Part shown: piece by piece, positions 1 through 64,000 of the stretch | Layout of the letters: each line of letters opens with the position of its first letter | Position numbering within the stretch: position 1 is the stretch's first letter | DNA from: Natrinema salaciae | GTDB taxonomy: Archaea > Halobacteriota > Halobacteria > Halobacteriales > Natrialbaceae | Direction: 5' to 3' | Assembly (NCBI RefSeq): GCF_900110865.1 | Contig: NZ_FOFD01000003.1 | Span: 310,001-374,000 of the forward strand | DNA: 64,000 bases | Translations under genes and position numbers: made by a program | The notes under the pieces: generated by a model | Databases searched by the model: none | What the model saw: the letters and a program-made list of their open reading frames with translations, nothing else | Told to the model about the DNA's origin: nothing

Positions 1-302
1 TCGCCGGCTGGTCCTTCCTGCACCGGCTCGGTGGCGGTCTTGTCGCCCCGAATGATCACGTACGCGATCAGGGCGACGACACCCACCGGAAACGCCACCA
101 GCAGCAGTCCCCCGACGCCGAGTCCCCACGCGAGTTCGTTGTTCTCGCGCTTGGCGGCGTCTCTGTACACCCAGTACCCGGCACCCGCCGCGATCACCAG
201 CCCGATGATGAATCCGACCACCGTCGCGATGAGAACCGTCGTCTGGTCGAGGCCGGCGGCTTCGCCGCCGGCCTGCAGCGGCAGGAGGGCGAACTGCAGC
301 AT
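1..302 (-). CDS. Small membrane protein, PLDc_N-like (3' end cut by window)
   Basis: The frame starts at ATG (302) and is still open at the left edge, so the protein is incomplete. About 100 residues are visible. A first transmembrane helix (about residues 18-40) is followed by a short basic/polar segment with YWVYRDA, then a second helix (about residues 63-85) and a charged tail. Two helices around a YxVYxDA-like motif resemble the haloarchaeal PLDc_N-type small membrane proteins; the exact function is unknown. The start is fixed by a strong Shine-Dalgarno sequence seven bases upstream, which is unusual here. A 23-base perfect palindrome (10-base stem, TTC loop, 251-273) lies inside the coding sequence and encodes part of an Ala/Gly-rich stretch before the first helix. 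Confidence 0.6.
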   Translation of the reverse strand, partial: MLQFALLPLQAGGEAAGLDQTTVLIATVVGFIIGLVIAAGAGYWVYRDAAKRENNELAWGLGVGGLLLVAFPVGVVALIAYVIIRGDKTATEPVQEGPAG

Positions 303-638
303 CACGCTACCTCCTTCGAGCCGGGACTCGATCGGACGGCCGACCGCTGGTGCCGATCGGTAGCGCTGCGAGCGTCGGAACGCGAAGTAGTCTCGTCCAT
401 AGTGTCACCCATAAATAATTATTGGCCAACACCTGCTATATTTCTTTCCCTCCCGGTCGTGGTCGTTCTTCCGGCTGTCGGCCGGGTAACGAACGGCCGA
501 CAGCATCAGTCGGTCGCGCTCGCTGTTCAGCGGGCGGTCGCGGTGTTGGTGATGGACCGCCGATCGGCTCGAGGGTCCTCGTGACTGCCTATCGGACAAA
601 CTATTTATGTGCTTACCTTAAATAATTGGATAATTAAC
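303..638. other. Intergenic region between two divergent genes
   Basis: This holds the leader of the membrane protein to the left and the promoter of the ABC exporter to the right. AT-rich segments at about 411-425 and 598-637 contain TATA-like sequences (ATAAATAATTATT; CTATTTATG), the second about 30-40 bases before the GTG start at 639. I see no convincing gene between them other than the 32-codon frame mentioned for the ribosome-binding site. Confidence 0.5.
309..316 (-). promoter_or_regulatory. Strong Shine-Dalgarno site AAGGAGGT
   Basis: Read on the minus strand, AAGGAGGT sits seven bases before the ATG at 302. Most genes here look leaderless, so this leadered start stands out. An AT-rich TATA-like stretch at about 411-423 would put transcription start near 390, giving a leader of roughly 90 bases. 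A 32-codon open frame (400 to 302) overlaps the ATG as TGATG and may be a leader peptide, but this is unproven. Confidence 0.6.
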
Positions 639-1577
639 GTGACTACCATCGATCTCTCCGGCGTGACCAAACGCTACGGCACCGAACGGGCGCTCGACGG
701 GCTGGATCTCACCGTCGAACCGGGCGAGATATACGGCTTTCTCGGGCCCAACGGTGCCGGGAAGTCGACGACGATCAACCTCGTCCTCGATTTCATCCGC
801 CCGACCGACGGCGAGGTGCGCGTCTTCGATCTGGACGCCCAGACCAACACGATCGAGATCCGCGACCGGACCGGGATCCTCCCGGAAGGAGTCAGCCTGT
901 ACGACCGGCTGACCGGCCGCCAGCACGTCGAGTTCGCCATCGAATCGAAGGACGCCGACGACGACCCCGACGCCCTCCTCGAGCGCGTCGGTATCGCCGA
1001 CGCGGCCGAGAAGAAAGCCGGCGGCTACTCGAAGGGGATGGCTCAGCGGCTCATGCTCGCGACGGCGCTGGTCGGCGAACCGGATCTGCTGATCCTCGAC
1101 GAACCCTCGACGGGGCTCGATCCGAACGGCGCCCGCGAGATGCGCGAGATCATCCGCGAGGAGAACGCCCGCGGCGCGACCGTCTTCTTCTCCTCGCACG
1201 TGCTCGGCCAGGTCGAGGCCGTCTGCGACCGCGTCGGCATCCTCCGGGACGGCGACCTGATCGCCGAGGATACCGTCGACGGGCTACGCGACTCGATGCC
1301 GAACCAGACGCGACTCCGCGTGACGCTCGATCGGATCCCCGACGACTCGTCGGCCGCGCTCGCGGGAATCGAATCGATCGCGGGCGTCTCGTCGGTGACG
1401 CCCGAGGGACGGACCCTCGTCGTCGCCTGCGAGGACCACGCCAAAACGACGGTGTTGCGGACGATCGAGGAGTACGACGTGTCCATCGAGGACTTCGAGA
1501 CCGACGAGTCCTCGCTCGAGGACCTGTTCGTGGCGTACACCTCCGATACCGGCGGTAGCGCGGGGGTAGTACGATGA
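639..1577 (+). CDS. ABC transporter ATP-binding protein (ABC-2 exporter)
   Basis: Cytoplasmic ATPase of an ABC-2 type exporter. It has a complete nucleotide-binding domain: Walker A GPNGAGKST at about residues 36-44, the signature YSKGM near 130, Walker B LLILDEPSTGLDP near 152, and the H-loop in FFSSHVLGQVE. The C-terminal 100 residues are the extra domain typical of NatA/CcmA-like exporter ATPases. GTG at 639 is preferred over an ATG at 609 because it gives a normal N-terminus (TTIDLSGVTKRYG) and fits the TATA-like box about 35 bases upstream. The stop overlaps the start of the permease by four bases (ATGA), so the two are translationally coupled. The substrate cannot be told from sequence. 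Confidence 0.9.
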   Translation: MTTIDLSGVTKRYGTERALDGLDLTVEPGEIYGFLGPNGAGKSTTINLVLDFIRPTDGEVRVFDLDAQTNTIEIRDRTGILPEGVSLYDRLTGRQHVEFAIESKDADDDPDALLERVGIADAAEKKAGGYSKGMAQRLMLATALVGEPDLLILDEPSTGLDPNGAREMREIIREENARGATVFFSSHVLGQVEAVCDRVGILRDGDLIAEDTVDGLRDSMPNQTRLRVTLDRIPDDSSAALAGIESIAGVSSVTPEGRTLVVACEDHAKTTVLRTIEEYDVSIEDFETDESSLEDLFVAYTSDTGGSAGVVR

Positions 1578-2410
1578 GCGCGATCGTCGTCGCGAAGAAG
1601 GACTTCCGGGACGCCGTCCGCTCGCGCGTACTGATCGGGCTGACGGTCCTGTTCAGCCTGTTCACCGTCGGCGGTGCGTTCCTCGCCTCCCGGCTCTCGG
1701 AGCTGTTCGAGGAGGGCGGTGCGTCGTCGACGATCGATCTGATCCTCGCGCTCCAGACGCCCGCGAGCTTCCTCGTGCCGGTCATCGCGCTGGTCGTCGG
1801 CTACGGCGCGATCGCCGGCGAGCGGGAGAGCGGGAGCCTGAAGTTCCTCCTCGGCCTCCCGCACCGCCGTCGGGACGTCGTCCTCGGGAAGGTCCTCGGC
1901 CGAACGGGCGTCGTGGCCGTCTCGATTCTGGTCGGCTTCGCCGTCGGGCTGGTCGGTCTCTTCGCGTTCGTCGGCTCGGTGTCGATCGTCGACTACGTCG
2001 CATTCACCCTCCTGACGGTCCTGTTCGGGTTCGTTTACGTCTGTATCGGCGTCGGCCTCTCCTCGATGACGCGATCGACGACCAAGGCGGCGATCGGCGC
2101 GTTCGGTCTGATCGTCGTTTTCTGGATCGGCTGGGGGGTCGTCGGGCAGCTCCTGCTGTTCGCGATCGAGGGGACACTGTTCGTCGAATCGTTCCCCGAC
2201 TGGTACATCTCGTACCTCTCGCTGCCGCCGGACGCCGCCTACGGCTCCGCGATCGGGGCCGTCCTCGGCGAGAACCAGCTGTCGATGGCCGGTATCGTCG
2301 AGAACCTACCGGTCGTCGCCCAGCCGTGGTTCGGCTTCGTCCTCCTCACGATCTGGGCGCTCGTCCCGCTCGGACTCGGTCTCTGGCGGTTCGATCGCGT
2401 CGACCTCTGA
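1574..2410 (+). CDS. ABC-2 type transporter permease subunit
   Basis: Integral membrane partner of the ATPase just upstream, with which it overlaps by four bases. The 278-residue protein begins with a soluble stretch (VVAKKDFRDAVRSRV) and has about six hydrophobic helices. The motif GERESGSLKFLLGLPHRRRDVVLGK after the second helix is the coupling-helix signature of the NosY/ABC-2_membrane family. Such one-ATPase, one-permease pairs export small molecules, lipids or peptides; which one is not evident here. Confidence 0.85.
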   Translation: MSAIVVAKKDFRDAVRSRVLIGLTVLFSLFTVGGAFLASRLSELFEEGGASSTIDLILALQTPASFLVPVIALVVGYGAIAGERESGSLKFLLGLPHRRRDVVLGKVLGRTGVVAVSILVGFAVGLVGLFAFVGSVSIVDYVAFTLLTVLFGFVYVCIGVGLSSMTRSTTKAAIGAFGLIVVFWIGWGVVGQLLLFAIEGTLFVESFPDWYISYLSLPPDAAYGSAIGAVLGENQLSMAGIVENLPVVAQPWFGFVLLTIWALVPLGLGLWRFDRVDL

Positions 2411-2462
2411 ACGACGGCCGCGAGGTGTAACGTTTTTCTCGTCGCCGCCCGCTTGCACAGCC

Positions 2463-3170
2463 ATGAAGACGGCAGGCGGCTCCGACGAAGCGAAACGCCG
2501 CGCCGGCGAGCGGGCGGCCGCGGCGGTCGAGGACGGATTCGTCGTCGGGCTCGGAACCGGCTCGACGACCGCCCACGCGATCCGGGCGATCGGTCGGGCA
2601 GTCGACGACGGCCTCGAGATCCGCGGGATTCCGACCTCCTTCCAGTCCCGCCAGCTCGCGCTCGAGGTCGGCGTTCCCCTGACCGACCTCGACGCGGTCG
2701 ACGGCGTCGACCTCGCGATCGACGGGGCCGATCAGGTGGTCGACGACCGCGACGCGGCCGCGTTCGGCGCGCTCATCAAGGGCGGCGGGGCGGCCCACGC
2801 GCGCGAAAAACTCGTCGACACGGCTGCGGACCGGTTCGTCGTCGTCGCCGATCCCTCGAAGCTGACCGACCGCCTCGAGCGCTCGGTGCCGGTGGCGGTG
2901 TTGCCCGACGCGCACTCCGTCGTGGCGGATCGGATTCGCGCTCTCGACGGGGAGCCGACGCTCCGGGACGCCGAGCGCAAGGACGGCCCGGTCGTGACCG
3001 ACAACGGGAACCTGGTGCTCGACTGCGCGTTCGGTCGGATCGACGACCCCGACGAGCTGGCGACGCGGCTCTCGGGTATCCCTGGCGTCGTGGAACACGG
3101 CCTGTTCGTGGGGGTCGCCGACGCGACCTATATCGGCACCGACGACGGTGTCGAGGTCCGCCGCTACTGA
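2463..3170 (+). CDS. rpiA: Ribose-5-phosphate isomerase A
   Basis: Interconverts ribose 5-phosphate and ribulose 5-phosphate, supplying ribose for nucleotides. The 235-residue length is normal for RpiA. Visible signatures are the phosphate-binding loop GLGTGSTT (about residues 29-36), DGADQV (about 83-88, matching the DGAD catalytic region), the lysine-containing KGGGAAHAREK (about 104) and the late TDNGNLVLD motif. The ATG follows a T-rich TATA-like element (around 2427-2436) at the distance expected of a leaderless haloarchaeal gene. It stands alone between the exporter and two oppositely oriented membrane genes. Confidence 0.95.
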   Translation: MKTAGGSDEAKRRAGERAAAAVEDGFVVGLGTGSTTAHAIRAIGRAVDDGLEIRGIPTSFQSRQLALEVGVPLTDLDAVDGVDLAIDGADQVVDDRDAAAFGALIKGGGAAHAREKLVDTAADRFVVVADPSKLTDRLERSVPVAVLPDAHSVVADRIRALDGEPTLRDAERKDGPVVTDNGNLVLDCAFGRIDDPDELATRLSGIPGVVEHGLFVGVADATYIGTDDGVEVRRY

Positions 3171-3199
3171 CCCGATTCGGTCGCGCCGAACTGGCCGGC

Positions 3200-3640
3200 T
3201 CAGGCCCGTTCGTCGCGCCGTTTCGTGTTTTCGTCCGCGTCCGCCGGTGTGCCGACCGGCCGTGCGAACAGTCCTGCGATCACGTAGACCGCCCCCAGCA
3301 GGCGGGTCGCGGGTATCACCCACCGCTTCAACTCGAGTTCGTCGGCGTTCTCGTAAGCGACGTCGAGGTTCAGTTCGACGACCGTTCGGGGGAACAGCGC
3401 TAGGACGAGTCCGACGGCCGCGAGCACGTGCTCGATCCCCGCCGGTGGCCCGTCGCGACCGAGCAACCAGACGAACGCCAGTCCCTCGAGTCGGGCCATC
3501 GGAACCGTCCACGGTCGCAATCGTCCCGCGTCAGGGTCGGCGAACGCAACCCGTTCGCCGACCGCGATGATCCGTCTCGGGGCGACGATCTCGAGGAGTG
3601 CGAACCCGATCACCGGCAGTCGTCGCACGGCTCGTCGCAC
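3200..3640 (-). CDS. Hypothetical membrane protein, tandem paralogue (copy 2)
   Basis: Family not recognised. Hydrophobic protein of about 146 residues with roughly three membrane segments. It aligns end to end with the upstream gene at 3647-4102: shared features include GFxxxEIVxPxxII near the start, [12 protein letters not shown] in the middle, VELxxxxxYxxxDxLELxxWVxPAxRLLGxxYV in the second half, and a charged tail. GTG at 3640 is only six bases after the stop of the upstream copy, implying one transcript; alignment suggests an internal GTG at 3628 could also be used. The pair looks like an ancient duplication. Confidence 0.75.
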   Translation of the reverse strand: MRRAVRRLPVIGFALLEIVAPRRIIAVGERVAFADPDAGRLRPWTVPMARLEGLAFVWLLGRDGPPAGIEHVLAAVGLVLALFPRTVVELNLDVAYENADELELKRWVIPATRLLGAVYVIAGLFARPVGTPADADENTKRRDERA

Positions 3641-3646
3641 TCGTCG

Positions 3647-4102
3647 TTACCTCGCGCGGAGCCGAAGTCGGCTCGAGGAGCGGTCGGCGTCGGGCTCGCT
3701 CGCAGCCGCTGCCGGCTCCTCGCTCGCGCTCCGCGAGAGCAGCGAGACGGTCAGGTAGAGTACGCCGAGCAGTCGCGCCGCGGGCACGACCCACGGCTGT
3801 AGCTCGAGCCTGTCCGTGTCGGCGTAGACCAGGTGCTGACTGAGTTCGATGATCGGCTGCGGAACGAGGACGAGCGTCAGCCCGACGAGCCCGAGCAGCG
3901 TGGAGACGAGCGTCGACTCCTGTCGGTTGCGGACGAGCAGCCAGACAAAGGCGAGTCCCTCGAGCCGAGCGCCGGTCAGCGCCAGCGGCCGTCGCTTCGC
4001 CACCTCGGGGTTTCGAAGCCCGATCCGCTCGCACGCTTCGATGATCGGCTCCGGCTTGACGATCTCGACGAACCCGAAGCCGATCAGGAGCTTGCGCAGC
4101 AT
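3647..4102 (-). CDS. Hypothetical membrane protein, tandem paralogue (copy 1)
   Basis: Family not recognised. A 151-residue protein with about three hydrophobic segments and a C-terminal tail rich in Arg, Ser and Ala. The ATG at 4102 gives the N-terminus [19 protein letters not shown], which matches the paralogue; the frame extends further upstream but into the 5' region of the divergent fni gene, so the longer start is rejected. First gene of a two-gene unit with the paralogue at 3200-3640. The conserved [12 protein letters not shown] suggests both belong to one membrane-protein family, perhaps forming a hetero-oligomer (inference). Confidence 0.8.
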
Positions 4103-4242
4103 GTGTCTCGCTCGTACCACGGCGGGGGGCAAAAAGCTCGAGCCGGCAGCCGGACGGCCGATCGACGATCGCGGATCGGTCGAGAGATCGAATAGACAGG
4201 TTTTCAATCCGGTCGCGTGACCGTTCGAGCAGAGACGCTTCG

Positions 4243-5304
4243 ATGCCCGAGACATCCGATAGAAAAGACGATCACCTCCGTATTATCGAGGAGGAAGACG
4301 TAGAGACGAGCGGTGCCGGGTTCAGCGACATCGACCTCGTTCACGAGGCACTGCCGGAGGTTCACCGCGACGAGATCGAGACGACCACGGACCTGTTCGG
4401 ACGCGAGCTCGCGGCCCCGATCGTCATCGAGAGTATGACCGGCGGTCACCCGAACACGACGAAACTCAACCGGCGGCTCGCCGAAGCCGCCGAACGAACG
4501 AACGTCGCCATGGGCGTCGGCAGCCAGCGTGCCGGCCTCGAGCTCGACGACGAGGGCGTCCTCGAGTCCTACACGGTCGTTCGGGAGGCCGCGCCGGACG
4601 CGTTCCTCTACGGGAACGTCGGCGCGGCCCAGCTGCTCGAGTACGGCGTGGACGACGTCGAGGACGCCGTGGCGATGATCGATGCCGACGCGATGGCGAT
4701 CCACCTGAACTTTCTGCAGGAAGCGGTCCAGCCGGAGGGTGACGTCGACGCCCGCGGCTGTCTCGCGGCGATCGAGCGCGTCGCCGACGCGCTTTCGGTG
4801 CCGGTCATCGTCAAGGAGACGGGTAACGGGATGTCGCGGGACACGGCGAGTCGACTCGCCGATGCCGGCGTCGACGCCGTCGACGTCGCCGGGCAGGGCG
4901 GAACGACCTGGTCGGGGATCGAGTCTCACCGCGCGGCTGCGATCGACGCCGATCGACAGGAGGCCGTCGGTCGCCTGTTTCGCGCGTGGGGCGTCCCGAC
5001 TGCGGTGAGCACGCTCGAGGCCGCCGAGGTCCACGACTGCGTGATCGCGAGCGGCGGCGTCCGCTCCGGGCTGGACATCGCCAAGGCGATTGCGCTCGGC
5101 GCTCGTGCCGGCGGGCTCGCGAAGCCGTTTCTCGCGCCGGCGGGGCAGAGCGCGGACGCGGTCGTCGAACTGATCGAGACGCTCGTTCTCGAACTGCGGA
5201 CGGCGATGTTCGTCACCGGCTCGGCGTCGCTCTCGGAATTACGGGAAACCGAACACGTCGTGCTCGGCCGGACGAAGGCGTACATCGACCAGCGCCGCCG
5301 CTGA
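4243..5304 (+). CDS. fni: Type 2 isopentenyl-diphosphate delta-isomerase
   Basis: FMN- and NADPH-dependent enzyme converting isopentenyl diphosphate to dimethylallyl diphosphate, the entry to archaeal isoprenoid lipids. Its 353 residues are the normal length. Hallmarks in order are RKDDHLRI near the N-terminus, the flavin-binding SMTGGHPNT (about residue 65), AMGVGSQR (about 90), [14 protein letters not shown] (substrate-binding region, about 150), [11 protein letters not shown] (about 190), [10 protein letters not shown] (about 220) and the phosphate-binding [17 protein letters not shown] (about 265). It belongs to the FMN-dependent TIM-barrel family, unrelated to type 1 isomerases. In many haloarchaea fni sits with isopentenyl phosphate kinase; here it is separate. 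Confidence 0.95.
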
Positions 5305-5430
5305 GTGACGGACGACGGCGTATGCGTCGATCACGTCGCACTGTCTCCCGTCCTGCCCGGCGATGCTGTCGGTCGCCGATGCTGGACGCTCTCCGACGTG
5401 CGTCCGAAAAAATCGCGCAACTATCGAACC

Positions 5431-5598
5431 TTACAGGTCGCGGGGCTGGACCGTCTTCCGGTCGTTAGCCTCTGCGCGTCGGGCAGCGTCCTCGAGCAGC
5501 TCGTCGACTTCGTCGTCGAGCGCGTCGTAGAAGTCCGAGGCGACGTTTTTGTCATCGAGCGCTTCCTTTACGGCGGCTTTGACGATAAGATCTGCCAT
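5431..5598 (-). CDS. Small histone-fold protein (DUF1931-like)
   Basis: A 55-residue acidic helical protein starting MADLIVKAAVKEAL and containing YDALDDEVDELLEDAARRAEANDRKTVQPRDL. The pattern of one short helix, one long amphipathic helix, then KTVQPRDL matches half of a histone/NFYB fold (archaeal histone-like, DUF1931), where the final RKTVxPxDL is the DNA-binding loop and helix cap. It may bind DNA or act as a transcription-factor-like dimer (family inference). The ATG at 5598 is chosen because residues upstream in the same frame look non-coding. Small size and strong haloarchaeal conservation suggest it is real. Confidence 0.8.
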   Translation of the reverse strand: MADLIVKAAVKEALDDKNVASDFYDALDDEVDELLEDAARRAEANDRKTVQPRDL

Positions 5599-5886
5599 AC
5601 GATGTATCCGTTTCCCGTTACCCCATATAAGGATTCTGGTTAGTAGTCGAAATACGGGGGTTGCAGGGGTTGACCCGGCCGTTTCGACGACCAGAATCAC
5701 CGGAAAGTATATGTTTGATGAGTTGCCGACGAGGATTTCGGGGCTCACGAACGTCGGCATTCGGCTCGCGCGCGCTCCTCCGGGGCTCGCGCGCGCGTTC
5801 AGTGATCGAAGTCGCTGGCGATTCGCGTCGCGGCCGGAACACGTTCGGGTCGACGGATTCGAGTGCGTCGCTCGCCGAGGACGAGT

Positions 5887-6645
5887 ATGCGCGAACTCCT
5901 CGAGGCCGTTGCCGACGGCTCGCTGTCGCCGGCACAGGCCGAAGCCGAACTCAACGGGTACGTGACAGGTGAGGCGGGCCGGTTCGACGCGGCTCGCGAC
6001 CAGCGACGGGGCATTCCGGAGGCGATCCTCGCCGAGGGGAAGTCGGCCGAACAGGTCATCGCGCTCGCCGAGGCTGCCCTCGAGACGACGGATCGGGCGT
6101 TACTCACTCGCGTGTCGACGTCGCAGTTCGAGGCGCTCGAGCGCCACCTGACGGAGGCGTATCCCGACGCGACGATCGATCGTCGGAGCACGACGATCCA
6201 CGTGCGGACGGACGATCACGAGCCGCCGTCGCTCGATGCGACGGTGGGAATCGCCACCGGGGGAACGGTCGACGGACCGATCGCCGACGAGGCGGCGGCC
6301 GTCTGTCTGGATGCGGGTGCGACGGTCGATCGCGTCGACGACGTCGGCGTCGCGGCGCTGTCCCGGACGCTCGACCAGCTCGAGCGATTCCGCGAGGCGG
6401 ACGTGTTGATCGTCGCCGCCGGCCGAGAGGGTGCCCTGCCGACCGTCGTCGCCGGACTCGTCGACACACCGGTCATCGGCGTCCCGGTTTCCAGCGGCTA
6501 CGGCTACGGCGGCGACGGCGAGGCGGCACTCGCCGGGCTGCTTCAGTCCTGTACCGTCCTCTCGGTCGTCAACATCGATGCAGGGTTCGTCGCCGGCGCA
6601 CAGGCAGTGCTGATCGCTCGAGCGATCGACGACGCGCGCGACTGA
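5887..6645 (+). CDS. larB: Nickel pincer cofactor biosynthesis protein LarB
   Basis: A 252-residue PurE-related protein of the LarB family. In bacteria LarB carboxylates the pyridinium ring of nicotinic acid adenine dinucleotide, the first step towards the nickel pincer nucleotide of lactate racemase-type enzymes. Visible signatures are ELLEAVADGSLSPAQAE at the N-terminus, RRGIPEAILAEGKS (about residue 40), GIATGGTVDGPIADEA (the PurE-like core, about 120), VAAGREGALPTVVAGLV (about 180) and PVSSGYGYGGDGEAALAGLLQSC (about 200). The ATG at 5887 gives the family-typical start. Neither larC nor larE lies nearby. Confidence 0.9.
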   Translation: MRELLEAVADGSLSPAQAEAELNGYVTGEAGRFDAARDQRRGIPEAILAEGKSAEQVIALAEAALETTDRALLTRVSTSQFEALERHLTEAYPDATIDRRSTTIHVRTDDHEPPSLDATVGIATGGTVDGPIADEAAAVCLDAGATVDRVDDVGVAALSRTLDQLERFREADVLIVAAGREGALPTVVAGLVDTPVIGVPVSSGYGYGGDGEAALAGLLQSCTVLSVVNIDAGFVAGAQAVLIARAIDDARD

Positions 6646-6764
6646 GTAGCGTACTCGTTATCAGAAAAAACCTTTCCGCAAACGAAAAGCCAAACAGCGT
6701 ATGGAGAAAGTTACTTATCCAGTCGCCGAATAAGACGAACTACCGGCTTCGGCCGGTGTGACCA

Positions 6765-6914
6765 ATGCCCAAGTGTGATCACTGCGGCGCGCACGTCTCC
6801 GAACGGTTCGCACGCGTCTTCGCCGACGAACACGGTGAGATTCACGCGTGTGTCAGTTGCTCGGCAAACGCTGGCATCGCGGAAGCCGCAAAAGAGCGCG
6901 CTCGCGGTACCTGA
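6765..6914 (+). CDS. Small zinc-finger protein (DUF7563-like)
   Basis: A 49-residue protein with two CxxC knuckles, CDHCG near the start and CVSCS about 24 residues later, separated by a segment with [20 protein letters not shown]. This pattern matches the haloarchaeal DUF7563 group of one-zinc proteins. The ATG at 6765 follows a short inverted repeat (ACCGGC with GCCGGT) and a TATA-like TTACTTATCC near 6709. The role is unknown; such micro-proteins are widespread in haloarchaea and may act in regulation. Confidence 0.8.
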
Positions 6915-6990
6915 CGCATCGCGACTGACGACCACGCGCCCCCCTTTTCGGACGAGACGCTTTTTACACTCCCGCGCCTGCTCCCGGTCG

Positions 6991-7239
6991 ATGGCCGATC
7001 ACGTCGTCTACGTCCTCGAGTGTGCCGACGGTTCGCTGTACACCGGCTACACGACCGACCTCGAGCGACGCGTGGCCGAACACGACGCGGGCGAGGGCGC
7101 GAAGTACACCCGCGGGCGGACGCCGGTCGAACTCCGTTATCACGAGCGGTTCGACTCGAGGTCGTCCGCGATGTCCCGCGAATACGAGATCAAACAGCTG
7201 AGTCGGGCCGAGAAGGAACGGCTCGCCGGCCTTGAGTGA
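6991..7239 (+). CDS. GIY-YIG nuclease-superfamily protein (UPF0213/YhbQ)
   Basis: An 82-residue single-domain GIY-YIG protein. The motif is [23 protein letters not shown], with the two Tyr-containing strands and the Arg at residue 27, then [13 protein letters not shown] and a final [15 protein letters not shown]. This is the compact YhbQ/UPF0213 family, whose members nick or repair DNA in some bacteria; the cellular role in archaea is not established. The ATG at 6991 follows a TTTTTACACTC TATA-like element by about 25-30 bases, supporting a leaderless start. Confidence 0.9.
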
Positions 7240-7338
7240 ACCGTCGATCGCTCGCTCGTCTCTCTGCCGCCGGCCGCTATACTATCGGACACACGGTCCG
7301 AAAAATAGATACATATCGAGGGTGACAGTCGTCTCGAG

Positions 7339-8325
7339 ATGCAACTCGATGTCGTCGACGATCTCAAGCAACCCGAATACACCGGTGAGAACCGGTGTGA
7401 GCCCTGTACCGTGTTGAACCTCGTTATCGCAGCGGTTGTCGGTTCCGTCATCGCGCGGAAGTCCCGTCTCGGCGGCCTGCTCGCGATCGGGATCTCGATC
7501 GCGCTGATCTACCTCCGCGGGTATCTGGTTCCCGGAACCCCGACGCTAACCAAGCGCTACCTCCCGCCCGAGGTCCTTCGCTGGTTCGGCAAGGACCCCG
7601 ATCCGGCGGTGGCGAGCGGGCTCGGCGCCGTCGACGCGTCGACGACCGCCGACGGCGCCGAGTTACCGTCCGAACGGTCCGCGAGCGAACCGACGGCCCG
7701 CTCTATGGAGTCGGACGACGTGGCCACCTTCGACGAGCGTGACGTCGCCGCGACCGACGAGGGAACCGACGCTGACACCGATACCGACGCCGCCGAACCG
7801 TCGACCGTCGACCTCGAGACGTTCTTCCTCGAGCACGATATCCTGGAACCGTGTTCGGATCGAGACGATCTCTGTCTCACCGAGGCGTTCGAAGCCGCCT
7901 GGTTCGACGAGATCGAACCGCTCGACGAGTCCGGCGTCGACGTCGCGGCGGCCGTCGACGCGTTCGGATTCGAGGCCGATCCCGACGAGTTCGAACTCGA
8001 GACGCGCGACGAAACCCACGTCCTGCTGTCCGGAGCTGGCGGGGCCGGCCGCTGGCCCTCTCGAGCGGGACTGATCGCGGACGTCGCCGCGAGCCGGGCG
8101 CTCGCGGCGTGGCTCGACGACTGGGACGCCTACGACCCCGGGACGAAAGGCGAGGTGCTCAACAGCCTCCGGATGTTCCTCGAGACCTGCCCCTCCGGCG
8201 GCGACGTCGAGATGGGCGAGGAGGTCGTCGAATCCTGCTGTACGTCCCACCAGGTCGTCGCCGTCACCTGCGAGGAAACGGGCGAGCGGCTCTTCGAACA
8301 GCGTCTCACCGACGTCGACGCCTGA
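7339..8325 (+). CDS. Conserved hypothetical membrane-anchored acidic protein
   Basis: No named family recognised. The 328-residue protein starts MQLDVVDDLKQPEYTGENRC and carries a Cys pair (CEPC) before two closely spaced hydrophobic helices (about residues 26-65). A Pro-rich linker, a low-complexity acidic Thr/Asp/Ala stretch (about 90-155) and a C-terminal globular domain follow. The tail contains Cys residues (LETCPSGG, VESCCTSHQVVAVTCEETGERLFEQR), which could bind metal. A TATA-like AAATAGATACATA about 30 bases upstream supports the ATG. Probably a haloarchaeal-specific protein anchored in the cell membrane. Confidence 0.8.
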   Translation: MQLDVVDDLKQPEYTGENRCEPCTVLNLVIAAVVGSVIARKSRLGGLLAIGISIALIYLRGYLVPGTPTLTKRYLPPEVLRWFGKDPDPAVASGLGAVDASTTADGAELPSERSASEPTARSMESDDVATFDERDVAATDEGTDADTDTDAAEPSTVDLETFFLEHDILEPCSDRDDLCLTEAFEAAWFDEIEPLDESGVDVAAAVDAFGFEADPDEFELETRDETHVLLSGAGGAGRWPSRAGLIADVAASRALAAWLDDWDAYDPGTKGEVLNSLRMFLETCPSGGDVEMGEEVVESCCTSHQVVAVTCEETGERLFEQRLTDVDA

Positions 8326-8442
8326 TCGAGTCTTCGTCGCGGGGCGACGGCGAACCGGCGGCTCCACGGCGCGTACGTCTCGGTTTTGCGCTCGCTGGAC
8401 GGTCCCGTCGCTTTTTTCGCGTCGGCTGTCGACCACCGGTGC

Positions 8443-9837
8443 ATGGAGACGATCAGCTTCGGCACCGACGGCTGGCGGGCGACGCTCGACGAGTTCACGG
8501 CCCCCCGCGTTCGGATGGTGGGACAGGCAGTCGCGACGTATCTCGCGGACGAGGGGCACGAGGGCCCAGTTGCAGTCGGGTACGACGCCCGCGAGACGTC
8601 CCGTGGCTTCGCCGAAGAACTGACGCGGGTGCTGTGTGCGAACGGGTTCGACGTCCTGCTCTCGGACCGTGATCGACCGACGCCGCTCGTCGCGCACGCA
8701 ATCGTCGACCGGGGACTCGCGGGCGGGCTGGTGATCACGGCCTCCCACAATCCGCCGGCGTACAACGGCGTCAAGTTCATTCCCGAGGACGGCGCGCCGG
8801 CCCTGCCCGCCGTAACGGACGCGATCGCGGATCGCCTCGCCGAACCGGACCCTCTCCCCGAGGCCGAACACGGAACCGCTCGCGAGGTCGACTTCGCCGG
8901 CCCCCACGCCGACGCCGCGCTCGAACTGGTCGAATCGATCACCGGCACGGCCGGCCTCGCGGGGCTGACCGTCGCCTACGACGCGATGCACGGCAGCGGC
9001 CGCGATACGACCGACGCGCTGCTCGAGCGCGCCGGCGCGACCCTCGAGCGCTCCCGCTGCGAGCGCGACCCCGAGTTCGGCGGTGGCTCGCCCGAACCCG
9101 CCGCGGTAAACCTCGCGAAACTGATCGAGGTCGTCACGGCCGACGGGAGCGACGTCGACCTCGGGATCGCCAACGACGGCGACGCGGACCGGATCGCGGT
9201 CGTCACCCCCGACCGCGGCTACCTCGACGAGAACCTGTTTTTCGCCGCGCTGTACGACTACCTGCTCGAGGACGCGTCGGGGCCGGCGGTCAGGTCCGTC
9301 TCGACGACCTTCCTGATCGACCGGGTCGCCGAGGCCCACGGGGAGACGGTCCACGAGGTACCGGTCGGGTTCAAGTGGGTCGGCGAGGCGATGGCCGACC
9401 GCGACGCGCTGGTCGGCGGCGAGGAGTCCGGCGGCTTCACGGTTCGGGGGCACGTCCGCGAGAAGGACGGCGTCCTGATGGCCCTGCTCGCGGCCGCGAT
9501 GCACGCCGCGGAACCGCTGGACGACCGGGTCGACCGACTGCTCGAGACCCACGGCACGGTCGTCCAGGACAAGCGTAGCGTGGCCTGTCCCGACGACGAG
9601 AAGTCGCGAGTGCTGGCCGCCCTCGAGGACGTGATCCCCGAGACCGTCGCCGGAACGGCGGTGGCGGACGTGAACACCGCTGACGGGTTCAAGCTGCAAC
9701 TCGCCGACGGCTCGTGGCTGTTGATCCGTCCCAGCGGAACCGAGCCGGTCCTGCGAGTGTACGCCGAAGCCGCCGACGACGAACGGGTTCGAGCGTTGCT
9801 CGAGGCCGGCGAGGAGCTGGTCGAACCGCTGGTCTGA
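8443..9837 (+). CDS. Phosphoglucomutase/phosphomannomutase family protein
   Basis: Alpha-D-phosphohexomutase of 464 residues. The order of motifs is complete: substrate loop SFGTDGWRA at the N-terminus, catalytic phosphoserine loop ITASHNPPAYNGVK (about residue 100), metal-binding NDGDADRIAVV (about 245), sugar-specificity loop GGEESGGF (about 325) and phosphate-binding RPSGTEPVLRVYAE near the C-terminus. It interconverts hexose 1- and 6-phosphates and feeds sugar-nucleotide synthesis for glycans; glucose versus mannose preference cannot be decided. The ATG at 8443 places the FGTDGWR loop at residue 5, as in homologues. Confidence 0.93.
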   Translation: METISFGTDGWRATLDEFTAPRVRMVGQAVATYLADEGHEGPVAVGYDARETSRGFAEELTRVLCANGFDVLLSDRDRPTPLVAHAIVDRGLAGGLVITASHNPPAYNGVKFIPEDGAPALPAVTDAIADRLAEPDPLPEAEHGTAREVDFAGPHADAALELVESITGTAGLAGLTVAYDAMHGSGRDTTDALLERAGATLERSRCERDPEFGGGSPEPAAVNLAKLIEVVTADGSDVDLGIANDGDADRIAVVTPDRGYLDENLFFAALYDYLLEDASGPAVRSVSTTFLIDRVAEAHGETVHEVPVGFKWVGEAMADRDALVGGEESGGFTVRGHVREKDGVLMALLAAAMHAAEPLDDRVDRLLETHGTVVQDKRSVACPDDEKSRVLAALEDVIPETVAGTAVADVNTADGFKLQLADGSWLLIRPSGTEPVLRVYAEAADDERVRALLEAGEELVEPLV

Positions 9838-10040
9838 CCGATCCGAGTCGGATCGGGGGCGCACGTTCCGGGTCGATCGGTATCCATCTCGGTGTCGACG
9901 AGCCAGCCGTGAGTGGACGGAAGCGCCGGAACGAGGACGCCGCGTACACCGAACTCGAGCCCGACGCGGAGTCGACCGACGATTAGCGGTCGGCGGCCGA
10001 GCGGCGACCGCGACTCGAGCGCCGTCCGGTACTCGCCTCC

Positions 10041-10556
10041 TCAGTCGACTCGTTCCGCGGGCACGCCGACGACGGTCGCGCCCGGCTCGACGTCCTGCGT
10101 GACGACCGAACCGGCGCCGACGGCGGCGTTCTCGCCGATCGTGATATCGCCCAGCAGCGTCGCGTTCGCCCCCAGTTGCGCGCCGTCCTCGACCGTCGGA
10201 TGGCGCTTGACGGGGTCGTTCGTGTCGCCGCCGAGCGTGACGCCGTGGTACATGTGGACGTCGTCGCCGATGTCGGCGGTCTCGCCGATGACGACGCCCA
10301 TCCCGTGGTCGATCGTCACTCGGCGGCCGATCGAGGCGGCCGGATGGATCTCCACGCCCGTCAGCAGGCGTACGACGTGGGCGAACAGCCGCGCGAACAG
10401 GCGGCCGCCGGCACCGCCCGTCCAGCACCGGTGGGCGAGCCGGTGCGCCCAGACCGCGTGGAGCCCCGGATAACACAGCAGGACCTCGAGTCGACCCGTC
10501 GCGGCGGGGTCGCGCTCGCGCATCGCCCGAACGTCTTCACGCACGCGTCCGAACAT
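10041..10556 (-). CDS. cysE: Serine O-acetyltransferase
   Basis: A 171-residue left-handed beta-helix acyltransferase that makes O-acetylserine for cysteine synthesis. The N-terminus MFGRVREDVRAMRERDPAA matches the short archaeal/plant-type helical domain. Then come LLCYPGLHAVWAHRLAH, the catalytic IHPAASIGRRVTIDHGMGVVIGETADIG and the second conserved histidine region MYHGVTLGG, followed by hexapeptide repeats ending VVGVPAERV. The frame continues upstream but the ATG at 10556 gives the conserved start. Convergent with the upstream mutase; divergent neighbours give no pathway partner nearby. Confidence 0.9.
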   Translation of the reverse strand: MFGRVREDVRAMRERDPAATGRLEVLLCYPGLHAVWAHRLAHRCWTGGAGGRLFARLFAHVVRLLTGVEIHPAASIGRRVTIDHGMGVVIGETADIGDDVHMYHGVTLGGDTNDPVKRHPTVEDGAQLGANATLLGDITIGENAAVGAGSVVTQDVEPGATVVGVPAERVD

Positions 10557-10798
10557 CGCTCCCCGTCGCGGTCGGTGAAACGGTCTCGGACCGATGCCGT
10601 CGGCGGCCCCGAATCGACGTGCGAGTCGGCGAGCGACAACACCGGCCCACGGCGCGACGAGGACGGTTCCGAGCGGTACACGCGGTGTGGCCGGTGGATG
10701 CCATGCCCGAACGTAGCAGCGGGGGGAGTGTAAAACGGTTCGCTTCCGACTCCGACCACCGCCGTCCGGAGCCACGGCCGCTCACTGGCCGACCGCGC

Positions 10799-11467
10799 TC
10801 ACTCGCCGCGAGCCAGCCGGGTTCCGATACGCGTCGGCAGCCCCGCGTCGTCGACCGCGTCCACTACCGCGTCGATGTCGTACTCGACGCGACGGGTGTC
10901 GACCGTCATCGCGTCGAGGTCGAGCACCGCGTACCCCGCTCTCGGATCGCCGTCTCGCGGTTGCCCGACGCTACCCGGGTTGACGACGATCCCCTCCGCG
11001 AACCGCTCGACGCCCTGCACGTGCGTGTGACCGAGCACCAGCACGTCCTCGTCCTCGAGCAGCCGCGGCGAGAACTCCCGCGGGTACGTGTACCGGGTGT
11101 AGCGGTCGGGATCGCTCGGATGGCCGTGGACGAGTTTCACCCGGTCGTCGCACTCGCGGCGCTCGCCCGGGAGCGAGGCGAGCCACTCGAGTTGTTCGTC
11201 CGACAGCGCCGCCGTGGCGTGTTCGACCCCCGCCCTCGCCATCCCGTTGAACCGAAACGGAGCGGTCCCGGCGACGGCGGCGTCGTGGTTTCCCATCACC
11301 GTCGAAACGTCTCGCGCTCGCAACTCGTCGACGCACTCGGCGGGCCAGGGGTTGTAGCCGACGACGTCGCCCGCACAGCACAGTTCGTCGACGGCGGGCA
11401 TCTCTTCGAGGACGGCCTCGAGGGCCACCAGATTGCCGTGAACGTCCGAGATGAGTCCGACCTTCAT
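10799..11467 (-). CDS. Metallophosphoesterase (YfcE/MJ0936-type)
   Basis: A 222-residue calcineurin-like phosphoesterase. All metal-binding motifs are present: SDVHGN (residues 7-12), GDVVGY (about 35), GNHDAAV (about 58), HGHPSD (about 112) and GHTHVQ (about 139). The length and LISDVHGNLVALEAVL start match archaeal MJ0936/YfcE-like enzymes, generally metal-dependent phosphodiesterases with broad activity in vitro. The physiological substrate is unknown. It is read leftward, with a start near 11467 that follows a few dozen bases after the stop of the metallo-hydrolase gene to its right. Confidence 0.9.
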   Translation of the reverse strand: MKVGLISDVHGNLVALEAVLEEMPAVDELCCAGDVVGYNPWPAECVDELRARDVSTVMGNHDAAVAGTAPFRFNGMARAGVEHATAALSDEQLEWLASLPGERRECDDRVKLVHGHPSDPDRYTRYTYPREFSPRLLEDEDVLVLGHTHVQGVERFAEGIVVNPGSVGQPRDGDPRAGYAVLDLDAMTVDTRRVEYDIDAVVDAVDDAGLPTRIGTRLARGE

Positions 11468-11572
11468 GCTCGAGGGTAACAGGCTCGAGGGGTTTGTAGG
11501 TTCGCTGGCGGTCGGTCCGCGGACGGGTCGCCGAGGCGAACGCTCGCCCCGCCCGGTAGCGCGGAGCGATCG

Positions 11573-12307
11573 TCAGCGGGCGATCCGGTCCCCGTCCTCG
11601 GGAACGTGGACGTCCGCCGTTTCCGCCCGCAGTTCGTCGCGCGTGAGGAGGCAGTGGTTGATGGCCTCCATGTGAACGACGACGACCGTGGCGTCGGTGG
11701 CGTCGCGGACGGCGGTGACGTCCGAGACGCCCATGGTGATCGGGTCGCCGTGATTGAACTGCGCTTCGCCGCCGTTGAGGACGACGGTATCGGGGTCGAA
11801 CCGCTCGAGCGTCCGTTCGACGCCGTCGTACCAGACCGTGTCACCGGCGACGTACAGCGTCTCGTCGGCGTCGAAGACGAACCCGGAGACCGGTCCCATC
11901 TCCTCGGCCAACTGCCCGTGCCCGTGGCGGCCGGGCGTCCGGTGAATGGTAACGCCGTCGAACGACGCCTCGTCGTCGACGGGTCGCACGTCGGTGAAGC
12001 CCTCGTCGACGAACGCGTCCGCCTCTTCGGGCTGACAGAACAGCGGGACGTCCGCGTCGAGTTCCGCTTTCGCCGCCTCGTTGAAGTGGTCGCGGTGGCG
12101 GTGGGTGACGACCACGGCGTCGTGGGACAGGTCGACGTCGGGCATCGGTACGAGCGGGTTCGCACGGTCGTTCGGCGTCTCCGGTATCGGCGGTATCTCC
12201 CCCGGGGACGCGAACATGGGATCGACGAGGAACGTCGTTTCACCGACGGTCGCGAGAAGGGTGGCGTTCCGGACGAGACGAATGCTGCTGTCGGAATCGG
12301 TCGACAT
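11573..12307 (-). CDS. Metallo-beta-lactamase fold hydrolase (UlaG-like)
   Basis: A 244-residue MBL-fold protein. It has the zinc motif THRHRDHF (about residue 89; one His of HxHxDH is present as THRHRDH), a later conserved APGHGHGQ-like segment (TPGRHGHGQL) and DTVWYDG, and it ends with HMEAINHCLLTRDELR. The arrangement is that of the UlaG/PhnP-like branch, used for small phosphodiesters or lactones; no specific substrate is evident. The N-terminal start MSTDSDSSIRLVRNATLLATVGETTFLVDPMF fits the family's first beta strands. Confidence 0.85.
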   Translation of the reverse strand: MSTDSDSSIRLVRNATLLATVGETTFLVDPMFASPGEIPPIPETPNDRANPLVPMPDVDLSHDAVVVTHRHRDHFNEAAKAELDADVPLFCQPEEADAFVDEGFTDVRPVDDEASFDGVTIHRTPGRHGHGQLAEEMGPVSGFVFDADETLYVAGDTVWYDGVERTLERFDPDTVVLNGGEAQFNHGDPITMGVSDVTAVRDATDATVVVVHMEAINHCLLTRDELRAETADVHVPEDGDRIAR

Positions 12308-12384
12308 ACGCGATACTCCTTGGCGGGAGCAGGGTTAGTAGTTACCTCGGACGCACGCCGTCCGAGTGGTCGCTATCGCTTCGA

Positions 12385-12975
12385 TCAGTCGCCGTTCTCG
12401 ACCGCCGTCTCGAACCCGTCTCCGGTCCGGGCGACGCCGGCCGCACAGACCGCGTGCTCGAACTCGAGGTCGTAGACCTCGCTGGCGGCCGCCGCGGCGC
12501 TGTCGGCCTCGAGATCGATCGCTTCGGGCGCGTCCGTCTCGTAGGTCGCGACCAGCGTCGGCTCGTCGACGGTCTCGACCAGGAGGGCGTCCGTCCGGAC
12601 CGTCCCGATCAGCGCCTCGCCGTCGTCGCCGATCGTCGCCGCGATCCGGGGCGTGTCGTAGTCGTCCTTCTCGTAGTCGAGCGCCAGCAGGCTCTCCGCC
12701 AGCGCGTCGCGGGCGGGATAGCCCAGCTCGAGCTTCTCCGCGATCGGATCGACGTGCGAGCCGTTGCCGAAGGCGGCCGTCTCGCCCGTCGGCGTCTCGA
12801 CGACCCGCAGGCAGTTGTACGAGACGTAGGGGTTGTCCGTCTCCGGGGCGTCCGCGGTGGGACCGACGGTGAGCGCCTCCTCTCGCGCAGTGATCTCGCG
12901 GTTCGGGAACGACCGCGACGACACGCGGTACGCGCCGACTTCGGGACCGACGACGACGAATCGTCCGACGTACAT
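12385..12975 (-). CDS. purO: Archaeal IMP cyclohydrolase PurO
   Basis: Catalyses the last step of purine synthesis, closing FAICAR to IMP, in the archaeal-type pathway. The 196-residue length is normal. Family features are [10 protein letters not shown] at the start, [11 protein letters not shown] (about residue 20), [12 protein letters not shown] (about 57), [13 protein letters not shown] (about 80), [14 protein letters not shown] (about 110) and [10 protein letters not shown]. The frame is open further upstream, but ATG 12975 yields the conserved N-terminus. The gene is divergent from the HNH-repeat gene; the two share a promoter region of about 100 bases. Confidence 0.92.
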
Positions 12976-13054
12976 ACGCGGGACTGCGCGGGAGCGGGAA
13001 AAAGGGGTATCGGTTCGCGCTCGAGCGACCGACGTCCGCGACACCGTCCGGGAG

Positions 13055-13062
13055 TTTATAAG
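13055..13062 (+). promoter_or_regulatory. TATA-like box TTTATAAG
   Basis: TTTATAAG lies about 25-30 bases before the GTG at 13085, the usual spacing to a haloarchaeal transcription start, and so decides that start codon for the HNH-repeat gene. The reading frame upstream is open but has no in-frame start nearer than the purO coding region on the opposite strand. Confidence 0.6.
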
Positions 13063-13084
13063 CGATAACGCGGCGAACGGTGGT

Positions 13085-13870
13085 GTGGCGACGGAGGAGG
13101 ACTGTCTCGAGGCGTTGCAGCGGGCAGCCGAACGACTGGACGAATCGCCGACGAAGGCCCAGTACGAGGAGCTCGGGCTGACGCCGGCTTCCGCGACGAT
13201 AATTCGAACGTGTGGCGGCTGGAACGACGCGAAGGAGATGGCGGGACTGGAAACGGCGTACTCGAGGGGACCTCGAGTGGAACCGAAACCGGACGAGGTG
13301 GAACTTCCCGAGGAGACATCGTGGGAGGCGCTTTCCGTCGACCAGCGGTGGCACTATCGAAACGTGGAGTGGAACACGGAACGGACGTTGCAACGCCGCT
13401 CTCGGCTCCGTTCGTGGCTCAATACGCAAAAGCGCGAACGCGGCTGCTCACGGTGTGGCGTCGATACTGCTGCGTGTTTGGATTTCCACCACGTCGACGA
13501 AACGACGAAGGAGATGGCAGTCGGACGAATGGTGACTTACGGATACGGAAAAGACGCACTTCGTGCGGAGATCGAAAAGTGTGACGTACTGTGCGCCAAT
13601 TGTCACCGCACTGTTCACCACTCGCGACCGGAACGAGAACGTCGGCAGTGGATCCACGACCTAAAACGCGACACAGGGTGTGATCGATGTGAAACGTCGG
13701 ACCCCGCTTGTTTGGATTTTCATCACTCGAGCGCCAAAAAGGAGACCGCTGTTTCGAAACTCGTCTCGAACGAGTACCCGAAAGAGCGTATTCGCGCCGA
13801 AATCGATCTGTGTCTGGTCCTCTGTGCGAACTGCCATCGGAAGGAACACCACGTTCCCCCGATGCGGTAA
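13085..13870 (+). CDS. Homing-endonuclease-associated repeat protein with two HNH-like modules
   Basis: A 261-residue protein. Residues 1-55 form one helical HNHr-like repeat ([52 protein letters not shown]), a DNA-recognition repeat found with homing endonucleases. The rest holds two tandem zinc modules of nearly the same plan. Each reads CxxC, ACLDFHH, a charged helix and CxLCANCHR, ending in HH; the first is CSRCGVD to ANCHRTVHH, the second CDRCETS to ANCHRKEHH. This is an HNH-type core without a classic catalytic HNH string. Codon use is less GC-rich than in the neighbours. GTG 13085 is supported by the TATA box 25-30 bases upstream. It probably binds or cuts DNA; the target is unknown. 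Confidence 0.75.
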
Positions 13871-14002
13871 CGCCCGCCAGGGCTGGGATTTCCACCGAGC
13901 GATTCGACGTTCCGATCCGCGATTGAGTTCGTAACACTCTAATACGGACACCCACTACTGAGTGGTACGTCGTCGGTAATCGGAACCGACGAGATCATGT
14001 CA

Positions 14003-14075
14003 AGTCCATTAGGGTAGTGGCCAATCCTGAAGCCTTCTGGGGGCTTCGACCCTGGTTCGAATCCAGGATGGACTA
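14003..14075 (+). tRNA. tRNA-Gln (anticodon CTG)
   Basis: A 73-base cloverleaf ending at the discriminator A, without encoded CCA. Acceptor stem AGTCCAT pairs with ATGGACT. The D arm is GGGT...ATCC around AGTGGCCA. The anticodon stem AAGCC/GGCTT closes the loop TTCTGGG, giving anticodon CTG for glutamine CAG. The T arm CCTGG/CCAGG closes TTCGAAT. No intron is seen. It lies between the HNH-repeat gene and a rhodanese lipoprotein gene; I did not find a repeat of the tRNA 3' end nearby that would mark an integrated element. Confidence 0.93.
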
Positions 14076-14205
14076 CTTCTCCGCCGTTTCGACTCGAGCA
14101 CTTCTCCAACCCCGTCTCCCGGTTTCCAGTTGAAACGAAGGGGTCGAGCGAGCGATCTGTCCGTTACCAGAACCCATATTGGGTCGACGAACGTACAGTC
14201 GGTCG

Positions 14206-14955
14206 ATGAATCGACGGCAGTTTCTCGCAGTGGGATCGGCGGCGTTCGTGACGACCGTCGTAGGGTGCCTCGGCGGCAGCGGTGGCAACGAGGGTGACGG
14301 ATACGGCCCGGAACCGGAATCGGAACCCGAAGAGCGCTCGATCGACACCAGCACCTACGAGACGCAGACGTTCGACGGCGTCGAGGTTCCGCTGGCCCCC
14401 ATCGATGACGTCTTCTACTGGTATCAACGGCAGGAAGCCAGAATCGCCGACGCTCGTGGATCCGACCAGTACGAGAAATCACACATCGCCGGCGCGGCGC
14501 TGAGCACCGCGCCGCCGTACACCCCCGACGACGATCCGGTCGCGGACTGGTCGAAGGACGAACGGATCGTTACCTACTGCGGCTGTCCACATCACCTCTC
14601 GGGATTGCGGGCCGGGAAACTCATCGATAACGGCTACGAGGAAGTCTACGCGCTCGACGAGGGATTCACTGTCTGGACGAATCGCGGATACCCGCTCGAG
14701 GGGGCAGAGGTGTCGTCCGAGCAGGCGACCTATGAGATCCACGGCCAGTCGGATCCCGCTTACGCGGGCGAAATGGTTCGTCTCGAGCAGGTCGATGCGG
14801 AGCGCCTCGAAGCCAACCAGATCGCGTCCGACGGCACGTATACCATCACGCTCCACTACGCGGGCTCTCCGGCGTCGCGATTCAGGGTCAAGACCCCCGA
14901 GTACACGACCGAAGGGACCCTCGAGGAACTAACGAGCGACACCGTCACGGCCTGA
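14206..14955 (+). CDS. Tat-exported lipoprotein with rhodanese-like domain
   Basis: A 249-residue protein. The start MNRRQFLAVG is a twin-arginine signal, followed by a hydrophobic stretch and the lipobox VVGC at residues 22-25, so it is predicted to be exported folded and lipid-anchored outside the membrane. After an acidic linker, a rhodanese domain runs from about residue 60 to 170, including DARGSDQYEKSHIAGA and the loop YCGCPHHLSGLRAG that carries the catalytic cysteine, then GYEEVYALDEGFTVWTNRGYPLEG. The last 75 residues form an additional beta-rich domain of unknown role. It may handle sulfane sulphur or thiol redox outside the cell. Confidence 0.85.
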   Translation: MNRRQFLAVGSAAFVTTVVGCLGGSGGNEGDGYGPEPESEPEERSIDTSTYETQTFDGVEVPLAPIDDVFYWYQRQEARIADARGSDQYEKSHIAGAALSTAPPYTPDDDPVADWSKDERIVTYCGCPHHLSGLRAGKLIDNGYEEVYALDEGFTVWTNRGYPLEGAEVSSEQATYEIHGQSDPAYAGEMVRLEQVDAERLEANQIASDGTYTITLHYAGSPASRFRVKTPEYTTEGTLEELTSDTVTA

Positions 14956-14956
14956 C

Positions 14957-16324
14957 TTACTCTCCCGCAGTCCGGTCGTAGGCACCGTCCCGCTCGAGTT
15001 CGCCCCGTTTCCGAAGCACGTCCGGCGTTCGACAGATCCCCGGCGCGCCGGTCGCCTGCGGCACCGTGCAGTTGTTGCAGCTCTCGCAGATGACGCGCGG
15101 GTTCTCCGTCCGCGCGTCGGTCTCGAGCAGCCGCGCTCCCAATCGAGGTTCGGCGTAGAACGGGCGAGCCATACCGACCATGTCGCAGGCGGGTGCCGCG
15201 CCGCCGCCGGTAGCGCCCCTCTCGCTCGAGCCGAGCAACCGATCCATCTCGCCCCGCTCTCGAATCCCGCCCTCCGCCAGTACCGGGATCGACACCCGCT
15301 CGCGGACGCGCCGACAGAAGTCGGCGTTCCACGCCGGCTCGAACGTGTACTGGAACGACTGGACGCGGTTCGCCAGGGCGACGAGCCGCCTGCGAGCCGA
15401 GCCGCCGAACGCCGCGTCGTACTCCTCGCGCAGCGCTTCGTTCTCCCACGCCCGCTCGGGATACTCGCCGCGGACGATACTCATGTCCCACGCGACCGAC
15501 GTCCGGACGGGGACGACGGCGTCGTAGCCGATTCGCTCGAGCCGGCGGGCGATTTCGACGCCGTCCGCGAGGGAGAGCTTGCGGCGGACGACCGGCGACG
15601 GCGGTGCCGGCGTCTCGGCCGGGACTTTGGTCATGAGGGGCACGTCGCCCGCCCGCTCGCGGATCTCGTCGTGAACGACCGCGAGAAACTCGAGGCGCGC
15701 CTCGGGGGAGCCGCCGAACTCGTCGTCCCGCCGGTTGTAGAACGGCGAGCAGAACTGCTGGACGATCCCCATGTTGGCCCCCGCGAGGTGGACGCCGTCG
15801 TAGCCCGCCTCGACGGCGCGAGCCGCCGCGCGACCGAAGTCCGCCGCGAGGTCGTACACCTCGTCGGTCGCGAGGACGTGGGGGTCGTAGTCGAGAAACC
15901 CGAGCCGATCGAGCAGCCGCAACTGCCACGGCGGGCGGGAGACGGCGAGTTGCTCGAGTTCCGGATGCGCCGCGCGGTACTCGGCGTGCCAGGTCTCCAT
16001 GCTCCGGAGGCCGCCGTGCTCGAGCTGGACGACGATCCGGCTCCCGTGGTCGTGAATCCGGTCGGTCAGTCGCGACAGCCGAGCCACGAAGTCGGGGTCG
16101 TGGACGCGGGTCATCCCCGGCGCGGCACAGCCGCCGTCGCCGCGGACGATCGTCGCGCCCTGACAGACGAGGCCGACGCCCGACTCCGCGGCGGGCTCGA
16201 GATCGTCGATCAGCGTGTCGACCGCGTCGGGACCGTTGCCCGCACACTCGAGCAGCGGCGCGCGGTAGAGCCGGTTGGGGACCGTGACGCCGCCGATCTC
16301 GATGGGGTCCTCGAGGGTGGCCAT
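14957..16324 (-). CDS. Old Yellow Enzyme-family NADH:flavin oxidoreductase
   Basis: A 455-residue FMN enzyme of the OYE/2,4-dienoyl-CoA-reductase family. Motifs: IGGVTVPNRLYRAPL at the N-terminus, the FMN-binding GATIVR region, EHGGL (about residue 100), FGRAAARAVEAGYDGVHLAGANMGIVQQFCSPFYNRRDDEFGGS (about 165-205), which carries the proton-donor region, VLAEGGIRERGEMDRLL (about 355) and a late Cys motif CESCNNC (about 420) with a following C. The Cys cluster suggests a [4Fe-4S] site as in DCR-type enzymes. ATG 16324 gives the conserved start MATLEDPIEIGGVTVPN. It lies downstream of, and in the same direction as, the zinc alcohol dehydrogenase gene. Confidence 0.88.
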   Translation of the reverse strand: MATLEDPIEIGGVTVPNRLYRAPLLECAGNGPDAVDTLIDDLEPAAESGVGLVCQGATIVRGDGGCAAPGMTRVHDPDFVARLSRLTDRIHDHGSRIVVQLEHGGLRSMETWHAEYRAAHPELEQLAVSRPPWQLRLLDRLGFLDYDPHVLATDEVYDLAADFGRAAARAVEAGYDGVHLAGANMGIVQQFCSPFYNRRDDEFGGSPEARLEFLAVVHDEIRERAGDVPLMTKVPAETPAPPSPVVRRKLSLADGVEIARRLERIGYDAVVPVRTSVAWDMSIVRGEYPERAWENEALREEYDAAFGGSARRRLVALANRVQSFQYTFEPAWNADFCRRVRERVSIPVLAEGGIRERGEMDRLLGSSERGATGGGAAPACDMVGMARPFYAEPRLGARLLETDARTENPRVICESCNNCTVPQATGAPGICRTPDVLRKRGELERDGAYDRTAGE

Positions 16325-16422
16325 GCAGGGCGTATCAGGTGGGCACACAAGAGCGTAGCGCCGGTTCGAGCCCCGCGACGCACGACGCTCGCGCGATATC
16401 GAGCCGCTCCGTCGCGGCCGCG

Positions 16423-17466
16423 TCAGGGCGGGAGGACGACCGCGCGTCCCTCGATTTCGTTGTGCTCGAGCCGCTCGGCGACCGTGTTGATCTCGTCGAG
16501 GTCGTGGCGTTCGGTGTGCAGTTCGACGTCGCCGCGGTCGACGAGCGCGACGAGTTCCTGGAGTTCGGCGTACTTCCCGACGAGCGTGCCGCGGAACGAG
16601 AACTCGCCGTTGACCAGCGCCTGACTGGGTTCGTGGACGTGACCGCCGTAGCCGACGACGTGGTGGTCGCCCCCGGCGGCGACGATCTCGGGTGCCAGCC
16701 CGGTCGTCTCGTCGCGGCCGACGAAGTCGACGACCTGCTGGGCACCCTCGTCGTCGGTCAGGTCGGCGATCACCGCCGGGAGGTCCTCCTCGGCGGAGTT
16801 GACGGTGTGGCGAGCGCCCAGGTCCGTGGCCAACTCGAGCGCCTCGTCTTTGATGTCGACGGCGACGACGTCCGCGGCGCTCATCGCCTCGAGACACTGG
16901 AGTCCGATGTGACCGAGGCCGCCGACGCCGATGACGACGGTGGTGTCGCCGGGGTTCAGTTCGTCGACCGCTTTCTTCACGGCGTGGTAGGCCGTGATCC
17001 CCGCGTCGGCGTGGGGTGCGATCTCGGTCGGGTCGACGCCGTCCGGCAACGGGATCACCGCGCGTTCGTTGGTCCGGAGGTACTCGGCGAAGCCGCCGTC
17101 GGTGGTGAGGCCGTTGAACGCGCTGTTCTCGCAGTACATGTCCTCGCCGAGCCGACAGGGTCGACAGATGCCGCAGGTCTGGACCGGGTGGCAAATAACC
17201 GGGTCTCCCTCCTCGACGAGCGTCACTTCGTCGCCGGTCTCGGCGACGATTCCAGCGTTCTCGTGGCCGAGCGTCATCGGTAGCTCCTGCGGCGCGTAGT
17301 CGGTCCACATCCCCTCGATGATGTGATTGTCGGTCTGACACCACCCCGCCCCCTCGACCTCGACCAGTACGTGATCGGATCGCTCGAGGCCGGGACGGTC
17401 GATGTCCTCGACCTGTAGCGCGTCGCTCATGTCGTCGGTGTACTCGTGGAGTCTGGCTGCTTGCAT
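16423..17466 (-). CDS. Zinc-dependent alcohol dehydrogenase
   Basis: A 347-residue medium-chain dehydrogenase. Catalytic zinc ligands are in GWCQTDNH (Cys about residue 42) and GHENAG (His about 67). The structural zinc lobe has four Cys in CGICRPCRLGEDMYCEN (about 98-112), and the cofactor Rossmann motif is GVGGLGHIG (about 180). D in AVDIKD (about 205) favours NAD. Together with the divergently transcribed amidohydrolase and DUF59 genes it matches the gene content next to bacterial propane monooxygenases, where such an alcohol dehydrogenase oxidises the alcohol product. No monooxygenase is present here, so the substrate is open. Confidence 0.9.
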   Translation of the reverse strand: MQAARLHEYTDDMSDALQVEDIDRPGLERSDHVLVEVEGAGWCQTDNHIIEGMWTDYAPQELPMTLGHENAGIVAETGDEVTLVEEGDPVICHPVQTCGICRPCRLGEDMYCENSAFNGLTTDGGFAEYLRTNERAVIPLPDGVDPTEIAPHADAGITAYHAVKKAVDELNPGDTTVVIGVGGLGHIGLQCLEAMSAADVVAVDIKDEALELATDLGARHTVNSAEEDLPAVIADLTDDEGAQQVVDFVGRDETTGLAPEIVAAGGDHHVVGYGGHVHEPSQALVNGEFSFRGTLVGKYAELQELVALVDRGDVELHTERHDLDEINTVAERLEHNEIEGRAVVLPP

Positions 17467-17528
17467 GGTATCGCGTCACAGTTCCACGGCATCCGTGATA
17501 ACGTTCCCCTCGCGTATCGGTCCGTATG

Positions 17529-17542
17529 AATGTTCGAACATT
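17529..17542. promoter_or_regulatory. Perfect 14-base palindrome AATGTTCGAACATT
   Basis: The palindrome lies in an AT-rich stretch between the divergent alcohol dehydrogenase (start 17466) and amidohydrolase (start 17654) genes. It is about 63-76 bases before the first and about 110 before the second, a place where a dimeric regulator could control both. Palindromic sites this long are rare by chance. The regulator is not identified in the window. Confidence 0.45.
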
Positions 17543-17653
17543 GATATATGGATATGAATATGCAAATTTTGACCACGTACATTCAACTCGTATTGTGATT
17601 CGTATATGTGCGAAAAAAGAGTAATGTGGTATGGTATCGATGTTCACTATGGG

Positions 17654-18718
17654 ATGTATCAGCACAACGGAGAGGAGATCTTCGTCATCGACGGTCACGT
17701 ACACCTGTGGGACGCCACGGAGGAGAACATCAAACACGAGGGCGGGGAGGAGTTTATTCAGTGTTTCTACGATTACCACACGACGTTCACGCCCGAGGAA
17801 CGGCAGTGGGACATGGCCGAGTATCGCGAGTACGGTGCCGACCGGATGGTCGAGGATCTGTTCGGCAACGCCGCCGCGGACATGGCGATCTTTCAGCCGA
17901 CCTACCTCACCGACTTCTACACGGAGGGGTTCAACACGACCGAGCAGAACGCCGCACTCGCGACCGAGCACCCCGAGCGGTTCGTACTCAACGGCACGTT
18001 CGACCCGCGCGACGGTGAGACGGGCCTCGAGTACCTCGAGGAGCTCCACGAGACGTACGATATTCCCGGCGTCAAACTCTACACGGCGGAGTGGCGCGGC
18101 GATTCGAAGGGGTGGCGACTCGACGACGACGAGGCCTTCGAGTTCCTGGAGAAGTGTTCGGAACTCGGCATCGAGAACATCCACGCGCACAAGGGGCCGA
18201 CGATCCGGCCGCTGAACCGCGACGCGTTCGACGTGGCGGACATCGACGACGCGGCTTCGTCGTTCCCGGAACTCAACTTCGTCGTCGAACACGTCGGCCT
18301 CCCCCGCCTCGACGACTTCTGCTGGATCGCCGCCCAGGAGAACAACGTCTACGGCGGACTGGCCGTCGCCGCGCCGTTCGCCCAGAACCGACCGGGCAAG
18401 TTCTCCGAGATCATGTCCGAACTCCTCTGGTGGCTCGGCGACGATCGCATCCTCTTCGGCTCGGACTACGCGCTCTGGAACCCCGACTGGCTCGTCGAGG
18501 AGGTCCTCGACGCCGAACTCACGCAGGAACACCGCGTGGAGTACGGCGTCGAGTGGGACCTCGAGACCAAGAAGAAAGTCATGGGCGAGAACGCCGCCGA
18601 CCTCTACGATATCGACATCGAGGCGAAACGGCAGGCGTTCCAGGACGACGCGATCAGCCAGCAGTTCGGGCTCGAGGACCACTACGCGAGCGAGGAACCC
18701 GCACCGGCCGACGACTGA
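17654..18718 (+). CDS. Amidohydrolase family protein (monooxygenase-cluster type)
   Basis: A 354-residue metal-dependent TIM-barrel protein of the amidohydrolase_2 group. The metal-binding HxH is in VIDGHVHLWDA near the N-terminus. Other features are VKLYTAEWRGDSKGW (about residue 135), NIHAHKGPTIRPLNRDAFDVADID (about 175), FVVEHVGLPR (about 210) and SDYALWNPDW (about 265), which holds the late Asp. From memory these segments match the amidohydrolase encoded in bacterial mim/prm propane monooxygenase operons. An earlier in-frame ATG exists at 17606; I prefer 17654 (MYQHNGEEIFVIDGHVH) because homologues begin there. The stop overlaps the DUF59 start (TGATG). Confidence 0.85.
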   Translation: MYQHNGEEIFVIDGHVHLWDATEENIKHEGGEEFIQCFYDYHTTFTPEERQWDMAEYREYGADRMVEDLFGNAAADMAIFQPTYLTDFYTEGFNTTEQNAALATEHPERFVLNGTFDPRDGETGLEYLEELHETYDIPGVKLYTAEWRGDSKGWRLDDDEAFEFLEKCSELGIENIHAHKGPTIRPLNRDAFDVADIDDAASSFPELNFVVEHVGLPRLDDFCWIAAQENNVYGGLAVAAPFAQNRPGKFSEIMSELLWWLGDDRILFGSDYALWNPDWLVEEVLDAELTQEHRVEYGVEWDLETKKKVMGENAADLYDIDIEAKRQAFQDDAISQQFGLEDHYASEEPAPADD

Positions 18719-19503
18719 TGAGCGCACAGACTCCCGACGGCCCGACTCGAGCGGCCGTCCGCGACCGACTGGACCGGGTCACCGATCCGGAACTCGACCG
18801 CTCGATCGTCGCGCTCGACTATGTCGACCGGATCGAGATCGACGGCCGGACCGCCGCCGTCGACCTCACGCTCCCGACGGCGTGGTGCTCACCGGCGTTC
18901 GCGTGGATGATGGCGGTCGACGCCCGCGACGAGGTCGAGTCCCTGTCGACGGTCGAAACGGCCCGCATCGTGCTCCACGATCACATGCACGAGGCGGAGA
19001 TCAACCGCGGCGTGAACCAGCGGCTCACGTTCGCCGAGGCGTTTCCGGACGCCGACGGCGACGTCGACGCGGTCCGTACGGAACTCGACGAGAAGGCTCG
19101 CGTCGCCCGTCAGTACGATGCCGTCGAAGCGCTGCTCGATGCCGGCCTCGACGCCGGGGCGATCGTCGAGCTCCGTCTCCGCGACCTCGAGCGAGATGGG
19201 GCCGGGTCCGACGACGCTACCGAGACCGTCGCCGTCTACGTCCGCGATCGTTCGTTCGCCATCGCCGTTCCCGAAGCGCCGATCGAGCGCTACCTCGAGA
19301 AGGCCCGCGAGACGTCCCTCGTCTCGAATCCGGACGACGTCCTATTTCGAACGCCGGAGGGCGAGCCGATCGACGCCGAGTCGTTCGACCTCGTCCACCG
19401 GCGAGGGCGGCTCGCGACGGTCAACATGTCGAGTCAAGGCGGCATCTGTGACGGGCTTCGAGAAGCGAGGGAGGGTCGGCTCGAGGGGAGCGCCGACGAC
19501 TGA
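18718..19503 (+). CDS. DUF59/MIP18-family iron-sulfur assembly protein
   Basis: A 261-residue protein with an N-terminal DUF59 domain (RVTDPELDRSIVALDYVDRIEI, then LTLPTAWCSPAFAWMMAVDARDEV). The second part is characteristic of the long version found beside binuclear-iron monooxygenases: HDHMHEAEINRGVNQRLTFAEAFP, a helical middle and a late FDLVHRRGRLATVNMSSQGGICDGLREA. Cysteines in WCSP and GICDGL could bind iron or an Fe-S cluster. It is translationally coupled to the amidohydrolase by a one-base overlap. The likely role is metallocentre assembly for a partner enzyme that is not in this window. Confidence 0.85.
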   Translation: MSAQTPDGPTRAAVRDRLDRVTDPELDRSIVALDYVDRIEIDGRTAAVDLTLPTAWCSPAFAWMMAVDARDEVESLSTVETARIVLHDHMHEAEINRGVNQRLTFAEAFPDADGDVDAVRTELDEKARVARQYDAVEALLDAGLDAGAIVELRLRDLERDGAGSDDATETVAVYVRDRSFAIAVPEAPIERYLEKARETSLVSNPDDVLFRTPEGEPIDAESFDLVHRRGRLATVNMSSQGGICDGLREAREGRLEGSADD

Positions 19504-19514
19504 CCGGGAGGCGA

Positions 19515-20027
19515 CTACTTCTCCACCTCGAGCAGCGCGACCCGCTCGCGAACCAGCGCCGCCAGCGGTGCGTCGGTGGCCGCCCGCTCGGCGTCGGTCA
19601 CGTCGAAGAAGTCGCACAGGGTCTCGGTGTCCTGGGGGTCGAGCGTCGACGCTCGCTCGCCGAACGCGTCCAGCGTTTCGAGATCCTCGACGGCGGCCGC
19701 TTCGGCCTCGGCGGCGTCACGGCCGCCGTCGACGAGCACGACCGCCGGGGTCTCGCCCTCGTCGACGCCCATCTCGAGCGCGCGATCGATCTGCCGGCGG
19801 CCGGCGGCGTACAGCAGGATCTCCACGGCGCGATCCCGGGCGACGTTCTCCCCGCGTTCGATGGCCCGATCGGCCAGTTCGACGGCCCGCTCGAGGTGCC
19901 GCCGATCGGCGACGTACCGAGCGTCGAAGGCCTGAACCGTCGTTTCGTGGCGGTCGCCGATCGCACCGATCTCGGCCACGAACGAGTCGAGATCGTCGAT
20001 CTCGAGGCGGCATTCGACTGCCTCCAT
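19515..20027 (-). CDS. cgi121: KEOPS complex subunit Cgi121
   Basis: A 170-residue protein matching archaeal Cgi121, the KEOPS subunit that recruits tRNA for N6-threonylcarbamoyladenosine (t6A37) formation. Recognisable parts are VQAFDARYVADRRHLERAVELADRA near residue 30, ENVARDRAVEILLYAAGRRQIDRALEMG (about 58-85), and VLVDGG. It starts at 20027, inside the stop codon of hel308, so the two genes are translationally coupled; this hel308-cgi121 pairing is common in haloarchaea from memory. The catalytic KEOPS genes are not nearby. Confidence 0.88.
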   Translation of the reverse strand: MEAVECRLEIDDLDSFVAEIGAIGDRHETTVQAFDARYVADRRHLERAVELADRAIERGENVARDRAVEILLYAAGRRQIDRALEMGVDEGETPAVVLVDGGRDAAEAEAAAVEDLETLDAFGERASTLDPQDTETLCDFFDVTDAERAATDAPLAALVRERVALLEVEK

Positions 20028-22390
20028 CAGAAATCACCCAGACTCGCCTGGCTGTCGTCCGCGTTCGCCGTCTCCGTCGCCGCCGTCTCGTCGCCGTCGG
20101 CATCGTCGCTCGAGTCGACCACTCCGCCGTCCTCGCTCTCGGTCGACTTCGGCTCGACGCCGTCCATCGACGGGTCCTCGCGGCCGGCGTTCTCGAGGAT
20201 GGTCTCCGCCGTCTTTTCCCCCTTGAGCACGTCGAGCACGACTCCCTTGTCCGCAGTTCGCAGGTCGGCCGGCTCCTCGATTCCCGCGTCGGCGAGCCGA
20301 CGGGCACGCTTGCGGCCGACGCCGCCGACCGAGACCAGCTCGAGGAGGTCCTCGCCGACCCCGTGTTCGACGCGGGCGCGGGCCTCCCGAACCGCGACGG
20401 TCCACTCGCTGTCGATCTCCGCGGCCAGCGACTCGGCCGCACCGAGCAGCCACTCGGCGGTATCGACCTTCCCGCGGAGGTCGCCCGGTCCGATCTTGTA
20501 CCGGTCGGTCAATCGTTCTTCGTCCGTTTCGTCGGCCCAGTCCTCGAGCAGTTTGCCCGTCTTGAGCGCGGACAGCCAGTCCTCGAAGCGCTCCTCCTCG
20601 AATTCGCTGGGCGCGTCCCCCAGCAGCTCGGCCTCGCGCTCGTAGAAGAGCTCGCCGTATCGTTCGTCCTCGCCGGAGCGCAGGTAGAGTTCGTACATGT
20701 CCGGCGTCCGGGAGACGAGCTGGTAGAGCCCGAGCGCGGTCGGCCGTTCGTCGGCGCGCTCGAGCCCGTGGACGATCTCGGCGGCGCTCATCGGGTCGAG
20801 GTAGAGCCGCGAGACGGTGTGGCCGAGGCTGGTGGCCGCGAGCGCCTCGTCTCGGTCGCCCTCGGCGAGGTCGGCCGCCGTGGTGAACGCGCCGTCGGGA
20901 TCCTCGTCCGCGTCGTCGCCGTCCCCGCCGTCGCGCTCGATGAAGTCGTTCGACTCGAGGTACTGCAGGACCGTGTCGGTCACCGTCTCCAGCCGGCCGG
21001 CTTCGGTCGACTGGCTCGCGTACAGCGTCGCCTCGAGGAACTCGAGCAGCCCCGCTCGCGTGCGAGCGAAGCCGGAGGCGATGGTCGCGAGGACGTGGGT
21101 CCGCAGGGCGGGCTCGGCCGCCAGCTTCGAGCGGACTGGCTCCGGATCGGCCCAGACGTAGCGGTCGAACAGCTCCTCGCTCTCGTCGTGGCTCGTGGCC
21201 AGGAGCACGGCCTCGCCGTAGGGGTCGAGCCCCGGGCGGCCGGCCCGCCCCATCATCTGGTGGACCTCGAGCACGTCGAGCGGAGCCATCCCGCCGGCGC
21301 TGGGGTCGAAGCGCCGCCAGTCGCGGACGATCACGCGTCGTGCGGGCGTGTTCACCCCCGCGGCGAGCGTCGGCGTCGCGGCGATCACCTTCAGGAGCCG
21401 GTCCCGGAAGGCGTCCTCGACGATGCCCCGCTGGGTGCTCGAGAGGCCGGCGTGGTGAAACGCCGCGCCGCGTTCGACGGCCTCGGCGAGGTCGGTACTC
21501 GTCTCGGTGTCGCTGTCGTCCCGGATCTCGTCGGCCAGCTCCGTGAGTTCGTCCTGCTCCTCGGCGGTCAGTTCGGTCTGCGAGACCTGCCCCAGCCGCC
21601 GCGCGGCCGCCTCGGCGTTCCGTCGGGAGTTGACGAACACGAGCGAGGAACCGCCCTCCTGGAGGATGTCCCGGACGAGGGCGGCCTCCTGTTTTTCGCT
21701 GCCCTCGACGGGGACCGCTCTGGTCGAGCCGTCGTCGAAGTTCAGGGCGTTCCCGTAGTGGACGCCCATCCGGAGGTCGATCGGTCGCCAGTCGGTATCC
21801 ACGAGTGCGGCGTCGAGCCAGTCGGCGATCTCGTCGGCGTTGCCCACCGTCGCCGAGAGCGCGACCTGCTGCATCCCCGGGTTGAGCTTGCGGAGTTTGG
21901 CGAGGGTCACCTCGAGCGTCGGGCCACGGTTCCGGTCGTCGATGAGGTGGACCTCGTCGCTGACGACGCAGGTGAGGTCCGAGAGCCAGTCGGCCCCGTT
22001 GCGCACGAGCGAGTCGACCTTCTCGCTGGTGGCGACGATGATATCTTTCGTCGCGAGCCAGTCGCTGGTGCTCTCGTAGTTGCCGGTCGTCACGCCGACC
22101 GTGACGCCGAACCGTTCGTAGGCCTCGAACTCCGCTTTCTTTTCGCTGGCGAGCGCCCGCAGGGGGACGATGTAGAGCGCCTTCCCGCCGCGTTCGATCG
22201 CCGACAGCATCGACAGCGCGGCGATCATCGTCTTCCCGCTGGCGGTGGGAACGGCGGCCACGAGGTTCGCTCCTTCGGTCGCGCCGGCCTCGACCGCCTC
22301 GGCCTGCGGCGGGTAGAGCGCCTCGATCCCCTCGCTTCGGAAGTGGTCGAGGGCACCGGCCGGGAGCCCCGTCAGCTCCTCGATATTCAT
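20027..22390 (-). CDS. hel308: ATP-dependent DNA helicase Hel308
   Basis: A 787-residue Ski2-like superfamily 2 helicase that unwinds forked DNA and helps restart stalled replication. Walker A is VPTASGKT (about residue 45), the DEVH box is [11 protein letters not shown] (about 145), the motif III region is ALSATVGN (about 175), and motif [16 protein letters not shown] lies near 370. The C-terminal half carries the ratchet domain and a final helix-hairpin-helix domain ([24 protein letters not shown]). A Ser/Asp-rich acidic tail follows. ATG 22390 gives the conserved [10 protein letters not shown] start. Downstream it overlaps cgi121. Confidence 0.95.
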
Positions 22391-22522
22391 TACCCGCCTT
22401 TGGCGCGTCCACTGGTTTAAACTGTCGTCTCGGACGCCGGCCGGCGGTCCGCTCGAGGCCCCCACGAACGACCATCCCTGCGCGGCGGTAGACCGATGAG
22501 GTCGGCGACCGAAGCGACGGCC

Positions 22523-22963
22523 ATGGTCGAGTCCGATCCCGCCCGCGTCCTCGTCCCGACGCTCGGCCGTCCGCGGGAGGACGACGCGCTCGCGTACGCC
22601 CTCGAGACGTTCCCCGACGCCGAGATCATCCTGCTCTCCGTCACGACGCCGCTCGACGCGTCGCTCAGCGAGGGTGGCGTCTTGGAGCGCACCGAGGAAC
22701 GGACGGCAGCGGCCCGGGCCGCCGCCGACACGTTGCTCGAGTCGGTCGCCGATCCCGACGGGGCGGACCGCGTCCGGATCGAGACGGTCGAGGGACGACC
22801 CGGTACCGTCGTTCCCCGATACGCGTCCGAGGAAGGGATCGACCACGTCGTGATCTCCGGCTCCGGACGCGGGTCGGCGGGATTTTTCAGGCGGTTTCTC
22901 GGCCGCAGTATCGCCGCCACCGTCGTCGAACGCACCGCCGAGCCGGTGACGGTCCTCGAGTGA
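22523..22963 (+). CDS. Universal stress protein (UspA family)
   Basis: A 146-residue UspA-domain protein. It starts [23 protein letters not shown] and ends in the family ATP-loop region [39 protein letters not shown], with the G2xG9x(S/T)-like pattern intact. An upstream ATG at 22496 is possible and would add nine residues. The N-terminal LVPTLG replaces the usual LVPVDG. Role in stress adaptation is a family inference; it is divergent from hel308. Confidence 0.85.
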
Positions 22964-22987
22964 GAGCACGCTCGAGTGGCCCCCGTT

Positions 22988-24196
22988 TTACGCACCGGCG
23001 ACGGTTGCGAACAGTCGGTAGAGTCCGTAACTCACGACGACGGAACTCCCCAGCGTTAGCAGCCAGAAGGCGATCGTGACGCCGACCTTACGCCGCGAGA
23101 CGCCCGCCGAGCCGCCGGCCAGCCCGCCGCCGATGACCCCGGAAAGGACGATGTTGTTCAGCGAGATCGGAATCCCGAGCGCGATCGCCAACTGGGCGAT
23201 GATAAAGCCCGGAACCAGCGCCGCGATCGACCGCCGCACGCCGAGCTGGGCGTACTCCCGGGAGGTCGCCTGCAATAGCCGCGGCGCCCCCATCCAGGCC
23301 CCCGCGAGGATGCCGGTCGCACCGATCGCCAGCAGGAGGGTTCCCGGCAAGCCGAGTTCGACGCGGAAGAGGTTCTCGAGCGGGCCGGTCGCGAGCCCGA
23401 CCTGCGAGCCGCCCGAGGAGAAGGCGACGATGCCGCCGAGGACGAGCAGGAACGAGCGGATCCCGCGCTCGACGGAGACGCGGACGCGTTCGCGGACCCA
23501 GTAGAACGCCACCAGTCCCGCCCCGATCGTCACGAGGACGGTGCCGAGGTCGACGCCGGAAACGACCGTCGGGCCGCCGCCGACAAGCTGGGAGACGAAC
23601 CGGGCGAGGGTGCCCTGATCGGCGTCCGGATCGGGGATCGCTCCGAGCCGGACGTTGGCGAGGATCGCGCCGACGACGCCGGCGAGCAGCGGGACGCCGA
23701 CCGTTTCGGGGACGTCGTCCCGTCGCAGGATCGTCGCCGTCGCGTACGCCAGTCCGCCGGACATGATCGGTACGAGCAGCCAGAACGTCCCGAGCCGACG
23801 GTAGGTCGCCATCGCCGGGTCGCCGCCCAGCGAGAGGCCGACGCCGACCATCGCGCCCGTCGTCGCGAACGCCGCCGGAATCGGATAGCGGGTGTAGATC
23901 CCGATCGCCATGAATCCCGCCGCGGTCAGCAGGCCCGCGGTAGCCGCCAGCGGCGTGATCGTCACGCCGTCGATCAGGTCCGCGCCGACCGTCTCGGAGA
24001 TGCTGCCGCCCTGCATGAGCGCACCGGCGGCCGCGAGCAGCCCGATGACGAACGCCGCTTGCATCGTCGAGATCGCGTTCGCCCCGATCGCCGGGGCGAA
24101 CGGCGGCGAGTTGCTGTTCGCCCCGAGCACCCACGCCATGAACAGACTGGTGAGGATAGCAGCCCCCACCAGGACCGCGAAGGACAGTGCGACCAT
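22988..24196 (-). CDS. Inorganic phosphate transporter (Pit family)
   Basis: A 402-residue membrane protein with about 10-12 helices. The PiT signature appears twice: GANSNSPPFAPAIGANAISTMQA near the N-terminus and FSSGGSQVGLATGPLENL near residue 275. The second is a divergent form of the GxNDxxxAxGP motif. It imports phosphate (with a cation) across the membrane. ATG 24196 is chosen; the frame continues further upstream without family similarity. A final cluster GVIGGGLAGGSAGVSRRKVG is also family-typical. No phosphate regulator is next to it. Confidence 0.88.
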   Translation of the reverse strand: MVALSFAVLVGAAILTSLFMAWVLGANSNSPPFAPAIGANAISTMQAAFVIGLLAAAGALMQGGSISETVGADLIDGVTITPLAATAGLLTAAGFMAIGIYTRYPIPAAFATTGAMVGVGLSLGGDPAMATYRRLGTFWLLVPIMSGGLAYATATILRRDDVPETVGVPLLAGVVGAILANVRLGAIPDPDADQGTLARFVSQLVGGGPTVVSGVDLGTVLVTIGAGLVAFYWVRERVRVSVERGIRSFLLVLGGIVAFSSGGSQVGLATGPLENLFRVELGLPGTLLLAIGATGILAGAWMGAPRLLQATSREYAQLGVRRSIAALVPGFIIAQLAIALGIPISLNNIVLSGVIGGGLAGGSAGVSRRKVGVTIAFWLLTLGSSVVVSYGLYRLFATVAGA

Positions 24197-24279
24197 TCCG
24201 TCTCTCGTAGGCCGTCGTTCAACGACCGGCTGCAAAAGCGTTCCCTCGGCGATCGCCCGCCCGATCACGGCCGCCGTCG

Positions 24280-25170
24280 CTACCTTCCCGCGGCGTCCGT
24301 CCCGGTCCCCTTCTCGAGTACTGCCCTGTAGTGGGCGTCTCCGTCGCTTCGCAACACGTCGCGCACGCGCCACGGCGTTCCGATACCCGCCTCGCGAAGC
24401 CGGGCGGGCGAGCACAGCAGGAACTGCAGCGTCCGCCCGACCTCGCGGTCTCGCTCACCGCCGTCCGCCTCGCACGCGAACTCGAGGTGGAAACACCGGT
24501 GTGCGACTCCGTCGCGGGGATCGGACCGGTAGCCGAAGAAATCGTCGTCCAGTCGCGTCGGATCGTAGTTGTCGACGACGGCCACCCCCGACCCGTCGGT
24601 GACGCGAGCAAATTCGCCGAGCAGTTCGCCGATCCCGGCCAGCGAGCGGCCGAGCCCGACCTGCGTGCCGATCGCGTGGACGGCACCGAACGCGTCCGTT
24701 TCGACCGGCAGGTCGAACATGTCGCCGACGAGGACGCTCTCGAGGCCGCGCTCCGCGGCTTCGCCGCCTCGCAGCCCGCTCGAACGGGACGTGGAGCGTT
24801 GCTCCACGCAACTCCGCCTCGAGGTCCTGCGGACCTCGCACCGCTCCCGGGCCGTTCGTACGGCGTTCGGGCTCGCATCGACCCCGACCGCGTCGATGCC
24901 GCGATCGGCCCACCACAGGAGGTGTTTCCCCGCGCCACAGCCCACGTCGAGCACCGGTTGGCAGTCCGACAGCCGTTCGAGTAGCTCGATCGTCTCCGGG
25001 TCCCACGACGCCGGACTCGAGAAGTAGAACGCAGCCACGGTCCCGTCCTGGACGTCCGCGCCGTCGCGATAGGTCAGCCGACCCGGCTCGTCGTAGTGGT
25101 GAGCGAGCATCGCTCGTCCCAGCGGGTCCGCCGGGCGCGAGTCGGCCGGTTCGGAATCGTCCCGCTCCAT
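24280..25170 (-). CDS. SAM-dependent methyltransferase with palindromic insertion
   Basis: A 296-residue class I methyltransferase. Motif I VLDVGCGAGKHLLWW lies near residue 70, motif II is VGVDASPNAVRTARER (about 90), and a later strand is VESVLVGDMFDLPV-like (GLESVLVGDMFDLPVE, about 145). Between motif II and that strand are about 34 residues of unusual make-up (CEVRRTSRR, QRSTSRSSG), rich in Arg, Ser and Cys. They are encoded by consecutive short palindromes (24755-24837). The reading frame is intact, so the protein may be functional with a surface loop. The substrate is unknown. ATG 25170 gives an acidic N-terminus. Confidence 0.75.
   Translation of the reverse strand: MERDDSEPADSRPADPLGRAMLAHHYDEPGRLTYRDGADVQDGTVAAFYFSSPASWDPETIELLERLSDCQPVLDVGCGAGKHLLWWADRGIDAVGVDASPNAVRTARERCEVRRTSRRSCVEQRSTSRSSGLRGGEAAERGLESVLVGDMFDLPVETDAFGAVHAIGTQVGLGRSLAGIGELLGEFARVTDGSGVAVVDNYDPTRLDDDFFGYRSDPRDGVAHRCFHLEFACEADGGERDREVGRTLQFLLCSPARLREAGIGTPWRVRDVLRSDGDAHYRAVLEKGTGTDAAGR
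24755..24837. repeat. Palindromic insertion inside methyltransferase gene
   Basis: A run of short hairpins interrupts the methyltransferase frame. They include GCGGC-TTC-GCCGC (24755-24767), GTGGAGC-GTT-GCTCCAC (24791-24807) and GAGGTCC-TGC-GGACCTC (24821-24837), the last two perfect 7-base stems with 3-base loops. They encode Arg/Ser-rich peptide that does not fit the methyltransferase core. The arrangement recalls palindromic elements inserted in frame in other genomes (for example rickettsial palindromic elements). Confidence 0.6.
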
Positions 25171-25332
25171 GCTCGAGTCGAGGGTCCGATCAGTAATAAA
25201 ATCACGATGACATGTGGTTTCTGTTATCGTGTATCGCACCTACTGGTCACGACGTTCGCGACGCCGGTGCGATGGCGTTTCGCGCGGCTGCCGACCGCTA
25301 ACGATTTACGCGGATCGGCCGAACGATCGCTC

Positions 25333-25578
25333 ATGAAGGTCGAATTCGACGAGGACACCTGTATCGGGATGTTCCAGTGCGTCGCGGAGTGGGACGCGTT
25401 CGAGAAGGACGAGTCGAGAGGGAAGGCGATCCTCGCGGACAGCGAGGAGGTCGAGGACGGGGTCTTCGTCCGCGAAGTACCCGCGGACGCGGAGCTCGAC
25501 GCGAAGTTCGCCGCCCGATCCTGTCCCGTCGACGCGATCACGATTTACGACGACGACGGCGAGCAGTTGATCCCCTGA
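25333..25578 (+). CDS. Ferredoxin, single-cluster type
   Basis: An 81-residue acidic ferredoxin. Cys residues are at about 10 and 16 (CIGMFQC, one ligand position of a CxxCxxC motif missing) and near 64 in RSCPVDAI. The spacing and three ligands point to a [3Fe-4S] or labile [4Fe-4S] cluster, as in monocluster ferredoxins that serve cytochrome P450s. The ATG at 25333 follows GATTTACG by about 29 bases, consistent with a leaderless promoter. A cytochrome P450 gene lies about 800 bases downstream, separated by the regulator gene, so it could be its electron donor (inference). Confidence 0.85.
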   Translation: MKVEFDEDTCIGMFQCVAEWDAFEKDESRGKAILADSEEVEDGVFVREVPADAELDAKFAARSCPVDAITIYDDDGEQLIP

Positions 25579-25611
25579 GTCCGGTCGTCCGCGTTCTCGC
25601 GTCCTCGTTTC

Positions 25612-26268
25612 TCATCGCCCCAGTGCCGCGTCCACCAGTTCCGACTCGACGGTCCGGAGTAGCGTCGACGCCGCGCTCTCGGAACACTCCAGTTCAGTTG
25701 CGACGTCCGCGAGCGAGCCGCTCCGGGGCACGTCGTAGTACCCCACCGCCCGGGCCGCCTCCATCGCCTCGAACTGACGCGCGGTCAGCCTGCCCGCGAG
25801 CGTCTCGGCCCTGTGCCGGTGGTCGCTCACTCGGTCCACGTCGATCTCGACGTCGTCGGGGACCCCCTCGAGCAGGCTCGCCAGCGCATCGGGTTCGCCG
25901 AGGACGGTCACGTGGACGGTGCTCGATGCGGTGTAGACGACCGGCGGGACGATGACGAGCCCCGGTTCGTCGAAGGCACGCATCAGCCGTTCGTCGGCGG
26001 CGCGAACGTCCATCACGGCGTAGGCGTAGAACGTGTCCTCGTCGATCGGCATGATCTCGAACCGGTGGACGACGTCCAGTTCCGTCGCCACTTCTCGGGC
26101 AGCCTCGCGGTCGCCGGCGATCACGGAGAGAAACCGGACTCGCTCCGTCTCGGGATCGACGTGCCACGAGAGCAGTTCCTCGCGGTGGACCTCGAGTCCG
26201 TCCTGGGACTGCGGAACGGGAAGCGCCATCCACTCCGGCAACCGGAGCGTCAGATCCGTCGACTGCAT
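25612..26268 (-). CDS. Bat-type transcriptional regulator (HTH_10)
   Basis: A 218-residue regulator of the bacterio-opsin activator group. The C-terminal 50 residues hold the HTH_10 domain (LTARQFEAMEAARAVGYYDVPRSGSLADVATELECSESAASTLLRTVESELV). The N-terminal 150 residues form an unassigned sensor-like domain, probably ligand-binding. It is divergent from the cytochrome P450 gene; the two starts are 80 bases apart around a TATA-like GTATAAAG. It likely controls the P450 gene, itself, or both (inference from layout). Confidence 0.85.
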   Translation of the reverse strand: MQSTDLTLRLPEWMALPVPQSQDGLEVHREELLSWHVDPETERVRFLSVIAGDREAAREVATELDVVHRFEIMPIDEDTFYAYAVMDVRAADERLMRAFDEPGLVIVPPVVYTASSTVHVTVLGEPDALASLLEGVPDDVEIDVDRVSDHRHRAETLAGRLTARQFEAMEAARAVGYYDVPRSGSLADVATELECSESAASTLLRTVESELVDAALGR

Positions 26269-26348
26269 ATCGGCCCCTTGCGGGCCAGTATAAAGAAGTT
26301 CATAGCTTCGGGCGAACGCCGACCGTCGCTCCCGCGCTACGTTCTCGT

Positions 26349-27770
26349 ATGTCCGAGACGCACTCGCGACGGACCGACGGCTCGACCGCGGAGACCGATC
26401 GACCGGGCGACGACCTGCCGCCGGGACCCCGCGGACTCCCGTTGCTCGGGAGTACGCTGTCGATCGCCCGCGACCCGCTCGGGTTCGCCGAGTCAGTCAG
26501 GGAGTACGGTGACGTCGTCGCCTACGAGGCGTTCGGCACCGAGTTCGCGGCCGTCTTCGATCCCGATATCGTCGAGACAGTGCTCGTCTCGCGAGCCGAC
26601 GAGTTCCGGAAGGGCGAGTTCGAGATTGGGTTCGGGGAACTCATCGCCCCCGACGGCGTGGCGTTCACCGAGGGCGAGCGGTGGCGTCGCCAGCGGCAAC
26701 TGTTGCAGTCGTCGTTCACCCCGGATCGGATTCGGTCGTATGCCGACGACATGGTCGCCGAAGCGGCGGCGCTGGTCGACGACTGGGACGACGGTGAGTG
26801 GGTCGACCTCTCGCAGGCGCTCTCGCGGTACACGCTCCGCGTGCTCGTGCGGACGCTGTTCGACCGCTCGCTCGACGACGATCACGCTGTGACGGTCAGG
26901 CGAGCGACCGAGGCGCTGTCGGCGTACGCCTCTCCCCAACAGTTCGCCGTCCAGTCCGTGCTGCCCTCGTGGCTGTCGACGCCCACCGAACGCGAGTACG
27001 AGGCCACGATGGCCGATCTCGAGGCACTCGTCGACGACCTGGTCGCGGATCGACGCGGGCGAGACGGGGTGACGGACGCGGCGACCGACGATCTCCTCTC
27101 GGTGCTGGCCCGCGCCGAGTACCCGGACGGCTCCCCGCTCTCTCCCGACGAGGTCCGGGATCAACTCGTCACGTTCCTGTTCGCCGGCCACGAGACGACC
27201 GCGACGGCGCTCACGTTCGCGTGCTGGCTGCTCGCCGGCAGTCCCGCGATTCGAGCGGATCTCGAGCACGAACTCGAGACCGTCCTCGGCGACCGGGAGC
27301 CGGCGTTCGCCGATCTCCCCGCGCTCGAGTACACGGAGGCCGTCGCCAGAGAGGCGATGCGGCTCTACCCGCCGGTGATGGCCCTGTACCGCGAACCGGT
27401 CGAGGCGACGACGTTGGGCGGCTATCACGTCCCGGGCGGGACGACGCTGCAGCTTTCGGTCTACGGCATTCAGCGGGACGAGCGGTGGTGGCCGGAGCCG
27501 ACGGCGTTTCGGCCCGAGCGCTGGCTCACGGACGGGGACGAGAGTCCGACGCTCGCGATGGACGCCGACCGGCCCGAGTACGCCTATTTTCCGTTCGGCG
27601 GCGGCCCCCGCCACTGCCTCGGAATGCGGTTTGCGATGACGGAACTCACACTCGCGCTCGCGACGATCGCTCCCCGCGTCGAGTTCGATCGCGGTACCGA
27701 GCGTCTCGAGCCCACCGTCGAGATCACGCTCGACCCCGGAGAAATCGCGGTTCGCGTTCGAAAACGATAG
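26349..27770 (+). CDS. Cytochrome P450
   Basis: A 473-residue P450. The oxygen-binding helix I has FLFAGHETTATAL (about residue 275), the ExxR motif is EAMRLYPPVMALYREPV (about 330), and the heme loop FPFGGGPRHCLGMRFAMTEL carries the Cys ligand near residue 425. An N-terminal proline-rich PPGPRGLPLLGS replaces a membrane anchor, and there is no fused reductase, so it needs ferredoxin or flavodoxin. The three-Cys ferredoxin at 25333 is a plausible donor. The substrate is unknown; haloarchaeal P450s may act on terpenoids, carotenoids or fatty acids. It is divergent from the Bat-like regulator. Confidence 0.95.
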   Translation: MSETHSRRTDGSTAETDRPGDDLPPGPRGLPLLGSTLSIARDPLGFAESVREYGDVVAYEAFGTEFAAVFDPDIVETVLVSRADEFRKGEFEIGFGELIAPDGVAFTEGERWRRQRQLLQSSFTPDRIRSYADDMVAEAAALVDDWDDGEWVDLSQALSRYTLRVLVRTLFDRSLDDDHAVTVRRATEALSAYASPQQFAVQSVLPSWLSTPTEREYEATMADLEALVDDLVADRRGRDGVTDAATDDLLSVLARAEYPDGSPLSPDEVRDQLVTFLFAGHETTATALTFACWLLAGSPAIRADLEHELETVLGDREPAFADLPALEYTEAVAREAMRLYPPVMALYREPVEATTLGGYHVPGGTTLQLSVYGIQRDERWWPEPTAFRPERWLTDGDESPTLAMDADRPEYAYFPFGGGPRHCLGMRFAMTELTLALATIAPRVEFDRGTERLEPTVEITLDPGEIAVRVRKR

Positions 27771-27868
27771 CCGACGACGCCTGCGGCGGTGGCCGTCTGA
27801 GTCGCGGACTCGCCGTCCCCGATACCGTCTCACTCGGGGGCTCGAGTGGGTTTTCGTCCGCCTCCTGT

Positions 27869-28924
27869 TCACTCGCCGGTGGAAATCCCCCGTGACCCGT
27901 ATCGCGAGGTCACGTCGGCGGCCTCCGACCGCGACAGAGCAGCCGATCCGGACGTCGCCCCTTCGACCGTCATGTATCCCACTGTCTCGGGATCGTCGAC
28001 GGGACGGCCCTCCACGCTCCGTTCCTGTTCGACGAACACCCTGACGCTGCTACTCAGGAGATCCGAATAGCGCAGCCCCGCGGGTTGGTCGTCGTTGAAC
28101 GTCTGCATGTCGGCCATGAATCGCGGCTCCTGGTAGGTCCCATCGAACCCGACCCTCGTCCGCGTGTGATCGACGCCGTCTACCGTTCCCATCTCGAAGC
28201 TCGTCCCGTAGAGCGACGCGGTTCCCGGTTCCATCACGATGGCACCGATTCGCTCCGCCGGGTGTTCTTCGCGTTCCGCCAGTTCGCGCTGGACCCGCCA
28301 CTCGACGCTGGCCGTCCCGAGGTTTCGCTGCCGCGAGACGATCGGGAACTCGCTCCGGAACGTCTGGGGCTGGGCGAGTACGACCGGCGTTTCGTCGAAC
28401 GCGTGACCGAAGTAGGCCGTTTGCCACTCGTGGTCGATCCCGTCCATGTGTCCGGCGACGATCCGGGAGCCGTCGGGAAGCGTGTGAACGCCTCGCTCCA
28501 TGACGACCCAGTGCATCGTCTCTTCGTTGGCGTGCCGCCCGGGGCGGTACAGCCACTCCTCGATCTTGAACTCGAAACCCGTGGACGCGACGTTCCGGAG
28601 ACGGATATGACACTCGTGGGGGCCGTTGTGAGTCAGCGGCTTCATGACGACGACGGGGTCGTCGTATTCTTCCTCGAACTCGACCTCGTGCCAGAACGCA
28701 CGCTGTGGCTGGCTGGCCGTCTCGGTTCCGAATTCGGCGACCGGGCCGGTGACGATGTTGTCTTCGGCCGAGACCGACCCGACGACCGAACCGAGGGCGA
28801 CGCCGGCGGCGATCCCGCCGAGAACGCGACGCCGCGTGGTGGTCGACCCGCCCGAAGTCTCGAACCGCGGTTCGTTCGATTCGTGCTGTGCATCCCGTCC
28901 GACCGGTTTTCTTCCATCGGACAT
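27869..28924 (-). CDS. Tat-exported protein with H-type-lectin-like repeats
   Basis: A 351-residue exported protein. The N-terminus carries a twin-arginine signal (TTTRRRVLGGIAAGVALG). The mature part has at least two tandem units of about 80 residues: one from AFWHEVEFEEEYDDPVVVMKP to RGVHTLPDG, the next from WQTAYFGHAFDETPVVLAQPQ to IVMEPG. The plan of WHxVxF, DxPVVVxxP and an aromatic-rich final strand resembles the H-type lectin domain, which binds sugars. It may bind polysaccharide outside the cell. It is divergent from the GH12-like cellulase gene, so both may act on the same polymer (inference). The C-terminal 50 residues look unstructured. Confidence 0.65.
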   Translation of the reverse strand: MSDGRKPVGRDAQHESNEPRFETSGGSTTTRRRVLGGIAAGVALGSVVGSVSAEDNIVTGPVAEFGTETASQPQRAFWHEVEFEEEYDDPVVVMKPLTHNGPHECHIRLRNVASTGFEFKIEEWLYRPGRHANEETMHWVVMERGVHTLPDGSRIVAGHMDGIDHEWQTAYFGHAFDETPVVLAQPQTFRSEFPIVSRQRNLGTASVEWRVQRELAEREEHPAERIGAIVMEPGTASLYGTSFEMGTVDGVDHTRTRVGFDGTYQEPRFMADMQTFNDDQPAGLRYSDLLSSSVRVFVEQERSVEGRPVDDPETVGYMTVEGATSGSAALSRSEAADVTSRYGSRGISTGE

Positions 28925-29338
28925 TGCGATCGGTTATTTTATTCCGTAGTATATATGCGCTATACTCGTTCTCAAATACTAAAAATAGTAATAAATTATA
29001 GATATAATTGATCCAGACGGCGGCTGAAATCCCCGCTCGATCGGGACGCCTGTCGCACTCTACGCGCAGCACTCGAGCCGATCCCCGCCCCCGGTCGGCG
29101 TCCGTCCGAGGCCGCCTCGAGTAGCGGGTCGTCGGCCTCGCACGGCGTACGACCCGTGCCGCTGCGAGCGGGCGGGACGGTCGACGAGTAACGAGTCGCG
29201 CGAGTTTCACGATGGACAACTGTTCTCCGACCGGTTCCGTCTCGTCGTCGGGTACTTATCGACTCTCTATTTTTCACGCCCGGTTCGGTAGCATCGAGCA
29301 ACCGTCTGCCCCGCAGGACGCGGGCGGGCGGAACGGAC
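28925..29338. other. Intergenic region, strongly AT-rich at left end
   Basis: The first 80 bases are very AT-rich (AAAATAGTAATAAATTATA around 28980-28998) and include TATA-like sequences for the leftward gene at 28924. The remaining 300 bases are ordinary GC-rich DNA without a convincing gene; a CTATTTTTC element near 29270 may serve the GH12-like gene at 29339. Confidence 0.5.
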
Positions 29339-30640
29339 GTGGAAAACGTGACCCGAAAGACCCAACCCACCGACAGTACAGACGAGAAACCGCTCGGGAA
29401 GCCCACCGACACCCCGTCTGCCTCCCGTCAGCGTCGGACCGATTCCGGTAGCGATCGCGTATCGGACCGCACATCCCGAGGACGCAGCTCTCGACGCGGA
29501 TTCCTGCACGTCGGCGCCAGCGCACTGGCGGCGACGGCCCTCTGTGGTACCACCGTCGCCGCGCAGACGACCGACACCCGATCGTGCGGTTCGTTCGATA
29601 CGATCGACGTCGGCGACGGCGACTTTCTGCTCATCAACAACGATTGGGGAACCGACGCGGCCGGCGGCGACGTCGAGATGTGCATCTGGGCCAACGACGA
29701 CGGCACGTACGGGTTCGACTGGGACACCAGGACGACCGAGGGCGAGCCCAACTACCCCCAGGCGCTCGTCGGAACGAAACCGTGGGGCACTGACACCGGG
29801 GCTGATCCGTTCCCCGTTCCGCGCGGCGAGGTCGCGGAACTCGAGTTGACGTACGATGTCGACCTCGAGATTACCGGCGAAAACTGGAACCTCGCCGAGG
29901 AGTGGTGGCTTCTGGACGGCCAGCCGAACCCGAGTGGGTCACACGTTCAGGAGATCATGCTGGTGCTCGAGTGGGGCGACGAGCACACGCACGGTCCGCC
30001 GGCCGAGCCGGGTGCCATCGAGGACGCCCATGGAAACGTTATCGACCACTGGGTGAGCTACGACAGCGGCGGCACCAACGCGGACTTTCATATCTTCAGA
30101 CTCGCCGAGGGGTCCGCCTCGGGGACGGTCGATCTCACGGCCATCATGGAGTACGTCTCCGATGAGGTCGGTGTGAGCGACGACCTTCTGCTCAGCGGTA
30201 TCGAACTCGGCACCGAGTACTGGGCCGGTACGAGTGGTGACGTCACGTACAACACGTTCGACGTCACGATCAACGGACAGACGTACTCGAGTGGCTCCGA
30301 CGGCCAGGACGGTTCCGACGACGACCAGGGCGGTTCCGACGACGACCAGGACGGTTCCGACGACGACCAGGACGATTCCGACGACGACCAGGGCGGTTCC
30401 GACGACGACCAGGGCGGTTCCGGCGACGGCCAGGACGGTTCCGGTGACGACCAGGACGGTTCCGACGACCAGGGCGACTCCGACGATGGGTGTGGTTCGT
30501 ACCCGGCCTGGGACCCGAAGCCGGTCTATACGGACGGCGATCGAGTCACCCACGACGGCACCGTCTGGGAGGCCCAGTGGTGGACCCAGAATCAGGAGCC
30601 ACGGAACGAAGACTGGTACGTCTGGCAGCCGGTCGAGTAG
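29339..30640 (+). CDS. Secreted GH12-like endoglucanase with CBM5/12 domain
   Basis: A 433-residue modular enzyme. A long charged N-terminus ends in a Tat signal (RSSRRGFLHVGASALAATALCG). The next 220 residues resemble glycoside hydrolase family 12 (LINNDWG, MCIWANDDGTYGFDW, EEWWLLDGQ, EIMLVLEWGDEH), with the nucleophile region QEIMLVLEW. Such enzymes cut beta-1,4-glucan. A Gly-Ser-Asp-Gln repeat linker (30311-30472) follows, then a 45-residue chitin-binding type 3 / CBM5-12 module (AWDPKPVYTDGDRVTHDG and WWTQ), typical of polysaccharide-binding tails. It starts at GTG 29339; an internal GTG at 29348 is possible. Likely used to feed on cellulose or similar polymers. Confidence 0.75.
   Translation: MENVTRKTQPTDSTDEKPLGKPTDTPSASRQRRTDSGSDRVSDRTSRGRSSRRGFLHVGASALAATALCGTTVAAQTTDTRSCGSFDTIDVGDGDFLLINNDWGTDAAGGDVEMCIWANDDGTYGFDWDTRTTEGEPNYPQALVGTKPWGTDTGADPFPVPRGEVAELELTYDVDLEITGENWNLAEEWWLLDGQPNPSGSHVQEIMLVLEWGDEHTHGPPAEPGAIEDAHGNVIDHWVSYDSGGTNADFHIFRLAEGSASGTVDLTAIMEYVSDEVGVSDDLLLSGIELGTEYWAGTSGDVTYNTFDVTINGQTYSSGSDGQDGSDDDQGGSDDDQDGSDDDQDDSDDDQGGSDDDQGGSGDGQDGSGDDQDGSDDQGDSDDGCGSYPAWDPKPVYTDGDRVTHDGTVWEAQWWTQNQEPRNEDWYVWQPVE
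30311..30472. repeat. Tandem repeat in linker, about 18-base units
   Basis: Repeated units of GGTTCCGACGACGACCAG and variants (18 bases, about 9 copies with one shorter unit) encode GSDDDQ repeats in the linker between the GH12-like domain and the CBM. The tract is low-complexity coding DNA, prone to copy-number change by slippage or recombination. Confidence 0.85.
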
Positions 30641-30820
30641 TCAGCCCGTCGGTATCGTCGGCGCTCGAGACGAACCGGATCGTCTCGGCTTCCGTTTGCG
30701 TCGCAGGTTGGGGATATCTGGTTGCAGTGGGCGGCTGGAGGGTCGATCGCGGATCGATTCGCAGCGGCGACGCGGTTTCGGTGCTGTCCGCGCCGCACAG
30801 CCGGAACCGGTGTCGACCGC

Positions 30821-31735
30821 TTACGAGATTTCGTCGTACTGATCCGAGAGCTTCTCGGCGGCCTCGCCGAGCTGGTTGCGCTCGTACTCGGTGAGGTCCC
30901 ACTCGACGATCTCCTCGACGCCGTCGGCACCGAGCCTGACCGGCACGCCGAAGGCGGTGTCCTCGTGTCCGTACTCGCCCTCGAGTGTGACGCTCGCGGG
31001 AAGCACTTCACCGGTATCGCGCAGGATGGCCTCGACCATGTGGCCGACGCCGGTCGCCGGCCCCCACTGGGTCGCGCCCTTCTTCTCGATGACGTTCATC
31101 GCCGAGGTCTGGAGCTCCTCGAGCAGTTCCTCCTTTTCGTCCTCGTCGAACTCGGGGTCCCGGCCGTTCACCCGCACTTTGGAGAAGACGGGGACCTGGG
31201 CGTCGCCGTGCTCGCCGAGGATGGTGGCCTCGACGTTTCGGACGGGGACGTCGAAGCGCTGCGAGATGACGTACCGGAATCGGGCGGAATCGAGCCGGCC
31301 GCCGAAGCCGATCACCTTCTCGCGGGCGCGGTCACCGGTTTCGTAGAGGTGCCGGTTCAACAGATCGACGGGGTTCGAGGTGGTGACGGTGACGAAGTCG
31401 TCGTTGTGCTCGGCCAGCGAGGACACGATGTCCTCCATGATGGGCGCGTTGTCCCCCGCCAGATCGATCCGGGTCTGTCCCGGCTGACGCGGGATACCCG
31501 CCGTGATGACGACGACGTCCGACCCCGCGGTGTCCTCGTACCCTCCCTGTCGGATCGTCGTGTTCGCGTCGTAGGCCGCGCCGTGGTTGGCGTCTGCGGC
31601 CTGTCCGATCGTGTCGTCTTCCTTGTCCGGAATGTCCACGAAGACGAGCTCGTCCGCAACGTCCCGAAGCGCGATGTTGTAGCCCGCAGCGGCCCCGACC
31701 GTCCCGGCCGCCCCGACCACGCTAACTTTCGTCAT
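30821..31735 (-). CDS. mdh: Malate dehydrogenase (LDH-like)
   Basis: A 304-residue NAD-dependent enzyme that interconverts malate and oxaloacetate in the citrate cycle. Hallmarks are the Rossmann loop [13 protein letters not shown] at residues 6-18, the acidic VDIPDK at the end of strand two (NAD selectivity), the active-site loop [17 protein letters not shown] (about 81-97), the conserved NPVD (about 120) and catalytic [11 protein letters not shown] (about 175). This is the haloarchaeal LDH-like MDH. ATG 31735 gives the standard [11 protein letters not shown]. It faces away from the divergent TIGR00725 gene. Confidence 0.96.
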
Positions 31736-31873
31736 ACCACGTACTGCTACCCCGCCCCGCGCGTTAAATCCGTCGAAATGTCCGAATTCGTATATATGTG
31801 CCGACGGCCGCCCTCGCGCCGAAATCGTCTCGAGACCGAACCGATCATATTCGACGACCGCGGCCACTCGGGT

Positions 31874-32338
31874 ATGCGCGTCAGCGTCATCGGCGGCGGA
31901 ACGATCACGGACGAACAGGCGGCCCGCGCCGAGGCGGTCGGGCGCGAACTCGCCGCCCGCAGCCACACGGTCGTCTGCGGCGGTCGCGGCGGGACGATGG
32001 AAGCGGTCTGTCGCGGGGCGAAACGCGAGGGCGGGACCACGATCGGGATCCTCCCCGGCGACCGCGCCGACGCCGCGAACGACTACGTCGACGTCCCCGT
32101 CGCGACCGGCCTGGGCCACGCCCGGAACGCGCTCGTTCCACTGAACGGCGACGCGGTCGTCGCGCTCACCGGCGGCGTCGGCACCCTCTCGGAGATCGGC
32201 TTCGCCGGCATCTACGACCGACCCGTCGTCGGCCTCGAGACCCACGACGTCTCCGCACTCGGGATCGACCTCGAGACCGTCGACACGCCGTCGGAAGCCG
32301 TCGATGCGGTCGAAGCCGCCCTCGAGCGCCGATCCTGA
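31874..32338 (+). CDS. TIGR00725/SLOG-family protein (LOG-like)
   Basis: A 154-residue Rossmann-like protein of the SLOG superfamily. Key motifs are [25 protein letters not shown] at the start, [31 protein letters not shown] (about residue 34), [13 protein letters not shown] (about 78) and [15 protein letters not shown] (about 100). SLOG proteins bind nucleotides or their derivatives; the cytokinin-activating LOG phosphoribohydrolases are the best-known. The exact substrate is not known. It is divergent from mdh. Confidence 0.85.
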
Positions 32339-32406
32339 CGCCCCCGGACCGTCGCGTCGGGATCGGTCCCGGAACCATCATTTTCGCGGCGCGTCTCGGT
32401 TCGCCT

Positions 32407-32835
32407 ATGGCTGATTCGACTCCCGCCGATCCGTACACCGTCCGCGAGGAACTCCCCGACCCCGAGACCTTCGCCGCGTTGCGCGAGGCCGCGGGAATGA
32501 CACCGCGGTCGCTCGAGGGAATCGAACGCGGTCTGCCGAATTCGCTGTACGGCGTCGTCGCGGTCCACACCCCGACCGACGACGTCGTCGGAATGGGCCG
32601 CATCGTCGGGGACGGCGGGACCGTCTACCAGATCTCCGATATGGCCGTCCACCCGGATCACCAGGATCGAGGGCTCGGCACGCGAATCATGAGCGCGCTC
32701 GAGGCCTACATCGAGGACGAGACCCCGCCGCAGGCGTACGTGAACCTGCTTGCCGACGTCGACGGCTTCTACGAACGATTCGGCTTCGAGGAGACCCGCC
32801 CCGCCTCGAAGGGGATGTACCGGCGGACCGAGTAG
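32407..32835 (+). CDS. GNAT-family N-acetyltransferase
   Basis: A 142-residue acetyltransferase fold protein. The acetyl-CoA-binding motif is VHPDHQDRGLGTRIM (about residue 80). N-terminal helices with AALREAAGMTPRS and C-terminal VDGFYERFGFEETRPASKGMYR complete the fold. Such proteins acetylate small molecules or protein N-termini; the target is not inferable. The ATG at 32407 is preceded by a T-rich TATA-like stretch (ATCATTTTCG). Confidence 0.88.
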   Translation: MADSTPADPYTVREELPDPETFAALREAAGMTPRSLEGIERGLPNSLYGVVAVHTPTDDVVGMGRIVGDGGTVYQISDMAVHPDHQDRGLGTRIMSALEAYIEDETPPQAYVNLLADVDGFYERFGFEETRPASKGMYRRTE

Positions 32836-32927
32836 CGGTCGGCGACTCGACCCGCGTGTACTCGAGCGTTCTCAGCGTCGGTACTTCCTTCGCAGCTTTT
32901 TCGACGGTCCGGCGTCTCTAGACCAGT

Positions 32928-33704
32928 ATGAGCGACTTCGACAAGGAAGCCGAACGCGAGAAACTCCGGGAGAAGTACGAACAGGACAAGGAGGAGCGGA
33001 AGGCGACCCAGCGGATGAGCGACCTGTTGCTCAAGGGCGCGACGATGACGAACGCCCACTGCGGGACGTGTGGCGACCCGCTCTTCCAGCAGAACGGGAC
33101 GACGTTCTGCCCCAGCTGTCACGGCAATCCCGACGCCGTAGAGGGGACGGACCTCGAGGCGCAGCCGGCCGAGGACGGGGCTACCGCCGACGCGAACGCC
33201 GATACCGGTGCTGAGCGGACCGATGCCGACCGAACCGGTGTCGACGCGGCGGCGTCGACCGCGGACGCCACCGACGAGACCGCCGGCTCGACCGCAGCCG
33301 AATCGGACGCGAACGCCGAGACCTCGACCGCCGGTCGACCCGACGGCCAGCAAGGCCGGGACGCGGGAACGGCCCCGAGCGCGTCGGCCGACGATCCCCA
33401 GCCTCACTCGAGGCCCTCGCCGACGCGAGCCGAGCGACCGGAGTCGTCACGGACCGACGCTGCCGCAGCCGATCGCGGCCGCTCTCCCGCGTCCGGCGAC
33501 CGCCCGTCGGAATCCGAGCCGTCCCGGCACGCCCCCGTAACGAGCCCGTCGGTCGACGGCGACCTCGAGGCTGCCCGCGACGCGCTCGTCCGGTCTCTCG
33601 AGACGTTCGCGAAAAAAGCCGCCGCGACGGACGACCCCCGCTACGCGACGGAGTGTCTCGAGGCGGCCCACGAAGCCGGTGAGGCGCTGTCGAGCTTGCG
33701 CTAA
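32928..33704 (+). CDS. Sjogren's/scleroderma autoantigen 1 (p27) family protein
   Basis: A 258-residue protein. The first 55 residues match the archaeal Autoantigen p27 family: an acidic helix (EAEREKLREKYEQDKEERKATQRMSDLLLKGATM) and then a zinc ribbon CGTCGDPLFQQNGTTFCPSC. A long disordered Ala/Thr/Asp-rich linker follows (about residues 65-205), and a helical C-terminal domain (LEAARDALVRSLETFAKKAAATDDPRYATECLEAAHEAGEALSSL) closes it. The archaeal family is small zinc-ribbon proteins of unknown role; the linker and C-terminal helix are an expansion seen in halophiles. Confidence 0.85.
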   Translation: MSDFDKEAEREKLREKYEQDKEERKATQRMSDLLLKGATMTNAHCGTCGDPLFQQNGTTFCPSCHGNPDAVEGTDLEAQPAEDGATADANADTGAERTDADRTGVDAAASTADATDETAGSTAAESDANAETSTAGRPDGQQGRDAGTAPSASADDPQPHSRPSPTRAERPESSRTDAAAADRGRSPASGDRPSESEPSRHAPVTSPSVDGDLEAARDALVRSLETFAKKAAATDDPRYATECLEAAHEAGEALSSLR

Positions 33705-33959
33705 CGGGCTCGCGACGCTGCACCGCTCGCGAACTCGCGTTCCGCGCCCTCGAACCGTCGTGAGCCGTCGTCCGGTCGACCGATCCGGAGACGAATCATC
33801 TATCAATAGATATATATTTGGTGCGTTCACATCATTGATTAAGACTTTACGAGGGGGATGGATCGGCGGCTGCGTGCGCCGATCTACGGGTATCGTCGTT
33901 CGCCCTCCGCGTTCCCAGGCCCGTCCCCTCGTGAAGCAACGGACTCACAACACCCAACA

Positions 33960-34817
33960 ATGGCACTCGGATTCGTCGTCCTGCTTACGGTACTCGTCGT
34001 CTGCAGCGGACTCGTCGGAACCTGTGCGATCTGTCTCGATCGGACCGCCATCAGTCGAACGGCGGCCGAACTTGATCACCGTTTCGTCGAAATCTCCCCG
34101 TATCTCGCCGTAACGGGGGTGTTCTTCCTGGCGAAACGAGCGACGCACGGGCACAGTTTACGGCTCTCGCGCGCCCTCGACTGGGACCTCACCGCGGAAA
34201 TATACGCGCTCGAAGGGGAGTTCGTCGCGTTCCTCCAGACCGTCGTCCCCCAGGCCACGCTGGAGTTCTTCTCGGCGATGTACATGTTCGGGTTCCCGTA
34301 CCTGCTGGTGACCGCGCCGATCCTCTACTTCCTGTTGCCGTCCCAGCGCCATCTCAAGGAACTCCTCGTCGCGTACCTGCTGAATTACCTGATCGGATCG
34401 CTCTTCTACACGCTGTTTGTCGTCTACGGACCGCGTAACCACCTGTCGTCCGTCGACGGACTGATGTACTCGTTCTACCCCCAAACCCAGGAGATGACGG
34501 CAGCAGTCTCGGCGAACACGAACGTGTTCCCCTCGCTGCACACGTCGCTGTCTGTCGTCGTCATGCTGCTCGCCTGGCGGTCGCGCCGGGAGCACCCGCG
34601 GTGGTTCCCGATCGCGTCGTTCGTGACCGCTTGCGTGGTCTTCTCCACGATGTATCTGGGAATCCACTGGTTGATCGACGTCATCGCCGGCGTCGCGCTC
34701 GGCGTCGGAAGCGTCTTCGCCGCCGAGTGGCTCGTCGATCGGGCGGAAGGCGACACCGGTCGGGTTTCCGTTCCGGACGATCGCGAGGACGGGATCGCGT
34801 CCGACGCGAGCGACTGA
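33960..34817 (+). CDS. PAP2-superfamily membrane phosphatase
   Basis: A 285-residue protein with about six transmembrane helices and the bipartite PAP2 motif: a first part near NVFPSLHTSLSVVVMLL (about residue 183) and a second at GIHWLIDVIAGVALG (about 235). The first His and the later HWLID His are the catalytic pair of lipid phosphatases. It probably acts on a lipid phosphate or transfers a phosphatidyl group; the substrate is unknown. An earlier ATG at 33858 is possible with a GAGGGGG sequence before it, but the ATG at 33960 starts directly in the first membrane helix. Confidence 0.8.
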   Translation: MALGFVVLLTVLVVCSGLVGTCAICLDRTAISRTAAELDHRFVEISPYLAVTGVFFLAKRATHGHSLRLSRALDWDLTAEIYALEGEFVAFLQTVVPQATLEFFSAMYMFGFPYLLVTAPILYFLLPSQRHLKELLVAYLLNYLIGSLFYTLFVVYGPRNHLSSVDGLMYSFYPQTQEMTAAVSANTNVFPSLHTSLSVVVMLLAWRSRREHPRWFPIASFVTACVVFSTMYLGIHWLIDVIAGVALGVGSVFAAEWLVDRAEGDTGRVSVPDDREDGIASDASD

Positions 34818-34829
34818 ACCGTCCGGCGG

Positions 34830-37292
34830 CTAGGTGCCCGTGTAGTCGCTGCCGACGACCTCTCGAATCCGCTCGGCGGTTACCTTGCCGACGCCGTCGG
34901 CCGCCTGTAACTCGTCTTCCGTCGCGATCATCACCCCCTCGACCGTCCCGAACTCCTCGAGCAGGGATCGCGCGGTGACGGGGCCGATTTCGGCGATCGA
35001 TGCGACGACGTACTCCTGCTGTTCGCTCAGGGTCTTGCTGCCCTTCTCGCCGTGGACCGAGACCTCTCGATCGGCGGTCGACTGTTCACGGCCGGCGATC
35101 ACCGCCAGTAGCTCGGTCGTATCGGCCTCGCTCTCGGTTCGCAGAACGCTCGCACCGAAGTCGACGGCGAGACTCGAGAGCGCGCCACGGACCGCGTTCG
35201 GGTGGACGTCCCGCTGTTCGTACAGTCCCTCGCCCTCCACGATCACGATCGGCCGTGAGTAGTGGCGGGCCATCGCGCCGACCTGCTCGAAGACCGATCG
35301 GTCGCCGCCGACCAGCGAGTCGACGAAGTCGGCGACGGACTTCCGTTCGACGACGACCCGGTCCGAGCAGACGTAGTCGCCGACGTCGAGCGTTTCGAGG
35401 CGTACGTCCATCTCCTCGCGCCGGGAGAGGTCGCGGGCGATGTTCGCGTCCATCTCCCGCTGGTCGGCGACGACCGCAACGGTTTCGCCGTCGGCGTGTG
35501 GCTCGGGGGTGTCGACGTCCTCCTCGATTTCGTCCGCCTCGCCTCCAGTTTTCCGATCACTACCCGTTTCCGAGTTGTTTTCTCCGAATTCCTGCAGTCC
35601 CGGCCCCGCTGCAACCCCCTCGCTTCCGCTGGAGGAATCGCCGACGGCGTCGGTGTTTCCGTCGTCCCCGTCTACTTTCACTCCGCCCTCGCCCGCCCCC
35701 TCGAAATCGGCCAGTGACTGCTGTGAGTCGTCGAGTTCCTCGGCGATTTCGGGGGCCAGTCCTTTCAGTTCGCGCAGTTCGTTTTCCATCTCCTTCTCGC
35801 GTCGACGCGAGATCCAGAAGTAGGCCTCGTCGCGGGTGTCCTCCGCCATGAGGACGACGACCCGTCCCTCGGTCTGGCGTCCGGTCCGCCCCTTCCGCTG
35901 GATCGAGCGGATCGCCGTCGGCACGGGTTCGTAGAAGAGCACGAGGTCGACCTCCGGCACGTCCAGCCCCTCCTCGGCCACGGAGGTGGAGACGAGGACC
36001 TCGAACTCGCCCGCGCGGAACTCGTCCAAGACCGCCTGTTGCTGTTTCTGGGTCATCCCGTCGGAGCCCTCGCGGTCGCCCTGTCCGACGAACCGCTTCG
36101 CCTCGAAGCTCTCGGAGAGAAAGTCCGTCAGCGCCTCCGCCGTGTCGCGGGACTCGGTGAAGACGATCACCCGCTCGCCGCCCTCGAGTCCCAGGGTCTC
36201 GGCGAGCAGCATGCGGGCTTTGCTGTACTTCGGGTGGATCTCGTCGAAGCTCTCGGCTTTCCGCATCGCCTCGCGCACGCGCGGATTGGAGACCATCCGC
36301 TGGCTCGCCTTCGACGCGCCCGACGAGCGAGCCTGATTGCGCTGGCGCTCGAAGTAGCGACGGAGCGCCTCGACGCTCTGGGTCTCGACCAGCGTGACGG
36401 CCTGCCGGAGCTTCATCACCTCGGCGTGGATCGACATCCCCTCGAACCCCTCCGACTGGTCGTTGTTGATCAGCTCCTGGAGCTCGGCCCGCATCCTGTT
36501 CAGGTCCTTCTGGGACTGGTCGGGCTGGGTCGAGCTCGCGACGCCGAGCTCCTTCAGCTTCTCGAGGCGCTCTTTGATGACCTCGTTCAAGGCGTCCCGG
36601 ATCTCGAGGACCTCGTCGGGGAGGTCGATCCGTTCCCACTCGACGTCGGTCTCGTGGGTGAACTCGTCGACGTCGGCGTCCTCGTCGGTCATCACCTCGA
36701 CCTCGTCGATTCCGAGGTTCTCGCAGACCTCGAGGATGGCCTCCTCGTCGCCGCCGGGAGAGGCCGACATGCCCGTCACGAGGGGCTGCCGGGCGTCGGC
36801 GTGGTAGCGCTCGGCGATGTAGTTGTAGGCGTAGTCGCCGGTCGCGCGGTGACACTCGTCGAAGGTGATGTGGGAGACGTCGGCGAGCGAGATCCGGCTC
36901 CCGACGAGGTCGTTCTCGATCACCTGCGGCGTCGCCATCACGACGGTCGCCGACGCCCACGCCTCGGCGCGATCGTCCGGGCTCACGTCTCCGGTGAAGA
37001 CGACGATCTCCTCGTCGGGGATCTGCAGGGCGTCCCGGTAGAAGTCCGCGTGTTGCTGGACGAGGGGCTTGGTGGGGGCGAGCATCAGGGATTTGCCGCC
37101 AACCTCGTCGAGCCGCCGCGCCGTCACGAGCAGGCTCACCGTCGTCTTCCCCAGCCCGGTCGGGAGACAGACGAGCGTGTGGTGGTTCGCGGCCGTCCCC
37201 GCGAGTTTCAGCTGGTAGAGTCGCCGTTCGAGAAAGTCGGGCTCGAGGAGGGGGTGCTCGATAGAAGCGATATCCTCGTCCGTCGTAGCCAT
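34830..37292 (-). CDS. hef: Hef-type helicase/nuclease
   Basis: An 820-residue two-part enzyme. The N-terminal 530 residues form an SF2 helicase (Walker A LPTGLGKTTVSLL near residue 45, DECH box ITFDECHRATG near 140, motif VI QRKGRTGRQTEGRV near 480). A linker rich in acidic and Ser residues follows. The C-terminal part has an XPF/ERCC4 nuclease domain (VADQREMDANIARDLSRREEMD and ERKSVADFVDSL, with the ERK triad) and a final helix-hairpin-helix pair. It acts on stalled replication forks. The length and both catalytic sites are intact. Confidence 0.95.
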   Translation of the reverse strand: MATTDEDIASIEHPLLEPDFLERRLYQLKLAGTAANHHTLVCLPTGLGKTTVSLLVTARRLDEVGGKSLMLAPTKPLVQQHADFYRDALQIPDEEIVVFTGDVSPDDRAEAWASATVVMATPQVIENDLVGSRISLADVSHITFDECHRATGDYAYNYIAERYHADARQPLVTGMSASPGGDEEAILEVCENLGIDEVEVMTDEDADVDEFTHETDVEWERIDLPDEVLEIRDALNEVIKERLEKLKELGVASSTQPDQSQKDLNRMRAELQELINNDQSEGFEGMSIHAEVMKLRQAVTLVETQSVEALRRYFERQRNQARSSGASKASQRMVSNPRVREAMRKAESFDEIHPKYSKARMLLAETLGLEGGERVIVFTESRDTAEALTDFLSESFEAKRFVGQGDREGSDGMTQKQQQAVLDEFRAGEFEVLVSTSVAEEGLDVPEVDLVLFYEPVPTAIRSIQRKGRTGRQTEGRVVVLMAEDTRDEAYFWISRRREKEMENELRELKGLAPEIAEELDDSQQSLADFEGAGEGGVKVDGDDGNTDAVGDSSSGSEGVAAGPGLQEFGENNSETGSDRKTGGEADEIEEDVDTPEPHADGETVAVVADQREMDANIARDLSRREEMDVRLETLDVGDYVCSDRVVVERKSVADFVDSLVGGDRSVFEQVGAMARHYSRPIVIVEGEGLYEQRDVHPNAVRGALSSLAVDFGASVLRTESEADTTELLAVIAGREQSTADREVSVHGEKGSKTLSEQQEYVVASIAEIGPVTARSLLEEFGTVEGVMIATEDELQAADGVGKVTAERIREVVGSDYTGT

Positions 37293-37422
37293 TACCGGCC
37301 GTTCATCGGCGTCGCGAATAAGGGTTCCCGTACCGCGGTGAAAGTGGTCTCGGGGTCGGCGAGCGGCGCTACCGGGTCGCGGCGGGACGATAGTATACGT
37401 CCGTCGGTGACGTAGGAGCCGT

Positions 37423-37923
37423 ATGGAAACCCGAACGCTCGCTCACCGCCTCCCGGACGCCGGATCGATCCTCACTGCGCTCGGCTTCGTCCTGCTGGTC
37501 AACCTCGTCGGTGCGCTCCCGAGCGTCTTCTTCTCGCCCGACACACCGTGGTTTCGGTCGCTCGAGAAGCCGTGGCTGTACCCGCCCACGATCGCGTTCC
37601 CGGTCGTCTGGACGCTGCTGTTTTCCCTGCTGGGCGTCGCGCTGTGGCTCGTCTGGCGCAGCGACGCCGACGGTCGTCGCCTCGCGCTGGGGCTGTTCGT
37701 CGGGCAGATGTCGTTGAACGTCGCCTGGACGCCCGCGTTCTTCGGGCTCGAGGCACCGCTGGTCGCGCTGGGGATCATCCTCGCGCTGTGGGCGTTCGTC
37801 GCCGGAACCGTCGTCGCGTTTCGACGGGTCGACCGCCGTGCGGCGGCGTTGCTGGTTCCCTACCTCGCGTGGGTGACGTTCGCGGCCGTCCTCAATTACG
37901 AACTCTGGCGATTGAACGCCTGA
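37423..37923 (+). CDS. TspO/MBR family protein
   Basis: A 166-residue membrane protein with five predicted helices. It has the family motif of Trp-rich loops: PWFRSLEKPWLYPPTIAFPVVWTLLF (residues 45-70), NVAWTPAFFGLEAPLVALG, and a late AAALLVPYLAWVTFAAVLNYELWRLN. TspO/MBR proteins bind porphyrins or cholesterol in other organisms; the haloarchaeal role is unknown. The ATG at 37423 is preceded by a GATAGTATACG TATA-like region around 37390. Confidence 0.93.
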   Translation: METRTLAHRLPDAGSILTALGFVLLVNLVGALPSVFFSPDTPWFRSLEKPWLYPPTIAFPVVWTLLFSLLGVALWLVWRSDADGRRLALGLFVGQMSLNVAWTPAFFGLEAPLVALGIILALWAFVAGTVVAFRRVDRRAAALLVPYLAWVTFAAVLNYELWRLNA

Positions 37924-37954
37924 GCGACGCGTCGATCCCGTTCTCGAAACTCGG

Positions 37955-39175
37955 TTACTGCTCGTCGAGTGGGGGGAGCCACCACGTTAGCACCACTGCG
38001 ACGGCGACGAACCCGGCCAACATGAGGTAGGCCTCGTCGAAGAACCCGCGATCGGCGAGCGCACCGAACAGAACCGGACTCAACGCCCCGATCGTCATGT
38101 AGACGGTCCGCAGGAAACCCAGCCCCGTCCCCTGCATGTCCGCCGGGAACGCCGTGGTCATGTACGGCAGCGTGATCGTGCCGTAGCCGAGGATGCTCGA
38201 GAGGAAGACGGTCCCGACGACGATCGGCCAAAACCCCTCGAGCACCGGTAGCGCGAGCAGCGAGAGGACGACGATCCCCAGCACGGGCGGGAGCGACTTC
38301 CGGATCCCGAACCGGTCGTACAGCCGGCCCGTCAGCGGCTGGACGACGATTCCCATCGCGAAGAAGGCGCTGAACAGGCCGGCGGCGACCCCCTCGGAGA
38401 AGCCCTTGATCTGGATCAGGTAGGTCGGGTAGAAGCCCGTAAACGCCTGCCAGACGCAGTAGGTCAGGACCTGGATCGCGGTCACGGTGACGATCTCGGG
38501 TCGGCGCAACTCCGAGCCGACGTAGCGGACCGTCTCGAGCGAGACGTTGTCGACGGCGCTCTCCGTGCTCGAGGTGCGCGCGGGGACGACCAGTCGAAGC
38601 CCGATCGCGACGACGGCGAAGGCCGGCACCGCGAGGCCGAAGCCGTACTGCCAGGCGTAGGCCGAGGCGATGCCGCCGGCCGCGAGGGGGAGGAGCGTGT
38701 TACCCGCCTGCCCGGCGGCCATCGTCACGCCGATCGCGGTGCCGTCGTTGTCGGGGTAGGTATCCGAGAGCGTCGTAAAGCGGGCGACGCCGTACAGCGC
38801 CGTTCCGAACCCGAACGCGGCCGTCGCGACGTACACCACGGGCGCGGAGCCGGCGACGGCGACGAGACCGAGGGTCACCGCGGAGATCACCGTGCTCGCG
38901 ACGAGGACGTTCCCCTCGCCGAACCGGTCGGCGAGCAACCCGCCCGGGAGCTGGCCCAGCGCGTAGCAGAGCCAGAGGGCGGTCAGCAAGAAGCCGGCCG
39001 TCGTCAGGTCGAGGCCGTAGGCCCGCCGGAGAAAGGGGAGCAGGACGGGGTACGCGAGGCGGACGCCGATCGAGAGGAACCAGCCGGCGGCGACGGCGAC
39101 CAGAATCTCGCCGCGGCCGTCCGTCAGGAAGGTCCGCACGGTCGCCAGACGGGTCCGCGCTTCGAGCAACGACAC
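37955..39175 (-). CDS. Major facilitator superfamily transporter
   Basis: A 406-residue MFS protein with about 12 hydrophobic segments. The motif A-like GQLPGGLLADRFGEGNVLVASTV is after helix 2 and PLTGRLYDRFGIRKSL in the second half. Helix 5 has VTMAAGQAGNTLLPLAAGGIA. It is typical of drug, sugar or organic-acid transporters in haloarchaea, and the substrate cannot be predicted. The start at 39175 follows a basic N-terminal stretch (MSLLEARTRLATVRTFLTDG). Confidence 0.88.
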   Translation of the reverse strand: MSLLEARTRLATVRTFLTDGRGEILVAVAAGWFLSIGVRLAYPVLLPFLRRAYGLDLTTAGFLLTALWLCYALGQLPGGLLADRFGEGNVLVASTVISAVTLGLVAVAGSAPVVYVATAAFGFGTALYGVARFTTLSDTYPDNDGTAIGVTMAAGQAGNTLLPLAAGGIASAYAWQYGFGLAVPAFAVVAIGLRLVVPARTSSTESAVDNVSLETVRYVGSELRRPEIVTVTAIQVLTYCVWQAFTGFYPTYLIQIKGFSEGVAAGLFSAFFAMGIVVQPLTGRLYDRFGIRKSLPPVLGIVVLSLLALPVLEGFWPIVVGTVFLSSILGYGTITLPYMTTAFPADMQGTGLGFLRTVYMTIGALSPVLFGALADRGFFDEAYLMLAGFVAVAVVLTWWLPPLDEQ

Positions 39176-39253
39176 GGTTCGCTTCGCCCCTTCGTCGGGG
39201 ACGGCCTTGAGCGGCCCAGAACGGTACGGCTTTGCCGTTACCGGAACCGCACG

Positions 39254-39844
39254 CTACGCCGGAATCGGTCCGAACTCGAGGGCCAGATACGCCAGACAGG
39301 CGGCGTAGATCGGGATGGTCAGGTTGTCGTCGACGATGTAGGTGCGGATCTCGAGGGTCACGCCGTCGGCCAGCGTCGCGCCCAGCGCGGCGGCCATCCC
39401 GGCCACGAGTCCCATGAAGGGGATCGCGATCGCCGTCGAGACGAGAAACATCGTGACGAGGACCTTCGGCGGCTTGACTCGCTGGAGGCTGTTGTCCGAG
39501 ACGGCCCCGCTGATCGGATCGCCCAGCGAGAGCATCAACATCGCGGGGAGGGCGATGTCCTGCTGGAAGACCACGACGACGGCGGCCATGCTGATCATGT
39601 ACAGCGCGTAGCCGGCAGGGTTGTCCTGTTCGTACTCGCGCGTGAGCACGTCGTAGAGCCGCCAGTCGAGTCCGATCTGGAGCCGGATGAACTCGAGGAT
39701 GAGCGTGCCGGTCGCCAGAACGACCATGAAAATCTTGAACCGGCCCCACGTGAGCCCGAGATCGAGAGCGTCCGCGAGCAAGTAGAGGGCGACTAGCCCG
39801 GAGCCGCTGGCGTGGACGAGTCGCCGCTTCAGTTCGTCGGCCAT
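39254..39844 (-). CDS. Dolichol kinase/diacylglycerol kinase-like membrane protein
   Basis: A 196-residue membrane protein with six to seven helices. It has the CTP-transferase-type motif LMLSLGDPISGAVSDNSLQRVKPPK (about residue 120) and AALGATLADGVTLEIRTYIVDDNLTIPI near the C-terminus. These two segments are the core of polyprenol/diacylglycerol kinases of the SEC59/DgkA2 type in archaea, which phosphorylate lipid alcohols. The start MADELKRRLVHASGSGLVALY is used; an extra Met precedes it. It is upstream of nothing obvious in the same direction. Confidence 0.8.
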   Translation of the reverse strand: MADELKRRLVHASGSGLVALYLLADALDLGLTWGRFKIFMVVLATGTLILEFIRLQIGLDWRLYDVLTREYEQDNPAGYALYMISMAAVVVVFQQDIALPAMLMLSLGDPISGAVSDNSLQRVKPPKVLVTMFLVSTAIAIPFMGLVAGMAAALGATLADGVTLEIRTYIVDDNLTIPIYAACLAYLALEFGPIPA

Positions 39845-39989
39845 CACTTCGTGCCTCGGGGGAGGTGACCTTCAGTCCGTCGGTTAGTTCTCCCGATACC
39901 TATATATTATTTAAAGGACGGAACGCGATCGATATCGATTCCCGCCACGTCGTCGGGCGTCTCCGTTCGATTCCGGTCGGTCGCGTCGC

Positions 39990-41780
39990 TTACTCCTCGA
40001 GGTCCTCGAACTCGCGGTCGCCGGCGCGGATCGCCGACAGCGTCTCCGGCAGCGCCGCGGCGGGGAGTCGCTTCTGGTCGGTCGTGTCCCGCTCGCGGAC
40101 CGTGACCGTCGTCGCCTCGTCCTCGAGCGTCTCGTAGTCGACCGTCACGCAGAACGGGGTCCCGACCTCGTCCTGTCGGCGGTAGCGCCGGCCGATGTTG
40201 CCCGAGTCGTCGTAGGTGACCGACAGGCCGGCTTCGCGGAGGTCCGCGGCGATCTCCCGCGCTTCGTCCTCGAGGTCGTCGTCGTTTTGCAGCGGGAACA
40301 CGCCGACGAACGTGGGCGCGACTTCCGGCTCGAGCTCGAGGAAGGTGCGCTCCTCGCCGGCGACCTCGTCCTCGCGGTAGGCGTGGTGGAGGACGGTGTA
40401 GACCAGCCGGTCCACGCCGAAGGAGGGTTCGATCACGTGCGGGACGATGTGCTCGCCTGCCTCCGTCTGCTCCTCGACCGAAAAGTCGGTCTTGTCGACG
40501 GGAATTTCGTGGGTCTCGCCCTCGAGGTCGATCTCGACGCTGTCCCCGTCGAACGCCGACCGCTCGCGGGCTGCGAGCTCCTCGAGTTTCTGGACGACGG
40601 CCTGCGCGTCGCCGCCGAACTCCGGCCCGAGGTAGCTCATGTCGGGATCGACGGTGGCGCGCTCGACGGTCTTGGGTTCGTCGTACTGCTTGAAGATCGT
40701 AAACCGGTCGCCGGAGTGTTCGGCGTGCTTCGAAAGGTCGTAATCGCTCCGGTAGGCGAAGCCGGCCATCTCGATCCAGTTGCCGTCGATTTCGCTCTCC
40801 GCGTCCCAGCAGTCGGCCGCGTAGTGGGCGCGTTCGCCCGAGAGATGCTGACGGAACCGGAACCGGTCCATGTCGACGCCGACGGCGTCGTACCAGGGCT
40901 TGGCGACGCCGAGGAAGTACGCGACCCACGGACTGGTGATGGTTCCGTCGTCGACGGCCGCACCGATCGTCGTCTCGATCTCGGTACCGTCCTCGGCGTT
41001 CTGCTCGCTCGCGGGATAGAGCGTCACCTCGACGTCCGCGACCTGCTCGAGGGCCGGCTCGTTCTCCTCGGGATCGATGAAGTACTCGAGTTCGGCCTGC
41101 GTGAACTCGCGGGTGCGGATGATCGAGCGCCGGGGGCTGATCTCGTTGCGGTAGGCGCGGCCGATCTGGGTCACGCCGAACGGAAGCCGGTTGCGCGCGT
41201 ACTCCTTCAGGCGGGGGAACTCGACGAAGATACCCTGCGCGGTCTCGGGGCGCAGGTAGCCCGGTTGGGAGTCGCCGGGGCCGATGTTCGTCGCGAACAT
41301 GAGGTTGAAGGCCTCGACGGCCTGACCGGCCAGCCCCGCACCGCACGACGGGCAGACCAGTTCGTACTCGGCGATGACCTCCTCCACCTCGGGAATCGGG
41401 AGGCTCTCCGCGTCCTCGTACTCGGTGTCGTCCTCGACCACGTGGTCGGCTCGGTGACTCTCGCCGCACTCCGGGCACTCGACGAGCATGTCGTCGAAGC
41501 CCTCGAGGTGGCCCGACGCTTCGAAGACGGGTTCGGGCATGATCGTCGGTGCGTCGATCTCCATGTTGCCCTCCGCGACCGCGAAGCGATCGCGCCAGGC
41601 GTCCTCGACGTTGCCCTTCAGCGCCGCGCCCTGCGGTCCGAAGGTGTAGAAGCCGCCGACGCCGCCGTAAGCGCCCGAAGACTGGAAGAAGTAGCCCCGT
41701 CGCTTGGCCAGTTCGACCAGTTTCTCGCTCGTCGCGTCCGGTTCGTTCGCGGCCGTCTCCGCGTGGTCTTGCTCACTCAT
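39990..41780 (-). CDS. glyS: Glycyl-tRNA synthetase
   Basis: A 596-residue class II alpha2-type glycyl-tRNA synthetase. Motifs include KRRGYFFQSSGAYGGVGGFYTFGPQGAALKGN near the N-terminus, zinc-ligand regions CPECGESH and CPSCGAG, FNLMFATNIGPGDSQPGYLRPETAQGIFVEF (about residue 170), motif 2 FGVTQIGRAYRNEISPRRSIIRTREFTQAE (about 215), motif 3 PSFGVDRLVYTVLHH and the C-terminal anticodon-binding domain. The start overlaps the stop of the CBS-domain gene by eight bases, so the two are coupled. Essential for translation. Confidence 0.96.
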   Translation of the reverse strand: MSEQDHAETAANEPDATSEKLVELAKRRGYFFQSSGAYGGVGGFYTFGPQGAALKGNVEDAWRDRFAVAEGNMEIDAPTIMPEPVFEASGHLEGFDDMLVECPECGESHRADHVVEDDTEYEDAESLPIPEVEEVIAEYELVCPSCGAGLAGQAVEAFNLMFATNIGPGDSQPGYLRPETAQGIFVEFPRLKEYARNRLPFGVTQIGRAYRNEISPRRSIIRTREFTQAELEYFIDPEENEPALEQVADVEVTLYPASEQNAEDGTEIETTIGAAVDDGTITSPWVAYFLGVAKPWYDAVGVDMDRFRFRQHLSGERAHYAADCWDAESEIDGNWIEMAGFAYRSDYDLSKHAEHSGDRFTIFKQYDEPKTVERATVDPDMSYLGPEFGGDAQAVVQKLEELAARERSAFDGDSVEIDLEGETHEIPVDKTDFSVEEQTEAGEHIVPHVIEPSFGVDRLVYTVLHHAYREDEVAGEERTFLELEPEVAPTFVGVFPLQNDDDLEDEAREIAADLREAGLSVTYDDSGNIGRRYRRQDEVGTPFCVTVDYETLEDEATTVTVRERDTTDQKRLPAAALPETLSAIRAGDREFEDLEE

Positions 41781-42627
41781 AGAGCGCCTCCAGGAGATCG
41801 ACGTCGCGGACGATACCGACCAGCTGCTCGCCGGTTACCATCGGAATCTGTTCGATGTCGTTGCTGATCATCCGCTGTGCGGCCTCCTGAACCGCGGTAC
41901 TCACCGAGACCGTCACCACGTCGTCGCTCATGAATTCGCCGACGGACTCTGCCGGAATCTCGATATCTCGCGTCGGGAGGTAGCGGCTGCCGACGGCCTT
42001 GATCCCTTCCCAGGACCACTCGTCGTCCTGGTCGCCGAAGTTGTCGCCGGTCTCCTCCTCACCCTCGACGATGCGGGCGACGTCGATGATGTCGACCTCG
42101 GTGAGGATACCGCACATCTCCCCGTCGTCGTCCAGCGCCACGGTGTAGGGGACGTTCGCGTAGGACAGCTCGCGCTCGGCGACCGGCAGCGGCGCACCCT
42201 CGTAGGTCGTGTTCACGTTCTCGCTCGCGTACTCCCCGACGGTCCCCGCCGCCGCCTGATCGCCCGTCGCGATCGCGTGGATCACGTCCGTCACGGTGAC
42301 GATCCCCTCGAACTCGCCGTCCACCACGGGCACCCGACGTGCGCCCTCCTCGACCATCGTTCGCGCGACGTCCTCGAGCGCGGTCTCGGCGGTCGTCGTC
42401 GGGAGGTCCTCTTGCATCAGCATGACGAGCTGGTCCTCGTCGGGCTGGTCGATGAGCGTCTCCCGGGAGATCAGTCCCCGGTACTCCGGCCCGTTGTCGG
42501 TCGGTTTGACGACCGGCACGGACGAGAACGATCGTTCCTGGAGGTACTCGAGCACGTCCGAGCGGGTCCCCGGTAGATCGGCGGTCACCACGTCCTCGCG
42601 AGGCGTCATCGCGTCGGCTACGTTCAT
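41773..42627 (-). CDS. CBS-domain protein (four CBS motifs)
   Basis: A 284-residue protein composed of two tandem CBS pairs. Motifs are DAMTPREDVVTADLPGTRSDVLEYLQERSFSSVPVV, ALEDVARTMVEEGARRVPVVDGEFEGIVTVTDVI, PVAERELSYANVPYTVALDDDGEMCGILTEVDII, and VGEFMSDDVVTVSVSTAVQEAAQRMISNDIEQIPMV. CBS pairs bind adenosyl nucleotides and regulate partners. It is read in an operon with glyS, which starts within its stop region; a regulatory link is inference. Confidence 0.9.
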   Translation of the reverse strand: MNVADAMTPREDVVTADLPGTRSDVLEYLQERSFSSVPVVKPTDNGPEYRGLISRETLIDQPDEDQLVMLMQEDLPTTTAETALEDVARTMVEEGARRVPVVDGEFEGIVTVTDVIHAIATGDQAAAGTVGEYASENVNTTYEGAPLPVAERELSYANVPYTVALDDDGEMCGILTEVDIIDVARIVEGEEETGDNFGDQDDEWSWEGIKAVGSRYLPTRDIEIPAESVGEFMSDDVVTVSVSTAVQEAAQRMISNDIEQIPMVTGEQLVGIVRDVDLLEALYE

Positions 42628-42730
42628 ATTTCCTCGATACGGCGAAAATGAGTATAAACCCAGTGTTTCAGAGTCCGGTATCCGTCCACCGTGCGACTGG
42701 TTTCCTCGCTGGACAGTCCGATTCGATGAG

Positions 42731-42740
42731 TTTATATGTA
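42731..42740 (+). promoter_or_regulatory. TATA-like box TTTATATGTA
   Basis: It lies 21-30 bases before the ATG at 42761, a typical leaderless spacing in haloarchaea, and supports that start for the small protein gene. Confidence 0.55.
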
Positions 42741-42760
42741 CGTGGTTGTCACTCTCTCAC

Positions 42761-42922
42761 ATGGCGACGAACCCCCACGTAATGTCGTCCGACGATACGA
42801 TCGTCGGTTCAATCGACACGACGGCTGCGAGCGACGAGTACGTTATCGCGGACATCTCCGCGGACGGTGCCTGGCTTTCCATGCAGGCGGACGACGCACC
42901 GACGCTTCCGGCGTGGCGATAA
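42761..42922 (+). CDS. Small conserved haloarchaeal protein (possibly DUF7556)
   Basis: A 53-residue protein, MATNPHVMSSDDTIVGSIDTT then ASDEYVIADISADGAWLSMQADDAPTLPAWR. The DDTIVGSID start and LSMxxDDAPxLPAWR end resemble a small family seen in many haloarchaeal genomes that I recall as DUF7556. No cysteines, no membrane segment, acidic. A TATA-like box lies about 25 bases upstream. Function unknown. Confidence 0.7.
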   Translation: MATNPHVMSSDDTIVGSIDTTAASDEYVIADISADGAWLSMQADDAPTLPAWR

Positions 42923-43157
42923 TCGGGGGAGGGGGTGAAGACGAGTGCCGTTTTCGACGGATCCGGCCGCGGCGGTCGTCGCGACCGATACTGACAGACT
43001 GACAGTCGCTACTGGGGCCGTCTCGCTTCCCGTTCCGGCGCGGTCCGCGCCGAAATGCTGCCCGACGGCCGGTCGCGACACCGACCTCGAGACGAGCGGT
43101 TCGCAGCGAGGCGAATCCTCCCGTATCGTTTAGTACGCTGGGCTGGTCGCACCGCCT

Positions 43158-43670
43158 ATGGAACGGTCTCGCCCGCGACGCGGGACGGAACCGAACTCGA
43201 GCGACGAGCTCGGATTCGACCGTGACTCGCGCGCGTCCGCTCGCGTTCTCGCGAGAGTGGTCCCGCACGCGCTCGCCCGGCGTGCGATCGACGTCTCCGT
43301 CGCGACCGATCGCGACGTCTACGAGCGAGACGAGCCAGTCGAGATCACGGCCACGTTCGAAAACCGGCTCCCGATCCCCGTCGAACTGCCGACGCCGACC
43401 CAACGCCGCTGGGGCTGGACCGTCGACGGCGAACTCGAGGCCAGCGACGAGCGGCGCTACGTGCGAGCGCGGCCCGCCACCGTCGACTTTCGCGGCGGCG
43501 AGCAAAAGCGCGTCTCGGTGACGTGGAACGGTCGTCTCGTGCGGACCCGGCACGGTAATCAGCGCGAATCCGTGCTCCCGGAGCCGGGCGAGTACGAGAT
43601 TCGAGCGTTCGTCGCCACGCGGGAGGTCGACGGCGGGCCCAGCGACTCGACGACGATCGCGATCCGCTAG
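43158..43670 (+). CDS. Hypothetical protein with Ig-like beta domain
   Basis: A 170-residue acidic protein. The N-terminal 45 residues are Arg/Ala-rich and probably flexible. The rest has a beta-sandwich pattern: VATDRDVYERDEPVEITATFENRLPIPVELPTPTQRRWGWTVDG, then SVTWNGRLVR and EPGEYEIRAFVATRE. This resembles the intracellular proteinase-inhibitor (BsuPI)/DUF7974-like fold, which hints at protein or ligand binding. The assignment is only structural. The ATG at 43158 follows TTTAGTAC by about 25 bases, supporting a leaderless start. Confidence 0.7.
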   Translation: MERSRPRRGTEPNSSDELGFDRDSRASARVLARVVPHALARRAIDVSVATDRDVYERDEPVEITATFENRLPIPVELPTPTQRRWGWTVDGELEASDERRYVRARPATVDFRGGEQKRVSVTWNGRLVRTRHGNQRESVLPEPGEYEIRAFVATREVDGGPSDSTTIAIR

Positions 43671-43840
43671 GGGCGTCGAATGCGGCCGCTATCGGAGCGA
43701 GGAGAGCATCGAGAGCGGCGGTGAACCGCTCCCGGAGCACAAAAGGCGGACGTCGTTCGCAACTCGCCGTGTCGGTCCGGTTCCCCGTTCGGTGGGGAAC
43801 GAATCGAGTGTGGCATTCTCGGTGGTGGGTCGCTACCGGC

Positions 43841-43996
43841 TTACCCGGTCAGGAACCCGCCCGGCGAGACCTGCGTCTGGGGGCGGCCGGTGTCGGTCGT
43901 CTGGACGCCCGAGAACGACGGCGAGTGTTCGATCGTTCGCTGTACCTTCGCGCCGGTTTTCGTGGTCGATGCCAGGATGGCGAGTATCTTACTCAT
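43841..43996 (-). CDS. Small hypothetical protein
   Basis: A 51-residue frame with a short hydrophobic start (MSKILAILASTTKTG) and a Gln/Thr-rich remainder ending QTQVSPGGFLTG. The region upstream on this strand is AT-rich, with a TTATTTACT-like sequence and CTTAAG about 33 bases before the ATG, consistent with a promoter. No family recognised; too short to be sure it is real. It lies just left of the AT-rich island. Confidence 0.4.
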   Translation of the reverse strand: MSKILAILASTTKTGAKVQRTIEHSPSFSGVQTTDTGRPQTQVSPGGFLTG

Positions 43997-44068
43997 ACAC
44001 GAGTAAATAATAGGCTCGCCCTCTTAAGCATTATTGCGATGAACGACCGTGTTGGATAATCTTCTCTC

Positions 44069-44356
44069 ATGCCATCAGTGCACGACTGTCATGAGATCGA
44101 AAAGCCATCAACGAATTCGATAGGCAGTCTATCGCGACTATCAGACACAGACACTGGAGGATGGTCGACTCGAGCGTCGAGTTCTCACCGTCGGTCACAC
44201 GCCCAACTCATCCTCCACGAACTCGGCGAGTACCTCGACTACTCGCCACCGCCGCTGTTGGAACGGCTGATCGAAGACGTACAGAAGATCCATCAGCAGC
44301 GACCGATACTGCAAGAGACGCTCGCTACCGCTACGCAACCGAGGTGTGAGTCTTAG
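44069..44356 (+). pseudogene. Degenerate gene fragment, possible frameshifts
   Basis: The open frame of 95 codons contains a good protein-like segment (LILHELGEYLDYSPPPLLERLIEDVQKIHQQRP), but the N-terminal part is low-complexity Ser/Thr. A second frame (44161-44349) fits before and after it (DSSVEFSPS; RYRYATEV). This suggests a gene broken by small insertions or deletions. The original family is not recognised; the coiled, charged segment could be from a transposase or regulator, but I cannot show this. Confidence 0.4.
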
Positions 44357-44439
44357 TTAAAGACGATTGGAAAACTATTTTACGACATAACCTACTCTAT
44401 CATTTAACGGGCCCTATTGCTGTCCTCAGCCTGACAATC

Positions 44440-44676
44440 GTGTATGTATCGATACACGTGCTACTGTCAATTCTTGTGTTGAAAGACGCAGAGAAACGAG
44501 GAATCGAAAATTCGGTGATGTGGGCTGCAATTGTTGTTGTCTTCTCTGGGGTTGGACTCGTTATCTACCTCATCAGACGGACTATGCCTAAAAGTGAAGC
44601 TGAGGCTCCTGACGATGCAGAATCTCTACTCCCCGACACAGAGCATTCTGATGACTCATCACATACAGACGGGTGA
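44440..44676 (+). CDS. Small membrane protein of unknown function
   Basis: A 78-residue protein with two hydrophobic helices (YVSIHVLLSILVL and VMWAAIVVVFSGVGLVIYLI), separated by a polar segment KDAEKRGIENS. An acidic/Ser tail follows (ESLLPDTEHSDDSSHTDG). It resembles small phospholipase D N-domain (PLDc_N)-type membrane proteins, including the IYLIRR edge and the DAEKRG motif between the helices. The base composition is AT-rich, like the rest of the island. No known partner; function unknown. Confidence 0.65.
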   Translation: MYVSIHVLLSILVLKDAEKRGIENSVMWAAIVVVFSGVGLVIYLIRRTMPKSEAEAPDDAESLLPDTEHSDDSSHTDG

Positions 44677-44789
44677 CCGAGTTATTTTACTGAACTAGTC
44701 GTTATGTGAGTTCCCTGCACTGATCACTCACTACTCATTCCAGACCGGCTCTCGATCAGTGCCACAGTCGTGCGTTGTATTCAGCACGG

Positions 44790-44825
44790 CTGCTGAAACC
44801 CATCACCAATTGAGGGTTTCAACAG
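44790..44825. repeat. Imperfect inverted repeat around GAAACCC
   Basis: CTGCTGAAACCC (44790-44801) and GGGTTTCAACAG (44814-44825) are inverted copies with one mismatch in 12, separated by a 12-base loop. It lies in non-coding DNA between a small membrane gene and the convergent lipoprotein gene, so it may be a bidirectional terminator or an element end. No matching pair is seen elsewhere in the window. Confidence 0.45.
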
Positions 44826-44914
44826 GGCCGAAAAATTCTATTGAGTTGGTATCTCACAGCGGCGCTAGGTTCATTCACCGTAGTATTTATCCTGACTCTG
44901 GTGCGATAATCGTT

Positions 44915-45385
44915 CTATTCCGGCGAGGAAGTCATCGACTCACCGTCGTTACTAGAGTTGGTGTAGTATGTGTCTTGATTTACTGGAACTGACGTCCACG
45001 GTTCGGAACTCCCATTCCAGAATATTTCTGAACGTTCGATTTTATCGTAATTTATTTCAATTCCAGACATGAACGTCATACTAACTGTTGGCGACGGATA
45101 GTCACTGCGCAAATGCACTTTACCCCGAGTCAACTGGTCCAACTGCGGCGTATCAATTTCCCAGCGAAGCGGGACAGTATATGCCTCATCTTCAGTCGGC
45201 TTCGAAAAGTCAAGAACAGCCACAAGCTGATCCGCGGCAACTTGATATGCCTGAGCCGACTCGATACTCGGTCTTGGCTCTTCATCATCTTCACGGAATT
45301 GGCACCCTGCTAACCCAATTACAACCCCAACTCCACCGGTCGTAAGAATGCTCCGACGAGAAACGCAGCTTTTTCGCTTTCTCAT
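44915..45385 (-). CDS. Tat-exported lipoprotein of unknown function
   Basis: A 156-residue protein. The N-terminus CVSRRSILTTGGVGVVIGLAGC is a twin-arginine signal ending in a lipobox (LAGC), so it is predicted to be exported and lipid-anchored. The mature part is acidic and beta-rich (AVLDFSKPTEDEAYTVPLRW; VSMTFMSGIEI) without a recognised family. The codon use is AT-rich and differs from the flanks. An AT-rich promoter-like sequence (ACTTATTTATTTAG) lies upstream on this strand. It belongs to the island. Confidence 0.7.
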   Translation of the reverse strand: MRKRKSCVSRRSILTTGGVGVVIGLAGCQFREDDEEPRPSIESAQAYQVAADQLVAVLDFSKPTEDEAYTVPLRWEIDTPQLDQLTRGKVHLRSDYPSPTVSMTFMSGIEINYDKIERSEIFWNGSSEPWTSVPVNQDTYYTNSSNDGESMTSSPE

Positions 45386-45681
45386 TTTATTCCTTGTGCT
45401 ACTGATTTTCTACTAAATAAATAAGTATAACGCTGTGGCTTTATTTTGTAGTATCTGCCATAGCTAAAGTAGAATCCGAGTTCACGTTGGTGGCAGAATG
45501 TAGATTGGTTCTGAGGCTTGATAGTAAGAGTCTAGATAAATTAGGTTAGATATTGAGCTATAACCCACTTGGTATCTACTCCCACTCTACAAAACCCAAG
45601 CAATCCCGTTGCCACAAGTACTAAGATGATCGATTTCAGCTACTGAATAGATGAACTCACTCTGTCGATTTTCATCCTTAA
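45386..45681. other. AT-rich intergenic region inside the island
   Basis: About 300 bases between the two secreted-protein genes. It holds the TATA-like promoter of the lipoprotein gene and no convincing open frame. One CTAG site occurs here (near 45530). No repeats or RNA structures stood out. Confidence 0.5.
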
Positions 45682-46575
45682 CTAATCTTCCCCTCCAGTT
45701 TCCGGGACATAAATAGTATAGTCAAGCGTCTTGCTATACTGGTCCGTGGGTTCACGATCTCCAGTCCAATCAGTAGCTGGTTTATATAGAGCATTGTTAA
45801 GGGTGTGGGTTACGGATACATCAATAGTATCTGAACCCAGTTCATTAGCAGGTGGGAATTTGTGCGAATATTCAATATAATGGCCCAATACAGATTGGCC
45901 ATAGTTGTGTGCATGCCATTCTCTATTAAGGTCAGAATTTATCGTAGACTCCTTATAATTTGAATATATCTGCATGGCGGTGTATAAACTGGACATACCT
46001 TCGCCAAAACTTGAATAAAGGAGAATCGCTGCTTCAGCAACTGCGTCGGCCTCCGAAGGCGGATCATTATTATCGGACCTTCCAAGCACCGAAACCCCCC
46101 AATCGGTGTCGTCATGAGCCACTGTTGATACTTCATTAGAATGTTCAGTATCTACATTTATTTCACTCCATGACCGGAAAAGATCCTCGGTTCCTGTAGT
46201 GCCATCATCTAATTCGTAACCAGTAGCGGCATATGCCGTTGCGGACATATGAACAGAATACTTTCCGGCCCCCTCATCCCATTGAAGCCCATTAGACAAT
46301 TGGCGAAATTGGCTAGCTGCGTTTGTATAACTTGTTCCACTACCAGTCGGAAATTCAGAATTTGCCGATCGCTCAACTGTATTCCAGCCTCTGCTAGCGG
46401 AAAGATTATTCTCACCACCACACAGACCTTGTGGACAAGTATACCTTTCGGTACCAATGTCTTGGTCTGCCGCTGTAGTGTTTGAAAGTAGAGGTATTCC
46501 AATTACCGTGCCACTCACAGTCCCTACTTTCTTTAAGGCAGTGCGTCTTATGCTGTCAATTTCTTCATCTTTCAT
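45682..46575 (-). CDS. Secreted hypothetical protein in AT-rich island
   Basis: A 297-residue protein. The N-terminus has Arg-Arg (SIRRTALKKVGTVSGTVIGIP) and a hydrophobic stretch, so it is probably exported by the Tat or Sec system. After the signal, CPQGLCGG gives a possible disulphide or metal pair. The mature part is Ser/Thr/Asn-rich with aromatic residues and no recognised domain. Segments include VHMSATAYAATGYELDD, VAEAAILLYSSFGEGMSSLYTAM and REWHAHNYGQSVLGHYIEYSH. Base composition is AT-rich. It may be a surface protein or a secreted effector such as a halocin; this cannot be decided from the sequence. Confidence 0.65.
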   Translation of the reverse strand: MKDEEIDSIRRTALKKVGTVSGTVIGIPLLSNTTAADQDIGTERYTCPQGLCGGENNLSASRGWNTVERSANSEFPTGSGTSYTNAASQFRQLSNGLQWDEGAGKYSVHMSATAYAATGYELDDGTTGTEDLFRSWSEINVDTEHSNEVSTVAHDDTDWGVSVLGRSDNNDPPSEADAVAEAAILLYSSFGEGMSSLYTAMQIYSNYKESTINSDLNREWHAHNYGQSVLGHYIEYSHKFPPANELGSDTIDVSVTHTLNNALYKPATDWTGDREPTDQYSKTLDYTIYVPETGGED

Positions 46576-46683
46576 ACTCTAATACACTTTCATTATTGCC
46601 ATATTTATATTTTTTTGCCACCTATGACTGGTTGTATTTGTACTTTCCAAAGATGGTTAATAACGGGTTGGCAGCTTCGAGGA

Positions 46684-46944
46684 TTATGATACCGTCTGAT
46701 TGATCACACCCTCCAAATCCAGCACGTCCTGCAGGTCCGCATATCGAGAAAGTCCCGCAGAACTTCGTACCTGTCCGAGCGCAGTTCGTCGTCGAGCAGT
46801 CGCGGTGGGTGGTCGTGAGCGGTCTGCCGCCTCGTCGAATACTTCGACGTACGTCGGGTAGTCTGCCAGATGCTCGAGGACCCACGGCGACAGTCGAGCC
46901 GTGTTGCCCGGGTACGCGAAACCCGAGTTCGGTTGATCGGTCAT
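46684..46944 (-). CDS. Small hypothetical protein, possible frameshift
   Basis: An 86-residue frame, MTDQPNSGFAYPGNTARL..., with a plausible start PWVLEHLADYPTYVEVFDEAADRSRP. From about residue 50 the same strand also codes sensibly in another frame (RLLDDELRSDRYEVLRDFLDM), so the gene may be frameshifted or may use two frames. The start ATG overlaps the stop of the preceding 33-codon frame as ATGA, suggesting coupling. It lies between the AT-rich island and the end of the peptide-transporter operon. Confidence 0.4.
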   Translation of the reverse strand: MTDQPNSGFAYPGNTARLSPWVLEHLADYPTYVEVFDEAADRSRPPTATARRRTALGQVRSSAGLSRYADLQDVLDLEGVINQTVS

Positions 46945-47042
46945 CTCGACACCCTCGTCGACAGACGCTCGTACTCCGACGGATCGCCCGCCGGGAGCTC
47001 GTTGGGACGCTCCGGACAGCCGCACCGGTGGCCGTACTCCAT
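46941..47042 (-). CDS. Micro-protein with CxC motif (tentative)
   Basis: A 33-residue frame MEYGHRCGCPERPNELPAGD then PSEYERLSTRVSR. Its stop overlaps the start of the gene at 46684-46944 by four bases (ATGA). The overlap and the two close cysteines are the only support, so it could be chance; no family recognised. Confidence 0.3.
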   Translation of the reverse strand: MEYGHRCGCPERPNELPAGDPSEYERLSTRVSR

Positions 47043-47241
47043 GTCCGTCGTTCCAGGTGGCCGTCGTGGTTGCTCGCCGTGACCGTGTACCGCGGCCGCT
47101 CGTCGGATCTGTTGGCCGCGTTACTGTGCAGGCCTCGTAACGCGCTGTTTCGCGGCAGCACGAACGCTTCGTCCCGTACTTACCGTTCGAAGGGTCGTCA
47201 CAGGAAGTGGCTGTAACCTTCTACGATTCCGTCAGCACTTG

Positions 47242-48582
47242 CTATCGGTGCAGGTGACAGCCCACGTAGTGTCGCTCGGTCCCGTGCTGCGATTCCACCT
47301 CGTAGGACGGCCGCTCGCGCGCACAGATGCTCTGTTCGGCGAACGACTCGAGCAACAGGTCGGTCGCCGCCTCCCAGCGGTCGGCTTTGTCGGCGGTGCC
47401 GTCGGTCTCGCCGTCGGTGGCGACGAGATCGATCGCGTCCTCGACGATCGACCCCGCCTCGCCGCGGGGGAGGGTTCCGTCGAAGAACTCGGCTTCGATC
47501 CGCGCCGCTGGCATCGGTTCGAACGTCCGCCGTTTGACCGCCCGCATGAACGCCCGCGTCCGCGGCCACTCCTCGTCAGTCCAGTCGTACGCGTCGGGGG
47601 CGATCAGCCGCGGACACCGCGTCCGGAACCGGCAGCCCGAGGGAGGATCGACCGGGCTCGGAACCTCCCCCTCGAGCACGCCGCGCAAGCCGTCCTCCCG
47701 CGGGTCGGGGACGGGAATCGACTCGAGCAGGGCCCGCGTGTAGGGGTGCTGGGGGTTCTCGAACAGTTCGCCCTTCTCGGCGAGTTCGACGATCTGGCCG
47801 AGGTACATCACCGCCACGCGGTCGCTGATGTGACGGATCACCGAGAGATCGTGGGCGATGAAGAGGAAGGTGAGACCGAACTCGTCTTGCAGCCTGTCCA
47901 TCGTGTTCAGCACCTGCGCCTGAATGGAGACGTCCAGCGCGGAGACGGGCTCGTCACAGACGACGAAATCGGGGTCGACCGACAGCGCCCGCGCGAGGTT
48001 GATCCGCTGGCGCTGCCCGCCGGAGAAGGCGTGAGGATGGCGGTTGTAGTGGCGCGGATCGAGGCCGACCCGCTCGAGGAGGTCCTTCGCCCGCGCTTCC
48101 CGTCCCTCGTCGTCGAGCATGTCGTGGGCCCGCATCGGCTCTTCGATGATCTGCCCGACCTTCATCCGCGGATCGAGCGAGGACTGGGGGTCCTGGAAGA
48201 TCATCTGCATGTCCGAGCGCGTCCGGCGCAGTTTCTCGCCGCCGAGGTCGGCCAGGTTCTCCCCTTTGAAGTAGATGTCCCCGGCCGTGGGCTCGAGCAG
48301 CCGCAGGACCGTCCGGCCGAGCGTGCTCTTGCCACAGCCGGACTCCCCGACGAGTCCGAGCGTCTCGCCGGGTTGGATCTCGAGCGAGACGTCGTCGACC
48401 GCCTTCACGGTCTCCCGGTCGACGCTGACCGGCGGGAACTGGCTCGGCTCGAACTGCATGCCCGCCAGGAGCCCCGACTCCTGTGCGAAGTGCTTGGTGA
48501 CCCCGTCGAGTTCGAGCAGCGGACCGTCCCGATCGTACCCGCTCTCCTCGTCCAGCCGGATGCCGCTACTCACTGCCCTCAC
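47242..48582 (-). CDS. dppF: Peptide ABC transporter ATP-binding protein (DppF-type)
   Basis: A 446-residue ATPase, last gene of the five-gene importer operon. Walker A is GESGCGKST (about residue 84), signature [15 protein letters not shown] (about 187), Walker [13 protein letters not shown] (about 212), then the oligopeptide-specific C-terminal domain ([17 protein letters not shown]-like and [16 protein letters not shown]). A 110-residue tail after that is unusual. GTG 48582 overlaps the stop of the upstream DppD-type gene; a second GTG at 48573 is possible. It probably pairs with DppD to power uptake. Confidence 0.92.
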
Positions 48583-49732
48583 CTCCGCTCTCGTCGCCGG
48601 CCGGGTTCGCCGCGAGTTCGGAGTCCGCCTCGTCGCCCGCTCGGCCGTCCTCGCCGGTTACCCTGCCCTCGAGCGGCGGGCTCTCGTCGTAGCCGACGTC
48701 GAAGGCGTCGTGTTTCACGCAGGCCGCGCGATGGGGTTCGCCGGCGGCGTCGGCGACGGTCTTCGTTTCGGGGTGGATTCGCTTGCACACCTCGCGCGCG
48801 TCGGGGCAGCGCGGGTGGAACCGACAACCCGAGGGCGGGTTGATCGCCTCGGGCATTACGCCCTCGATCGCCTCGAGCTCCGTGACCGTGCGGTCGGGCC
48901 GGGGGATCGAGTTCAGCAGGGCGTTCGTGTAGGGGTGTTTGGTGTCGTAGAACAGCTCGTCCACCGGCGCTTGCTCGACGATCTCGCCGAGGTACATGAC
49001 GTTCACGCGGTCGCAGATCTCGGCGACGACGCCCAGGTCGTGGGTGACCCAGATGAAGCTCGTCCCGTACTTCGCCTGTAACTCGTCGACGAGATCGAGG
49101 ATCTGGCCCTCCACGGTGACGTCCAGGGCCGTCGTCGGCTCGTCGGCGATGATCAGGCTGGGTTCGCAGGCCAGCGCCATCGCGATGAGCACGCGCTGGC
49201 GCATCCCTCCGGAGAACTGGTGGGGGTACTCTTCGTAGCGCTCTTCGGGGTCCGGAATGCCGACTTCCCGGAGCATGTCGATCGCCTCCCGGCGCGCCTC
49301 GTCCTCCGGGAGGCCGCGGTTGAGTTCGATGAACTCGCGGAGCTGTCCCCCGACCGTGAAAACCGGATTGAGCGACTCCATCGGATCCTGGAAGATCACC
49401 GCGATCTCGTTGCCCCGGATCCGCGTTCGTATCTCCTCGTTCGAGAGCATGTCGTCGCGCTCTCGAAGCTCGCCGTCCGGCCCCTCTTCGAGACCGAAGA
49501 TCGTCTCGCCTCTGTAGGTTATTTCGCCGGCGACGATCTCGCCGGGGTTCTCGACGAGGCGCAGCAGGCTCATCGAGGCGACGCTCTTGCCGGCACCGCT
49601 CTCGCCGACGAGGCCGACGATCTCGCCCTCGCGGACGTCGAAGGAGATACCGTCGACGGCGCGTACTGTACCGGCTTCGGTGAAGAACTGGGTCTTGAGG
49701 TTCTCGACGCGGAGTAGTGGTTCGGAGCTCAT
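48566..49732 (-). CDS. dppD: Peptide ABC transporter ATP-binding protein (DppD-type)
   Basis: A 388-residue ATPase. Walker [13 protein letters not shown] (about residue 42), signature [15 protein letters not shown] (about 168), Walker [13 protein letters not shown] (about 190), oligopeptide/dipeptide C-terminal domain with [14 protein letters not shown] (about 315), where a Cys-rich region typically binds a [4Fe-4S] cluster or zinc, and an acidic tail. It begins two bases after the stop of DppC and overlaps DppF, consistent with one transcript. It energises the B-C permease. Confidence 0.92.
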
Positions 49733-49734
49733 TG

Positions 49735-50766
49735 TCAGTCGTCGATTCGGGGGTCGAGGGCGTCCTGCAGGCCGTCGCCGAACAGGTTGAAGCCCATGAT
49801 GGTGATCATGATCGCGATTCCAGGCCAGATCGAGAGCCAGACGTTCGAGTGCATGTAGCCGTGTGCGATGTTGAGCATCTGACCCCAGTCCGGCGTCGGC
49901 GGCTGTGCGCCGTAGCCCAGGAACGAGAGGCCGGCGACGATGAGGATCGTCACGCCGATCTGGAGCGTCGCGTACACCAGCACCGGCGCGAAGCTGTTCG
50001 GCACGACGTGTCGCATGATGATGTCGCGATCCCTCACGCCGGCCGCTCGAGCGGCTTCGATGTAGTCCATCTCGCGGACGCTGAGGACCCGACTTCGGAT
50101 GATACGGGCGAACACCGGGATGAACGCGATCCCGACGCCGAGCACCGCGTACCAGATATTCGCACCGCCGACGAAGACGGTGAAGACGATGATGAGGATC
50201 AGCGGCGGGATCGCGTACACCGTTTCGACCATCCGCATCAGGATGTCGTCGACTCTGCCGCCGTAGTAGCCGGCGACGGCGCCGATGATCGTTCCGCCGG
50301 CGAGCCCGATGAACGTCGAGACGATCCCGACGAACACCGACACCTGCGTGCCGTAGACGATCCGCGTGAAGTAGTCCCGCCCCGTGTGGTCGGTTCCCAG
50401 CGGATGCTCGAGCGTCCCGCCCGCCGGCAGCGGGTTCCACGACTGTTCGGCCAGCGGGAAGTACGGCGGCATGTGCTGCGTTCCCTTGCCCGGCGGCGGA
50501 ATGTGCGTCGGATGATCGAAGATCGGCAGCAGCCTCGCGAACGTGTAATCCGACGCGATCCCGAACGTGAGCAGCGAGAGGTTGCTGTCCACGACGGCGT
50601 AGATCGCGACGAACAGCACGAACGCCACGATGTACAGTCCCCAGCGGGCCGTCGTGTCTCGCTTGATCCGCGCGACGGTGTATCGCCAGCCCACGCGGGC
50701 CTCGACCTCTTCCTCTTTGGCCGCCGATTCCGTGTCGCTCTCGAGTTGTGATTCGCCGACTGCCAT
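49735..50766 (-). CDS. dppC: Peptide ABC transporter permease (DppC-type)
   Basis: A 343-residue permease. A cytoplasmic acidic N-terminus and first helix are followed by the DppC periplasmic loop (HPLGTDHTGRDYFTRIVYGTQVSVFVG) and then about five further helices. The coupling motif EAARAAGVRDRDIIMRHVVPNSFAPV is in the last cytoplasmic loop. It pairs with the DppB gene two bases upstream. Dipeptide versus oligopeptide or other substrates cannot be told. Confidence 0.93.
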   Translation of the reverse strand: MAVGESQLESDTESAAKEEEVEARVGWRYTVARIKRDTTARWGLYIVAFVLFVAIYAVVDSNLSLLTFGIASDYTFARLLPIFDHPTHIPPPGKGTQHMPPYFPLAEQSWNPLPAGGTLEHPLGTDHTGRDYFTRIVYGTQVSVFVGIVSTFIGLAGGTIIGAVAGYYGGRVDDILMRMVETVYAIPPLILIIVFTVFVGGANIWYAVLGVGIAFIPVFARIIRSRVLSVREMDYIEAARAAGVRDRDIIMRHVVPNSFAPVLVYATLQIGVTILIVAGLSFLGYGAQPPTPDWGQMLNIAHGYMHSNVWLSIWPGIAIMITIMGFNLFGDGLQDALDPRIDD

Positions 50767-50768
50767 GG

Positions 50769-51770
50769 TTACTCCCTCTCACCGTAGGTGACTCGCGGAT
50801 CGACGTACGCGTACGAGATGTCGGTGATGACGACGCCCACGACGAACAGCGTGCCGAGCACCATCGTGACGCCCATCACGAGCTGGTAGTCGTTCTGCTG
50901 GATCGCCTCGACGAACAGCTGTCCCATCCCGTTGATGTTGAACACCGTCTCGGTCAACACCGCCCCCCCGATCGCCGTCGACAGGTTGAGGCCGACGATC
51001 GTGATGATCGGGAGCTGGGCCACCTGGAAGGCGTGCTTTCGCAGGATCGTCCGCTCGGGAACGCCGTACGCGCGGGCCAGCTTGACGTACTCGCCCTGCA
51101 GCGACTCGATCATCTGCGTGCGCTCGACGCGCATGATCGTCGCCATCTGGAGCGTTCCCAGCGCGATCATGGGCAGCAAGAGGTGTCTGGCCGACTCGTA
51201 GTACAGCTCGAGGTGGCCGTCGATCCCCGGGTAGGAGCTGGGTGGTCGCCACGGGTAGTAGAGCCCGCTCGAGGGCAACCAGCCGAGCTTGACCGCGAAG
51301 ACGAGGATCAGGACGATCCCGATCCAGAACGACGGGGTGCTGACGCCGACGAGCGCGGCGATTCGCGAGGCGTGATCGGTCGGTTCGTTGCGGCGGTCGG
51401 CGGCCACGATCCCGAGCGGAATTGCCGTCGCCAGCGCGAACGCGTACGCCGACAGGACGAGCAGGAGTGTCGGCCCGATCCGATCCATCATCAGGGCGGC
51501 GACCGGCCGCTGGTAGTGGATGCTCTGCCCGAGATCTCCCCGCAGAAGGCCGGCCATGTACGTCACGTACCGTTCGTGTAACGGCCTGTCGAGCCCGTAC
51601 CGTCGCTCGATCGCTCTGACGAGTTCCTCGCTGTGTTCCTGTCCCTGGAGCATGAGGCTGACCGGGTCGCCCGGTCCCAGGTTCGCGAGGAGGAACGTGA
51701 TTACGGAGATCCCGATCAGGACGGGAATCGCTTGCAGGAGCCTGTATATCGTGTACTTGAGTAGTTTCAT
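50769..51770 (-). CDS. dppB: Peptide ABC transporter permease (DppB-type)
   Basis: A 333-residue permease with the family start KYTIYRLLQAIPVLIGISVITFLL, then the loop DPVSLML and, in the last half, the coupling motif YVKLARAYGVPERTILRKHAFQVA and LNLSTAIGGAVLTETVFNINGMGQL. ATG 51770 is chosen because it starts directly at the first helix; the frame continues upstream without family similarity. The gap to the binding-protein gene contains a hairpin. Confidence 0.93.
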   Translation of the reverse strand: MKLLKYTIYRLLQAIPVLIGISVITFLLANLGPGDPVSLMLQGQEHSEELVRAIERRYGLDRPLHERYVTYMAGLLRGDLGQSIHYQRPVAALMMDRIGPTLLLVLSAYAFALATAIPLGIVAADRRNEPTDHASRIAALVGVSTPSFWIGIVLILVFAVKLGWLPSSGLYYPWRPPSSYPGIDGHLELYYESARHLLLPMIALGTLQMATIMRVERTQMIESLQGEYVKLARAYGVPERTILRKHAFQVAQLPIITIVGLNLSTAIGGAVLTETVFNINGMGQLFVEAIQQNDYQLVMGVTMVLGTLFVVGVVITDISYAYVDPRVTYGERE

Positions 51771-51873
51771 TGATCCACGAGTGGGTCGATTTCTCGCCGC
51801 TGTTGTCCGGATTCGGTACGATCGCCGGCGGTGCAACGGGGGACGCGTTCGCTCGCCCCCGCCGATCGCAGTG

Positions 51874-51891
51874 GGGCAGCGCTCGCTGCCC
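51874..51891 (-). terminator. Intercistronic hairpin between binding protein and permease
   Basis: GGGCAGCG and CGCTGCCC form a perfect 8-base stem with a 2-base loop, starting two bases after the stop of the binding-protein gene (stop at 51894 on this strand). It may partially terminate or stabilise the upstream message, giving more binding protein than permease. No T-run follows. Confidence 0.45.
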
Positions 51892-51893
51892 GG

Positions 51894-53477
51894 TCACTCC
51901 ATCGACACGTTCGTGTGGTCGGCGACCAGGTCCGGGTTCCGCGTGACCTCCGGGTGGGCCTGCAGGTCCTGGACGTAGTCGCGCGAGGCCATCGTGTTGT
52001 CCTGCGTGAACGCGGGCAGCGCGGGCAGCTGTTCGACGATCTCCCGAATGACGGGTTCGTAGATGTCGTAGCGTTCCTCCTGGTTGGCCGAGTTGCGCCC
52101 GTCGGCGATGGCCTGGTGGAAGCCGTCGCTCCCGTCGTAGTAGTGGCCCTGATTCGTCCCCGCCTGACTCTCGTGAAAGAGCGGGTAGAGGTAGTAGTCC
52201 GGGTCGGGGCCGCCGGTCCAGCCCAGCAGGTACATCTGGTAGTCGTCGGCGCTCCCGCTGGTGTACGTGTCGACCAGCGTCGCGAAGTCCAGCACCTGGA
52301 CGTCCGCACCGTAGCCGATCTCGTCCATGCGGGTTGCGATCCGCTCGGCCAGTTGCGCGCGGATCCCCTCCGGCGTGATGATCGTCGGCGAGAAGTCGTC
52401 GGGCGCGTGCTCGTCGAGCAGCGACTGGGCCTGCTCGGGATCGTACTCCGGCAACAGCCCCTGATACTCCTCCTGTGGGAACCCCCAGACCTCGTTGACG
52501 ACCGGCGGAATCGGACTGTACATCGGCGAGTTCACGTTCGCCCCGTTGGACTCGATGAAGTCCTGCATCGAGAACGCGTGGGCGATTCCCCGCCGCACCT
52601 CGGGAGTGGTCGTCGGCCCCTCGTTACAGTTGAACGCCATGTACATGAACGTCGGACTCTCGGCCGAGTGGAGGGTTACGCCGTCCTCGCTCTCGAGGAC
52701 GTCCCAGTCGTCGTTCGGAATGCCCGCGATGACGTCGGTGTTCGACGCCCGGATGTCGGAGACGCGACCGGCCGGGTCCTCGTGCGCCTCGAACCGAACC
52801 TGCTCGAGATTGGGATCCAGATCGCCCCAGTAGTCGTCGTTGCGCTCGATCTCGACGTACTCGTTCTCCTGGAGTTCGGCGAAGGTGAACGGTCCGGACC
52901 CGACCGGATCCGTATTGAACGCGTCGCGGTCGTCGGTCCGGACGCTCTCGGGAACGACCGTCACGCCCATCGTCGCGAGCTCGAACGGGCCGTACGGATC
53001 GTCGCCGAGATCGACCTGCAGCTGGTAGTCGTCGATGACCTCGGTGCTCTCGATCATGTCGTACTCCGAGGCGTTCTCCGTCTCCTCTTCGACCGGTGCG
53101 GTGAAGGAGTGGGCGACGTCCCCGGCGGTCACTTCGTCGCCGTTGTGGAACGTCGCACCCTCCACGAGCTCGAAAATGTACCGGGTGCCGTCGCGCTCGA
53201 CGGTCGGTTCGCCCGCCGCGAGTTTGGGCTGTAACTCGAGGCCCTCGTTGTACTCGTAGAGCCCGTCGAAGACGAGCTGAATCACCTGAAAACTGTAGGC
53301 GTCGTTCGAGACGACGGGATCGAACTGCTCTTCGCGCGCTTGTTCTTGCGTGAAGTGGAACGTTTCACCGTTACCGCCACCACTCCCACCGATACAGCCT
53401 GCGATAACTGACGCGGAGACGGCCGCCCCCGAGGCGAGGAGTCGCCGCCGCGTCACGGTCGAGTTGTTCGGCACCAT
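51894..53477 (-). CDS. dppA: Peptide ABC transporter substrate-binding lipoprotein (DppA-type)
   Basis: A 527-residue SBP family 5 protein. The N-terminus has RRR and a lipobox in SVIAGCIGG, so it is Tat-exported and lipid-anchored. The binding domain has the family pattern with ARRGIAHAFS-like VRRGIAHAFSMQDFI (about residue 300) and the segment near PEYDPEQAQSLLDEHA. First gene of the operon. The start at 53477 gives MVPNNSTVTRRRLLASGAAV; a frame opening at 53495 is less likely. Confidence 0.92.
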   Translation of the reverse strand: MVPNNSTVTRRRLLASGAAVSASVIAGCIGGSGGGNGETFHFTQEQAREEQFDPVVSNDAYSFQVIQLVFDGLYEYNEGLELQPKLAAGEPTVERDGTRYIFELVEGATFHNGDEVTAGDVAHSFTAPVEEETENASEYDMIESTEVIDDYQLQVDLGDDPYGPFELATMGVTVVPESVRTDDRDAFNTDPVGSGPFTFAELQENEYVEIERNDDYWGDLDPNLEQVRFEAHEDPAGRVSDIRASNTDVIAGIPNDDWDVLESEDGVTLHSAESPTFMYMAFNCNEGPTTTPEVRRGIAHAFSMQDFIESNGANVNSPMYSPIPPVVNEVWGFPQEEYQGLLPEYDPEQAQSLLDEHAPDDFSPTIITPEGIRAQLAERIATRMDEIGYGADVQVLDFATLVDTYTSGSADDYQMYLLGWTGGPDPDYYLYPLFHESQAGTNQGHYYDGSDGFHQAIADGRNSANQEERYDIYEPVIREIVEQLPALPAFTQDNTMASRDYVQDLQAHPEVTRNPDLVADHTNVSME

Positions 53478-53848
53478 CTTGATAGATGATAGCAACCAGC
53501 CTATTTTGGTATCAGCAGGGTAACGTCTACAAATCGGTTGTTACTGGCTCCTAATGGACTCGTACCGGATCGAATGAGTCCAACTAGTGCACAGTATTGT
53601 AACTACCTGTGCAGCGATGCCTATTATCTCCCGTTCGCTATCGAATCAACAGAGTCCGGATTTCCGGAACGGCTCGGAACCGCGCGCGAGCGGGAGCGTC
53701 GGTCCGGCGTCCGCTGACCCGGTCGGCCGCTCGCGGATCGTACGGCGATCGGTAGGTCACGCCGCTTTTCCCCCGACCGATCTCGAGTCGCCGAGAGCGA
53801 ACGTCGCGACCGGTGGGCTTTTTCTGCCGGCCGACACAGTAGCTGTGT
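53478..53848. other. Intergenic region with promoter and inverted repeat
   Basis: About 370 bases between divergent genes. The peptide-operon promoter (a CCAAAATAGGC-like element) is within 40 bases of 53477. An inverted repeat TGCACAG/CTGTGCA with a 12-base spacer lies at 53588-53613, about 110 bases before the operon start; it could be an operator. No gene is convincing. Confidence 0.4.
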
Positions 53849-54268
53849 ATGAACTATCGAGCCGTCGAATCCGCGGGGGAGTACGTCGCCCGCCTCGAGA
53901 CCGGAGCCGACTGGCGGGCCGAGATCGAGTCGCTCGCCGACGCGGTCGAGGCAGACGCCGCCTGGTTTACCGCGATCGGTGCGGTCCAGGACGCCGAACT
54001 CTGGTTCTACGATCAGGACGAGTGCGAGTACTATCCGATCGCGTTCGACGAGCCCCTCGAGGTCGCCAGCTGTACCGGGAACGTGTCGCGGCTGGACGGC
54101 GAACGGTTCGCGCACACCCACGCGGTCCTCTCGGACGACGAGGGGACTTCCTACGCCGGGCATCTGAACGAGGCGACCGTCTGGGCCGGCGAGGTCCACA
54201 TGCGCGCCTTCGCGGAGCCTCTCGAGCGCGAGTACGACGAGACGACCGAGCTGGATCTCTGGCTCTAG
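53849..54268 (+). CDS. PPC/DUF296-domain protein
   Basis: A 139-residue single-domain PPC/DUF296 protein. Features are DWRAEIESLADAVEADAAWFTAIGAVQDAELWFYDQDE near the N-terminus, CTGNVSRLDGERFAHTHAVLSDDEGTSYAGHLNEATVWAGEVHMRAF in the middle and a C-terminal LELDLWL-like TTELDLWL. In plants this fold is joined to AT-hooks; archaeal stand-alone versions form trimers and are of unknown role. The stop is one base before the start of DNA polymerase D large subunit, so they share a transcript. Confidence 0.85.
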   Translation: MNYRAVESAGEYVARLETGADWRAEIESLADAVEADAAWFTAIGAVQDAELWFYDQDECEYYPIAFDEPLEVASCTGNVSRLDGERFAHTHAVLSDDEGTSYAGHLNEATVWAGEVHMRAFAEPLEREYDETTELDLWL

Positions 54269-54269
54269 C

Positions 54270-57200
54270 ATGCGCACGGAAGACGAACAGTACTTTCAGG
54301 GGCTCGAGGCGGAACTCGAGGCGGCTTTCGACGTGGCCGAGCGGGCCAAAGAGCGCGGCGGGGACCCGAAACCCGAGGTCGAGATTCCGGTCGCACAGGA
54401 CATGGCCGACCGCGTCGAGAACATCCTCGGAATCGACGGCGTCGCCGAACGGGTCCGCGAACTCGAAGGGCAGATGAGCAGAGAAGAGGCCGCCCTCGAA
54501 CTCGCCGAGGACTTCGCCGAGGGGCGGGTCGGCGACTACGAGACGAAAGCGGGCAAGGTCGAGGGGGCCGTCCGCACCGCGGTCGCCCTGCTGACCGAGG
54601 GGGTCGTCGCCGCGCCGATCGAGGGGATCGACAAGGTCGAGATCCTGACGAACGACGACGGCACGGAGTTCGTCAACGTCTACTACGCCGGCCCGATCCG
54701 CTCCGCGGGCGGGACCGCACAGGCCCTCTCGGTGCTCGTCGCCGACTACACGCGCGCGCTCGTCGGCATCGAACAGTACAACGCCCGCCAGGAGGAGGTC
54801 GAGCGCTACGCCGAGGAGATCGCCCTCTACGACAAGGAAACCGGCCTCCAGTACACGCCGAAGGCGAAGGAAGCAAAATTCATCGCCAAACACCTCCCGA
54901 TCATGCTCGACGGGGAAGCCACCGGCGACGAGGAGGTGTCGGGGTTTCGAGACCTCGAGCGCGTCGATACGAACAGCGCCCGCGGCGGGATGTGTCTCGT
55001 CCTCGGCGAAGGGATCGCGCTGAAGGCACCGAAGATCCAGCGCTACACCCGCAACCTGGACGAGGTCGACTGGCCGTGGCTCCAGGATCTCATCGACGGC
55101 AACTACTACGACGACGAGGAGGCGGACGCGGACGCCGATCAGGACGACGCTACCGACGAGACTGCCGAGGCCGACCCGGCAGAGACGGACGACGGCGACG
55201 CCGACGGCGACGAACCGACGGGACCGCCGCGCGTCGACGAGTCCACCAAGTTCCTCCGGGATCTGATCGCCGGCCGTCCGGTCTTCTCGCATCCCTGCGC
55301 AGCGGGCGGGTTCCGCCTGCGCTACGGCCGCGCGCGCAATCACGGCTTCGCGACCGCCGGTGTCCACCCCGCCGCGATGCACCTGGTCGACGACTTCCTC
55401 GCGACGGGCACCCAGATCAAGACCGAACGTCCCGGGAAGGCCGCCGGCGTCGTCCCCGTCGACTCCCTCGAGGGACCGACCGTCAAACTGGCGAACGGCG
55501 ACGTCCGGCGAATCGACGACCCCGAGGACGCCCTCGAGATCCGCAACGGCGTCGAGAAGATCCTCGATCTCGGCGAGTACCTCGTCAACTACGGCGAGTT
55601 CGTCGAGAACAACCACCCGCTCGCGCCCGCCTCCTACACCTACGAATGGTGGGTTCAGGACCTCGAGGCCGCCGGCGCGGACGTGCAGGCACTCGAGGAC
55701 GACCCCCGGATCGACCTCGAGTTCCCCGACCCCGAGGAGGCCCTCGAGTGGGCCCTCGAGTACGACGCACCGCTCCACCCCGAGTACACCTCTCTCTGGC
55801 ACGACGTCTCGGTCGACGCCATCCGAACGCTCGCCGACGCGGTCGACGGCGGCCGGATCGAGGGCGACCCCGACGGCGACGCGACACTCGTCCTCGACTA
55901 CACCGAACCGGTTCGCGACGCCCTCGAGACCATCGTCCTCGAGCACCGCCAGCGCCCGGACGAGGGTCGCATCGAGATCGACGACTGGCGGCCGTTCGTC
56001 CGCACGGTCGGCTGCGAACCCCGGCAGGCCGTCGCCGACGGCGCGACGCTCGAACCCGACGGACGGGAGGCGGCCGTCGAACTCGAGCGCACCTGGAGCG
56101 ACGACGACCTCTCCGAGCGCGCTCGAACGTGGGGCCACGACGAAGACGGCGACAACGCCATCGAGGCGATCAACGAGGTCGCTCCGTTCCGGGTCCGCGA
56201 ACGAGCGCCGACCCGGATCGGCAACCGGATGGGGCGGCCGGAGAAGTCCGAGCGCCGCGACCTGAGCCCGCCCGTCCACACGCTGTTCCCGATCGGCGAG
56301 GCCGGCGGCGCACAGCGAAACGTCGCCGACGCCGCCAAACACGCCGAGACCATGTCGGACACCCCCGGCGTCGTCGAACTGCAGATCGGTCGGCAACGCT
56401 GTGACTCGTGCGGGACGGAGACGTTCAAAAATCGGTGTCCGGACTGCACTACCCGGACGACGCCTGACTACCGCTGTCCCGACTGCGAGCAGCGCCTCGA
56501 GCCCGACGAGGCCGGCCGCGTCGAGTGCGACCGCTGCGAACGCGAGGGAACCTGCGTCGAGATCCGCGAAATCGACGTCCACGAGGAGTACCGCGACGCC
56601 CTCGAGTCGGTCGGCGAGCGCGAGAACGCCTTCGAGATTCTGAAAGGCGTCAAAGGGCTGTCCTCACGGAACAAGGTCCCGGAGCCCATCGAGAAGGGGA
56701 TTCTGCGGGCGAAACACGACGTCTCCTCGTTCAAGGACGGCACCGTCCGGTACGACATGACCGACCTGCCGGTCACGTCCGTCCGCGCGAGCGAACTCGA
56801 CATCGACGTCGGGCAGCTACAGGCGCTCGGCTACGAGGAGGACATCCACGGCGAGGCGCTGATCCACGAGGATCAGCTGGTCGAGCTCAAGGTCCAGGAC
56901 ATCGTCCTCTCCGACGGCGCGGCCGAACACATGCTCCAGACCGCCGCCTTCATCGACGACCTGCTCGAGCAGTACTACGGCCTCGAGCCGTACTACGAGT
57001 TCGAGGAGCGTCAGGACCTCGTCGGCGAACTCGTCTTCGGGATGGCACCGCACACGTCCGCGGCAACTGTCGGGAGAGTTATCGGTTTCACGAGCGCGGC
57101 GGTCGGATACGCACATCCGTACTTTCACGCCGCGAAACGACGGAATTGCGACGGTGACGAAGACTGTGTCATGCTCCTTCTCGACGGACTTCTCAACTTC

Positions 57201-57893
57201 AGTAAATCTTTCCTCCCGGACCAGCGTGGGGGCAAAATGGACGCGCCCCTCGTCATGTCCTCCCGCATCGACCCCTCCGAGATCGACGACGAGGCCCACA
57301 ACATGGACGTCGTCTCGGAGTACCCCCGCGAGTTCTACCTCGCGACCCGCGAGCAGGCCGACCCGGAGGCCGTCGACGTCGAGATCGCCGAGGACACCCT
57401 CGGCACCGACACCGAGTACACCGGCTTCGAACACACCCACGACACCACCGACATCGCGATGGGCCCCGACCTCTCGGCGTACAAGACGCTCGGCTCGATG
57501 ATGGACAAGATGGACGCCCAGCTCGAGCTCTCGCGCAAACTCGCGGCGGTCGACGAGACGGACGTCGCCGAGCGGGTCATCGAGTACCACTTCCTCCCGG
57601 ACCTGATCGGCAACTTGCGGGCCTTCTCCCGGCAGGAGACGCGCTGTCTCGACTGCGGGGAGAAGTTCCGCCGCATGCCCCTGACCGGTGACTGCCGCGA
57701 GTGTGGCGGCCGCGTCAACCTCACCGTGCACAAGGGCTCGGTGAACAAGTACATGCAGACGGCCATCCAGGTCGCCGACGAGTACGACTGCCGCGACTAC
57801 ACGAAACAGCGGTTAGAAGTGCTCGAGCGATCGCTCGAGAGCATCTTCGAGAACGACAAGAACAAGCAGAGTGGGATCGAGGATTTCATGTAG
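54270..57893 (+). CDS. polC: DNA polymerase D large subunit (DP2), intein-free
   Basis: The 1207-residue catalytic subunit of archaeal family D DNA polymerase. Family features include EVEIPVAQDMADRVENILGIDGV at the N-terminus, YYAGPIRSAGGTAQALSVLVADYTR (about residue 145), the zinc-ribbon cluster CDSCGTETFKNRCPDCTTRT (about 710) and the active site AAKRRNCDGDEDCVMLLLDGLLNFS, with its Asp residues near 960. A further Cys-rich zinc module (CLDCGEKFRR and CRECGG) is near the end. No intein is present at the active site, although some archaea have one. An acidic linker lies near residue 285. The DP1 subunit is elsewhere. Confidence 0.96.
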   Translation: MRTEDEQYFQGLEAELEAAFDVAERAKERGGDPKPEVEIPVAQDMADRVENILGIDGVAERVRELEGQMSREEAALELAEDFAEGRVGDYETKAGKVEGAVRTAVALLTEGVVAAPIEGIDKVEILTNDDGTEFVNVYYAGPIRSAGGTAQALSVLVADYTRALVGIEQYNARQEEVERYAEEIALYDKETGLQYTPKAKEAKFIAKHLPIMLDGEATGDEEVSGFRDLERVDTNSARGGMCLVLGEGIALKAPKIQRYTRNLDEVDWPWLQDLIDGNYYDDEEADADADQDDATDETAEADPAETDDGDADGDEPTGPPRVDESTKFLRDLIAGRPVFSHPCAAGGFRLRYGRARNHGFATAGVHPAAMHLVDDFLATGTQIKTERPGKAAGVVPVDSLEGPTVKLANGDVRRIDDPEDALEIRNGVEKILDLGEYLVNYGEFVENNHPLAPASYTYEWWVQDLEAAGADVQALEDDPRIDLEFPDPEEALEWALEYDAPLHPEYTSLWHDVSVDAIRTLADAVDGGRIEGDPDGDATLVLDYTEPVRDALETIVLEHRQRPDEGRIEIDDWRPFVRTVGCEPRQAVADGATLEPDGREAAVELERTWSDDDLSERARTWGHDEDGDNAIEAINEVAPFRVRERAPTRIGNRMGRPEKSERRDLSPPVHTLFPIGEAGGAQRNVADAAKHAETMSDTPGVVELQIGRQRCDSCGTETFKNRCPDCTTRTTPDYRCPDCEQRLEPDEAGRVECDRCEREGTCVEIREIDVHEEYRDALESVGERENAFEILKGVKGLSSRNKVPEPIEKGILRAKHDVSSFKDGTVRYDMTDLPVTSVRASELDIDVGQLQALGYEEDIHGEALIHEDQLVELKVQDIVLSDGAAEHMLQTAAFIDDLLEQYYGLEPYYEFEERQDLVGELVFGMAPHTSAATVGRVIGFTSAAVGYAHPYFHAAKRRNCDGDEDCVMLLLDGLLNFSKSFLPDQRGGKMDAPLVMSSRIDPSEIDDEAHNMDVVSEYPREFYLATREQADPEAVDVEIAEDTLGTDTEYTGFEHTHDTTDIAMGPDLSAYKTLGSMMDKMDAQLELSRKLAAVDETDVAERVIEYHFLPDLIGNLRAFSRQETRCLDCGEKFRRMPLTGDCRECGGRVNLTVHKGSVNKYMQTAIQVADEYDCRDYTKQRLEVLERSLESIFENDKNKQSGIEDFM

Positions 57894-58126
57894 CGAAATT
57901 TTGCTCTGCGGTCTACCACGCTGACGGCAGCATAGCTGCCGCACAGCGCGATGTCCCTCGGCAAAATTTCGATCGAAAGCACTCCTCCTTCACTTTCGGC
58001 GTCGCGAAGCGACGCCTTCAGGTCGGTCGTCGGCCCGCTCGCTCGGCCTTCGGCCTCTCTCGCGGGTGGTATCGGTGAACTGCCTGCCCTCCCCCGGGTC
58101 GCGCGGTTCGCCGCGGCTGCGGCGAA
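57894..58126. repeat. Cluster of nested inverted repeats downstream of DP2
   Basis: CGAAATTTTGC directly after the DP2 stop and GCAAAATTTCG at 57961-57971 are perfect 11-base inverted arms. Between them is CGGCAGC-ATA-GCTGCCG (57925-57941). To the right are GGCGTCGC-GAA-GCGACGCC (57998-58016) and TTCGCCGC-GGCT-GCGGCGAA (58107-58126). No gene is present in 57894-58173. The cluster could be a REP-like element, a mini-transposon remnant or terminators for the convergent genes. Confidence 0.6.
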
Positions 58127-58173
58127 CACGCGCTCCCGGCCGGACGGTGAACGGAGGAGAGAACGAACCAGCG

Positions 58174-59085
58174 CTAATCGCTGCTGGCGCGAGTGACTCC
58201 GGGCATTCCGGCCTTGGTGTACTGCGGCTCGGGCGCATACTGCGGGTCGGGAAGCCAGTTCCGGAGGCTCTCATTGAACCGGTCGGGTCGTTCTCGAGGC
58301 GTCCAGTGACCGCAGTCGTCGATCAGGTCCAGTTCGGCGTCCGGAATCAGGGTGGCTGCCCGGATCGACCATTCGACGGGAACGAGTGGGTCCTGTTTGC
58401 CGTGGACGAGCAGGGTCGGCACGGACAGCGACTCGAGTTCGTCGACGAAGTTCGTCTTGACGCGGCCGTTGAACGAGAGTTCGTTGTTCTGGAACGCTTC
58501 GAACGCCCGTATCGAGCCTGGTTCCATCAGCTTTTGCTGGGCGTCCTCGACGAACCGGTCGGACAACGAACCGGCGTCCGCGACGAGGCTGTCGAGGACC
58601 ATCCGAACGCTCCTCGTCGAGGAGCTGGCGGCGAGTTTCCCGAACTGGGTCATCCCGGGGATCTGTGACAGGACTTTCCACTGGAGAGCGCTCGGCAGTC
58701 GACCCCCGAGCCCGTAGCTGTCGACGAGCGTCAGCCGATCGACGCGGTCGGGGTTGTCGAGCGCGTAGCCGAGTGCGACGCCCCCGCCCATGGAGATGCC
58801 GGCGAGCGAGACGCGCTCGAAGGGAAGCGTCTCGAGGAACCCGTCGAGGATCTCGACGTAGGTCTCGACGGTGTGCGTGACCTCCCCCGTACTGTTCCCG
58901 TACTCCGGCCAGTCGATCGCGTAGACGCGGTAGTCGTCCGCGAGGGCGTCGATCGCGTGCCGCCACGAGACGGTCGCGTCGTCGATACCGGCACCGTGAC
59001 AGAGGACGACCGGCGGTCCGCCGGTCCCCGCTCGCCGATAGGCGATCCGACAGTCGCCGACGGTAGCGACACCGGTCCCGCTCAT
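58174..59085 (-). CDS. Alpha/beta hydrolase
   Basis: A 303-residue serine hydrolase fold protein. The oxyanion-hole region is VVLCHGAGIDD near residue 32, the nucleophile elbow is LAGISMGGGVALGYAL (Ser near residue 100), and the acid and base are in HGKQDPLVPVEW (about 230) and CGHWTPRERPDRF (about 260). This triad order and the cap between are typical of epoxide hydrolase, esterase or C-C bond hydrolase types; no substrate can be chosen. It converges on DP2 with a repeat cluster between. Confidence 0.92.
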   Translation of the reverse strand: MSGTGVATVGDCRIAYRRAGTGGPPVVLCHGAGIDDATVSWRHAIDALADDYRVYAIDWPEYGNSTGEVTHTVETYVEILDGFLETLPFERVSLAGISMGGGVALGYALDNPDRVDRLTLVDSYGLGGRLPSALQWKVLSQIPGMTQFGKLAASSSTRSVRMVLDSLVADAGSLSDRFVEDAQQKLMEPGSIRAFEAFQNNELSFNGRVKTNFVDELESLSVPTLLVHGKQDPLVPVEWSIRAATLIPDAELDLIDDCGHWTPRERPDRFNESLRNWLPDPQYAPEPQYTKAGMPGVTRASSD

Positions 59086-59491
59086 GATCGCATCACGTCG
59101 ATGATGTAATGAACCGAGGCCGTATTAGCAATCGGATTGCGCCTGGTGGGTGAGACCGACCAACATGCCGACGGGACGCTATCCGCCGATCGTCCCGGTT
59201 CGCGTCCCTCGAGCGGGCACACGCCGGCTGGACCGACAGTGTCGGAGAAGACCTGCGTGAGACGAACTATCATACCTCGTGTCTCTATCCGGGGGGTGTA
59301 TATTGTTTTCTATTACCGTGTGCCTATCTGTCATCCTGGCTGCAATCGCCGACGGCTGGCGGCTCGCTTTCGGTCGCGCCGCTCGGTTCGTCCTACTCGT
59401 CCTCTCTGGTTCTGGGCGTCTCACACCGTCGAACGGGTGGCCGCACAATGCGCGCTGTGTCTTTATCGCCGTCGCTGGTGTGGCCGTGTCT
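59086..59491. other. Intergenic region of about 400 bases
   Basis: A spacer between divergent genes. An AT-rich stretch (TATTGTTTTCTATTACC around 59299-59315) and a TCTTTATCGC TATA-like sequence at about 59459-59468 lie on the side of the rubredoxin-like gene. I saw no gene or RNA structure I could support. Confidence 0.5.
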
Positions 59492-59830
59492 ATGGTCAAA
59501 ACTGGCGAAACACCGGCAAAAGAGGGTGACGAAGAGGCAGTCGAGGAGGTGGCGAAACTCAATTTCGGACAGACGGTCTACGACGAGGACGGCAACAAGC
59601 TCGGCCGCATCCGGGGTTTCGAACAGAGCGGATTCTTCGTCACCACGCGCGAGGGTGCCGAGGCGATGAGCGTCGAACACGCCCGTTCGGGCCACGAGTT
59701 CGGCGAGGCGGAGCTCATGTGGCGCTGCATGGAGTGTGGCGAGATGGGCGAGATCAACGACGGCCTCCCTAAGGAGTGTCCGAACTGCGGGACCGAACGG
59801 GAGGATCTGATGTACTGGACCGAGGACTGA
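59492..59830 (+). CDS. DUF7130-like protein with rubredoxin-type zinc ribbon (copy 1)
   Basis: A 112-residue protein. The first 25 residues are charged and helical; then comes a PRC-barrel-like segment (FGQTVYDEDGNKLGRIRGFEQSGFFVTTREG), SVEHARSGHEFGEAELMWRC and a rubredoxin-like four-cysteine knuckle CMECGEMGEINDGLPKECPNCG. It ends in DLMYWTED. Its sister gene follows at 59919. The ATG at 59492 lies about 25-30 bases after TCTTTATCGC, supporting a leaderless start. The iron- or zinc-binding ribbon suggests a role in redox or nucleic-acid binding (unknown). Confidence 0.85.
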   Translation: MVKTGETPAKEGDEEAVEEVAKLNFGQTVYDEDGNKLGRIRGFEQSGFFVTTREGAEAMSVEHARSGHEFGEAELMWRCMECGEMGEINDGLPKECPNCGTEREDLMYWTED

Positions 59831-59918
59831 CTCGACGACTCGGGGGAACGGCCGTCGTCGAAATCGGATCGATTCTATATATCACGATAGGATTTATTCG
59901 GACTCGCATCGTAGAATC

Positions 59919-60227
59919 GTGCCAGTGAGTAACATGGCTCGGGAACGGCCACGACTGGGATTCGGGACGTGGGTCTACACGGCGGACGGCACGGAGATCG
60001 GCCGCATTCGCGGGGTCGACGAGAACGGACTCTACGTCACCCTTCGCGACGGAATCGAGGGGATGAGCGTCGAACACGTCCGCTCGGGGCAGGCGTTCGG
60101 CGAAGCCGAGCTCATGTGGCGCTGCTGGGAATGTGGCGAGCTAGGGCGGCTCGACCACGACGTGCCCGACGAGTGTCCGTCGTGCGGTGCCGACCGCGAG
60201 GACCTGTACTACTGGACCGAAGACTGA
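59919..60227 (+). CDS. DUF7130-like protein with rubredoxin-type zinc ribbon (copy 2)
   Basis: A 102-residue paralogue of the gene just upstream, with about 60% identical positions in the core by eye. Shared parts are GTWVYTADGTEIGRIRGV, MSVEHVRSGQAFGEAELMWRC and the four-cysteine CWECGELGRLDHDVPDECPSCG ending LYYWTED. It lacks the charged N-terminus of copy 1. GTG 59919 or 59925 and ATG 59934 are all possible; the TATA-like TTTATT at 59893-59898 favours the earlier ones. Tandem duplication with divergence. Confidence 0.85.
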   Translation: MPVSNMARERPRLGFGTWVYTADGTEIGRIRGVDENGLYVTLRDGIEGMSVEHVRSGQAFGEAELMWRCWECGELGRLDHDVPDECPSCGADREDLYYWTED

Positions 60228-60303
60228 GTCCGACCGCCGTCGCGTCGAGACCGAACTCGCCGCAAATCGGGGTACTGTAGTACCGGTCGTTCGAAGGTCC
60301 ACC

Positions 60304-61209
60304 ATGGAAATCGTCGTCTTCGGTGCCGGGAGCCTCGGCAGTCTCGTCGGCGGGTTGCTCGCGCGCGAGCACGACGTCACCCTCGTCGCTCGCGGGGACC
60401 ACGCGAATGCCGTCCGCGAATCGGGACTCCGCCTCGAGGGCGTCGGCGACCGCCCGTCGCGCGTGTTTCCGGCGGCGACGACCGACGGAACGGGTCTCGA
60501 GGCCGAGCTCGCCGTCGTGACGGTCAAGTCGTTCGACACCGCGGCGGCCGCCGAACGACTCGCGACGGGGTCGTTCGACGGCACGCTCTCGCTCCAGAAC
60601 GGCATGGGGAACGAAGCGACGCTCGCGGCGCGGCTCGAGGCCCCGGTGCTCGCCGGAACGGCGACCTACGGCGCGATCCGCCGGGAGCCGGGCGTCGTCG
60701 AATGCACTGGCAGCGGCGAGATCGTCCTGGGCGCTCGCGACGGCGGACCTGCGGCGATCGCAACTCGAGCCGGCGAGGCGTTCGCGGCTGCCGGCCTCGA
60801 GACGACCGTCGCCGACGACATGCCGCGTCGGCTGTGGGAGAAGCTCGCGGTCAACGCGGGGATCAACGCCGTGACGGCCCTGACCGCGACCGAAAACGGC
60901 GCGGTCCTCGAGGAGCCGGCCAACGATCTCGCGCGCGACGCGACCCGCGAGGCGGCAGCCGTCGCTCGCGCCTGCGACGTTTCCCTCTCGAACCGCGAGG
61001 CGACGGCTGCCATGGAGAGCGTCGCCGAGGCGACGGCCGCGAACACGTCGTCGATGCACCAGGACGTTCTGGCCGATCGCCGTACCGAGGTCGACTCGAT
61101 CAACGGGTACGTCGTCGACCGCGCGATCGAGCTGGGGATCGAGGTGCCGACGAATCGGACGCTCGCGGCGCTGATCAGGACGTGGGAACGCGGTCACGGC
61201 GTCCGCTGA
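60304..61209 (+). CDS. panE: 2-dehydropantoate 2-reductase (ketopantoate reductase)
   Basis: A 301-residue NAD(P)-dependent enzyme that makes pantoate for coenzyme A. The N-terminal Rossmann motif is GAGSLGSLVGGLLA (residues 7-20). Conserved elements include VKSFDTAAAAERL (about 80), LQNGMGNE (about 100), the catalytic Lys region RRLWEKLAVNAGINAVTALT (about 180) and the C-terminal SSMHQDVLADRRTEVDSINGYVV (about 243). The ATG at 60304 gives MEIVVFGAGSLG, the usual start. Archaea use this enzyme with pantoate kinase and phosphopantothenate synthetase. Confidence 0.93.
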   Translation: MEIVVFGAGSLGSLVGGLLAREHDVTLVARGDHANAVRESGLRLEGVGDRPSRVFPAATTDGTGLEAELAVVTVKSFDTAAAAERLATGSFDGTLSLQNGMGNEATLAARLEAPVLAGTATYGAIRREPGVVECTGSGEIVLGARDGGPAAIATRAGEAFAAAGLETTVADDMPRRLWEKLAVNAGINAVTALTATENGAVLEEPANDLARDATREAAAVARACDVSLSNREATAAMESVAEATAANTSSMHQDVLADRRTEVDSINGYVVDRAIELGIEVPTNRTLAALIRTWERGHGVR

Positions 61210-61319
61210 GGTCGACGCTCGGCTGCGATTTCGATCGGACTCCGCCGCCGACAGCAGCGACGCTACCGGGTCGAAATAGCGAAAACGGCAGATCGACTCC
61301 GCGCGTGACGAACGACGGG

Positions 61320-61685
61320 TTAGAACGGTGCTTCCGGTCCTTCGTCGGGCTCGCCGCCGTCCTCGTCGACGGTCTCGCCGGGGAAGGAGGGGCTCATGCC
61401 GCCGCCCATCTCGTCGCCGCCGTCCATACCGGTAGAGGCGTTGACTTTCTCGATTTCGGGAATCTCCTTGACCATCCGGCTCTTGATCGCCTGAATCGTC
61501 ATCGGCGAGATCCCACAGCCGCTGCAGGCACCGCCGAGGGCGATGCTGACTTCGCCGCTCTCGCGGTCGATGTCCTGAATTGCCGCGCTGCCGCCGTGCA
61601 TCTGAATCTGCGGGAAGTTGCGTCGCAGGAAGTTCGTCACGCGTTCCTCGAGGTCGTCCCCGTCGTTCTGGGTTTCGGTGCTCAT
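61320..61685 (-). CDS. NifU-domain Fe-S scaffold protein
   Basis: A 121-residue protein with a single NifU C-terminal domain. The CxxC is in GGACSGCGISPMT (about residue 55). The N-terminal helix FLRRNFPQIQMHGGSAAIQDID and the segment IQAIKSRMVKEIPEIEKV fit the family. A Gly/Met-rich, Pro/Glu-rich tail of 35 residues follows. It assembles or carries a [4Fe-4S] cluster. Convergent with panE. Confidence 0.92.
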   Translation of the reverse strand: MSTETQNDGDDLEERVTNFLRRNFPQIQMHGGSAAIQDIDRESGEVSIALGGACSGCGISPMTIQAIKSRMVKEIPEIEKVNASTGMDGGDEMGGGMSPSFPGETVDEDGGEPDEGPEAPF

Positions 61686-61767
61686 ACGCAGCCCTTGGGT
61701 ATCAGCCCCCCTAAACCTTCCGTCCGCCGTGTTCGGCTGCCGGCGGCTGAGACGCTGCGGGACCGCT

Positions 61768-62085
61768 CTATGCGAACCCGAACACCCGCCGGAGCTCGGT
61801 TTCGATCTCCTCGACGTGCGTCTCCAGAACGGCCTCGAATCGCTCCTCTTCGACGAGCACGCCCGAGAGGCGATCGTAGGGATCGGCGGGGAGTTCGACG
61901 CGGAATTCGCCGTCGCCCTCGTAGAAGGGCTCGCTCTCGTTCAAGACCTGCTGGTCGATCGCGTGGACGAGTTCGGAGTCGTAGCGATCGTTCATCCTGT
62001 TGAACGCGTTCTTGTACGCCTGCTGGAGTTCGGGAAAGTAGTTGGCGTATTTGTCCTCGAACTTCTCGGGATCGAAGTCGGCCAT
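61768..62085 (-). CDS. DUF5783 family protein
   Basis: A 105-residue acidic protein. The start MADFDPEKFEDKYANYFPEL and the later VHAIDQQVLNESEPFYEGDGEF and PYDRLSGVLVEEERFEAVLETHVEEIETELRRVFGFA are those of DUF5783, a haloarchaeal family. No catalytic motif or membrane segment is present. It is read leftward and lies upstream of the NifU-domain gene, separated by about 80 bases. Confidence 0.85.
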   Translation of the reverse strand: MADFDPEKFEDKYANYFPELQQAYKNAFNRMNDRYDSELVHAIDQQVLNESEPFYEGDGEFRVELPADPYDRLSGVLVEEERFEAVLETHVEEIETELRRVFGFA

Positions 62086-62297
62086 ACGCTAGTGCAACGG
62101 TAGCGAGGACAAAAGTCGGACGATCGGTCCGTCCGACGACTGCTGCTAGTGGCCGACGCGTGAGAACCGCGCTGCGGTCGATCTCGACACGGTGTCTCGA
62201 GAACACACCAACTCGCTGACGCTGTAGGCACTCCCTATATAGATACCCGCGCTTGCAAGCGGAACGAACACTCCCGCTCTCGGCGAACCCGACGTGT

Positions 62298-62687
62298 ATG
62301 CTCGCAGATCAGGACCCCATTCCGCGGGAGGCGCTCCCGCCGAAATGGGGGCTCGCCGACCGCTGTGACGATCGGCTCATCTATCGACACCGCCGTCCGG
62401 CGATCGAACTGATCGCGGAGGCCACCAGTGCCGATCGAGCCCACCCGGGGCTCGGAATCTGTCGATGCTGGGAGCTTCGCTATCGCTACTTCCTCGTGGA
62501 TCGATCGATCACCGAGTCGATCGGTCGTGTCTCGACCCAGCGGGCCGCCGTCGACGGAGTACTCGAGTGCATGCACCGAATTCACGACACTATTTCGGCG
62601 GCAGACGGGCCGGTCGAGGTCGGCGACGTCCTCGATACCGTTTGCCTCTCCGATCTCGTCCCGTCCGACTTCTCCCAGTCGAAGTAA
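62298..62687 (+). CDS. Conserved hypothetical protein
   Basis: A 129-residue protein starting MLADQDPIPREALPPKWGLADRCDDRLIYRHR and containing LGICRCWELRYRYFLVDRSITESIGRVSTQRAAVDGVLECMHRIHDTI. Its Cys pair (CRC) and Trp may matter but no family is recognised. It resembles small haloarchaeal proteins with a beta-rich first half and a helical second half. A TATA-like CCTATATAGATA near 62233 places the transcript start near 62262, giving a leader of about 36 bases. Confidence 0.7.
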   Translation: MLADQDPIPREALPPKWGLADRCDDRLIYRHRRPAIELIAEATSADRAHPGLGICRCWELRYRYFLVDRSITESIGRVSTQRAAVDGVLECMHRIHDTISAADGPVEVGDVLDTVCLSDLVPSDFSQSK

Positions 62688-62722
62688 TCGGGTCGACCGC
62701 TCGTTCCCGCTCTCCACCCGAC

Positions 62723-63532
62723 TTAGACGCGTCGCGTCAGATGCGCTCGAACCGTGCGCTGACACCCGCCACAGATCTCGTTCAGGCGGGTCGCACTCGA
62801 GAGCACTGGGTGCCGCACCGAGAGGTCGGCGTAAATCGAAGTTACCACCGTTCGGCGCTGCGTCCCGCCCCTGCCGTAGCGGTTCGTGGATTCGGTAAGC
62901 TGTGCTTGCCGCTCCGCCGCGAGGGTTTCGAGCCGCGACCGATACCCCTCGAGTCGCTCGTGTTTCCGGCGTAACGCGTCGAAGTCACACTGCAGCAGCG
63001 ATTCGTCGGCCGTCGACCGAAGCCACGCGGTAATCTCCTCGATCGAATCGATGGCATCTTCGACGGTGTGGCGTTCGCTTCGCAGGAGCTCCTGCAGCGA
63101 CTCCACTTCCCGTCGTCTGGTCGCGACCGACTCGAGGACGGCTCGTTTGAGCGCCGGCGTCCAGCCGGTCTCCGTCGCGAGCGCGACGGCGACGTCTTCG
63201 GTCAACTCCGCCGCGAGCGTTTCGACGAGCGATTCGTCCGTCTCGTGATCGGCGATACTGTGTGGACGAACCGTCTCCGCGAAGGCCTCGCGGACGGTAA
63301 CGCAGCGATCGGCGGCCGTCGCCGCGGTCGTTTCCCGCGTCGATCTCTCCGTCGCCATCGCGACCGGCGTCGCCGCGGTTGCGTGCCCGGAGACGGTCGA
63401 CACCGGCCGCTCCGCGGGGACGGCTCGAACGCGCCGTGCGAACGTTTCGAACGCCGCCCCCCGGTCCGTTACGGCCGTCCGTTCCTCGTCGATGCACTCG
63501 AGCGCCCCGTGGACGGCGGTCGATCCGTTCAT
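62723..63532 (-). CDS. DUF7260-like helical protein
   Basis: A 269-residue, mostly helical protein, ECIDEERTAVTDRGAAFETFARRV at the start and several Glu/Arg/Leu-rich helices. The region LQELLRSERHTVEDAIDSIEEITAWLRSTADESLLQCDFDALRRKHERLEGYRSRLETLAAERQAQL looks like a coiled coil. A final CGGCQRTVRAHLTRRV suggests a zinc-binding Cys pair. It matches the haloarchaeal DUF7260 group from memory. ATG 63532 overlaps the stop of the next gene by four bases, so they are in one operon. Confidence 0.75.
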   Translation of the reverse strand: MNGSTAVHGALECIDEERTAVTDRGAAFETFARRVRAVPAERPVSTVSGHATAATPVAMATERSTRETTAATAADRCVTVREAFAETVRPHSIADHETDESLVETLAAELTEDVAVALATETGWTPALKRAVLESVATRRREVESLQELLRSERHTVEDAIDSIEEITAWLRSTADESLLQCDFDALRRKHERLEGYRSRLETLAAERQAQLTESTNRYGRGGTQRRTVVTSIYADLSVRHPVLSSATRLNEICGGCQRTVRAHLTRRV

Positions 63533-64000
63533 CTCGGCTCCTCCTGTGTACAGACGAGTCCGCCCGTGGACCCGTCGTCGCTCGTCAGCACGAACTCCCA
63601 GTCGCCGTCGCCGAGCGCAGTGACGTCGGTCACGCCCAGCGCGTCGTCCGGCGCTGCCGACCGACGCAGGATATCGATCCCGATCGGGAGCGTCGGGAAC
63701 CGTCGCTCGCCGCACTCGATCGCGTACCCCCGCAGAGAGACCGTCCAGACGGGACCGTCGGCCGCCTCGATCGAGTCGCGCGTGACGCCGTACTCCCGTA
63801 TCAGCGACAGCGAGTCCAGAAACCCGAGGCTCGCTTCGACCGGATCGTCGGCCGGTTCGACCGGCGGGAGGTTCGCCGCCGCGGCCTCGAGCAACCGCGT
63901 TCGCTCGGCGGCCTCGAGGTGCCGCTCGAGCTCCGACGCCACGGTCTCGAGCAACACCAGACAGAGCGTGTTCCGATCGGTCGTCGCTTCGGCCGCGGCC
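63529..64000 (-). CDS. Hypothetical protein (5' end beyond the window)
   Basis: The frame is open to the right edge, so the N-terminus is missing; about 156 residues are visible. A possible GTG start lies at 63957, but the residues before it (EATTDRNTLCLVLL) look coding, so the true start is likely outside. The C-terminal part includes a beta-rich region (WTVSLRGYAIECGERRFPTLPIGIDILRRS) and DWEFVLTSDDG. It is coupled to the DUF7260-like gene by a four-base overlap. No function assigned. Confidence 0.65.
   Translation of the reverse strand, partial: AAAEATTDRNTLCLVLLETVASELERHLEAAERTRLLEAAAANLPPVEPADDPVEASLGFLDSLSLIREYGVTRDSIEAADGPVWTVSLRGYAIECGERRFPTLPIGIDILRRSAAPDDALGVTDVTALGDGDWEFVLTSDDGSTGGLVCTQEEPR

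Follow-up and report, generated by a model that had tools for sequence, protein, structure and literature searches.

A self-standing gene set of amidohydrolase, long DUF59 protein and alcohol dehydrogenase in haloarchaea, related to the set of propane monooxygenase operons

What does a gene set familiar from bacterial propane monooxygenase operons do in an archaeon, at a locus that carries no monooxygenase? In the prm/mim operons of Gordonia (strain TY-5), Rhodococcus and Mycobacterium, an amidohydrolase (AH), a DUF59 protein and a zinc alcohol dehydrogenase (ADH) are encoded side by side, downstream of the monooxygenase genes (PMC4428276, PMC6849523, PMC9213486). The DUF59 protein is named "metal-sulfur cluster biosynthetic" there (PMC4428276, PMC6849523). 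The AH and DUF59 genes of such propane and acetone operons have been drawn repeatedly in gene maps without a function, and the literature that we found assigns none to either protein of the prm operons; nor does it describe growth of haloarchaea on propane, isopropanol or acetone with this set. The same three genes lie together in the 64,000-nucleotide stretch of Natrinema salaciae DNA analyzed here (the window), for which it had been suggested that the set either works independently or serves an unlinked di-iron enzyme.

Open reading frames and Pfam matches confirmed the three genes at this locus, AH being of the Amidohydro_2 type (Table 1). The AH reading frame opens on the plus strand at 17606 (370 aa, stop at 18718), and since AH homologues share a start of the form MYxxNGE, the true start is most likely the ATG at 17654. 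The AH stop codon overlaps the DUF59 start by one base (TGATG), and the ADH gene is divergent from this pair, a head-to-head layout found in 30 of 39 haloarchaeal loci. No operator motif could be derived by eye from the divergent promoter region. The neighbors that recur around the haloarchaeal trio mostly reflect family-level synteny, and none beyond the trio itself is common to most families. An HTH_10/BAT regulator adjoins several of these loci, not all.

Table 1. Features of the locus, in positions of the window
Feature	Position	Strand	Evidence
Zinc-type medium-chain alcohol dehydrogenase (ADH), 347 aa	16423-17466	-	Pfam ADH_N + ADH_zinc_N
Divergent promoter region between the ADH and AH genes, AT-rich	17467-17653	.	
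AH (Amidohydro_2/COG2159 type), 354 aa	17654-18718	+	Pfam Amidohydro_2, E 1.3e-46
Long DUF59 protein, 261 aa	18718-19503	+	FeS_assembly_P, E 3.2e-13
DUF59/MIP18 (FeS_assembly_P) domain, residues 11-82 of the long DUF59 protein	18748-18963	+	Pfam; Cys57; CIAO2B Z 12.6
C-terminal domain of the long DUF59 protein, residues 124-240	19087-19437	+	AlphaFold; Cre 1drg Z 10.8

Sequence comparison identifies the trio as the same AH, long DUF59 and medium-chain ADH families as the set of the prm operons, linked here as there. The resemblance to the usual prm/mim set thus reflects true relatives (PMC6849523, PMC4428276), the window AH being mostly 54 to 63% identical to the AH of group-5 prm/mim operons. 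Between the haloarchaeal and bacterial sets, mean identity is 54% for AH, 31% for DUF59 and 46% for ADH. The ADHs of bacterial trios are 45 to 51% identical to the window ADH, versus mostly 36% or less for its paralogues in the same genome. The closest solved relatives of this ADH are the Aeropyrum ADH (1h2b) and the secondary ADH of Rhodococcus ruber (ADH-A), from which we infer that it probably acts on secondary alcohols.

Compared with the prm/mim operons, the window locus lacks prmABCD and the GroEL-like mimG, its ADH is divergently transcribed, and no hydroxylase was found in the genome. A profile search of the 4.86-Mb genome returned no Phenol_Hydrox match, so that the prmA/mimA-like hydroxylase missing from the neighborhood of the trio, as first noted, is missing from the rest of the genome as well; the same search gave matches in 6 of 6 hydroxylase-linked bacterial genomes and in four haloarchaea. 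PaaA and PaaC are also absent, the search for di-iron partners having covered Phenol_Hydrox and PaaA/PaaC. A search of haloarchaeal loci with the Caballeronia GroEL gave no match.

Beyond this genome, AH orthologues were found in 123 of 391 haloarchaeal genomes, about a third (a count that leaves out genome G330, where the match is a 28% identical paralogue), including 13 of the 21 Natrinema genomes sampled. These 123 genomes, and no others, also encode the long DUF59 protein. The two genes were adjacent in all 39 haloarchaeal loci read in detail, and together with the identical genome sets this makes it plain that their grouping is not due to chance. With an E value of 1e-100 as the upper limit (the most divergent protein inspected being 59% identical), ADH was detected in 122 of the 123 genomes and in 98 further haloarchaeal genomes devoid of AH and DUF59, an association with a Fisher p of ~2e-38 that is inflated by shared ancestry. 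ADH was adjacent to the pair in 34 of the 39 loci, and the five other haloarchaea encode a 67 to 77% identical ADH elsewhere in the genome. That ADH is often found without the pair and the pair almost never without ADH fits a dependence of AH and DUF59 on the ADH reaction. The same figure of 122 in 123 could also be read the other way, AH and DUF59 serving ADH itself, for instance by loading its metal. We regard this as very improbable, given the 98 haloarchaea in which the same ADH does without them, the bacterial AH-DUF59 loci that have no adjacent ADH and the full catalytic site that AH retains for itself.

A distant di-iron hydroxylase, ~25% identical to PrmA of propane-type operons, was encoded in four of the 391 haloarchaeal genomes. 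None of these four carries AH or DUF59, and none of the 123 trio-carrying haloarchaea encodes a hydroxylase, an overlap of 0/4 that is not significant alone. The trio and the hydroxylase therefore never overlap in haloarchaea, which, along with the negative search for Phenol_Hydrox and PaaA/PaaC in N. salaciae, goes against the suggestion that the set serves an unlinked di-iron enzyme.

Bacterial genomes contain both arrangements. At hydroxylase-linked loci, located on plasmids and genome contigs of Pseudomonadota and Actinomycetota, the order is hydroxylase alpha, reductase, hydroxylase beta and coupling protein, then AH, DUF59, GroEL and often an NAD(P)-dependent ADH. Orphan AH-DUF59 loci, with no linked hydroxylase, were found in Thermomicrobium, Thermogemmatispora, Chloroflexus, Ktedonobacterales, Dehalococcoidia, Poribacteria, several Bacillota and some Pseudomonadota and Actinomycetota, and 13 of 19 genomes with such loci had no Phenol_Hydrox match at all, an absence that is softer for the several that are metagenome-assembled. 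The orphan trios of Thermomicrobium, Thermogemmatispora, Chloroflexus and Bacillota (loci L042, L051, L088, L091, L057, and L069) form one operon without a hydroxylase; in contrast to the window they are co-directional, with an IclR-type regulator in some. AH and DUF59 were adjacent in all bacterial loci but two, both at contig ends, and the trio occurs in five gene orders or more: divergent ADH, ADH-AH-DUF59, AH-DUF59-ADH, DUF59-AH-ADH (Thermomicrobium) and ADH-DUF59-AH (Poribacteria). Some orphan loci (L040, L050, L061, and L073) have no adjacent ADH. Where trio and hydroxylase are apart (L075 and L112), GroEL keeps to the hydroxylase. In Mycobacterium sp. AT1, likewise, AH, an unknown protein and ADH are encoded away from the monooxygenase, whereas GroEL lies with it (PMC6849523); the trio stands apart as in the window, but the AT1 genome retains monooxygenase and GroEL at another locus. 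In two Bacillota orphan loci a DJ-1/PfpI gene adjoins DUF59, and in that of Rhizobium N324 a glyoxalase-family gene is followed by a 2-hydroxyacid dehydrogenase. Iron-transporter neighbors in Thermomicrobium were considered as a clue and rejected, the transporter of L069 being of the oligopeptide type.

On a maximum-likelihood tree, the AH sequences of haloarchaea group together, and a long branch (support 100, length 0.5) separates them from the bacterial ones. The outcome that would have spoken against a common origin with the prm/mim set, a closest affinity to unrelated proteins, was not found. Hydroxylase-linked and orphan sequences form mixed groups inside the bacterial part, and the haloarchaeal group has no hydroxylase-linked member. 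Because the outgroup branch is very long, the root is unsafe and we claim no direction of transfer. Since orphans are spread over haloarchaea and many bacterial phyla, and hydroxylase-linked forms are confined, under this uncertain root, to the bacterial part, the term "accessory" in the original prediction probably has the history backwards. The independence that it also envisaged is supported by the trio of hydroxylase-free haloarchaea and by the bacterial orphan loci.

These data bear directly on the proposal that the three genes supply the maturation of a di-iron monooxygenase encoded elsewhere, in which DUF59 and AH would insert or tune the di-iron center and ADH would take the alcohol. 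Such a role would agree with the constant linkage to group-5 hydroxylases in Pseudomonadota and Actinomycetota, and DUF59 proteins do mature oxygenases elsewhere, PaaD being one that does so. Nevertheless, we consider it unlikely in view of the N. salaciae genome, which gave no match to Phenol_Hydrox or PaaA/PaaC, of the 123 haloarchaea with the trio and no hydroxylase, of the four with the reverse and of the 13 hydroxylase-free bacterial genomes with an orphan locus. The construct of Furuya et al. 2013 is said to have included neither AH nor DUF59, an omission that would speak against their being needed for assembly. As cited in PMC6849523, that work reported GroEL to be essential for heterologous monooxygenase activity. 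Altogether, since the trio is coinherited in 123 haloarchaeal genomes and in bacterial phyla without a di-iron hydroxylase, AH and DUF59 are unlikely to be hydroxylase accessories only; a second role in maturation at hydroxylase-linked loci is possible.

AH belongs to the Amidohydro_2 group of the amidohydrolase superfamily, as judged from its Pfam match and its metal-site pattern (HxH, H, H, D). With residues numbered along the 370-aa frame opening at 17606, H31, H195, H229, and D287 were present in 129 of 129 sequences and H33 in 127. This conservation of active-site residues across deep divergence, in frames that remain open, is hard to reconcile with a relic that came with a propane-type operon, later lost its hydroxylase and is now decaying. 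The patchy distribution, both across haloarchaea and within Natrinema, would agree with decay, but the perfect co-retention of AH and DUF59 and the long haloarchaeal branch without any hydroxylase-linked member leave this reading with very little probability.

The AlphaFold model of AH (pLDDT 86) is a TIM barrel. Among solved folds it comes closest to those of dihydroxybenzoate and carboxyvanillate decarboxylases, the hydratase LigJ, ACMSD and lactonase-type members. AH shares the barrel and the HxH..H..H..D metal-site pattern with such Amidohydro_2 decarboxylases and hydratases, and at only 11 to 17% identity neither substrate nor function can be transferred. Pentatricopeptide-repeat matches in a PDB sequence search were discarded as spurious. 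The same folds could suggest that AH and DUF59 act on an unrelated metabolite, a carboxylate that would undergo decarboxylation, hydration or lactone hydrolysis, with an ADH alcohol other than C3. We give this only a small chance, in light of the linkage to propane- and acetone-type operons and of the strong expression of AH on acetone (PMC7176365).

The long DUF59 protein shares its N-terminal domain and conserved cysteine with the DUF59/MIP18 proteins CIAO2B, SufT and PaaD; the cysteine, Cys57, is an invariant alignment column, and the predicted domain resembles CIAO2B (Z 12.6). It is identified neither as PaaD (NCBIfam equivalog at 28.9 bits versus a cutoff of 180) nor as the SUF-associated SufT (19.1 versus 143.4 bits), and, unlike these three proteins, it has a predicted recombinase-like C-terminal domain. 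This half (residues 124 to 240) was modeled with a pLDDT mostly above 84 and superposed on the core of Cre (1drg; Z 10.8, rmsd 3.7, 102 residues) better than on XerA (Z 7.9); Pfam PF00589 matched the long DUF59 protein at E 0.09, in 1 of 34 members only. The alignment ends at Cre residue 275, before the region of the His-Arg...Tyr active site (which we take to be His289, Arg292, and Tyr324), and 21 residues of the DUF59 protein remain beyond it. In the model, the C-terminal half hence looks like a tyrosine-recombinase fold reused without its chemistry.

We propose that AH and the long DUF59 protein probably form one functional unit, AH as the catalyst and DUF59 as its maturase, acting downstream of ADH in a self-standing module that prm operons carry as a downstream pathway. 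That a third of haloarchaea, and members of several bacterial phyla, have the trio but no propane-oxidizing enzyme argues for a module in its own right. Since DUF59 accompanies AH everywhere, hydroxylase-free genomes included, its most likely client is AH. In the mechanism that we envisage, ADH would oxidize a small secondary alcohol or act on acetol, AH would convert the ADH product (or precursor, the order of steps being presumed) as a metal-dependent catalyst of the amidohydrolase superfamily, and DUF59 would be the dedicated metal- or cluster-loading partner of AH. The module would then serve catabolism or detoxification of a small alcohol or ketone, and group-5 di-iron monooxygenase operons would have recruited it as a downstream pathway and not as a hydroxylase-assembly kit. 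A substrate at the level of 2-propanol, acetone, acetol or methylglyoxal is a tentative proposal. Glyoxalase-type neighbors are tied to methylglyoxal by their family, and such neighbors or DJ-1, present in three ADH-less orphan loci (3 of 22 loci), may be a weak hint of methylglyoxal-level chemistry.

The expression data available from Actinomycetospora are consistent with this proposal of a downstream pathway. In cells grown on 2-hydroxyisobutyrate, AH and Adh1 made up 3.2% and 6.1% of the proteome, similar to MimA/MimC, with little difference in acetone-grown cells (PMC7176365). Such bulk expression of AH suits an enzyme carrying flux. However, the chaperonin MimG was as abundant as AH in the same proteome (PMC7176365), so that abundance of this order would also be compatible with a role in assembly.

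The self-standing trio makes the role of AH and DUF59 testable in tractable haloarchaea, where no monooxygenase interferes. It also points to an alcohol/ketone pathway that roughly one in three members of the haloarchaeal class would share. In its most specific form, which we advance tentatively, AH and the DUF59-recombinase-fold hybrid may constitute a two-protein metalloenzyme system, the hybrid being a dedicated maturase and the substrate a short-chain ketone or hydroxyketone, with a secondary ADH acting upstream of the system, in archaea and bacteria alike. If so, haloarchaea would gain a previously unrecognized C3 alcohol/ketone pathway.

Four haloarchaeal genomes (loci L167 to L170) encode both the alpha and the beta subunit of a soluble di-iron hydroxylase, the alpha subunits being ~25% identical to those of the propane-type (prm/mim) monooxygenases, and the pair formed by the amidohydrolase and long DUF59 genes is absent from all four of these hydroxylase-bearing genomes.

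For the C-terminal half of the long DUF59 protein (residues 124 to 240), the structure model predicts a fold like the catalytic core of tyrosine recombinases, with a Z score of 10.8 against Cre, and this core would lack the recombinase active-site region. If the model holds, DUF59 joined to a recombinase-like fold would be an unusual domain pairing for a metabolic gene set. In one genome, the long DUF59 gene (G352:C4:158962-159819) appears to be split: its two matches share part of the query yet lie apart in the genome, possibly owing to a frameshift or a sequencing error.

Features within and beside the trio (window coordinates)
Feature	Position	Strand	Remark
DUF59 protein, C-terminal half (residues 124-240)	19087-19437		fold like tyrosine-recombinase catalytic core (predicted model)
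Old-yellow-enzyme-type NADH:flavin oxidoreductase gene	~14957-16250	-	adjoins the alcohol dehydrogenase gene
Putative lipoprotein with rhodanese-like domain	14179-14955	+	

In same-family genomes, the NADH:flavin oxidoreductase gene stays beside the alcohol dehydrogenase gene and the surroundings are mostly syntenic too, the position of the putative lipoprotein also being kept.

At two Bacillota loci, L040 (Peribacillus) and L129 (Paenibacillus validus), alanine replaces the second histidine of the amidohydrolase HxH metal motif and a DJ-1/PfpI gene immediately follows the DUF59 gene; these pairs possibly represent a diverged version. Finally, at several haloarchaeal loci (L045, L046, L141, L164, and L166) the alcohol dehydrogenase gene has near it a gene for a regulator of the bacterio-opsin activator type (BAT/HTH_10), which is a candidate regulator of the trio.
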